Shown here in pieces: positions 1 to 33,895 of a stretch of 33,895 bases of DNA. The DNA comes from a virus. The stretch is from IMG/VR virus record IMGVR_UViG_3300000227_000002, positions 49,937 through 83,831 of that record; one strand, written 5' to 3'. Below the pieces are notes generated by a model, which searched no databases, was not told the DNA's origin, and saw only the letters and a program-made list of their open reading frames with translations. The translations under genes were made by a program, and so were the position numbers. Each line of letters begins with the position of its first letter. Position 1 is the first letter of the stretch.

Positions 1-1746
1 GTATCAAGTTTAGTAATTTGGAAAAATGCTATATATGACAACATTAATTTATATGATTTTGGATTAACAGCATTTGATATTGGAAGAACAAATTTAATGT
101 GGAGTGGTATTACAATAACACCTGATGATAAAATATTAAAATTATATAGAATTGGATATAACGATGTGATTAATCCAAGTAATTATGAAACATCTGGTAT
201 TACAACTATCACAACATATCCACCAATTAGTGCAACATCGGTAAACGATAATAAGTTTTTTAATTTAAATGGTGGTTATTTAATTGGATTTTTTAAATTA
301 CATGGATATAATTATCAATTATTACCAACCAGATATTATAATGGCATTACTATTGAAACTATTTTATATTTACACGAATATAGTAATGGTATTTTTTTAA
401 TGCTTGGTGCTCGTGCAGAAGATAAATATAATTCATATTTTAGTGGTGAAACGGTTACAGGATTAAGTCAGAATTATGGAATATATACAAGTGAGGATAA
501 TTTATTGAATGCATTATTGCTTGAAAATAAATTAAAAAAATCGTTTAGTGAACCAGAAAATAAATTTGAAGCAATTTACATAGAAAAATCATCGTTAGAT
601 AATTTAAAAAATAATCTAATTGCATTTGAAATTACTGGTGATAGGCATATTGAAATAAAATATATTAATGGTGATGGTTTAATTAAGTCAAATAAATCAA
701 CAAATATTTTAACTAATAGTGGATTTACTATTATTAGTATTGTATATATACCTGATGAAATTATTGATATTTCGGATACTAATGATTGTATAAAGCAAAG
801 AAATGGTGATTTATATGTATATGTTAATGGCAGATTGTTTTGGAAATTATTTAATTTTCCTGAATTTTATTTTAAATCATTCTATAATGATAGAGAAAAA
901 CAAATTGGTGTGCCGTATTCTATCAGTTGGGGTGGTGGTAGTTTTGGTTTAAAACATTCTTGGCATTATGATATACAAAAGTATTTGTTATATTCAAATA
1001 ATGATATTAATTACATTAATACCAATTTTAATTTAATTAGTAATCCAATTATTAATAATTGTAATAATTCATTAACTGGAAATACTATTGGTTTATCATT
1101 TAATGTTGATAATACTACGTTTGTTAACGTTGATACTTGTAATACATCAATTGAAAATCCAATTAATGTTTTTAATATTAAATATATTGGTAATGTTGGT
1201 GTAACAAATATCTCTTATTTCATAAAATACAATAATTTGATTTCTGTAATATCAAATAGAGAATATGAAGCGGAGTTAATTATATATAATAATGATTTTT
1301 TTATTAATGATGGATTAATTAAAATAATACCATATTCAGATATTTGTGATATTTTAATTACTGATGAGATTATATATAAATATCCTTTAAATAATAAAAA
1401 GGATTGGAGTTTAATTAAATGTAAATTTAAAATATCTGATAATATCGGTCAACAATTTATTAATATTGGTTTTTTAATTGAAACAAATGATAAATTAAAT
1501 TCAATTGGCAATTTATTTGTTGGTAGTTTTAGTTATACTGGACAAGATATTTTAGTTAAAGATAATAGAAAAAATAATTTATTAATAGAACAAAATTTTG
1601 ATAAACCATTTATTGGGGGAATACAAAAGTTAAGAATATATGAAAAAAGTTTAACATCAACTGAAATATTACATAATGCATATATAGAGTCACAAAAAAA
1701 TTCAAATATTATTATTAGTAAAGGCGGTAGATTAATATATAAATAA
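1..1746 (+). CDS. Phage structural protein with LamG-like fold, 5' end outside window
   Basis: The frame is open from base 1 and has no convincing start in the window; the ATG at 97 lies inside the protein. About 581 residues are visible. The sequence is rich in Asn, Ile and Tyr and made of short beta strands. Stretches such as LYVYVNGRLFWK (about base 810) and the C-terminal GGIQKLRIYEKSLTSTEI are typical of concanavalin/LamG-type domains in phage tail, fibre or appendage proteins: a strand naming the probe surface, then the closing strand with 'YEKSLTSTEI'. No signal peptide or membrane segment is seen. It is followed directly by a small zinc-ribbon gene. A virion surface or fibre role is inferred from the fold type only; the exact protein is not recognised. 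Confidence 0.75.
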   Translation, partial: VSSLVIWKNAIYDNINLYDFGLTAFDIGRTNLMWSGITITPDDKILKLYRIGYNDVINPSNYETSGITTITTYPPISATSVNDNKFFNLNGGYLIGFFKLHGYNYQLLPTRYYNGITIETILYLHEYSNGIFLMLGARAEDKYNSYFSGETVTGLSQNYGIYTSEDNLLNALLLENKLKKSFSEPENKFEAIYIEKSSLDNLKNNLIAFEITGDRHIEIKYINGDGLIKSNKSTNILTNSGFTIISIVYIPDEIIDISDTNDCIKQRNGDLYVYVNGRLFWKLFNFPEFYFKSFYNDREKQIGVPYSISWGGGSFGLKHSWHYDIQKYLLYSNNDINYINTNFNLISNPIINNCNNSLTGNTIGLSFNVDNTTFVNVDTCNTSIENPINVFNIKYIGNVGVTNISYFIKYNNLISVISNREYEAELIIYNNDFFINDGLIKIIPYSDICDILITDEIIYKYPLNNKKDWSLIKCKFKISDNIGQQFINIGFLIETNDKLNSIGNLFVGSFSYTGQDILVKDNRKNNLLIEQNFDKPFIGGIQKLRIYEKSLTSTEILHNAYIESQKNSNIIISKGGRLIYK

Positions 1747-1747
1747 T

Positions 1748-1951
1748 ATAACAAATTTACACGAAATATATAATGGATGGAAAAATTATATAATTCAAAA
1801 TAATGAAATTGAGAATTTAGCAAATAAAAGATTTAATATTTGCAATAATTGTAAATATCTTACTAAAAGAAGATATTGTCAATTATGCGGTTGCTATATG
1901 CCTGCTAAAGTTAGAAGTATTAAATCAAAATGCCGTTTGAATTTGTGGTAG
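1748..1951 (+). CDS. Small phage zinc-ribbon protein, probable ATA start
   Basis: A 67-codon frame follows the structural gene by one base. It carries ICNNCKYL, then YCQLCGCYM, AKVRSIKSKC and a final LW: four metal-binding cysteines in a CxxC...CxxCGC arrangement, with the conserved K and C-x-W end seen in a small protein common next to structural genes of T4-like phages. No ATG is in frame. The protein-like sequence begins at ATA 1748 (ATA-T-N-L-H-E-I), where ATG would be expected, so either ATA is used or the start codon is mutated. The last 27 bases overlap the convergent gene on the other strand. Function of the family is not known to me; zinc binding is inferred from the cysteines. Confidence 0.6.
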   Translation: MTNLHEIYNGWKNYIIQNNEIENLANKRFNICNNCKYLTKRRYCQLCGCYMPAKVRSIKSKCRLNLW

Positions 1952-2338
1952 TGTTGATATTTCTGACGCTATTAAATATGTGTCTTGTATTATTTTACCA
2001 CAAAAATTATTAGAATTTAAAAATTTTTTATTTTTTGATTCAATAAAAATTGTGCTATCGTTTAAATAAATTTCAACACATCCACTAATACACGTAATAC
2101 TATCAATGGCATTATCAGTTGAATATTTAAAATAAGTACTTTGTGGTATGTAAAATAACAATATGTTTTTGTTATTATTAATAATTGTACTACTTTTTAT
2201 ATTGTTATAATCGTTAAAATTATGAAAAATAAACCCACCAATTTTTATGTCGGATGGTATATGTGATAATAAATCGTTTATTTTTTTATTAATGGTTTGA
2301 TTTAATTTACCTAATATTTTTATTTTTTCATCATACAT
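1925..2338 (-). CDS. Hypothetical protein, possible cupin-like fold
   Basis: 137 residues, starting at ATG and ending in TGA inside the 3' end of the zinc-ribbon gene. The N-terminal 35 residues look helical (EKIKILGKLNQTINKKIND). The rest is strand-rich, with ITCISGCVEIYLNDSTIF followed by a charged turn and a last strand pair, which resembles a small jelly-roll or cupin-like protein lacking the usual metal histidines. It lies 15 bases downstream of the other minus-strand gene (2354-2944) and is probably cotranscribed with it, against the direction of most genes here. No family is recognised with confidence. Confidence 0.6.
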   Translation of the reverse strand: MYDEKIKILGKLNQTINKKINDLLSHIPSDIKIGGFIFHNFNDYNNIKSSTIINNNKNILLFYIPQSTYFKYSTDNAIDSITCISGCVEIYLNDSTIFIESKNKKFLNSNNFCGKIIQDTYLIASEISTLPQIQTAF

Positions 2339-2353
2339 TTTATGAAAAAAAAA

Positions 2354-2944
2354 TTAGTATTTAACATCTAGTTTTGTTTTACTTTCAATAATATCTTTAA
2401 CATAACTTTTAATAAATAATATTTTTATTTTAGACGGTGCTTTATCAAATTCATTTAATCGTATTTCATCATCCCCAAATTCTGCTCCTGATAAAATAAC
2501 ATCAATATCTAACCAATCCACATAATCTATCCAAGCATCATATTCTTCAGGATATGAATCTTCTGGTAAACCACTAATTTTTGCAGGTACATATACACCA
2601 TCTTCACTAATTTCAACTTTATCGCTATAAAATGCTAAAGTAAAAATAATAGGATTTTCATTATCATTATAATTATATTGAATTTTGACCACATATTCAA
2701 TACTTATCCACGATGCTTCATCATAAAAACTATCATAATTTCCACCAATTTTAATATCATTATCAATAATTTTTATTTTGTTTCTATGTGAAATGGAATC
2801 AACAATAAATTGTTTTTGAATTTCAGTATTTAATATTTTTGACCAATTTTCTTTTGATTTATTTTCTTTTTCATTATTTAAGAAATCAAAATCAACAATC
2901 TCTTCGTTAATAATTTTTATTATATTTTTTTTTACCATAAACAT
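2354..2944 (-). CDS. Hypothetical protein with capsid-targeting-like N-terminus
   Basis: 196 residues; the start may be the first ATG or the second (MVKKNIIKIINEE), two codons in. The N-terminus is a short basic/hydrophobic helix ending in I-N-E, a pattern shared with several other genes in the window and similar to the sequences that T4-type prohead protease cuts after (I/L)-x-E. The middle and C-terminal parts are acidic (EDSYPEEYDAWIDYVDWLDI), with a central beta-rich part. First gene of a two-gene minus-strand unit. Function unknown; an internal head protein is only a guess from the N-terminus. Confidence 0.6.
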   Translation of the reverse strand: MFMVKKNIIKIINEEIVDFDFLNNEKENKSKENWSKILNTEIQKQFIVDSISHRNKIKIIDNDIKIGGNYDSFYDEASWISIEYVVKIQYNYNDNENPIIFTLAFYSDKVEISEDGVYVPAKISGLPEDSYPEEYDAWIDYVDWLDIDVILSGAEFGDDEIRLNEFDKAPSKIKILFIKSYVKDIIESKTKLDVKY

Positions 2945-3058
2945 TTTTTTATAATAAATACTGTTTTTTATAAAAAAAGTATTTATTTTTGTGAATAATA
3001 TATTTTATTATAGAAAATAATATAAAAATCCCACAACCACATCAAAAAAAAAATTGAT

Positions 3059-3136
3059 GAACGGGTGTACCACATATAATGTTTGATTTGTATAATTATA
3101 AACTCCGTTCACATATAAAATAAACGGAGTTTTTTT
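3059..3136 (+). promoter_or_regulatory. Attenuator-like leader with alternative hairpins before the Pro-His-Gln tRNAs
   Basis: Three segments can pair in two exclusive ways. GAACGG (3059-3064) is complementary to CCGTTC (3105-3110), and the overlapping AACTCCGTT (3101-3109) is complementary to AACGGAGTT (3123-3131), which is followed by a T run. The first pairing would prevent the second, the terminator. A separate small hairpin CATCAA/TTGATG lies just before it (3040-3059). The same layout is found at 4787-4856 and 18355-18437, each time upstream of tRNAs. Confidence 0.5.
3100..3136 (+). terminator. Rho-independent terminator
   Basis: AACTCCGTT and AACGGAGTT form a 9-bp stem with a 13-base AT-rich loop, followed by seven T. 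It lies about 110 bases upstream of tRNA-Pro and overlaps the possible antiterminator described in the leader entry. It may also end transcripts that cross the gap at 2945-3240, which holds no gene that I can see. Confidence 0.7.
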
Positions 3137-3243
3137 ATAACAAATTTTTTAATTTATCGTATTAATAATGTGATATGATTGCAATGTATAATTTTATGGT
3201 ATTTGATTATTGATTTTTTTTATATGCCTAAATAATAGAATAT

Positions 3244-3318
3244 CGAGATGTTGGGGAGAGGTCACCCCGCTTGCGTTGGAAGCAAGAGAACTCGCAGGTT
3301 CGAATCCTGTCATCTCGA
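3244..3318 (+). tRNA. tRNA-Pro(UGG)
   Basis: Acceptor CGAGATG/CATCTCG pairs fully. The anticodon loop GTTGGAA sits on stem CTTGC/GCAAG, giving anticodon TGG. The T arm is GCAGG/CCTGT around TTCGAAT. No CCA is encoded. First gene of a three-tRNA group. Confidence 0.9.
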
Positions 3319-3331
3319 CAAATTAAAGTAT

Positions 3332-3406
3332 GATAATTGTAGAGAAATTGGTAAACTCATCAGATTGTGAATCTGAAATTTGCGGGTTCGAATCCCGTCA
3401 ATTACC
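3332..3406 (+). tRNA. tRNA-His(GUG)
   Basis: The anticodon loop TTGTGAA on stem TCAGA/TCTGA gives GTG. The acceptor has the extra 5' G typical of tRNA-His (G at 3332 opposite C at 3406), although the next pair is A-C. T arm GCGGG/CCCGT with TTCGAAT. Confidence 0.88.
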
Positions 3407-3485
3407 CCGAATTAAAATATTATATTTTATGAAAAGTATTAATGAATTACTCAATGATGAATTAAATTAATGCAATTTTATTTAT

Positions 3486-3558
3486 CGTCTCATAGTGTAA
3501 CGGATAACATAGCAGACTTTGAATCTGAAGATTGAAGGTTCGAATCCTTCTAGGACAA
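3486..3558 (+). tRNA. tRNA-Gln(UUG)
   Basis: The anticodon loop CTTTGAA on stem CAGA/TCTG gives TTG. The D arm AGTGTAACGGATAACA and the 3' end TAGGACA are typical of glutamine tRNAs. The acceptor 5' strand CGTCTCA pairs imperfectly (two mismatches), where TGTCCTA would be expected. Confidence 0.82.
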
Positions 3559-3580
3559 CTAAAAATTTACAAACAAATAA

Positions 3581-3676
3581 ATGAGTTTAGCAATATTTGA
3601 TATTTTAATACGAAAAAAATATTATAATAATTATTTTAATAATTTAAGTATTTATAAAAAAAAATTATATTATTAA
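3581..3676 (+). CDS. Possible 31-residue small protein
   Basis: A short frame of 31 codons (MSLAIFDILIRKK, then a Tyr/Asn-rich basic tail) between tRNA-Gln and the next gene. It ends 16 bases before that gene's ATG. Coding is uncertain because AT-rich spacer easily gives frames of this length; no family is recognised. Confidence 0.22.
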   Translation: MSLAIFDILIRKKYYNNYFNNLSIYKKKLYY

Positions 3677-3692
3677 ATAATATTAAATTATT

Positions 3693-4592
3693 ATGAAATT
3701 AGATAGTATTAAATTATTTGACATTTTAAAAAAAATAGACCCATCATTTAAAAATTGTATTAATGAAAATGCTTCATCAGCATTAAATGAACATAGAAAA
3801 TTAAGTGATATTGCACGTGAAATATATAATGATTGGAAACCAATTAGTCCATATGCAAAGCCATATTTGGATGCAATGTCACAATTAAATTCAATAGATG
3901 ATAAATATATTTATGATGATGGTAGAACTATTGTTACATATTTTTTATCAAATGCTAGTGGTTGGAAAGGAGAAAATGCCAAAAGAATAAAAAATGAATT
4001 AAAAAAAATGTTAGGCTTAAAAGAATCAATTGATAATAGTGATGAATCTAAATATAGTAATTGGTTTAATAATAAGCAAAATGATTTTGATGAATTTTAT
4101 GTTGATTTATTTAAATTATTTAATAAAGCAGATTTAGTGAATAAAGTTAAATTACAACAAGCATTTCCTGATTATATTTCAATTAATGATATTAATAATA
4201 ATCAAATTGATATAATAAATAAGTCTAATGATAATAAATCTAAGAAAAATAAAGAAATACAAATAAGTGGAGAAAAAGAATCAAAATTATTATTAGATTT
4301 TGCAAATAAACATAATTTGAAGATTAAATTAGTTAAATATAAGCATGGTGCAACTGAGGCTAATATAAAAAGAAAGAGCTTTGATTTAGTTGATTCTAAT
4401 AATAACTTATTAGTTAATATTGAACCAAAATCATATAATGAAAACAGTATTTATGGTAAAATTAAATGGTTAGTTCATGATTACACATCAAAACCATATA
4501 AATCATATTATATTAATTCATTGAAAGAACTTTCAAAAGTTTTGGGTGATTTTACTGTTTTTAATAATACAGGATTTAAAAGATATGATTAA
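3693..4592 (+). CDS. Phage hypothetical protein, candidate internal virion protein
   Basis: 299 residues. Three parts are visible. Residues 1-30 form a helical leader that ends in CINE and then ALNE, both (I/L)-x-E sites like those cut by T4-type prohead protease. Residues 35-110 (LSDIAREIYNDW, AKPYLDAM, IVTYFLSNASGW) form a compact helical domain that I have seen as a conserved domain of unknown function in T4-like marine and Bacteroidetes phages. Residues 190-299 form a mixed domain ending in FTVFNNTGFKRYD. The linker is rich in Asn, Asp and Lys. It follows the first tRNA group and stands alone before the 4.6-4.9 kb regulatory leader. No enzymatic motif is apparent. Confidence 0.7.
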   Translation: MKLDSIKLFDILKKIDPSFKNCINENASSALNEHRKLSDIAREIYNDWKPISPYAKPYLDAMSQLNSIDDKYIYDDGRTIVTYFLSNASGWKGENAKRIKNELKKMLGLKESIDNSDESKYSNWFNNKQNDFDEFYVDLFKLFNKADLVNKVKLQQAFPDYISINDINNNQIDIINKSNDNKSKKNKEIQISGEKESKLLLDFANKHNLKIKLVKYKHGATEANIKRKSFDLVDSNNNLLVNIEPKSYNENSIYGKIKWLVHDYTSKPYKSYYINSLKELSKVLGDFTVFNNTGFKRYD

Positions 4593-4643
4593 TTATTTGA
4601 TATTGTGATTATTATATATAAATAATATTTTTTTATAAAAAAA

Positions 4644-4674
4644 TTGTGTTATTTTGTAACATTTTGTATATTTG
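4644..4674 (+). promoter_or_regulatory. Bacteroidetes-type promoter of the tRNA-Asp leader
   Basis: TTG at 4644-4646, 20 bases, then TATATTTG at 4667-4674, matching the Bacteroidetes primary-sigma consensus (TTTG at -33, TAnnTTTG at -7). The surrounding bases (TGTAACATTTT before, ACGTATT after the box) are repeated at 18199-18235 before the second tRNA array, which supports a shared promoter module. Confidence 0.6.
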
Positions 4675-4681
4675 CAACGTA

Positions 4682-4856
4682 TTTATGATTAAATAAAAAT
4701 AATTTTAAATAAGAAAATTACTTGACATACTAGTTGTTTTAGTTTGTGGCATCTTATTATGGAATGATGCTAAACTATTGTTTTATGTCGGGTAATTACA
4801 ACATATATTCATTTATATAAAAAAACCCGACAACTAATAATGACGTCGGGTTTTTT
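4682..4856 (+). ncRNA. Structured leader RNA with alternative terminator/antiterminator
   Basis: The predicted transcript from the promoter at 4644-4674 is about 175 bases and has no credible gene. It contains a long hairpin, AGTTTGTGGCATC (4741-4753) against GATGCTAAACT (4766-4776), then GTCGGGT (4787-4793), ACCCGAC (4825-4831) and a second GTCGGGT (4845-4851) followed by T. The central segment can pair with either copy, and the pairing with the second is the terminator. This is the architecture of an attenuator or riboswitch; no known riboswitch class is recognised. tRNA-Asp lies 25 bases beyond the terminator, so readthrough would yield it. Confidence 0.5.
4825..4856 (+). terminator. Terminator in the leader before tRNA-Asp
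   Basis: ACCCGAC and GTCGGGT form a perfect 7-bp stem with a 13-base loop, followed by a T6 run; a run of A precedes it, so it could work in both directions. Confidence 0.75.
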
Positions 4857-4880
4857 GTTCTTTGATATAATTTTATATTT

Positions 4881-4954
4881 TGTACGTTGGTGAAGTTGAT
4901 TATCATACCACCTTGTCACGGTGGGGTTCATGGGTTTGAATCCCATACGTACCG
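4881..4954 (+). tRNA. tRNA-Asp(GUC)
   Basis: The anticodon loop TTGTCAC on perfect stem CCACC/GGTGG gives GTC. The discriminator is G, the aspartate identity base. Acceptor TGTACGT/ACGTACC pairs except at the first position. T arm ATGGG/CCCAT with TTTGAAT. Confidence 0.88.
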
Positions 4955-5120
4955 CAATAAAATCGCTGCGTTGCATGTGGTTGGAGTAATTAAATCCACA
5001 ATCCAACACCTAATGGATTTGAATTTATTACGCATTACTTATAATTTATAAAATTTTAACTCGTAAAATTTATTGATTAATACAAAATAATATTATTTAT
5101 CTAATAATAGAAAATAAATT

Positions 5121-5486
5121 ATGAATAACTATATTATTTATGGTACTGAAACCACACCAGAAATAAAATTTGATTATAATAATAAAATTATTATATTTGA
5201 AGGAGTTTCGCTACCCGAATATGGTAATGATTTTTATGACGATGTTGAAAAAAAAATTGTTGAATTTGTTAATTCCAATTCAAACAATATAACAATTATT
5301 TTTAATTTAGTTTTTATTAATACATCATCAAATAATAGAATTTATAATATATTAAAATTTTGTATTGATAATGTTAAAAATTTTCGTGTTATTTGGAAAT
5401 ATGAAAAAAATAATGATGTTATTTTAGAACATGGTGAAATATATGAAAAAGCATTAAATTTTAAATTTAAATTTATAGAATATTAA
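5121..5486 (+). CDS. SiaC-family (DUF1987-like) regulatory protein, copy 1
   Basis: 121 residues. The N-terminus YGTETTPEIKFDYNN, the element FEGVSLPEYGNDFYDDVEK, then IIFNLVFINTSSNNRI and FRVIWKYE follow the order of the SiaC/DUF1987 family (TPxIxFD, GxSxPEN...FY, FNTSSxK, VxWyY). In Pseudomonas, SiaC is a small phosphoprotein that binds a diguanylate cyclase under control of a kinase/phosphatase pair; related proteins are common in Bacteroidetes. The gene stops three bases before a second copy starts (TAATT ATG), so the two form a tandem pair between tRNA genes. What a phage would do with it is unknown; interference with host signalling is speculation. Confidence 0.65.
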   Translation: MNNYIIYGTETTPEIKFDYNNKIIIFEGVSLPEYGNDFYDDVEKKIVEFVNSNSNNITIIFNLVFINTSSNNRIYNILKFCIDNVKNFRVIWKYEKNNDVILEHGEIYEKALNFKFKFIEY

Positions 5487-5488
5487 TT

Positions 5489-5851
5489 ATGGCAGAAATT
5501 TTAGGCACAAATAATACCCCAAAAATAGTTTATGATGACATCAATAATGAATTATGTTTTAGGGGAAATTTATATCCCGAAAACACTAATGAAATATTTC
5601 AATCATATTATGATTTTATTGATAAATATGTTGGTGATAATATTTCAATATGTTTTGATATTGATTATATAAATTCAACATCAAGTAAAGAACTACTTAT
5701 TTTATTTAAATATTTAATATCAAAAAAGAAAATATAAACTTTTAATTGGATGATTTATTATTATGATGACGATATGTTAATGTTATATGATGATTTTAAA
5801 AATATATTACAAATCCCAATAAATATTATATATAAAAATATTAATAAATAA
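5489..5851 (+). CDS. SiaC-family (DUF1987-like) protein, copy 2, interrupted by TAA
   Basis: The first 82 codons give MAEILGTNNTPKIVYDD, FRGNLYPENTNEIFQSYYDF and FDIDYINSTSSKELL, a good match to the first half of the SiaC-like fold. TAA at 5735-5737 then stops the frame, but the same frame continues as TFNWMIYYYDDDMLMLY and DFKNILQIPINIIY up to TAA 5849-5851, which is the missing second half (V-x-W-Y-Y-D-x-D-D-D-M pattern). So there is one in-frame stop and no frameshift. It ends one base before tRNA-Val. Either a recent nonsense mutation, a base error, or readthrough. Confidence 0.6.
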
Positions 5852-5852
5852 T

Positions 5853-5926
5853 ATCCCTATAATTCAAATTGGAAGAGTGTCTACCTTACATGTAGAAAGT
5901 TGAGAGTTCGATTCTCTCTAGGAGTA
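5853..5926 (+). tRNA. tRNA-Val(UAC)
   Basis: Anticodon loop CTTACAT on perfect stem TCTAC/GTAGA gives TAC. T arm GAGAG/CTCTC with TTCGATT. The acceptor ATCCCTA/TAGGAGT has one mismatch and one wobble. Confidence 0.85.
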
Positions 5927-5997
5927 AAATAATTTAAAATTGTAGATTTTAAATCAGATAATGAATATATTAAAATTATTATAATTAAATTTAATAT

Positions 5998-6071
5998 ACC
6001 GATGTAGCTGAATAGGTATAGGCAACTGTCTTAGAAACAGAAATTTGTGAGTTTGAATCTCACCATCGGTA
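5998..6071 (+). tRNA. tRNA-Leu(UAG) with short variable loop
   Basis: Acceptor ACCGATG/CATCGGT and T arm GTGAG/CTCAC pair fully. Loop CTTAGAA gives anticodon TAG, which reads CUA (Leu). The variable loop has only five bases, whereas bacterial leucine tRNAs normally have a long variable arm, so the amino acid it carries is less certain than the anticodon. Confidence 0.75.
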
Positions 6072-6077
6072 CTAAAT

Positions 6078-6151
6078 GGCATAATAATCCAATTGGAAAA
6101 AATAATATTTTCAAAAACTATCCTGTGTAGGTTCGAATCCTACTTATGCCA
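6078..6151 (+). tRNA. Degenerate tRNA, apparent anticodon CAA
   Basis: Acceptor GGCATAA/TTATGCC and T arm GTAGG/CCTAC with TTCGAAT are perfect. The best anticodon arm is ATATT/ACTAT (one mismatch) with loop TTCAAAA, giving CAA (Leu UUG). The D stem does not pair properly and the variable loop is short. It may be a decayed tRNA. Confidence 0.5.
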
Positions 6152-6175
6152 CAATAAATATTTGTTATTATCATT

Positions 6176-6249
6176 GGGGACATAGTGATAAATGGATAAC
6201 ATGATAGTTTTACATTCTATAAATTTGGATTCGAATTCCAATATCTTTA
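6176..6249 (+). tRNA. tRNA-like, apparent anticodon UAC (Val)
   Basis: The T arm TTGGA/TCCAA with TTCGAAT and the D arm AGTGATAAATGGATAACA are clear. Loop TTTACAT on ATAGT/TCTAT gives TAC if the arm starts where it does in the tRNA-Gln of this window. The acceptor GGGGACA/TATCTTT holds three G-T pairs and one mismatch. Possibly a weakened second tRNA-Val. Confidence 0.5.
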
Positions 6250-6285
6250 CTAAAAATATTAGTATTTATATAAAAATAAAATACT

Positions 6286-6783
6286 ATGAAACATTTAATA
6301 TTTTCATATTTGATGATGTTATTGGTATTCTTATCGTATGTTGTATCAATAGCAATTATTTATGGAATACAGCGAAGTATTTCAAATAGTTATTATAAAT
6401 TACCATCAAAATACAATTTTTTATTTGTTTTATTTTGTTGGGGATTTTCATTTCCAGCAATAATTATTGGTGTCGAATTAACTAATAATTTTTTAATGTT
6501 TTTAGCGGGTGCAGGTATTGGTTTTGTTGGTGCTGCTGCTGCGTTTAAAGAAAAAATGACAAATAGTGTTCATATGACAGGAGCATATTCTGCTGTTGCA
6601 TTAAGTCAATTATCAATATTTTATGATTTTCATTTATATTATATTAATGTAATATTTATAGTTGGTGCATTATTAATGGAAATACTATCATATTACAATA
6701 AATTAAAAAATAAAATTTGGTGGCAAGAAATACTAGCATTTATTTCAATAATTATAACATATACGATTAAACTATTTTTTTAA
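6286..6783 (+). CDS. Multi-pass membrane protein of unknown function
   Basis: 165 residues. Hydrophobic segments at about 4-27 (LIFSYLMMLLVFLSYVVSI), 43-60 (FLFVLFCWGFSFPAII), 65-83 (a glycine-rich helix, FLAGAGIGFVGAAAAF), 96-111, 116-132 and 145-163 suggest five or six transmembrane helices with short loops. The glycine-rich third helix followed by Phe-Lys-Glu-Lys suggests close helix packing. It stands between tRNA genes. A similar layout is seen in unannotated Bacteroidetes membrane proteins, but I cannot name a family. Possible roles are superinfection exclusion or lysis control; neither is shown by the sequence. Confidence 0.7.
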   Translation: MKHLIFSYLMMLLVFLSYVVSIAIIYGIQRSISNSYYKLPSKYNFLFVLFCWGFSFPAIIIGVELTNNFLMFLAGAGIGFVGAAAAFKEKMTNSVHMTGAYSAVALSQLSIFYDFHLYYINVIFIVGALLMEILSYYNKLKNKIWWQEILAFISIIITYTIKLFF

Positions 6784-6791
6784 TAGCATAT

Positions 6792-6874
6792 ACGCAAGTG
6801 ACAGAGTGGTCAATTGTGATGGTCTCCAAAACCATTTGTTAATACACATGTAGGTTCGAATCCTACCTTGCGTA
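6792..6874 (+). tRNA. tRNA with Trp anticodon CCA and long variable arm
   Basis: Acceptor ACGCAAG/CT T GCGT pairs fully, T arm GTAGG/CCTAC is perfect, and the loop CTCCAAA on ATGGT/ACCAT gives CCA. The variable region is 14 bases with a small TGT/ACA stem, and the D loop AGAGTGGTCAA is like that of serine tRNAs. A normal tRNA-Trp has a short variable loop. Decodes UGG; charging by TrpRS or SerRS is uncertain. Confidence 0.8.
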
Positions 6875-7045
6875 CATTAATTTATAATATAAAAAATAAT
6901 TATTTTTATTATATGTTAATATGTTAATACAACTTAAAATTTTATTGAGTGATTCATACGATATTATTAATATATGATAATTGTAACAATTTAATTTTAT
7001 TATTGTATATATAATTAAATATATTATGTTGTTCTTTGATATATT

Positions 7046-7390
7046 GGGGCATTGTGGTTTAGATTAGAATGTGGTGTGATTTGTAAGTAGGTGGTGATAG
7101 AATTATCACCTTAATAAGATTCAAAGAAATAAATGTAGACAAATTAATATTAAATTTCAATTCTAAAATTGAAAAAAGGGTTTTATGTGTTAAAAATGAT
7201 GAATTTGCAATTGTCGTATAGTAAAATGATTATGCTAGTATTCTATTAGGATTTGAGATGCAATTAAGCACTCTAGTTTTTGGGTTAACTATAGAAAGCA
7301 AAATTTTTGTTGATTAGAAAAAAATCAAATAAACCTGTAGAAAACAAATTAAACAGTTGTAAGACTTGGGTTCGAATCCCAAATGCTCCT
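7046..7390 (+). ncRNA. ssrA: Transfer-messenger RNA (tmRNA)
   Basis: GGGGCAT (7046-7052) and ATGCTCC (7383-7389) form a split acceptor stem, 345 bases apart, with the G3-U70 pair that marks alanine. The 3' side has a normal T arm (TTGGG, TTCGAAT, CCCAA). A long helix like P2 is formed by GTGTGATTTGT (7074-7084) and ACAAATTAAAC (7344-7354). Between them a reading frame ends with V-K-N-D-E-F-A-I-V-V-TAG (7189-7221), which parallels the E. coli tag ANDENYALAA, including the N-D-E. A hairpin GGTGAT/ATCACC (7093-7110) lies upstream of the tag. The discriminator is U rather than A, which is odd. The exact resume codon (GTT or AAA) is not certain. It would rescue stalled ribosomes and tag the peptide for proteolysis. 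Confidence 0.78.
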
Positions 7391-7482
7391 CAAAATTTAA
7401 AATATTACTAATTGAATAATTTGTGAATGAGGTGATTAATTTAAGATAATTCAAAGATATAATTAATAGTAGAAATAATTTA

Positions 7483-7863
7483 ATGAAATGCGATAATTAT
7501 ATTAATAATATGAATGATAAAAATATTCAGTAAAAAAAAAGATTTAATCGTTTTAAAAATTGGTTAATGTATAATGATTTTGATAATGTTTTATATCATA
7601 TAATATTGAAACATGGTGATAATTATCGTGAAAAATGTTATTTAAACGGATTTGAACCACAACCAAATAATGTTTTAAATTTTATTGTTGAATATGTTAA
7701 AAATAATTGTAATAAAGTTAATGTACCTGAACTTAATTATGATTGTTCAAATGATATTTGGTTGTTTAGGGAATATTATTTTCAATTAATATACGGTAAT
7801 GGTAATGATAATATTTTAAAAATTTACAATAAAAAAGATTTGAATTGTTTGATTATCATATAA
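7483..7863 (+). CDS. Hypothetical protein, interrupted by TAA near the N-terminus
   Basis: The ATG at 7483 opens MKCDNYINNMNDKNIQ, then TAA at 7531-7533, then in the same frame KKRFNRFKNWL and the 98-residue part from the ATG at 7567 (MYNDFDNVLYHIILKHGDNY to LNCLIII). The sequence on both sides of the stop looks like one protein. It could start at 7567 and be intact. Contents: two cysteine pairs, a helical first half, no recognised motif. It lies between the tmRNA and tRNA-Leu. Confidence 0.5.
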
Positions 7864-7890
7864 AAATTATATAATTTTGTATCAAATTTT

Positions 7891-7976
7891 GGCGAAATGA
7901 TGGAATTGGAAGACATACTGGACTTAAAATCCAGAGAACAGAAATGTTCGTACGAGTTCGAGTCTCGTTTTCGCCA
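7891..7976 (+). tRNA. tRNA-Leu(UAA)
   Basis: Acceptor GGCGAAA/TTTCGCC, anticodon loop CTTAAAA on CTGGA/TCCAG (anticodon TAA), a long variable arm as normal for leucine, and T arm ACGAG/CTCGT. A fully canonical leucine tRNA, in contrast to the short-armed one at 5998. Confidence 0.93.
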
Positions 7977-8032
7977 CATTTATTTTATAGTAAAAAATTT
8001 AAATTTAAATGCAATAATTTAATAATTATTAT

Positions 8033-8299
8033 ATATTTGTTAATATTACTGAAAATAGTAGTAATAAAATTATTGCTGATTCATTAAACAAAGATTATGT
8101 AAAAAAATATAATTTTGAAATATTAGAAATATTAGTATTATTACCAGATGATAATAAAAATGAATTTATGATTGAATTTAAAAATAGTAATTGTGATAGA
8201 ATTTGTAAATTATTGAATAATGCAAAACGAGATTTGATTGAACAAGGAAAATTGGTGTTAAAAAATAACGATGTGTTTGGATATTCATTTATTTTATAA
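8033..8299 (+). CDS. Hypothetical protein without ATG start
   Basis: An 88-codon open frame, bounded upstream by TAA, reads as a plausible protein (NITENSSNKIIADSLNKDY, VLLPDDNKNEF, ICKLLNNAKRDLIEQGKLVL) ending in YSFIL-TAA. There is no ATG before codon 46; ATA at 8033 or ATT at 8045 would be the start. A promoter-like TATATTTG (8032-8039) overlaps the beginning. It may be a gene whose start has mutated, or a 3' remnant. No family recognised. Confidence 0.35.
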   Translation: MFVNITENSSNKIIADSLNKDYVKKYNFEILEILVLLPDDNKNEFMIEFKNSNCDRICKLLNNAKRDLIEQGKLVLKNNDVFGYSFIL

Positions 8300-8402
8300 A
8301 ATTATTTTTAAATTGTGAAATCATTCACTGAAATAGATATATAAAACAAAAGTCTCTCCTTTTTTTGTTGCAACAGCTGCTTCAAATTAAGCACAGGTGT
8401 TG

Positions 8403-9002
8403 ATGGGCAATTTTGCAAATACCTTATTATATACCATTGCGGATTTAGAAACAAAAACCAAATTAATTAAATATATGGGAAGTGTATCTTACAAAAATCA
8501 ACCTGCTATTGATAAAACAAAAGGAAATGTACCGTTGGCAGGAACAAGCCACATTTACAGAGTTAAAAAGAAACTTTAGAATGATAGCATTGAAGACGTA
8601 TTGAAAGAATTATTTATCGGTAGAACATTGCACGTTTGTTGTGGAATATCATTACTTGGTGATGTGTGATTAGATGTTGATATTAAAAACAATCATGACA
8701 TTGTTTGTGATGCTTCAAATATGAAAGAATTTGTAAAAGATAATGAATTTGAAACTGTTCTTTCTGACCTACCTTACAATGGTAAGTTTCAATGAAATCA
8801 CGATTTACTTTCCGAACTTTCAAGGGTAGCAAGTAAAAGGATTATTTTTCAACATTGGTTTATCACTGCAAATTCATCTGGAACATACAAAAAAGTACAA
8901 GAGAGGTTTCTTTTGTCTGATGTATTAGTGTGGCAGCCTAAAACTTACTTTGGTAGGGTGCAGGTTATTTCGGTTTTCGGTGCCATTAGCAGTGGTGTAT
9001 AA
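8403..9002 (+). pseudogene. Decayed DNA methyltransferase-like gene
   Basis: One frame runs from ATG 8403 to TAA 9000-9002 with three internal stops and no frameshift. It contains GNVPLAGTSHIYRVKKKL, TAG (8577), NDSIEDVLKELF, RTLHVCCGISLLGDV, TGA (8667), LDVDIKNNHDIVCDASN, TVLSDLPYNGKFQ, TGA (8793), NHDLLSELSRVASKRIIF. C-C-G-x-S is a methyltransferase motif I and SDLPY a catalytic motif IV. Likely ancestral codons are TGG, CGA and TGG, each one transition away. Base composition is less AT-rich than the flanks. It is the first of several broken methyltransferases in this island. Confidence 0.65.
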
Positions 9003-9058
9003 CGTAAAAGTATTGCTTTAGTGGCATAATTAGTAACTAATTTTTTAAGAAAAACAAA

Positions 9059-9277
9059 ATGGAAAACAAAGATAAATCTTCAAACAAAGGACATTCAGAG
9101 CCATTACAGCAATGTAATGCTATTAGCCTTTTTTCTTTCGATGAACATGAACCAGAAATAGGTGCTTATGTTTCATTAGTTTGGGAAGATGGTTCAGATT
9201 GTGAATGTACTTATAATGGATTAGATAAGTCTGTTTTACTTTTGCCTACACATTGGTATTACGTCAAACAAAATTGA
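9059..9277 (+). CDS. Small hypothetical protein
   Basis: 72 codons, ATG start preceded by AAGAAAAACAAA. After a hydrophilic 25-residue start the protein has YVSLVWEDGSDCECTYNGLD and ends LLLPTHWYYVKQN, a compact beta-like unit that I recognise as typical of small Bacteroidetes hypotheticals but cannot name. Undamaged, although its neighbours on both sides are broken genes. Codon use is that of the less AT-rich island, suggesting it came with the island. Confidence 0.55.
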   Translation: MENKDKSSNKGHSEPLQQCNAISLFSFDEHEPEIGAYVSLVWEDGSDCECTYNGLDKSVLLLPTHWYYVKQN

Positions 9278-9432
9278 TTATAATATTAAATGGCTTTGCG
9301 CAGGTGTGGCTTATACGTAGACTCGTGTGTTTGCAAGCAATGGCACAAAACCCGTGTTGTGCGTATGTGGCGGTTAATTTATGATGAACTTTAATTGGAA
9401 ACGAGAACAGGAACGAAAAGAAAAAAGAAGCG

Positions 9433-10075
9433 ATGGTAATTAAACAAACACTATTCGAATTTGAACTGGTAACATCTATATTTTTTAGCAATGATGTGAT
9501 AATTGAAAACATTATGCTACTATACGATATTAAATGCTTTGACCTTGATTGCACTTATTCAATAGGGCAATTTTGAAAAGCATTACCACAACCAAAGCAC
9601 AAAACAGGTTTGCTCCCAAAGCGACCTGATGTAGTGCAAGCAAGTAGCGACAATTTGCCTTTTGAAAGCAAAACAATGAAAAGCATAATGTTTGACCCGC
9701 TTTTTGTAATTGCGGGGGAAACATACAAGAATAATGATAAAGGCAGTAGTATTATTGCTAAAAGATTTGAAGACTACAAAAATTCTAATGAACTGAAAAC
9801 CCATTACTTCGGAACATTAAAAGAAACTTACAGGCTATTACAAAATAAAGGGATATTGGTTTTTAAATGCCAAGATGTTGTTTCAAGTGGCAAAAAACCA
9901 TTTTAATCATTGCCTTGTGATAAATATGACTTTGCAGGTTGGATTTTACCCAAAGGACTTGTTTATACTGATTGCTAAAAATAGGATAAACGCCTTTAAT
10001 GGGAAGAAATGAAAAAAACAATATCATGTATGAAAGCATCACAGCTACTTTTGGGTTTTTCAGAAATCAAAATGC
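9433..10075 (+). pseudogene. Decayed phage-type DNA methyltransferase gene
   Basis: From ATG 9433 the frame reads MVIKQTLFEF, LDCTYSIGQF, TGA (9574), KALPQPKHKTGLLP, VQASSDNLPFES, MFDPLFV, IIAKRFEDYKN, GTLKETYRLLQNKGILVF, KCQDVVSSGKK, then a frameshift near 9905-9930, and in another frame FYPKDLFILIAKNR, TGA (10010), KKQYHV, TGA (10031), KHHSYFWVFQK. This is the order of a phage DNA methyltransferase family whose motif is DPPF; here it is DPLF, which one C-to-T change explains. Expected residues at the stops are Trp, Trp and Arg. Inactive as it stands. Confidence 0.6.
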
Positions 10076-10084
10076 AGATTCCCC

Positions 10085-10832
10085 AACAAACCATTAATTA
10101 TATCGCCTGATAGTTTTGGAATACCAGTTTTACGCCCACGTGTTTATATACTGTGTATAAGAAAGGAATTTGCAAAAGGCAAAGAGAGTTTAATAAAGAA
10201 TTTCAAGGAAGAAATTGAGAAACTTTTTGTTAATACTACTTTCACTATTGACAAAATAATAGACCCTGAAATTGAAGAAAGAATAAGCCCCTATGAGGAA
10301 AAGGTTCTGAAAATGTGGGATGATTTTTGCAAGGGAATTGACATAAAAGTGATTGGTTTCCCTATTTGGGTGGAATATTTTAAATTCGATGGGGATTTGA
10401 ATCAATTTCCACTTTGGAAAGCTAAAATCACTTCAAAAAACATAACCCATTATCAAAGGAATAAAAAATTCATTGACAATTGGCTTAAAAAAATATGACA
10501 ACCTTGATTGGTGTGTAAAAACACACCGAAAATTGGAGTGGTAAGCTGGAGATAAATATGGAAGTGTTTTTGATTGCTTAATTCAATTTAGACCGTCAGG
10601 CGTAAGAATTAAAAAGCCAGATAAGTTCTCAACGTTAGTAGTAATGAACCATCGTCAAATCATTGGAAAACTCAAAATAAAAATATCGGTTGAAGAAGCT
10701 AAACTATTGCAATCATTCTCAAAGGAGTACAAACTTGTTGATACACCAAATACTATTTTTAAACAACTTGGTAATTCAGTCAATGTAACTGTAGTCAAAG
10801 TAATTTTCAATATACTTTCTAAGTATTATTAA
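10085..10832 (+). pseudogene. C-terminal remnant of a C5-cytosine DNA methyltransferase
   Basis: Starting without its N-terminal half, the reading SPDSFGIPVLRPRVYIL continues through EKLFVNTTFTIDKIID, VLKMWDDFC, GFPIWVEYF, FPLWKAKITSKN to NWLKK, then a frameshift near 10495 in an A run, then YDNLDWCVKTHRKLEW, TAA (10542), AGDKYGSVFDCLIQFRPSG, KFSTLVVMNHRQIIGKLK, EEAKLLQSFSKEY and KQLGNSVNV near the end. The last elements are the well known C5-methyltransferase motifs IX and X. The stop lies where family members have Gln (E-W-Q-A-G-D), so CAA to TAA is likely. The catalytic Pro-Cys region is absent. Confidence 0.65.
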
Positions 10833-10917
10833 TTCTTTATCATAAATAAATGATTGAGGAGTTAAAACAAAACAACAAAATAATAATCAACTATATGGAT
10901 CAAAATTTTAAAACACA

Positions 10918-11052
10918 GCATACAACAATGGGTGTAGCCAATGTGGGTTGACATTGGAATTTCGGAGCGGTTTCGCCCGCTCGGGTGTTTTCGTCGGGGG
11001 GCGAAAACGTAACACGCTCTCCCACACTTGCCACACTCCCCAGCCGTTATTT
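10918..11052 (+). repeat. Long GC-rich palindrome, attC-like
   Basis: A 135-base element far richer in GC than its surroundings. GTGTAGCCAATGTGGG on the left is nearly the reverse complement of CCCACACTTGCCACAC on the right, with ATACAAC at the left and GTTATTT at the right edge, resembling integron attC core sites (RYYYAAC / GTTRRRY). Inside is a hairpin GTTTTCG/CGAAAAC. It closes the methyltransferase island; minus-strand gene 11086-11508 starts right after. Compare the palindromes at 32171 and 32598. Confidence 0.5.
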
Positions 11053-11085
11053 AACTAGTTTTTTTTGTTTTTTTTTATTAAAATT

Positions 11086-11508
11086 TTAATCATCGAACGT
11101 TACCAAACAAACCTTAGTATTAAAATCAAAATCCAATGAATTTACGTATAATGTGTTACCAGTTTTTAAATTAACATCATTGGTTTCAAATTTCCATTTA
11201 ATTTCAGCAATGTTATTATCTGTTTGTTTATTATTTTTTTGATTTATATGATATGTACCTTCAACATTATCAATAGCAATAATAAAATTCTCTATTCCTG
11301 ATTCATTAAGCCAAAAAATAACACGCCAATTAATAGTTATGTTACTTTTGTTAGTATCGATATTCGAGTCTTTTAAAAATGAATCAGAATTATTGAATGA
11401 TATTGTTTTAACTTTTTGTTTGAATTTAAAATTATCGTGTTCCATTACATAATTTTCGTTAAGTAATTTTTGTGCTTCTTCTTTTATTATACTATGTATT
11501 TTATTCAT
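11086..11508 (-). CDS. Hypothetical protein with capsid-targeting-like N-terminus
   Basis: 140 residues, ATG start. The first 18 residues (MNKIHSIIKEEAQKLLNE) form an amphipathic helix ending in L-N-E, like T4 capsid-targeting sequences that are removed by the prohead protease after (I/L)-x-E. The remainder is strand-rich (NITINWRVIFWLNESG, IDNVEGTYHINQ, LYVNSLDFDFNTKVCLV), consistent with a small beta-sandwich. It is transcribed away from the methyltransferase-ligase pair. No family recognised. A packaged internal protein is an inference from the N-terminus only. Confidence 0.65.
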   Translation of the reverse strand: MNKIHSIIKEEAQKLLNENYVMEHDNFKFKQKVKTISFNNSDSFLKDSNIDTNKSNITINWRVIFWLNESGIENFIIAIDNVEGTYHINQKNNKQTDNNIAEIKWKFETNDVNLKTGNTLYVNSLDFDFNTKVCLVTFDD

Positions 11509-11656
11509 ATTATTAAAAATTTATTATAAATACTCGATAATTATAATTTTATTATTTTTGTTAGAAAAATTATATGAAAATTTGTAACAAATTTAATTTG
11601 TAATTTGTATATGAGAATAAAAAAAACTAAATTATAAAGAAAATAAATAGTATGGT

Positions 11657-12676
11657 ATGATAAACAATAAAAATAATATTTTTGTAAACAAATCGTATTG
11701 GAAAAACATGTCAGAAGAAGAATTAAATGTATTTGCAAATGAAATATTTGCTTATTATAGAGAACATGGATTTCCATATTATTCTAAAGATAAAAATTTT
11801 AGAGACGTTGAATTCAATAAATTAATGAATTATGATTTTATAAATTTATTTGATGGTTTAACAATAAAACAAACAATGCATGGATTAGCATTAGCATGGT
11901 CGTATTTTCCACATTCATTTAATGTTAAATGTAATAATTTAATGACACCATATGAAGCCTTTATTAATGACGATGTGTTTATTAAAGTAATTCATAAAAG
12001 ATTAAAAATTGGAACATATATGTCAGATTCGGGTATTAGAAAAATGCTTAAAATATATACAGGTGTTCAAGGAGTATCAAATTTTAGACCAACAGCAGCA
12101 GCATGTATTTATAATAGATATGCACCCAATGGTATTGTATGGGATATGTCTGGCGGTTGGGGTGGTAGATTATTGGGTGCAATTGTATCAAAAGTAAACA
12201 CATATATTGCAACAGAACCATCAACAAAAACATATAATGGCTTAATTGAATTATCAAATGATTATGGTAAATCAATAAATTCAAAAATTTATTGTGTTGG
12301 TAGTGAAGATTTTATTCCAGATAAGAATTCTTTGGATTTGTGTTTTACATCACCACCATATTTTGATACTGAAAAATATAGTGATGAAAACACACAGAGT
12401 TATATTAAATATAGTGAATTTAACAATTGGGTTGATGGTTATTTAAGAAAAACAATCATGAATTGTTATCACGGTTTAAAAAATAATAAATATTTGTTAA
12501 TTAACATTGCTGATGATAATAAAAACAGTAGAAATTTAGAAAATACGACAATTGAGATTGCTAAGGATTGTGGTTTTTATTATTGTGGTAATATATCATT
12601 AGCGTTATCAAATATTAATTTGCAAAATAAAATGAATAGTTTTAAATTTGAACCAATATTTATTTTTAAAAAATGA
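11657..12676 (+). CDS. DNA methyltransferase with SPPYF motif, copy 1
   Basis: 339 residues. The N-terminal 110 residues form a helical domain; then FRPTAAACIYNRY, VWDMSGGWGGRLLGA (SAM-binding motif I, around residue 155-170), LDLCFTSPPYFDTEKY (catalytic motif IV, about 230-245), QSYIKYSEFNNWVDGYL and KYLLINIADD. SPPYF places it among amino (N4-cytosine or N6-adenine) methyltransferases; the pattern SPPYFDxEKY...QSYIKY is frequent in phage genomes. It overlaps the RNA ligase start by four bases (ATGA), so the two are translated together. A diverged paralogue sits at 23108. The specific base and target cannot be told. It probably protects phage DNA from restriction or modifies host DNA. Confidence 0.82.
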   Translation: MINNKNNIFVNKSYWKNMSEEELNVFANEIFAYYREHGFPYYSKDKNFRDVEFNKLMNYDFINLFDGLTIKQTMHGLALAWSYFPHSFNVKCNNLMTPYEAFINDDVFIKVIHKRLKIGTYMSDSGIRKMLKIYTGVQGVSNFRPTAAACIYNRYAPNGIVWDMSGGWGGRLLGAIVSKVNTYIATEPSTKTYNGLIELSNDYGKSINSKIYCVGSEDFIPDKNSLDLCFTSPPYFDTEKYSDENTQSYIKYSEFNNWVDGYLRKTIMNCYHGLKNNKYLLINIADDNKNSRNLENTTIEIAKDCGFYYCGNISLALSNINLQNKMNSFKFEPIFIFKK

Positions 12677-13749
12677 AAACGTTATTAAAATTAGATTGGA
12701 ATGTTTTGAAGATGTACATTCAAAATAATTTAATTATTGCAAATAAACATCCTGAATATGATTTGTGGATTTTAAATTATTCACCAAAAGTTCAAGCAAA
12801 AAAACTTTGGGATGACTACACTATATCATGTCGTGGTTTAATTATTGATTCAGATGGCAATATTTTAGCACGTCCATTTAAAAAATTCAAAAATTACGAA
12901 GAACACGATCCATCTGAAATTGATATGACTAAAAAGTTTGAAATTTTTGAAAAAGTTGATGGCTCATTAATAATTTTGTTTTATTATGAATTAAGAATGG
13001 AATGGATTTTTGCATCAAGAGGTTCGTTTATTTCAGAACAATGTCTTGAAGCAAAAAAAATGTTTAATATGAACATTTTAAAACATTTGGACACTAAAAA
13101 CACTTATTTGTTTGAAATTATATATCCTGAAAATAGAATTGTTGTTAATTATGGTGATAAAAGAGATTTAATTTTGTTAGGTATTATTGAAACATCAACA
13201 GGAAAAGAAATTGAATATAATACAATGAAAAATGAATATTCAAATTATTTTACTATTGTAAATAAATTAGAAATTGCTAATATAAATAATTTTATAGAAT
13301 TGAAAAAACTTGAAGAATCTAATAAAGAAGGATTTGTTGTTAGATTTTCTGATGGTTTTAGAGTAAAAGTTAAATTTTCGGAATATGTGAGATTACATGG
13401 TATACTAACTAATGTATCAAATGTTGTTGTATGGGAACATTTAATGAATGGGTATGATTTTGATTCAATATATAATAATATACCCGATAAATTTTATAAT
13501 TGGTTACAAAAAACAATCGCTGAACTTCAAAATAATTATTATGAAATTGAGCGTGAATCATTAAAGGAATTCATAAGAATTTACTATATTAATGAATTAA
13601 TTGAACGAAAAGAATTTGCATATGAAGCAGTTAAATCTAAATATCGTTCAATTTTGTTTAAATTATACGATAAAAAACAATATGATGATATTATTTGGGT
13701 TATGATTAAACCAAAATATAGTAAACCTTTTAAAAACGATGATAACTAA
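12673..13749 (+). CDS. rnlA: T4 RNA ligase 1 family protein
   Basis: 358 residues, close to T4 RnlA (374). Nucleotidyltransferase motifs are in order: SCRGLIIDSDGNILARPF upstream, motif I FEKVDGSL with the adenylated lysine at about residue 99, ASRGSF (motif Ia/III region), YLFEIIYPENRIV (motif III), EGFVVRF (motif IV, near 218) and FRVKVKF (motif V). The C-terminal 130 residues are helical, as in the tRNA-specificity domain of T4 Rnl1. In T4 the enzyme repairs tRNAs cut by host anticodon nucleases, which agrees with the large tRNA complement here. ATG overlaps the preceding gene's stop. Confidence 0.88.
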   Translation: MKTLLKLDWNVLKMYIQNNLIIANKHPEYDLWILNYSPKVQAKKLWDDYTISCRGLIIDSDGNILARPFKKFKNYEEHDPSEIDMTKKFEIFEKVDGSLIILFYYELRMEWIFASRGSFISEQCLEAKKMFNMNILKHLDTKNTYLFEIIYPENRIVVNYGDKRDLILLGIIETSTGKEIEYNTMKNEYSNYFTIVNKLEIANINNFIELKKLEESNKEGFVVRFSDGFRVKVKFSEYVRLHGILTNVSNVVVWEHLMNGYDFDSIYNNIPDKFYNWLQKTIAELQNNYYEIERESLKEFIRIYYINELIERKEFAYEAVKSKYRSILFKLYDKKQYDDIIWVMIKPKYSKPFKNDDN

Positions 13750-13980
13750 AAAATAAAATAATTAAAATTATTTTGTTTATAAAAAAATATTATATATTTT
13801 TTTATTTTTAGTTGTTTTTTTTGTATTTATGTTATATATTAGCAAAATATTACAGTTTTAATATTAATAAATAATTATGAAATTATTCAGAAAATATTAT
13901 TATAAAAAATTTTATATAAAAGATATAGGAAAGTGATTTTTGTATAAAAAATTGTAATAACAATTTTTTTTTATAAAAAA

Positions 13981-14011
13981 TCCCGATAATGGCAAAATTT
14001 CGGGATTTTTT
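13981..14011 (+). terminator. Bidirectional terminator before tRNA-Lys
   Basis: TCCCGA (13981-13986) and TCGGGA (14000-14005) form a stem flanked by an A run and a T run. It lies 14 bases upstream of tRNA-Lys. A GATTTTT upstream (about 13933) could pair with the A-rich 5' side, a weaker version of the alternative pairing seen before other tRNA groups. The rest of the gap from 13750 holds only AT-rich sequence. Confidence 0.65.
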
Positions 14012-14019
14012 ATTTATAT

Positions 14020-14094
14020 GCGTTTGTAACTCAATTTAGGTAGAGTATCACACTTTTAATGTGGGAGTTAAGGGTTCAAGTCCCTTCAAATGCA
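14020..14094 (+). tRNA. tRNA-Lys(UUU)
   Basis: Acceptor GCGTTTG/CAAATGC, T arm AAGGG/CCCTT with TTCAAGT, loop CTTTTAA on TCACA/TGTGG gives anticodon TTT. Confidence 0.9.
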
Positions 14095-14099
14095 CAATT

Positions 14100-14182
14100 G
14101 GGAGTACGCTAACGTAGGAGAGTTAGACTTGTCTGTAAAATAAGTGCTTATGACTGAATAGATTCGAATCCAATTACTCCCA
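14100..14182 (+). tRNA. tRNA-Tyr(GUA)
   Basis: Acceptor GGGAGTA/TACTCCC is perfect, loop CTGTAAA on CTTGT/ATAAG gives GTA, and the long variable arm is normal for bacterial tyrosine tRNA. The T stem ATAGA/CCAAT has two mismatches, which is a weakness. Confidence 0.82.
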
Positions 14183-14300
14183 CTTTTAAATTTTTTATTA
14201 TTTTAGTTTAAATAAAAAAAATTATATATAAAAAATTTGCTTTTCTTATTTATTTTAATATTGCGAAAAAAATAATTCTATTAACAATTTTAATAAAAAT

Positions 14301-14992
14301 ATGAATAATAATAAAAGAATGAAAACTAAACCTATTGATGAAAAAACTCTAATTATATGTATACTTGACCGTTCTGGTTCGATGTTAAATATTATTAATG
14401 ATTGTATTGGTGGTTTTAATACATTTTTAAAAGAACAAAAAAATTAAAAGATGATGCTGTAATAACAATTGTATTATTTGATGACGAATATGAATTACTT
14501 TATGATAATCTTGACATCAAAAAAGCAGATAAAGTTACAGGTAATGTTTGGTTTCCAAAAGGTTTAACCGCACTTTACGATGCTATTGATAAAACAATCA
14601 ATACTGTAAAAACGAACAATAAGAAATTTAATGACAATAAATTAACGAAAGTTCTTTGTGTAATACTTATTGATGGTTTAGAAAATGCAAGTAAAGAATA
14701 AAATCTGGAAGATGTTAAAAAACTTATCAAAGAATGCGAAGATGATAATTGGAATTTTATTTATTTAGCAGCAAATCAAGATGCATTTGCTGTTGGTTCA
14801 TCATTTGGTATTAGTGATGGTAATACCTACACTTTTGCTACGAATTCTATTGATGGTAGATTAATGTTAAATGTTTTAAATAACACAACGATTACATATA
14901 GAAATATGAGTATAGATGATGATGATTTTAAAATTAAATCAAGGTCATTAATTAATTTAGACTATGATAGTGATAATAATACAGCAATTTAA
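14301..14992 (+). pseudogene. von Willebrand factor A domain protein, frameshifted
   Basis: The start MNNNKRMKTKPIDEKTLIIC leads to LDRSGSM, the MIDAS metal site of VWA domains, then FNTFLKEQKN and a stop. If one A is added to the A7 run at about 14437-14443, the frame continues as KLKDDAVITIVLFDDEYELL, PKGLTALYDAIDKTI, VLCVILIDGLENASKE, TAA (14699-14701), NLEDVKKLIKEC, WNFIYLAANQDAFAV to TAA 14990. TALYDAI and the DGLENAS strand are typical VWA parts. Two lesions, a homopolymer indel and a nonsense codon. It stands alone upstream of the reductase. Function of phage VWA proteins of this kind is not established. Confidence 0.7.
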
Positions 14993-15120
14993 TTTATTTA
15001 ATATATTTTTTTATATGTGCATTTTTTGCACTTATTTTTTTTCCAAAACTTTATCAATTAATTAATTACAAAAAAGGAAAAAAATTTTTTATTTTTTTTT
15101 TCATGAATTTATATAAATCC

Positions 15121-15151
15121 TTGTAATTATGAAAGTTTTACAATATATTTG
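15121..15151 (+). promoter_or_regulatory. Bacteroidetes-type promoter of the reductase gene
   Basis: TTG at 15121-15123, 20 bases, TATATTTG at 15144-15151, 44 bases before the ATG. It fits the Bacteroidetes -33/-7 consensus. This suggests transcription by host RNA polymerase, probably early or middle. Confidence 0.6.
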
Positions 15152-15195
15152 TGAACATAAATAATTATAAAATTTAATTAAAACTTATTAAATCT

Positions 15196-17766
15196 ATGAG
15201 TGAAAATATTCGTAAAAGTTATTCTAAATCTGAAGTAGAAAAAGCGACATTAGAGTATTTTAATGGAGATGAATTAGCTACTGATGTTTGGATAAGAAAA
15301 TATTGTTTAAAAGATGAAAATAATTATTTTGAATTAACACCAGATGATATGCATTGGCGAATCGCTGGCGAATTATCAAGAATTGAAGCAAAATATCCTA
15401 ATGGCTTATCCAAAGAATTTATTTTTGATACATTAAAAAATTTTAAAAGAATTGTACCACAGGGTTCACCGATGTCAGGAATTGGCAACGATTTACAAGT
15501 GGTATCATTATCAAATTGTTTTGTTGTTGGTAATAAGGGTAATGCTGATTCTTATGGCGGTATTTTAAAAATAGACCAAGAACAAATTCAATTAATGAAA
15601 CGTAGAGGAGGTGTTGGTCATGATTTATCTGGTATTAGACCTGCTGGTAGTCCTGTGAAAAACAGTGCAATTACAAGTACTGGTATTGTTCCTTTTATGG
15701 AAAGATATTCAAATAGCACAAAGGAAGTTGCACAAGATGGTAGAAGAGGCGCATTAATGCTTAGTGTTTCAATCAAGCACCCTGATGCTGAAGATTTTAT
15801 TGATGCTAAATTAGCACAGGGTAAAGTTACCAATGCTAATATTTCGGTAAAAATTACCGACGAGTTTATGTTTGCTGCTCTTAATAATAACAAATTTATT
15901 CAACATTATCCAATTGATTCTAAAATTGAAGATGCTAAATTAGTTAAAGAAATTGATGCTAATAAATTATGGAATAAAATTGTATATAATGCATGGAAAT
16001 CAGCAGAACCGGGAATATTATTTTGGGATAAAATAATAAGTGAAAGTGTTCCAGATTGTTATGCACATGAAGGTTTTGAAACTGTTAGTACCAATCCATG
16101 TGGTGAAATACCTTTATGTCCATATGATAGTTGTAGATTATTAGCATTAAATCTTTTTGGATATGTTATTAATCCATTTACGCCAAAAGCATATTTTGAT
16201 TGGGATTTGTTTAAATCAGATGTCCAAACAGCAATGAGATATATGGATGACATTGTTGATTTGGAAATTGAAAAAATTGATAAAATATTAGAAAAAATTA
16301 AATCTGACCCCGAAGATGATTTTATAAAAATATATGAAATTAATTTGTGGGAAAAAATTAAAGAAATGACAATAAAGGGTAGAAGAACTGGATTGGGTGT
16401 TACTGGTGAAGGTGATATGTTAGCAGCGTTAAATTTAATATATGGAACTAATGATGCTAATGATTTTTCTGAAGAATTGCATAAAACATTAAAATTACAA
16501 GCATATCGTTCATCCGTTATTTTAGCAAAAGAACGTGGTGCATTTCCAGTTTGGAATTATAATTATGAACAAAACAATCCTTTTCTTCTTAGAATAAAAG
16601 AAGAAGACCCATCATTGTATGATGATATGATTAAATACGGTCGTAGAAATATTGCGCTATTAACTATAGCACCAACTGGAAGTGTTTCAATATTAACACA
16701 AACTACTTCTGGTATTGAACCAGTATTTTTACCCGTATATAAAAGACGTAGAAAAATAAACAATTTGGAAAAAGATATTGTTTCTGATTATGTTGATAGT
16801 GAAGGTGTTGCATGGAAAGAATATATAATATTCCATCATCATTTTGAGTCTTGGTTAAAAAATAATAACTATAATGTTGATGTTGTTAAATCAATGAATA
16901 TTGAGCAAATTAATGAAATTATAAAAAAATCACCATTTTATAAAGCAACATCTAATGATGTTAATTGGATTAAAAAGGTTGAAATGCAAGGAAGAATACA
17001 AAAACACGTTGACCATAGTATCTCTGTTACTGTTAATTTACCAAATGATATTGATATCGATACTGTTGCTAAAGTATATGAAACAGCATGGCGTAGTGGA
17101 TGTAAAGGAATTACAGTATATAGAGATGGTAGTCGTGATGGTGTTCTTATTACCAATAATTCAAATAATGAAATTTTTGGCGACCACAATGCACCTAAAA
17201 GACCAAAAAGACTCAAAGGCGAAATACATAGATTTCAAAATAATTTAGAAAAATGGATTGCTGTTGTTGGTCTTAAAGACAATAGACCATATGAGATTTT
17301 TACAGGTAAACTTGAAAATGGTTTAAGTAATTTACCGCCTAATGTTAAGGAATGTGAAGTTGTGAAAAAAATTATTGATGTTGTAAATTATGATGAAAAT
17401 GGTAATTTAATTACTAAAAAAATTAAGAGATATGATATTGAATATGTTGATTCTAATGGTGAAAAACATATTCACACAGGATTAAATCATGCATTTAATC
17501 CAGAATATTGGAATTATGCAAAATTTATATCCGCCGTATTAAGGCATGGTATGCCAATTGCTTCTGCTTATGAATTAATATATTCTATGAATTTTAAAGA
17601 AGACCACATTAATACATGGAAAAATGGTGTTGTTAGAACAATAAAAAAATATATCAAAGATGGCGTAAAAGGAAAGGGCGTTTGTTTGGTATGTGGTAGT
17701 GAAAATTTAGTATACCAAGAAGGATGTTTGATTTGTAAAAGTTGTGGTAGTTCTAAATGTGAATAA
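15196..17766 (+). CDS. nrdJ: Class II (B12-dependent) ribonucleoside-diphosphate reductase
   Basis: 856 residues, intact. Motifs in order: QGSPMSGIGNDLQ, VVSLSNCFVV (first redox cysteine), RRGGVGHDLSGIRPAGSPV, VSTNPCGEIPLCPYDSCRLL (active-site Asn, thiyl Cys and Glu), GRRTGLGVTGEGDML, LTIAPTGSVSILTQTTSGIEP with PVFLPVYKRR, and CKGITVYRDGSR. The end, CLVCGSENLVYQEGCLICKS and a last Cys-Gly pair, is the cysteine-rich tail typical of adenosylcobalamin-dependent NrdJ. It makes dNDPs from NDPs using coenzyme B12 without oxygen or a second subunit, suited to an anaerobic or variable-oxygen host. Own promoter at 15121, terminator at 17791. Completely free of stops, unlike many neighbours. Confidence 0.95.
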   Translation: MSENIRKSYSKSEVEKATLEYFNGDELATDVWIRKYCLKDENNYFELTPDDMHWRIAGELSRIEAKYPNGLSKEFIFDTLKNFKRIVPQGSPMSGIGNDLQVVSLSNCFVVGNKGNADSYGGILKIDQEQIQLMKRRGGVGHDLSGIRPAGSPVKNSAITSTGIVPFMERYSNSTKEVAQDGRRGALMLSVSIKHPDAEDFIDAKLAQGKVTNANISVKITDEFMFAALNNNKFIQHYPIDSKIEDAKLVKEIDANKLWNKIVYNAWKSAEPGILFWDKIISESVPDCYAHEGFETVSTNPCGEIPLCPYDSCRLLALNLFGYVINPFTPKAYFDWDLFKSDVQTAMRYMDDIVDLEIEKIDKILEKIKSDPEDDFIKIYEINLWEKIKEMTIKGRRTGLGVTGEGDMLAALNLIYGTNDANDFSEELHKTLKLQAYRSSVILAKERGAFPVWNYNYEQNNPFLLRIKEEDPSLYDDMIKYGRRNIALLTIAPTGSVSILTQTTSGIEPVFLPVYKRRRKINNLEKDIVSDYVDSEGVAWKEYIIFHHHFESWLKNNNYNVDVVKSMNIEQINEIIKKSPFYKATSNDVNWIKKVEMQGRIQKHVDHSISVTVNLPNDIDIDTVAKVYETAWRSGCKGITVYRDGSRDGVLITNNSNNEIFGDHNAPKRPKRLKGEIHRFQNNLEKWIAVVGLKDNRPYEIFTGKLENGLSNLPPNVKECEVVKKIIDVVNYDENGNLITKKIKRYDIEYVDSNGEKHIHTGLNHAFNPEYWNYAKFISAVLRHGMPIASAYELIYSMNFKEDHINTWKNGVVRTIKKYIKDGVKGKGVCLVCGSENLVYQEGCLICKSCGSSKCE

Positions 17767-17790
17767 TTAATAATTATTAATGTTTTAAAT

Positions 17791-17823
17791 AAAAGCAAGA
17801 AAATTTCTTGCTTTTATTTTTTT
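17791..17823 (+). terminator. Terminator after nrdJ
   Basis: AAAAGCAAG (17791-17799) and CTTGCTTTT (17807-17815) form a 9-bp stem followed by a long T-rich run. Confidence 0.85.
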
Positions 17824-17912
17824 ATATTTATTATTTTTTTTTTATTTAATGTAATATTAATATTATATTAACATCAATAATATAATTTATTGGTAATTAT
17901 AATAAAAATTAT

Positions 17913-18173
17913 ATGGAAAATTTATTACTATCATTATTATTGTTTTTTAGTTATAACAGCATTAATGGTATTGTTTATGATAAAAATACTGGTGAGTGCT
18001 TAACTGGTGTTAGAATAATTACACCAAACGACACTTTATATACCGATTTTAATGGTCGTTTTTTTCTTGAAAATACTCATGATACCATAAATATTAGTAT
18101 CGATTTTATTTCATATGAAAAAATTGATACTATATTAATTAATGATAAATCGTTGATTACTAATATTCAATAA
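17913..18173 (+). CDS. Small secreted protein with carboxypeptidase-regulatory-like domain
   Basis: 86 residues. Residues 1-14 (MENLLLSLLLFFSY) are a hydrophobic signal segment. The rest, NGIVYDKNTGECLTGVRI, DTLYTDFNGRFFLEN and ISIDFISYEKIDT, matches the CarboxypepD_reg-like beta-sandwich found at the N-terminus of SusC/TonB-dependent receptors in Bacteroidetes (G-x-V-x-D-x-x-T-G-x-x-L-x-G-V pattern). Here it stands alone with no barrel. It lies between the nrdJ terminator and the leader of the second tRNA array. A role at the host envelope, for instance blocking a receptor, is possible but not shown. Confidence 0.65.
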   Translation: MENLLLSLLLFFSYNSINGIVYDKNTGECLTGVRIITPNDTLYTDFNGRFFLENTHDTINISIDFISYEKIDTILINDKSLITNIQ

Positions 18174-18198
18174 AAAAAATATTTTTTTGAAAAAAATT

Positions 18199-18228
18199 TT
18201 GATATTAATGTAACATTTTTCACATTTG
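18199..18228 (+). promoter_or_regulatory. Promoter of the second tRNA-array leader
   Basis: TTG at 18199-18201, 19 bases, then CACATTTG at 18221-18228, followed by TCACGTATTATAC. The block TGTAACATTTT...ATTTG...ACGTATT is shared with the promoter at 4644-4674. Confidence 0.5.
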
Positions 18229-18234
18229 TCACGT

Positions 18235-18437
18235 ATTATACAATATATAAATTTATATTTAGTCACAATGAAAATGAGAAAAATATACATATCAACCATT
18301 ATTCGAAATTTTATTAATATATTCACATTGAGTTTTAATGGGAATATAATAATATCGGGTTTTTATTTTAGTGTGATAATATGATATGTGAATTAAATAA
18401 AAATCAAAACCCGATTCGAAAGATTCGGGTTTTTTTA
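18235..18437 (+). ncRNA. Attenuator-like leader RNA before the tRNA-Cys array
   Basis: No convincing gene in this stretch. TCGGGTTTT occurs twice, at 18355-18363 and 18425-18433, and its complement AAAACCCGA lies between at 18406-18414. The middle segment can pair with the first copy (antiterminator) or the second (terminator). The geometry is as at 4787-4856, with different sequence outside the paired blocks. Confidence 0.5.
18406..18437 (+). terminator. Terminator in the leader before tRNA-Cys
   Basis: AAAACCCGA and TCGGGTTTT form a 9-bp stem with a 10-base loop and a T7 run, 124 bases upstream of tRNA-Cys. Confidence 0.75.
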
Positions 18438-18560
18438 TATGTTCTTTTATATTTTGCCGAGATAATTAAATGAAATATTATTTGTTCATTAGATAGAAAA
18501 TATGAGTTTTATTATAATTCTTGGATTAATTTTTATGTTCATTGACATGCTGAAATGAAG

Positions 18561-18646
18561 GCTTGGATGGTCGAGTGGTTGAAGGTAACAGTCTGCAAAA
18601 CTGTTAGACATTTTGTCTCACGTGGGTTCAAATCCCACTCCATGCT
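18561..18646 (+). tRNA. tRNA with Cys anticodon GCA and long variable arm
   Basis: Loop CTGCAAA on perfect stem ACAGT/ACTGT gives GCA. Discriminator U fits cysteine. T arm GTGGG/CCCAC. The acceptor GCTTGGA/TCCATGC has one mismatch. The variable region is 17 bases with a 5-bp stem AGACA/TGTCT, and the D loop GAGTGGTTGAA resembles that of serine tRNAs; bacterial tRNA-Cys normally has a short variable loop. Confidence 0.82.
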
Positions 18647-18745
18647 CAATAGTAAAATTTTAAGTTGTTTATTATTGAAATTTGTAAAATGATATAATAA
18701 TATTGGATTTATGAAAAAATCAATATACACAAGTATATAAAATAA

Positions 18746-18820
18746 TGTCTCGTGGCACAGTTTGGTTAGCACACTTCTCTGATAAGGAAGGGGTCGTGAG
18801 TTCAAATCTCACCATCACCA
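18746..18820 (+). tRNA. tRNA-Ile(GAU) with mismatched acceptor stem
   Basis: Loop CTGATAA on CTTCT/GGAAG gives GAT; D arm GCACAGTTTGGTTAGCAC and T arm GTGAG/CTCAC are normal. The acceptor strands TGTCTCG and CATCACC pair at only three of seven positions, so the gene is either decayed or badly determined at its 5' end. Confidence 0.7.
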
Positions 18821-18825
18821 CAAAT

Positions 18826-18910
18826 GTCTGGTTAGTTAAGTGGTCGAAGACAGCAGACTGTTAATCTGCCGAGAGAAATCCCATCAAAGGTTCGAATCCT
18901 TTACCAGACG
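18826..18910 (+). tRNA. tRNA with Asn anticodon GUU and long variable arm
   Basis: Acceptor GTCTGGT/ACCAGAC and anticodon stem GCAGA/TCTGC are perfect; loop CTGTTAA gives GTT; discriminator G. The variable region is 16 bases and the D loop AAGTGGTCGAAG is like that of serine tRNAs. Normal tRNA-Asn has a short variable loop. Confidence 0.82.
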
Positions 18911-18943
18911 CAAAATTAATATTACCATATTAAAATTTAATAT

Positions 18944-19016
18944 GCCTGATTAACTCAATTGGTAGAGTGCTACACTTGTAATGTAGATGTTATTGGTTCA
19001 AATCCAATATCAGGCT
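18944..19016 (+). tRNA. tRNA-Thr(UGU)
   Basis: Acceptor GCCTGAT/ATCAGGC, anticodon arm CTACA/TGTAG with loop CTTGTAA (TGT), T arm ATTGG/CCAAT. All canonical. Confidence 0.93.
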
Positions 19017-19026
19017 CAAAAAAATC

Positions 19027-19058
19027 TTGCATATATTAAAAATTTTTTATTATATTTG
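19027..19058 (+). promoter_or_regulatory. Promoter abutting tRNA-Arg(UCU)
   Basis: TTG at 19027-19029 and TATATTTG at 19051-19058, 21 bases apart. The box ends four bases before the mature tRNA 5' end, so the primary transcript would have almost no 5' leader. Confidence 0.5.
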
Positions 19059-19062
19059 TCAT

Positions 19063-19134
19063 GCCTTTGTAGTTCAATGGATAGAACATATGACTTCTAA
19101 TCATAGAATACCAGTTCGAATCTGGTCGAAGGTA
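19063..19134 (+). tRNA. tRNA-Arg(UCU)
   Basis: Acceptor GCCTTTG/CGAAGGT (two wobbles), anticodon arm TATGA/TCATA with loop CTTCTAA (TCT), T arm ACCAG/CTGGT. Confidence 0.9.
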
Positions 19135-19153
19135 CAAACTAAAATAATATTAT

Positions 19154-19372
19154 ATGCAAGTTGATTGGAATAAAATGACTGCTGATATTTACGATAGCAT
19201 TACAAAATTGTATAGTGAAATTAAAGCAGATAAATGTAGATTAACTTTACTAAAAATTGAATTAACATCATTAAACAGTAATGAATGTTTTAATGATGTT
19301 ATTAATCAAATCGATTGTGTTTTAAGCCAATATGATGATATTGATAAAGAAATGAAAAACGTTATTTTATAG
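19154..19372 (+). CDS. Small helical hypothetical protein
   Basis: 72 residues between two arginine tRNAs, ATG start. The sequence is almost wholly helical with heptad-like spacing (DSITKLYSEIKADKCRLTLL, VINQIDCVLSQYDDIDKEM) and three cysteines, consistent with a short coiled coil. Similar short coiled-coil proteins accompany phage DNA or structural genes, but no family can be named. It would be cotranscribed with the tRNAs. Confidence 0.55.
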   Translation: MQVDWNKMTADIYDSITKLYSEIKADKCRLTLLKIELTSLNSNECFNDVINQIDCVLSQYDDIDKEMKNVIL

Positions 19373-19378
19373 CAATAA

Positions 19379-19450
19379 ACCTTTGTAGTTCAAAGGATAG
19401 AACATATCACTACGAACGATAAAATGTGGGTTTGATTCCCGCTAAAGGTA
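19379..19450 (+). tRNA. tRNA-Arg(ACG)
   Basis: Acceptor ACCTTTG/TAAAGGT, T arm GTGGG/CCCGC with TTTGATT, loop CTACGAA gives ACG. The anticodon stem TATCA/CGATA has an A-C pair at its closing position. Confidence 0.82.
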
Positions 19451-19454
19451 CTAT

Positions 19455-19525
19455 GCGGATGTGGCATAATGGTAATGTATATGCGTACTATGCAAAATAT
19501 GATGGTTCGATTTCATTCATCCGCT
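19455..19525 (+). tRNA. Glycine-like tRNA with apparent anticodon ACU
   Basis: Acceptor GCGGATG/CATCCGC is perfect and the D arm TGGCATAATGGTAATG and discriminator U are those of glycine tRNAs. The anticodon arm TATGC/GCAAA (one mismatch) carries loop GTACTAT, giving ACT instead of a Gly anticodon. Either decayed or altered in specificity. Confidence 0.55.
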
Positions 19526-19575
19526 CACAAATTCAAGTATTTAAAAAAAATTTACTGACATTAAAATTTTGAATT

Positions 19576-20153
19576 ATGAATACAATTAAAACTGAAATTC
19601 CAGATGTTATGCTAATTAATCCTAATATTTATGATGGCAATAGGGGTGTTTTTTTTGAAGTATTTAATTATCAAAATTTTAATGATATTTTTGGCGATTT
19701 TAATATTGTTCAAATAAATCAATATAAAACTAAATTTGGTGTATTAATAGGATTACACTATCAAAAACCACCATATACACAATCATAATTAATTTGAGTA
19801 ATTAAAGGACATATTCTTAATATAGTTGTAGATATAATAAAAGATTCCTTAACATTTGGAAAACATATTGCAATTAATTTAAATGATAATGAAAATAATA
19901 ATATATTATATATTCCTAAAGGTTTTGCTCATGGATTTATTAGTTTGCATATGAATAATATTATAGAATACTATGTTGATAATTATAATTCATCGGAACA
20001 TGAATGCAGTATTAAATATAATGATAGTACATTAAATATTAATTGAATTTTAAATAAAAAAAAATTTTAAGTAAAAATGATTATAATTTAAAAAAATTTA
20101 GCGAACAAACATTCTATTTAAAAGATGAATATTTTTTATTAGTAAACTATTGA
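19576..20153 (+). pseudogene. rmlC: dTDP-4-dehydrorhamnose 3,5-epimerase-like gene, broken
   Basis: One frame shows GNRGVFFEVFNYQNF, VQINQYKTKFGVLIGLHYQK, TAA (19786), LI, TGA (19795), VIKGHILNIVVDIIKDS, LTFGKHIAINL, NILYIPKGFAHGFISL, IIEYYVDNYNSSEHE, IKYNDSTLNIN, TGA (20044), then a one-base shift in the A9 run at about 20056-20064 and ILSKNDYNLKKFSEQTFY up to TGA 20151. GLHYQ, the TFGKH element and IPKGFAHGF are classic RmlC motifs with the active-site His. Residues expected at the stops are Lys, Arg/Trp and the conserved Trp of the I-x-W element. With four lesions it cannot make enzyme without extensive recoding. The ancestral role would be in surface-sugar or glycosylation chemistry. Confidence 0.8.
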
Positions 20154-20217
20154 TATATTATTAAATTTATTGTAACAAATATTTATAATATTCGTATTAT
20201 ATCTAAAAAATACATAT

Positions 20218-20532
20218 ATGGAAAATAATAGATCTAAAGTTCAAATTACCGAACTTTTTTGTGCTAAAGCAGGCTTGGGTTTAAATGGATTTAACAGATG
20301 CTTTTATGGTACTTTATTTAGAAAAGTTGATAGTGATGATAATACCATTTATTATGGTAAAATTCATGTTAAATATTATAAACATGATGGTTATATTTAC
20401 GCAAAAGCAAATAATGATATTGAATTAAGAGATAAATTGGATTCGTTAGTTATTATGATTCTCGATAAAAATTTACACGATAGTAATGGTGTGTATTTTA
20501 AAAGATATGGCTTTCAATATTATTTAAATTAA
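20218..20532 (+). CDS. Hypothetical protein
   Basis: 104 residues, ATG start. The N-terminus VQITELFCAKAGLGLNGF is followed by FYGTLFRKVDSDDNTIYYGK and IHVKYYKHDGYIYAKAN, then a helix (DIELRDKLDSLVIMILDKN) and a Tyr-rich end, a plausible small alpha/beta domain. It is followed after 10 bases by another hypothetical gene in the same direction. Not recognised. Confidence 0.6.
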   Translation: MENNRSKVQITELFCAKAGLGLNGFNRCFYGTLFRKVDSDDNTIYYGKIHVKYYKHDGYIYAKANNDIELRDKLDSLVIMILDKNLHDSNGVYFKRYGFQYYLN

Positions 20533-20542
20533 TAAATATATT

Positions 20543-20815
20543 TTGAATAACAATTTTATATTATTGAAACGTACCTATCCAATATCTAAATATAATAGAT
20601 ATTGTGATGGATATTTATACATTATAAATAAATTTTCAGATAAAGAATTGAAAATTTATAATATTGATGTTAATAAACTTCAAAAAATAATAAAAAAGGG
20701 TGAAAAATATATATATTTGGTTGGAAAGGAAAATGGTGATTTTAAAACATTATGTTTAAGTTTTTATAATTATGAAATTATTAGAAATAATATTTTTAAA
20801 TATGATGATATTTGA
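20543..20815 (+). CDS. Hypothetical protein, TTG start
   Basis: 90 residues if TTG at 20543 is the start; no nearby ATG is in frame. The protein has a basic, Tyr/Lys-rich sequence with two possible strand pairs (YCDGYLYIINKF, KYIYLVGKENGDFKTLCLSF) around a central helix. Ten bases downstream of the previous gene, so probably translated from the same message. Not recognised. Confidence 0.5.
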   Translation: MNNNFILLKRTYPISKYNRYCDGYLYIINKFSDKELKIYNIDVNKLQKIIKKGEKYIYLVGKENGDFKTLCLSFYNYEIIRNNIFKYDDI

Positions 20816-20904
20816 ATATATGAAAAAAATGTTGTATTTGATTATTTTTTTATATATTTTTACAAAAAAAAAATAAAAATAACTAAATTTTAAAATTTAA
20901 CAAT

Positions 20905-21117
20905 ATGGATAATAATAGTATTCAAACAAGTGAAAATTTTGAAACATTAACTAACAATGAAACATCTGATTATGAAAAGCATCAACAATTTATCGAATTT
21001 TTAAAAAAATCAAAATTAAAATACAATACAAAAAAACATTTCGGTGTGGAGTATAAAAAACATCGTAAACGTAAAAATAAACAAACAAAAATAAGTCGTA
21101 GAGCAAATCGTAAATAA
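20905..21117 (+). CDS. Small protein with strongly basic C-terminus
   Basis: 70 residues. The N-terminal half is acidic and rich in Asn, Thr and Ser; the C-terminal half is strongly basic (KHFGVEYKKHRKRKNKQTK, ending SRRANRK). The charge split suggests nucleic-acid or ribosome binding through the tail. It lies in an AT-rich stretch 45 bases before the interrupted gene at 21163. No family recognised. Confidence 0.5.
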   Translation: MDNNSIQTSENFETLTNNETSDYEKHQQFIEFLKKSKLKYNTKKHFGVEYKKHRKRKNKQTKISRRANRK

Positions 21118-21162
21118 TAATAATAATAAATATTGTGAAAATTAAACATATTAATTAAATTT

Positions 21163-22416
21163 ATGAAAAAGGATATTAAACTACATAAATTTATTTCCAC
21201 AATAATTAAAGAATTTTTAAACGATTATGTGAATAATGGTAATGAATTCATAGGATATCATTCAACAAATTCAAAAATTGATAATTTTGATTTTAATAAA
21301 ATAGAAATAAAACCGAATTCATCAACAAGAATTGATGAAATTTTTTTTAGTAATATACCACAAACATCATGGGGTAAATATATATATATAAAGTAAAAAT
21401 AATTTCACAGAATTCCGCAATTTTTGATTTAAGCAAAAGTCGTTTTGATAGTTTAGGAATACAGGAAGGATTTGATGCTTTATTACGTGGCAAAAATTCA
21501 TATGTTTTTATCGCAGGAAACCCATTGGTCACAAAGTGCCGATGGGAGGAATGCGCCAGCTTTCGCATTACTAAAGTTAAACATATTTCTGATTTATGAA
21601 ATTATTTTGTATATTTGCATTATGAAGTTGACATTGAAAATAAAACTTTTGCCTACTGATGAACAGGCTAACTTGCTTCTCGAAACGATGAGGGAAGCCA
21701 ATGCTGTTTGCAATGCTATTTCTAATGTGGCTTGGGAAAAGCGTATCTTCAATAATTTTAAGTTGCACCACGAAATATACCACGCATATAAGTCCACGTT
21801 TAACCTTAGCAGTCAAGTACTGGTAAGATGTATTGCAAGGGTTGCTGATGCTTATAAACTTGACAAAAAAGTCAAATGTGAATTTAAACCACTTGGAAGC
21901 ATTGCATATGATAGTAGGATAATGACCTACAAACCTGATAATGTGATTTCTTTGTGGTGTATTGGTGGGAGACAAAAGATTAACTTTGTTTGCCATAATC
22001 CTGACTACATTCCTTACATCAAGGGAGAAGCGGATTTGGTTTACAAGAAAAGCAAGTTTTACCTCTTCCAAACTATTGACGTTCCCGAAGAAGATGTGGA
22101 AGATGTAGAAGAATTTATCAGAGTGGATATGGGACAGCTCGAAATCGCATCCCTTAGTAACGGTAAGAACTTTAGTTTTAAAAAACTTAACGATTATGGA
22201 GAAAAAAGACAAAAAGTAAGGAGTTCGCTTCAAAGCAAAGGTACGAAAGGCTCAAAAAAAGTCCTGAAACGATTGTCTGGCAAAGAACGAACAACAAGTA
22301 TAATTATAAATCAACTATATGGAAAGCACGATATTGAATATATAGTACCTGATACTTATTATAATGGAAAATCCGCTAAAATTATTAATTTGGGGTTAAT
22401 AAATAATTATATATAA
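21163..22416 (+). pseudogene. Phage gene with YHST motif split by a TnpB-bearing insertion
   Basis: MKKDIKLHKFISTIIKEF opens a capsid-targeting-like N-terminus (IIKE), followed by EFIGYHSTNSKIDNFDF and IFFSNIPQTSWGKY. A slip in the TA repeat at about 21378-21391 shifts the frame, after which KVKIISQNSAIFDLSKSRF and NSYVFIAGN follow. Transposon sequence takes over near 21530 and ends near 22295; the frame then reads NQLYGKHDIEYIVPDTYYN and KIINLGLINNYI. The spacing of Y-H-S-T and the final YIVPD recalls ADP-ribosyltransferase-like folds, but this is a weak guess. Exact insertion ends are inferred from the change in composition and sequence type. Confidence 0.45.
21622..22300 (+). mobile_element. 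tnpB: Truncated IS200/IS605-type tnpB
   Basis: From ATG 21622 the frame gives MKLTLKIKLLPTDEQANLLL, the standard TnpB N-terminus, then NAISNVAWEKRIFNNFKLHH, LSSQVLVRCIARVADAYK, RIMTYKPDNVISLWCIGGRQ, and RVDMGQLEIASLSNGKNFS, which is RuvC-I with its catalytic Asp. It breaks off after KRLSGKER, about half way, so RuvC-II, the zinc finger and RuvC-III are lost and no nuclease can be made. TATATTTG (21610-21617) ends four bases before the ATG. A palindrome AATGCG/CGCATT (21550-21569) upstream resembles an IS605 left-end hairpin. No tnpA is present. Base composition is less AT-rich than the phage genes around it. Confidence 0.78.
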
Positions 22417-22429
22417 TATTTTTAGCAAT

Positions 22430-22657
22430 ATGAGCACAGAACAATTTAAAAATTTTTATAATGAAAATAATTATATGTTATTTAATAATAAGTGTGAATG
22501 TTAGCAATTTTTATATGAAAATAGCATCTATAATTCATTACAGGTAGAATCGTGTTTTGATGATATTAGTATTGTTGTTAAAACATATAAAGTTGTTGAG
22601 CATAATGGAAATTTATTGTTTGTGGGAGATATGAATCGATGTAAATATTTTATTTAA
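22430..22657 (+). CDS. Hypothetical protein interrupted by TAG
   Basis: ATG 22430 opens MSTEQFKNFYNENNYMLFNN and KCEC, then TAG (22502-22504), then in the same frame QFLYENSIYNSLQVESCFDD, VVKTYKVVEHNGNLLFVGDM and NRCKYFI to TAA 22655. The reading on both sides of the stop is protein-like and the spacing is unbroken, so this is one 75-codon gene with a single nonsense codon. Downstream of the TnpB insertion. Not recognised. Confidence 0.4.
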
Positions 22658-22736
22658 CAAATAAAAAAAATATATTAAATTTTCAACTATGTGTAGTTTT
22701 ATTAATATTAAAATCAAATAATTAAAACATCAAAAA

Positions 22737-23111
22737 ATGGATAATAACATAGAAAACATTGATTTAAATAATACTTATTGGGATAGAGTTAAAGGATTTG
22801 TATCTGAATTAAAAATTGATGCTCGTTGGTTATTAAGAAATAAAGATGATGATAAATCAATTGGGTCTCTTAGAATTGTATCACATCCTGATTTACCCCC
22901 GGGGTATTTACGTGCATTTTTTACGTATGTAACATCGATTAGGAAAAAAAATAAAACTGAAAAAATGAAAACTGTTGAAAATTATATGATCGATATTAAC
23001 GAATTAGAAGTATATTCCATAGCAGATGATATAAAAACAGAAACTGTAAAATATGAAGCACCATTTAAAAAACTAGAAAATATGTTTGGTGTTAAAATTT
23101 TTGAAAAATGA
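22737..23111 (+). CDS. Hypothetical protein upstream of methyltransferase copy 2
   Basis: 124 residues, ATG start, ending in the ATGA that opens the methyltransferase, so the two are translationally coupled. Features: WDRVKGFVSELKIDARWLLR, an SLRIVSHPDLPPGYLRAFF segment with a Pro-rich turn, ENYMIDINELEVYSIAD and a C-terminal FKKLENMFGVKIF. The composition suggests a compact alpha/beta protein. The coupling suggests a role with DNA modification, but no family is recognised. Confidence 0.65.
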   Translation: MDNNIENIDLNNTYWDRVKGFVSELKIDARWLLRNKDDDKSIGSLRIVSHPDLPPGYLRAFFTYVTSIRKKNKTEKMKTVENYMIDINELEVYSIADDIKTETVKYEAPFKKLENMFGVKIFEK

Positions 23112-24229
23112 ATAGTAATATTTTTTTTAAATTTATAAAAAATGGTGAAATTTATGTTGATGAAATAAATTGGTGTGAAATAAAGAATAGTTATACACAA
23201 AATTTTATTATTAAACAAATATCTGATGCAATTCGTGACTATAACATTGAATTACCATATCGTAAAATCAGTAAAGAAAACGTATATGATGATTATTTTC
23301 AATTAGTTAATTTACAAAAAAATTTAATATGTGATGGAAAATGGGTTAATAAATTTCAATATAAATATCCATTTATTGATAAATATATTGATATATCAAA
23401 AGTGGGTAATTTAGCCAGTGATTATTTTCATCAAAAAGAAAGATGGAAATGTGATGTTACTGGATATCTATCACCGCAAAAAACTTGGAATGTTGAAAAA
23501 TTCAGATTATCCTTGTTTAAAGCACTATTTTCTCTTAATGTTAAAGAAATAAATCCTACTATTTTAAGAAATATAATTTCGCTAAGAAAATATATTGCTG
23601 CACAGTTTAGGCCAAGTGTAGCAAAAGCAATTTATGATATGTTTCAAGCAGGAACGGTATTGGATTTTAGTATGGGATGGGGTGATAGAATATTAGGTGC
23701 GCATACTAGTAAATATGTAAAAAAATACGTAGGATTTGACCCAAATATTAATTTATTTGATGGTTATAATAATCAAATTAACTATTATAATAAAATTAAT
23801 ACACTTAAAATATATATAATAAAACCCAATTGTGCCGAAGATGATACTATTACATTAAATGATAAGTTTGATTTGGTTTTTACATCACCACCATATTTTG
23901 ATAAAGAAAAATACAACTAAAGTGAATTACAATCATATATAAAATATAAAGATTTTAATATGTGGATTAATAAATTTTTATGTAAATTTATTGAATTGAG
24001 AACCGAAAATTTAAAATTTGGTGGTTATCTTGTTATAAATATTAGTGATATTTACTCAAGAAAAAAATTATATAATATTTGTGATATTATGAATGATTTT
24101 ATATTATCAACTGGTAATTTTAAATATATTGGTGCAATTGGATTGAGAATGCCTAAAAGACCACAAAGTATTTCATTTAATACTAATGGCATATTTGCTG
24201 AACCAATTTGGATTTTGGAAAAAAAATAA
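23108..24229 (+). CDS. DNA methyltransferase with SPPYF motif, copy 2, interrupted by TAA
   Basis: The frame runs from ATG 23108 to TAA 24227 with one internal stop, TAA at 23918-23920, and no frameshift. Before it: LRKYIAAQFRPSVAKAIYDM, VLDFSMGWGDRILGA (SAM motif I), LVFTSPPYFDKEKYN (motif IV). After it: SELQSYIKYKDFNMWINKFL, GGYLVINISDIYS and FAEPIWILEKK. Copy 1 at 11657 reads FDTEKYSDENTQSYIKY here, so the stop falls in place of one residue. The N-terminal 120 residues differ from copy 1. Translation without readthrough would remove the QSYIKY part and the last strands. Neighbour of dNMP kinase. Confidence 0.75.
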
Positions 24230-24250
24230 TAAAATATTAAATATACTATT

Positions 24251-24835
24251 ATGATTATTGGTGTTAGTGGTAAAATAGGTAGTGGCAAAGACACTTTTGG
24301 TAATTATTTTATTGATATTATGAAACAAAAATATAATATTAACTATGAAAATAAAAAATTTGCTGATAATTTAAAATTAATAACAACAATTCTTACTGGT
24401 GTATCAATTGAAGATACTGCATCTCGTGATGGCAAATTAAAATTGTTACCAGAATGGAATTTAACTGTTGGTGAAATTTTACAAATTTTAGGCACAGATG
24501 CCATTAGAAATCATTTACATCCAGATGCTTGGGTATTATCATTATTTTCAACATATAATAGTGATAATTGTAATTGGATAATTACTGATGTCAGATTTAA
24601 AAACGAAGCTAATTATATTAAACAAAAAAATGGTATCTTAATTAGACTAATTGGCGACCCTTGTAATTGTAATAAAAATGAACATAGAAATTTAACACAC
24701 CAATCTGAAATTGATTTAGATGATTATACTATGTTTGATTATGTTTATTATAACAAACCACCTATTAGTAATTTATACGAATACGTTGATGGTTTAATTG
24801 AAGAATTGAGACATGAAAATTGGATTAGATATTGA
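24251..24835 (+). CDS. Deoxynucleoside monophosphate kinase
   Basis: 194 residues. GVSGKIGSGKDTFGNYF is a Walker A loop at residues 4-20 of the type found in T4 gp1; then FADNLKLITTILTG, the lid-like region LLPEWNLTVGEILQILGTDA, AIRNHLHPDAWV, and NWIITDVRFKNEANYI, the DVRFxNE signature of this family, followed by IRLIGDP. It phosphorylates dNMPs to dNDPs for phage DNA synthesis, using nucleotides from host DNA or from the reductase pathway. Overlaps the following nucleotidase gene by 23 bases, so expression is linked. Intact. Confidence 0.85.
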   Translation: MIIGVSGKIGSGKDTFGNYFIDIMKQKYNINYENKKFADNLKLITTILTGVSIEDTASRDGKLKLLPEWNLTVGEILQILGTDAIRNHLHPDAWVLSLFSTYNSDNCNWIITDVRFKNEANYIKQKNGILIRLIGDPCNCNKNEHRNLTHQSEIDLDDYTMFDYVYYNKPPISNLYEYVDGLIEELRHENWIRY

Positions 24836-25319
24836 TGGCGTCCTTGCTGATTTTATGTTTGCTTGGCATATGTATTATCCCGAAATAAATCCAAGACCCA
24901 ATACTTGGTTTTTTGATGATAATATTAAAGAAAGATTTGAATTAATGCGATTATATGATACTCTTGATAAATTTTATTTGAGTATTCCACATTCAATTCG
25001 TGGTGATGAATTAAATTTTATATCATATTGCTATATTATATCAAGACCAGTTTCTGTTGAAATATCAAAACAATGGCTAAAAAAAAATAAATTTAAAAAT
25101 TATAATAATACTTTTTGTGTTGGAATTGATAACTCTAAAGTCATTTACGCAAAAAATGCAAATCTTGATGTTTTTGTTGATGATTATTATAAAAATTTTT
25201 TACAATTAAATAATGCTGGTATTAAAACTTATTTATTCACACAACCTTGTAATGCTGAATATGTTGTTAATGATTTAAGAATTATTCATTTAAACGAACT
25301 TATAAAAATATTGATGTGA
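24813..25319 (+). CDS. HAD-family 5'-nucleotidase-like protein
   Basis: 168 residues. MKIGLDIDGVLADFMFAWH carries the HAD motif I DxDxV with the nucleophile and acid aspartates at 6 and 8. YIISRPVSVEISKQWL supplies the Ser/Arg motif II region, the Lys around VGIDNSKVIYAK is a motif III candidate, and VDDYYKNF gives the motif IV Asp pair. This matches the 5'(3')-deoxyribonucleotidase-like group often seen in phages. It starts inside the dNMP kinase gene, which suggests control of dNMP pools. Substrate not determined by sequence alone. Confidence 0.75.
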   Translation: MKIGLDIDGVLADFMFAWHMYYPEINPRPNTWFFDDNIKERFELMRLYDTLDKFYLSIPHSIRGDELNFISYCYIISRPVSVEISKQWLKKNKFKNYNNTFCVGIDNSKVIYAKNANLDVFVDDYYKNFLQLNNAGIKTYLFTQPCNAEYVVNDLRIIHLNELIKILM

Positions 25320-25380
25320 TAATTTTATATAAATAGTATTTATATGAGCAAATATTATATTATAAATATATCATTTTATT

Positions 25381-25824
25381 ATGAATAGTATTTTAAATGA
25401 TATTGGTGAAGATATCGAAATAAAAATAAAACCCAATAAAACAAATTTTTATTTAAAATGGATAATAAGAATTGTTATTATATTGATTTCAGTTGCATTT
25501 GCATTTGGCCAAATAAATGAAAAATTTTTTAATAAAATTAATAATATAGAAAAAAATCAAAAACAACAAAATGAAATTATTAATGAATTAAATAATGAAA
25601 TTAAAAAAACCAATAAAAGAATTGATAAAATTTATGATGATGGGTTTTTATTATTTACACAACATCAAGATTATACAATTAAGCAACTTGTGCTAATTTT
25701 AGATTATGATAACATAAATAAAAACTTATTAAAAAATATGCTAGAAATCTATTCTGATGAATATAAGAAAAATATGCAAATAAAAATTAATACGATAAAA
25801 AATAATCCGATTGATAATCAATAA
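25381..25824 (+). CDS. Membrane-anchored coiled-coil protein
   Basis: 147 residues. After 22 charged residues there is a single transmembrane segment at about 24-43 (YLKWIIRIVIILISVAFAFG), then a long coiled coil (KINNIEKNQKQQNEIINELN, EIKKTNKRIDKIYDD) up to about residue 88 and a helical C-terminus. The arrangement resembles spanin-like or tail-anchor scaffolding proteins, but no lipobox or Rz-type motif is seen. Topology with the N-terminus inside is likely given the lysines before the helix. Function unknown. Confidence 0.6.
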   Translation: MNSILNDIGEDIEIKIKPNKTNFYLKWIIRIVIILISVAFAFGQINEKFFNKINNIEKNQKQQNEIINELNNEIKKTNKRIDKIYDDGFLLFTQHQDYTIKQLVLILDYDNINKNLLKNMLEIYSDEYKKNMQIKINTIKNNPIDNQ

Positions 25825-25829
25825 TAAAT

Positions 25830-26141
25830 ATGACTAATTTGATAGCTAAAATATATACAAAAAACGAATTTTATTTGTTTTTATTAGATAATCGAATTAA
25901 TATTAATATTATTAATAAATTTCAAAAACTTCCAGAAATAATTAAAGTTTTTGGTGTTAAATATTCATTATATATTAATGTTATTTTACTCAAAAAAAAT
26001 AATAATCAATATTCTTTGGAATTGAATTATTATTCTGAAGATAATATTGAATTTTTATTTAATTATAAAATACATGATGATATTGAAAATGCCATTGATA
26101 ATTTATTATATGAATTAAAAAATATTAATATGTTAAAATAA
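25830..26141 (+). CDS. Hypothetical protein
   Basis: 103 residues, ATG start six bases after the previous stop and followed after one base by the phosphoesterase gene. Predicted alpha/beta: NEFYLFLLDNRININIINKF, an LPEIIKVFGVKYSLYINVIL strand pair, LELNYYSEDNIEFLF and a C-terminal helix (IENAIDNLLYELKNINML). No known family recognised. Probably in one transcript with its neighbours. Confidence 0.6.
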   Translation: MTNLIAKIYTKNEFYLFLLDNRININIINKFQKLPEIIKVFGVKYSLYINVILLKKNNNQYSLELNYYSEDNIEFLFNYKIHDDIENAIDNLLYELKNINMLK

Positions 26142-26142
26142 T

Positions 26143-26798
26143 ATGAAAATTTGTGTTATTTCAGATACACATAATCAACATGAAAATTTAATATTACCAG
26201 ATGCCGATATATTAATACATTGTGAAGATATGAGTTTATTGGGTTCACCACATGAAATTCAACAATTTTTTAATTGGTTTGGTTCGTTAAATCAATATAA
26301 ATATAAAATTTGTATTGCAGGTAACCATGATTTTTTGCTTGAAAATTATAAACTTATGGCATTATCATATATACCTACCTCGGTATTTTATCTGGAAGAT
26401 GATTTTGTTACTATTAATGATTTAAAATTTTATTGGACACCCGTACAAAATACTTATAATTGGGCATTTTCGAGAAATACTGATAAATAAAAAATTCATT
26501 GGGAAAATATTCCAAATGATACGGGTATTTTAATTACCACACACCACCATTTGGAATTTTGGATTATAATTCAAAAAATAATAAACATTTAGGTGATATT
26601 TATTTATATAATGAAATTTTTGAAAGAATTAAACCCAAATTATATTTAACGGGACATATTCATGATGGTTTTGGTTATGTTCGTTATGACAATATTTTAT
26701 TTGTAAACGCATCATCATTAGATGAAAAATATAAAAATATTAGGAAACCATTTTTAATTGAAATTTCAAATGATTTTTATGATATTATACAATTTTAA
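26143..26798 (+). pseudogene. Calcineurin-like metallophosphoesterase, broken
   Basis: MKICVISDTHNQH (motif D-x-H), ADILIHCEDMS (normally H-x-G-D, here E-D), KICIAGNHDFLL (GNHD), then NTDK, TAA (26488-26490), KIHWENIPNDTGILIT, then a one-base loss near 26537-26542, after which HTPPFGILDYNSKN, and YLTGHIHDGFGYV (GHxH) and VNASSLDEKY follow. All metal-binding motifs of a small metallophosphoesterase are present but spread over two frames with a stop between. The Gly-to-Glu change at the second metal site (GGA to GAA) is a third fault. Active ancestors probably hydrolysed phosphate esters, for example in RNA or nucleotides. Confidence 0.78.
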
Positions 26799-26830
26799 AA
26801 ATAAAAGCATTTTTTATAAAAAAATTCAAT

Positions 26831-27649
26831 ATGATAGTTAATATTATTAATGATGAAATATTAAAATTAATTAATGAATATTATAATTATGATTCATATT
26901 ATGATTCATATTTTACTATTAGAGATAATATAATTAATGATTTTTTTTATAATAATACTCCTGATTTTAAAAAAAATATGCCTTGGAATATTATTAAATT
27001 TAATAGATTAAAAAAAATTTGGGAAGATTATATTAGAACTGGTGTTGTTAGAGATGTTAAAGGTTTGGATGATATAAAATCAATAATGATTAATAATGTT
27101 ATAAAAATTACAATAATAACAGAATTAGCAGGTCATACTTCAAATTCATATGATGATTATTTTAATGAAATTTACGATAATTGGTTTAATAGTAATGTTG
27201 GGTGTTTATATAATAAAAATATTGAAGATTTTAATAAATTAATAAATACTTGTCATAATAGTGTTCATCCTTTTATTATTAAATATTTAAGTAATGAGTG
27301 TGTTGAATTACCCGAAAAAGATAAACTATATACTATTATATTAGATAAAATTAAAGATAGATTTTTCTATTATTATTGTGATGACCCAAAACATGAAATG
27401 GGTGGATATATCTCTGATTATGGATTAATGCCATTACATAAATTGTTAAAGAAATTATTAGAAAACAACACACCAGAAAATGATGTTCTAACAATTGATG
27501 CAATGTTAAATGTGATTCATCAACGTTCTGATATTGCTAATTGGTTTATTGAGGGGAGTAGTAGTTCATTGAACTCATTAAGTGATTATACTGATGATGG
27601 AAACAGTAAAATTTCTGGTAAATATAATTTAAATAATTACTATAATTAA
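26831..27649 (+). CDS. Hypothetical protein, candidate internal virion protein
   Basis: 272 residues, intact. The N-terminus MIVNIINDEILKLINE fits a capsid-targeting leader ending in I-N-E. The rest is helical: DFKKNMPWNIIKFNRLKKIW, KITIITELAGHTSNSYDDYF, CHNSVHPFIIKYLSNEC, FYYYCDDPKHEMGGYISDYG, PLHKLLKKLLENNTP and TIDAMLNVIHQRSDIANWFI, ending in a Ser/Asn-rich tail. The block from MPLHKLLKKLLE to IANWFIEG looks conserved but I cannot name a family. It may be ejected with DNA or act in the head. Confidence 0.65.
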   Translation: MIVNIINDEILKLINEYYNYDSYYDSYFTIRDNIINDFFYNNTPDFKKNMPWNIIKFNRLKKIWEDYIRTGVVRDVKGLDDIKSIMINNVIKITIITELAGHTSNSYDDYFNEIYDNWFNSNVGCLYNKNIEDFNKLINTCHNSVHPFIIKYLSNECVELPEKDKLYTIILDKIKDRFFYYYCDDPKHEMGGYISDYGLMPLHKLLKKLLENNTPENDVLTIDAMLNVIHQRSDIANWFIEGSSSSLNSLSDYTDDGNSKISGKYNLNNYYN

Positions 27650-27660
27650 TATTTTTTATT

Positions 27661-28011
27661 ATGGATATAAAAAAACTATACGAATCATTGTTAAATGAAT
27701 TTTTTTATGACGATAATTCAAACGGCGAATTAATATTATTGGGTAATTGTATTATTTGGAAATATAAAAATATTAATAATACATATGATAACGAGTTTGA
27801 TTATCTTCTTTCTGATTATATTAATGATGAAGAAGAAGATATAATCGATTTAGGATTAACTATTAAAACCAATGATGAACTTTTGTATGAAAAATACGAT
27901 GAAATGAAAAATTTAATGGAATTATATATATCACAAATCGATAATATTGAACATTGGTCTTTTTCAAATCCAGACATTATTGATAATTATATTACATTTA
28001 AAATTTTTTAA
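27661..28011 (+). CDS. Hypothetical acidic protein with capsid-targeting-like N-terminus
   Basis: 116 residues, intact, 11 bases after the previous gene. MDIKKLYESLLNE ends in L-N-E like T4 capsid-targeting sequences and is followed by an acidic, Asn-rich protein (FFYDDNSNGELILLGNCI, LLSDYINDEEEDIIDLGLTI, YEKYDEMKNLMELYI). Predicted small alpha/beta fold. With the preceding gene it forms a pair carrying the same N-terminal signature. Function unknown. Confidence 0.6.
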   Translation: MDIKKLYESLLNEFFYDDNSNGELILLGNCIIWKYKNINNTYDNEFDYLLSDYINDEEEDIIDLGLTIKTNDELLYEKYDEMKNLMELYISQIDNIEHWSFSNPDIIDNYITFKIF

Positions 28012-28044
28012 AAATAGTAACCAGTTTTATTTTTTTTCATAATT

Positions 28045-28052
28045 TATATTTG
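28045..28052 (+). promoter_or_regulatory. TATATTTG -7 box upstream of the HNH gene
   Basis: TATATTTG at 28045-28052 matches the Bacteroidetes -7 box, 87 bases before the ATG at 28139; a clear TTG at -33 is not seen. Confidence 0.35.
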
Positions 28053-28138
28053 TGATTAACATATAATGGTTGCGAATATATTTGTTATTGATGAAAAAAT
28101 TCATAATATAGATTAAATTGTTTATAATTATTTTTTTT

Positions 28139-29019
28139 ATGGATAAAATAAAAATAACAACAATATTCTCAAATTAGATAGTAAAAATTTAAGTCTCGAA
28201 AACTGGGAAGTTTATTATCCTAATAAAAAATATATGTTTACTTGTGGTGAAAAAAGAGCATTTTGGTATATAAATAAATCACTAGCATCAATTATTGGAA
28301 ATAAAAAAATAAAATTAAATTTTATACCAAATGGTTTTGGCTATGACGATAATGAAATTTTTGGTAAATTACCTCGTAAAAATATTTGTGTCGTTTCTGG
28401 ATTAAATACTAATTTACAAAGACATTATATTGTTCCTTATTGTTATAGAAAATATTTCCCTGATATATATAAATCAAAGAATCATCATGATGTGGTTCTC
28501 ATTAATCATGATATACATAAAAAAATATGAAAACTATGCCAACAAAATGAAATTAAAAATTGGTTAAATGTATGGTGTAAAATCAATTAAAGAATTGAAT
28601 AATGAATATATTAAAAAATTACGATGTCATATTAAAGATACCACAAATATTTTAAATTTAATTCAAACGCTTCTTAAAGGTAATAATATGTTATCTAATG
28701 AATTAAAATTAAAAAACATAAAATTTATTTCAAATGAATCTAATTTATCTTTTAATTTTATTAGTAATTTATCTTACATTCAACTATTAAAATTGTATTT
28801 TATTGTAAAAGATTATCAAAATAATATTATTCTTGAATTTAATAAAAAAAAAATAAACATTTATACAACCATGATTTTCTTGTTGTTAATAAATTAGATT
28901 CCAATAAAAAAATCCGAAATTTTATTAAATTATGGAGAACTCATTTTATCGAAACAATGAAACTAAAATTTATGCCTGATAGTTAGTCTATTGATTTTAG
29001 ATGTAAAAAAATAGTATAA
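28139..29019 (+). pseudogene. HNH-type nuclease-like protein, multiply disrupted
   Basis: The protein is recovered only across three frames. ATG 28139 needs one extra A in the following run, then NILKLDSKNLSLENWEVYY, CGEKRAFWYINKSLA, FGKLPRKNICVVSGLN, LQRHYIVPYCYRKYFPDIY and HHDVVLINHDIHKK. The RHxIVP motif and the two His-rich parts are the HNH core with Zn ligands. A one-base slip in the A7 run near 28520 then gives YENYANKMKLKIG, TAA (28565), MYGVKSIKELNNEYIKKLR. A third slip near 28868 gives DFLVVNKLDSNKKIRNF, KLWRTHFIETM, FMPDS, TAG (28984), SIDFRCKK. The TAG falls where a Trp is expected. At least four lesions; not functional unless corrected. Confidence 0.65.
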
Positions 29020-29077
29020 AAATTTCTTGTTTTTTTCATTATTTTCTTTTATTTTTGTTGTTAAATTCAATATAACT

Positions 29078-30142
29078 ATGATAAGCAATAATACTAAATT
29101 TGATTTTGATGATTTATTAATCGTTCCATCTGTAATCACAAATATTAATAGTAGATATTCAGATATTTATTTGCCTCATAAATTACCACTTATTACAGCA
29201 CCAATGGATACTGTTGTTGATTTATCTAATATTGATGATTATATTAATAACAATATTCACGTTTGTTTGCCTAGAACAATTAATTATAATGATTTTAAAA
29301 AAATTTATAATCATCGTAAATATACCAACGTTTTTATTTCTTTAGGGTTTCGTGAAATTGAAAATGAATTACACTTACACAACTTCCAATCATTTCACAA
29401 TAATGCTCATATTTTAATTGATGTCGCAAATGGTCATATGTCAAAAATTATTGAATACGCAAAAAAAATCAAACAATTAAGACCTGATATCATTATTATG
29501 GTTGGAAATATTGCCAATCCAGAAACTTATTTATATTATGCTAATTCACAATGTGTTGATTATATTCGTATTGGTATTGGTAATGGCGGTGGATGTTTAA
29601 CAACTAAACATTCTGGCGTTGGTTATCCAATGGCATCTTTGATTAATGAAACCTATCAAATAAAAAAACAATTTGTTAAAGATAATCTTAATATAAAAGC
29701 ACCCTTTATTGTTGCTGATGGCGGTATGAAAAACTATTCCGATATTATTAAAGCATTAGCATTGGGTGCTGATTTTGTTATGATTGGTTCAATTTTTAAT
29801 AAAACCATTGAAAGTTGTGCTGATAATTATTTTTGGGGATTTAAAGTTAATAAACGTCTTGCTAAATTTCTTTTTAGTTTTGGATTTCCTATTGTTAAAT
29901 ATTTTCGTGGAATGAGTACTAAAGATGCACAAAAAGCAATGGGTAGCGTTAATTTAAAAACAAGTGAAGGTGTTATTAGATTTAGAAAAGTTGAATATTC
30001 TTTATATGGATGGACTGAAAATTTTAAACATTATTTACGCACTTCTATGAGTTATGTTGGTGCTAAATCATTACAATCTTTTATCGAATTTGCTAATTTT
30101 ATTATTATCACAAACAAATCATATGACAGATTTAATAAATAA
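29078..30142 (+). CDS. IMP dehydrogenase / GMP reductase family protein
   Basis: 354 residues with the start at ATG 29078 (MISNNTKFDFDDLLIVPS); a longer frame from 29027 begins with an unlikely hydrophobic extension. TIM-barrel landmarks: LPLITAPMDTVVD, VFISLGFRE, AHILIDVANGHMSKIIEYAK, IIIMVGNIANPETY, YIRIGIGNGGGCLTTKHSG with the catalytic Cys in the active loop, VGYPM, FIVADGGMKNYSDIIKALAL, GADFVMIGSIF. No CBS domains. IMPDH makes XMP, GMP reductase makes IMP from GMP; the short form without CBS fits either. It would adjust purine supply. Overlaps the next gene's start by 20 bases. Intact. Confidence 0.85.
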   Translation: MISNNTKFDFDDLLIVPSVITNINSRYSDIYLPHKLPLITAPMDTVVDLSNIDDYINNNIHVCLPRTINYNDFKKIYNHRKYTNVFISLGFREIENELHLHNFQSFHNNAHILIDVANGHMSKIIEYAKKIKQLRPDIIIMVGNIANPETYLYYANSQCVDYIRIGIGNGGGCLTTKHSGVGYPMASLINETYQIKKQFVKDNLNIKAPFIVADGGMKNYSDIIKALALGADFVMIGSIFNKTIESCADNYFWGFKVNKRLAKFLFSFGFPIVKYFRGMSTKDAQKAMGSVNLKTSEGVIRFRKVEYSLYGWTENFKHYLRTSMSYVGAKSLQSFIEFANFIIITNKSYDRFNK

Positions 30143-30524
30143 TATTAACACCTTAGATGATGAAATGTTGTTAAATAAATATTCATATATTTCATCTTTC
30201 TTTCATCCTGATGTAAAATTGGAAATTTTAAAAATATTTGATGTTGCTATTAATCATATTAATATTAAATATGCTAATTTTGATTCATATTGAAAGATTA
30301 TGGCTATTTTAGCCTTAAAATTATATGTGGAAAAATATAACTATTCTATTGATTCTAATATCGAAAATTTTATCGATGACTTTTTTGATTATTATGATAA
30401 TAATTATCAAAACTATCTTAATGATATCGCTTTCTTTGTTTCCGAATTTGATGGAGATTTAGGTTTTGTAAAATATTTTCTAAATTCTTTAACGTATTCT
30501 AATATGGCAAGTACGGCAAATTGA
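30123..30524 (+). CDS. Hypothetical protein interrupted by TGA, 3' end possibly replaced
   Basis: ATG 30123 opens MTDLINNINTLDDEMLLNKY, FHPDVKLEILKIFDVAINHI, KYANFDSY, then TGA (30291-30293), then in frame KIMAILALKLYVEKYNYSID, DFFDYYDNNYQNY, FFVSEFDGDLGFVKYF. A Trp at the stop would join the two parts smoothly. A separate start at ATG 30300 is possible. The end, NSLTYSNMASTAN, coincides with the switch to the less AT-rich island, so the true C-terminus may have been lost. Helical throughout; not recognised. Confidence 0.5.
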
Positions 30525-30590
30525 CACTAACTGTCATACGAGATAAAAAATAATAATGCCTTGGGCGGGTTTTGTAAAACTCTTAATAAT

Positions 30591-30872
30591 ATGAAATTAC
30601 AATTAGATATAACGAACAAACTTATCAAGATTGATGAAATAGTAAACCTTGGTTAACTTACATATGTGCTTGAAAGGTTGTTACCAGATGGCAAGTGGAA
30701 GGAATTTAAACTTGAAACGCAAACGGTTATTAATTGGAGTAACCCAATTGTGATTGAGCCATATAGACCTTACACACCCCCTTGATGGCAACAACCTTGA
30801 ATTACTTATGACTCAAACGGAACACAACCTAATTATAGTTTAAATTTTGGCGTGTATAATATCGAAATATAA
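30591..30872 (+). pseudogene. Broken small phage protein with internal TAA and TGA codons
   Basis: MKLQLDITNKLIKIDEIVNLG, TAA (30654), LTYVLERLLPDGKWKEFKLE, QTVINWSNPIVIEPYRPYT, PP, TGA (30783), WQQP, TGA (30798), ITYDSNGTQPNYSLNFGVYN. This agrees with a small protein I know from Bacteroidetes phages and genomes, with Glu expected at the first stop and Trp at the two TGA codons. One frame throughout. Its function is not known. Confidence 0.5.
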
Positions 30873-30903
30873 TTGTGCGGTGGGGCATTATTATTTTCCC
30901 AGC

Positions 30904-30991
30904 ATCCTCACGAAAGCAGAAATGAGCTACACACGTGTACTCGCAAGTTCCTTACGAGGATTTAATGTCTTGTACTGACAGTGCAAATATA
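30904..30991 (-). ncRNA. Candidate minus-strand structured RNA with promoter
   Basis: Read on the minus strand, TTG (31014-31012) and TATATTTG (30991-30984), 20 bases apart, make a Bacteroidetes promoter. The transcript would soon hold ATCCTC (30961-30956) and GAGGAT (30909-30904), which close a stem around inner hairpins GAG-TACAC/GTGTA-GCTC. No reading frame follows. Type unknown. Confidence 0.35.
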
Positions 30992-31030
30992 CAACTTTTA
31001 ATTTGAACTACCAAGCAAACTCCTGTTTCA

Positions 31031-31503
31031 ATGAAAACACATATATTCAAAAACACAAAACAATTTATTAAATATTTAACCAAAGGCTTCCAGAAAAATA
31101 TTTATACAGAAGGCTATATTGAATGGGTTATGCAATATTCCTACATGGACGATATAATAAAAAATGCTCGCTGGAATATAGAATTCAATTTATTGTTGAA
31201 GGTTGCCTGCAATTCATAGAAGATTGTCCGTGGGACGAGCTTGATGGGTTCTATTGGGCACATATTTTAACGTCAATGCCTAACCTTTCTAAACATTGTA
31301 ATTGGCAAAAATTAAAGGGCTTTGATGTTGTGACTATTTTGTCCAGACACCCGCAATTACATATACACTGTGATTTGTCAAATCTCGGACAGTTAGAATG
31401 GGAGATTTTGCTATCTGAAAGACCTGAATTCGCAAAATTTAAACCCAATGAAAACGGGCGAGTATATGGCAAGTGCCTACGCAGAACTCAATTAAAACAC
31501 TAA
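31031..31503 (+). pseudogene. Repeat protein of the C-x-W-x-x-L type, frameshifted
   Basis: MKTHIFKNTKQFIKYLTKGF and EGYIEWVMQYSYMDDIIKNA read in one frame; after about 31200 the other frame gives DCPWDELDGFYWAHILTSMP, HCNWQKLKGFDVVTILSRHP and HCDLSNLGQLEWEILLSERP. These are three units of about 24 residues of a repeat (C-x-W-x-x-L-x-G-x-x-W...L...P) found in many gut-bacterial and phage proteins of unknown function. A one-base indel separates start and repeats. The last codons overlap a partial attC-like half-site (AACGGGCGAGTATATGGCAA, 31450-31469). Confidence 0.5.
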
Positions 31504-31514
31504 ATACTGAAATT

Positions 31515-31742
31515 ATGAAAAGACTTTGGCAAAAAATACGGAAGGTATTTGCTAAATACAATATTAGCTGTAGTGCTTGGGAAAAAAAATTAGTTGGAAA
31601 AAACATACATAGTGTTTTTACTTGGTGTAAAGACTGTGGAATGAAAGGATGTAATATTCCTTTTGAAGATGAGTGTGGTAATTGTGGAAGTAAAAACACG
31701 GTGAGATACTACGATAAAGAAACGATAGACTTACTGTTTTAG
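31515..31742 (+). CDS. Small zinc-ribbon protein
   Basis: 75 residues starting at ATG 31515 (MKRLWQKIRKVFAKYNI). The C-terminal half holds CKDCGMKGCNIPFEDECGNC, giving CxxC and CxxC knuckles of a zinc ribbon, then KNTVRYYDKETIDLLF. The basic N-terminal helix could bind nucleic acid or membrane. Intact, unlike genes before it. It lies right after a partial attC-like half-site, so it may be a cassette gene. No specific family known to me. Confidence 0.6.
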   Translation: MKRLWQKIRKVFAKYNISCSAWEKKLVGKNIHSVFTWCKDCGMKGCNIPFEDECGNCGSKNTVRYYDKETIDLLF

Positions 31743-31938
31743 CATTACTGCTAAATACAATTTAACACCAACGCTATTCGATTAATCGTCTTTTAACGTT
31801 TATTAACGTTTTATTTTTTTTTTTTAGGTTTTTGTGTCGTAAATTTATAATATGAAAAGTAGAACTTAATATTAACCGAGAACCCGCCATATTGTCTACC
31901 TGTTGTTATAGGTATGGCTTCTCACAAAATTAGACAAA

Positions 31939-32166
31939 ATGAGGTTGTACGATTCAGTAATGGTAAACTGCCCACGGTGTGGCAAAGAACACGAATTTCA
32001 AAGCAAAAGCGATGATTGCCTTTTGAAAGTATATACACTTGAAAATTGCCCTGATGATGTGATGGCAAATGTAAATAGACATTCACCTTATAAATGTGAT
32101 TGTAGAACTTTATTTCAAGTTGATATCGCCACACGAAAGGCAGTAGTTGTAGATGAGGCTTCATAG
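31939..32166 (+). CDS. Small zinc-ribbon protein in attC-like cassette 1
   Basis: 75 residues. MRLYDSVMVNCPRCGKEHEF has the first CxxC, a central FQSKSDDCLLKVYTLENCPD, and SPYKCDCRTLFQVDIATR the last cysteines. The pattern (CPxCG...EFQSK...C...P..C) is a small protein I recognise from phages and Bacteroidetes, function unknown. It begins just after a possible right half-site (GTTATAGGT, 31908-31916) and ends five bases before the palindrome 32171-32304. Intact. Confidence 0.65.
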   Translation: MRLYDSVMVNCPRCGKEHEFQSKSDDCLLKVYTLENCPDDVMANVNRHSPYKCDCRTLFQVDIATRKAVVVDEAS

Positions 32167-32170
32167 CCTT

Positions 32171-32304
32171 ACCTATAACGGTCGAGTATAACCGAAGGTG
32201 GGGATTAAAAAGTGCTGAACCCTGACTTACCTACAAAAGTAAATTAGAAGCACAATAACTGAATGTGGAATATCAGCCCCACTTTCAGTTATACTTTGAT
32301 AGGT
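32171..32304 (+). repeat. attC-like palindrome A
   Basis: Left arm ACCTATAAC...AGTATAACCGAAGGTGGGG and right arm CCCCACTTTCAGTTATACTT...GATAGGT are imperfect inverted repeats, 134 bases end to end. An inner GTGCT (32212) pairs with AGCAC (32248). The inner text AAAAAGTG...AAATTA...AAGCAC is shared with palindrome B. Edges resemble the RYYYAAC and GTTRRRY core sites of integron attC. Confidence 0.6.
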
Positions 32305-32358
32305 GCTGATGCAACAAAAATTAAATTATTATGTAAAAATAAGTAGAAATAGACTAAA

Positions 32359-32561
32359 ATGCCGTTTTAGATAACGGGGTAGAATTTACACCAGTAGCCA
32401 CACTTGCTGATGAAAATGGTGGTAGATGTCAAATTAGCATTGATGACCATTGCTACATTTTAAGGTTGAGGCAATCAGATGGAAGATACAAAACAACTGC
32501 TTGGATATTCACGGAGACGTTTGAGGTATTGAAAACATTACTTTCGCTTCAACCTTTTTAA
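32359..32561 (+). pseudogene. Small protein gene in attC-like cassette 2, frameshifted at the start
   Basis: ATG 32359 opens MPF and hits TAG; one more T in the T4 run would give MPFLDNGVEFTPVATLADEN and then GGRCQISIDDHCYILRLRQS, DGRYKTTAWIFTETFEVLKT, LLSLQPF. The LADENG and QSDGRYKTTAWIF text resembles a small protein of unknown function known from Bacteroidetes. It sits between palindromes A and B. One homopolymer lesion. Confidence 0.45.
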
Positions 32562-32597
32562 TAGAACGGTGTAAGTGTGATATTTTGTTGCATTTGC

Positions 32598-32725
32598 ACC
32601 TAACGGACGTGTATATGGCAAGGTGGATAAAAAGTGTTGACTTATCGAGCCACAACAAACTAAATTAAAAGCACTAATGTAGCAATTTGGAACGATGCCC
32701 CACTTTGCTATATACATTGTTAGGC
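32598..32725 (+). repeat. attC-like palindrome B
   Basis: CACCTAAC at the left and GTTAGGC at the right match integron attC core sites (RYYYAAC, GTTRRRY) exactly. The arms GTGTATATGGCAAGGTGG and CCCCACTTTGCTATATACAT are long inverted repeats, and inner GTGTT/AGCAC pairs as in palindrome A. Confidence 0.65.
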
Positions 32726-32745
32726 ATCTGTAAAAATTACGAATT

Positions 32746-32964
32746 ATAAGCAAAAAACTTAAAAACTTAAACGAACACAATGCACAAGCAAGTAGTATGC
32801 AATGGACAATGAATGATAACTGTTCAAATTTAAATGGCATTGCTTGCCCTAAATGCAGTGAGGAATTATATGATAGCAATCCAATGGTAACACTTACAAG
32901 TATACCACCAAAGAAGAATCTGTATTGTAGTAAATGCAATTATGTTGGTTATAGAATAGCGTAG
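32746..32964 (+). CDS. Small zinc-ribbon protein in attC-like cassette 3, probable ATA start
   Basis: The frame from ATA 32746 gives SKKLKNLNEHNAQASSMQW, then NLNGIACPKCSEELYDSNPM, VTLTSIPPKKNLYCSKCNYV and GYRIA-TAG 32962. Two CxxC knuckles. The ACPKCxEELYDSNPMVTLTS core and the K-N-L-N-E-H-N start are those of a small protein I know from Bacteroidetes and phages. The expected ATG is ATA here; the next ATG lies 16 codons in. The TAG is followed at 32977 by ACCTAAC, a lone left core site, after which phage sequence resumes. Confidence 0.55.
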   Translation: MSKKLKNLNEHNAQASSMQWTMNDNCSNLNGIACPKCSEELYDSNPMVTLTSIPPKKNLYCSKCNYVGYRIA

Positions 32965-32995
32965 TAATTATTATTGTACCTAACTATTTTATAAA

Positions 32996-33205
32996 ATGTC
33001 AGTATATATTAAATATAAAAGAATTAATATAACTTTAAAAGAATCTGAAATTAATACTTTTTTTGATAATTTGATTATTGATGGTTGGAATATTATATAC
33101 TATAATGAATTTATTATTCCTTATGAATCTTTAAACAATGAAATTACTGAAAATAGTATTAATATGACGATTGTTTTAGGAAAAAAAAGAGAGTTGTTAA
33201 TTTAG
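32996..33205 (+). CDS. Hypothetical protein
   Basis: 69 residues, ATG start 12 bases after the array end, so this is the first gene of the resumed phage sequence. MSVYIKYKRINITLKESEI, FFDNLIIDGWNIIYYNE and INMTIVLGKKRELLI suggest a small alpha/beta protein with two strand pairs. Followed by the 57-residue gene one base later. Not recognised. Confidence 0.6.
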   Translation: MSVYIKYKRINITLKESEINTFFDNLIIDGWNIIYYNEFIIPYESLNNEITENSINMTIVLGKKRELLI

Positions 33206-33206
33206 T

Positions 33207-33380
33207 ATGGGAAAAAATTCTGGATTTCTAGTTAAAACAAAAAATGGTAAAATCGGTAGAACTTACCATCGTGATTCTTTAGTTAATAAAAAAACCATTG
33301 TTTATATCGAAGAAAATGGTAGAATTATTAAAATGCTTTGTGACCCACATTCTTTAAAAATTGTTGGATTTCTTGATTAA
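33207..33380 (+). CDS. Small beta-rich phage protein
   Basis: 57 residues starting at ATG 33207, one base after the previous stop. MGKNSGFLVKTKNGKIGRTY, HRDSLVNKKTIVYIEENGR and KMLCDPHSLKIVGFLD read as an SH3-like small barrel: repeated strand-turn-strand with G-K-I-G-R-T turns. The type is common in T4-like phages of Bacteroidetes, function unknown. It belongs to a run of closely spaced hypothetical genes. Confidence 0.6.
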   Translation: MGKNSGFLVKTKNGKIGRTYHRDSLVNKKTIVYIEENGRIIKMLCDPHSLKIVGFLD

Positions 33381-33408
33381 TTTTAGTATTTATATATAAA
33401 AAAATATT

Positions 33409-33834
33409 ATGCTATCATATTCCAATAATTCTAAAGAAATTGATGATATTATTAATATAATCAATACGGGTAAATTTTATTCAATTACCTTTATTAAACG
33501 AAATACTGATGCCGAAATAAGATTCTTAAATGGTCATAAGGCTATTTATAAAAATAGCGAAAATATCAATATGGAAGTACCTGTTATTAGAAAACCTTCT
33601 TATGATAGAATTGCTAAAAATTTAATCCTTATTTGGGATAGAAATGCTATCGACCCTAAAACTGGTAATAAAGGTGCTTATCGTTCTGCTGGTCTTGAAA
33701 ATATTTTATATGTTAAATGCGGTAATATTGTTTTAGATTTTATTGACGAAAACAATATCCTTCAAAGATTCAAAAATATTAATGAAATTAAACTTGCTGA
33801 AATTCGTAAAAATATGAATATTAATTATGAATGA
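33409..33834 (+). CDS. Hypothetical phage protein
   Basis: 141 residues, intact. The first half (SKEIDDIINIINTGKFYSI, TFIKRNTDAEIRFLNGHKA) looks like a helix and three strands; the centre has LILIWDRNAIDPKTGNKGAY, RSAGLENILYVKCGNIVLDF, which resembles a conserved unit of phage hypotheticals (D-x-x-A...K-G-A-Y-R-S). The C-terminus is helical. It overlaps the next gene by eight bases. Function unknown. Confidence 0.65.
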   Translation: MLSYSNNSKEIDDIINIINTGKFYSITFIKRNTDAEIRFLNGHKAIYKNSENINMEVPVIRKPSYDRIAKNLILIWDRNAIDPKTGNKGAYRSAGLENILYVKCGNIVLDFIDENNILQRFKNINEIKLAEIRKNMNINYE

Positions 33835-33895
33835 AAATAATTTTTATCTTGTTTTAATTAATTATGATGGTAGTATTATTCACGATTGTTTTGCC
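33827..33895 (+). CDS. Hypothetical protein, 3' end outside window
   Basis: ATG 33827 opens MNENNFYLVLINYDGSIIHD and runs on beyond the last base. The start overlaps the stop of the previous gene (ATGAATGA), as expected for coupled translation. Only 23 codons are visible, too few to classify. Confidence 0.45.
   Translation, partial: MNENNFYLVLINYDGSIIHDCFA

Follow-up and report, generated by a model that had tools for sequence, protein, structure and literature searches.

A divergent phage-encoded tmRNA with a long, unusual tag in an uncultured virus genome

Does an AT-rich segment close to tRNA genes of an uncultured phage encode a tmRNA, and what could be the role of a tag that ends in VV? 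The segment lies at positions 7046-7390 of the window, by which we mean the whole 33,895-nt stretch analysed here (positions 49,937 to 83,831 of the 88-kb IMG/VR record IMGVR_UViG_3300000227_000002). An initial annotation, made from the letters of the window, had described it as a phage-encoded tmRNA with an unusual tag. Virus-encoded tmRNAs are known from mycobacteriophages, Bacillus phage G (PMC4131195) and the marine phage Melnitz (PMC9004378). The accompanying remark that phage tmRNAs are rare can be set beside a 2021 survey, which found one in 402 of 18,146 phage genomes (PMC9004378), and beside the huge phages, in which tmRNA together with SmpB has been published (Al-Shayeb et al. 2020, PMC7162821).

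Alignment with the Rfam tmRNA model RF00023 covered the segment over its full length (7046-7393, model positions 1-374), with a score of 32.4 bits and an E-value of 2.8e-11 in a 701-bp stretch, and the same match was recovered with an E-value of 8.3e-13 in a scan of the whole 88-kb record. The score falls under the RF00023 gathering score of 47 bits; the tmRNA is absent from an Rfam scan at the gathering threshold and surfaces only with an E-value threshold, and ARAGORN made no tmRNA call at 7046-7390. The ARAGORN and Rfam cut-offs are thus shown to miss divergent phage tmRNAs. A clade HMM gave 202.6 bits, the window sequence itself being part of its training set, and folding of the single sequence gave a modest gain over shuffles (z = -2.15). 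It is the comparative evidence, not the single-sequence fold, that decides whether this tmRNA is real.

Relatives were collected through the ribonucleotide reductase (RNR) encoded at 15196-17766 of the window, which is 54-61% identical to those of LR745206.1 (635 kb), LR756500.1 (462 kb) and a faecal phage contig. As a single query this RNR found no match in viral contigs; an alignment query was needed, which retrieved 80 IMG/VR loci, with the nearest reaching about 70-75%. The RNR genes of four of these relatives (L082, L085, L086 and L087) are about 1.1 kb longer, with an apparent insertion (intron or intein). When 50 of the RNR-bearing IMG/VR records were searched with RF00023, ten matches were obtained, at 68-112 bits; the conserved 3' motif TAAACYTGTAGAAA, used as a query blind to the tag, brought in further tmRNAs. 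RF00023 detected no tmRNA in the related records G003, G004 and G020, all of them fragments, and DNA similarity to the window tmRNA in the phage collection was confined to short matches of tRNA type or to the leader. In several relatives the tmRNA lies between tRNA-Trp and tRNA-Leu(taa), the same slot as in the window, and it stands upstream of the RNR gene by about 7 kb in G013 (L030) and about 8 kb in the window. Homologous position, synteny and the 3' TAAACYTGTAGAAA motif are shared between the window and the long-tag tmRNAs of huge phages.

Eighteen distinct tmRNAs, the window's and 17 relatives found without reference to the tag, were aligned (alignment A2). Both sides have changed in 36 of 61 pairs while 94.2% of cells are paired, a level reached by none of 500 shuffles; when the partner strand was slid, pairing fell to 40-46%. 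The window was then set against a structure for which only the 17 relatives were used and to which the P3 pseudoknot helix was added. Outside the tag helices, 18 window pairs deviate from the commonest pair, of which 16 still pair and 12 are doubly changed, against an expected pairing of 42% for random bases of the window's composition. Of the 11 changed pairs within the tag-region helices, 9 no longer pair in the window (pairs inside and outside the tag were counted by hand from the pair list). The inner P2 helix shows a compensatory change from A-U to G-C relative to most relatives (CAAGU/ACUUG to UAGGU/ACCUG), and P3, which covaries over the 18 sequences, carries two compensatory double changes in the window (GUAGU/ACUAC to GUGAU/AUCAC). 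Acceptor, T arm, P2 and PK1 are intact in the window, in many cases by way of compensatory changes. A chance likeness of acceptor and T arm, in AT-rich DNA near tRNA genes, has virtually no probability left: T-arm fragments of RF00023 do match ordinary tRNAs of the record too, at 12-16 bits, but the full-length alignment, the synteny and the covariation already refute this explanation. The segment at 7046-7390 is a real tmRNA. With the model match and the acceptor and P2 pairing of relatives both found, the initial identification is borne out.

Table 1 Features of the tmRNA locus, in window coordinates.
Feature	Position	Strand	Remarks
Leader TGTTCTTTGA, boxA-like or promoter-like	7030..7039	+	Directly upstream of the tmRNA; putative role
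5' acceptor strand GGGGCAT	7046..7052	+	7/7 pairs with 7383-7389, including G3-U70
D-loop region TGTGGTTTAGAT	7053..7064	+	GG kept, TTTGAC altered; alignment A2
P2 inner helix, 5' strand TAGGT	7088..7092	+	Partner ACCTG 7333-7337
Pseudoknot PK1	7093..7122	+	P3 7093-7098/7105-7110; P4 7100-7104/7118-7122
Tag frame VDKLILNFNSKIEKRVLCVKNDEFAIVV, 28 codons and TAG	7135..7221	+	TAA follows at 7222-7224; ungapped against the relatives' 28-codon ARAGORN tags
Hairpin TTTCAATT-CTAA-AATTGAAA within the tag frame	7155..7174	+	Sequence and fold; near the relatives' hairpin
3' hairpin TTGATT/AATCAA, conserved late helix	7310..7328	+	Helix 11 of the covariation analysis
P2 3' strand with ACCTGTAGAAAAC motif	7333..7365	+	TAAAC(T/C)TGTAGAAA invariant in A2
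T arm TTGGG-TTCGAAT-CCCAA	7366..7382	+	5/5 pairs
3' acceptor strand ATGCTCC and discriminator U73	7383..7390	+	A73 in relatives with resolved end

The elements named at the outset, a split acceptor with a G-U pair, a T arm, a long P2 helix and a U discriminator, are all present (Table 1). The G3-U70 pair is conserved in every relative with a resolved acceptor. Where the acceptor check resolved the 3' end of a tmRNA, which it did not for L201, U73 is seen in the window only. The discriminator A73 is common, and contributory rather than decisive for alanine identity. The D-loop of the window reads TTTAGAT in place of the usual TTTGAC; a related variant, GATTAG, occurs in L150, and a search for the window's own variant found no match. 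Downstream of the tag, in the region of PK2-PK4, the late helix is conserved and the remainder is too variable to align.

By homology, the tag is read from the resume codon GTA at 7135, preceded by AAATAAAT, a conserved A-rich element, to the stop TAG at 7219. The internal frame ending KNDEFAIVV-TAG is thus confirmed; the view of it as a short tag of NDE type is not, those residues being only the last 9 of 28. A length of 28 residues lies within the range of the long-tag family, about 25-33 aa. None of 3000 dinucleotide shuffles comes as close to the relatives' tags as the C-terminal half does, while likeness in the N-terminal half is at chance level (17% of shuffles), and about 6% of shuffles have the frame open by chance. 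Reassignment of TAG was considered and rejected. Few ORFs stop at TAG (2 of 30), yet translating it as Q makes ORFs hardly any longer; TAG was therefore kept as the tag stop, and TAA follows anyway. Another frame, TGT AGA CAA .. TTC TAA (CRQINIKFQF), would end inside the hairpin loop, like the P5 stop in the RF00023 consensus. We consider this frame very improbable, as both ARAGORN and homology set the relatives' resume codon at the column of GTA 7135, GTA recurs in L030 (tag VEDIMSIQTS...), and the C-terminal E-F/L-A-I is shared by the frame from GTA 7135 only. Searches of IMG/VR with KNDEFAIVV and DEFAIVV revealed no second tag ending in AIVV or IVV. The 28-residue tag was also sought elsewhere in 16 records, as possible mimicry of a phage protein, and only the tmRNA itself was found.

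The tags called by ARAGORN in most relatives are 28 aa long (for example AEDIMSIPTSLTRGNAVFARNAELAIAA). All 17 relatives in A2, collected without a tag reference, carry EDxMS; L130 reads EDLMSIPTF. Across 25 distinct tags there is no change in the E, D, M, S, T or S of EDxMSxxTS, an invariance that is partly built in, as the search pattern itself fixes these residues. Synonymous codon changes occur at E, D, S, P, T and S of the motif, including AGT for TCT in a 735-kb phage, and the E and first S codons covary at their third positions in the manner of paired hairpin bases (GAA/TCT 18 times, GAG/TCC 6 times). Third-base covariation and peptide conservation together indicate that the motif stretch is constrained as both RNA and peptide. 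The module also sits within otherwise different tags, GNTYNPEDIMSIPTSLNTAPVVALEEVELLAA (L196) and GKVYNSEDMMSIPTSITRTAVAEEVECLMAA (L207), and in two read from the printed sequence, GNGYNSEDMMSLPTSLMKSFKTQEAELELA (L202) and GDYKMNAEDMMSIPTSLTGKVATESFVEDLVLA (L208, which is LR756501.1). One long tag, GNKDSSLGSIQDLKYALANNMLAKTQVEELVAA in L165, is without it, and short tags occur in LR756500.1 (GNNAEMRMAA) and L134 (GVNQFALAA, read from the sequence). Within the phage collection, only the two 735-kb records showed the module, with a weak E-value, and the motif pattern gave 15 hits in bacterial genomes, of which the clade model recognised none as tmRNA. A further candidate phage tmRNA, at 2900-3320 of L139, has by eye a tag of about 42 aa from a resume-like GGC, GNVVITNEVGGIADVLAVVKGSSAKVIKLTSAPIAEKLELAA; ARAGORN made no call there.

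Where the relatives have EDxMSxPTS the window reads VDKLILNFNS, and the motif is gone. An RNR tree, roughly rooted at its midpoint, places the window within the group that has motif-bearing tmRNAs, beside L030, whose tag also begins with V. Because the window is nested among such carriers, the motif was probably present in its ancestor and lost in its lineage.

We interpret the locus, with a probability of about 0.78, as a functional one-piece tmRNA that belongs to a huge phage and whose tag has been rewritten in this lineage; the charging of the tmRNA, its part in ribosome rescue and the degron role of the tag are proposed. AlaRS would charge the tmRNA with alanine, the G3-U70 identity pair being present, and SmpB, from the host or from a phage copy outside the 88-kb contig, would deliver it to stalled ribosomes. 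Translation would resume at GTA 7135 and add 28 residues ending in NDEFAIVV, whose hydrophobic end could act as a C-terminal degron recognised by a Clp-type protease, and ribosome cycling would thereby be maintained during infection. In related phages the tag is composite, an EDxMSxPTSL module followed by a putative degron; the window's lineage has kept the frame and the degron-like end and has rewritten the module.

SmpB and ClpP were not found in the window's 88-kb contig, a fragment, so that their absence means little. SmpB is present in LR745206.1, G027 and the 735-kb phage, and ClpP in LR745206.1, LR756500.1 and two IMG/VR relatives. In LR745206.1 (635 kb), SmpB and two ClpP genes (332958-333383, 123568-124089, 75197-75721) are present, and despite these no tmRNA was detected by RF00023.

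As far as sequence can tell, the full-length model match, the fold, the synteny, the compensatory changes, the likeness of the C-terminal half, a TAG directly followed by TAA and the place in the RNR tree speak for a working tmRNA. The sub-threshold score, the missing ARAGORN call, U73, the D-loop change, the lost motif, the chance-level N-terminal half, the roughly 6% chance of an open frame, the failure to find a second genome with this tag and that to find SmpB in the contig speak against it. In a rival reading the gene would be in early decay, no longer needed, its fold still recognisable while tag, discriminator and D-loop drift. Several relatives with similar RNRs do lack a detectable tmRNA (the fragments G003, G004 and G020), and U73, the altered D-loop and the lost tag motif would fit. 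We give decay a small but real chance; two-sided compensatory changes in P2, P3 and the T-stem, and an intact 28-codon frame with a double stop, are unlike neutral decay and favour a functional tmRNA.

The VV end had been thought to redirect stalled products or to let them evade host proteases. Such a tag, hidden from host ClpXP so that products are stabilised or redirected, is an unlikely explanation. VV is unique to the window within the tag set, but the tags of its sisters end in AA, IA, VA and AV, so the proposal found no support; VA and AV ends already occur there. An ssrA variant ending in AAV serves as a ClpXP tag in E. coli, and is degraded, only more slowly (PMC9382460). More unusual than the VV end are the length of the tag, the family's internal motif and the absence of that motif from the window, which a single sequence could not have revealed.

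tmRNA tags are usually thought of as short degrons, and bacterial tags are most often 10 aa long (PMC11915505). In a tag of about 28-33 residues, a first half conserved across very divergent huge phages, one of 735 kb, implies a second function of the tag or a partner. It is conceivable, although we hold it only tentatively, that huge phages run their own trans-translation, in which a phage or host factor would recognise EDxMSxPTSL and the composite tag of module and degron would sort rescued products in a phage-specific way; the window would then have swapped the module and kept the scaffold. The window offers a natural experiment in this respect, with the RNA fold kept and the internal module lost. 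In open-access literature of limited scope, no paper on long conserved tags of huge phages was found, and the long composite tag appears undescribed within that literature. The tag database of PMC11915505 searched RefSeq viruses, and the uncultured huge phages of IMG/VR are probably outside it. In its passages on tmRNA, PMC7162821 reports the huge-phage genes and does not describe the tags.

With the one-piece bacterial tmRNA (RF00023, ssrA) the window shares the tRNA-like domain with G3-U70, P2, PK1, a tag frame with stop and the conserved 3' region. It differs in its 28-aa tag, the IVV end, U73, a very AT-rich sequence and a score below gathering. LR756500.1 and LR756501.1 presumably belong to the study of Al-Shayeb et al. 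2020, from whose main text the accession numbers are absent. LR756500.1, with an RNR similar to that of the window, has a short tag of canonical type, unlike the window. LR756501.1 (735 kb) combines a long tag containing EDMMSIPTSL with SmpB, and a group I intron interrupts its tmRNA, again unlike the window. This intron (RF00028, 96 bits) lies in the T loop of the tmRNA (minus strand, 6160-6640 of the stretch 712000-725000), and joining the exons restores an unbroken T arm and the acceptor GGGCTCG/CGGGTCC, in which G3-U70 is present. The tmRNA of Melnitz is described as two-piece, permuted and under a riboswitch, whereas that of the window is one-piece.

A GTTC(T/A)TT(A/G/T) box stands 14-17 nt upstream in 19 of the 26 tmRNAs of the set. 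The box TGTTCTTTGA might act as a boxA antiterminator or else as part of a promoter. It or a close variant also occurs at 4856-4865 and 18536-18545, upstream of tRNA-Asp and tRNA-Cys. A Lak-phage match to the leader box was discarded, there being no tRNA or tmRNA at that place. Elsewhere in the window, a pair of neighbouring SiaC-family genes (PF09345) lies at 5121-5737, and the second of the pair is truncated. Two related DNA methyltransferase-like genes (phrog_12517) occupy 11657-12676 and 23108-24229, the second of which may be split into ORFs 23108-23920 and 23960-24229.
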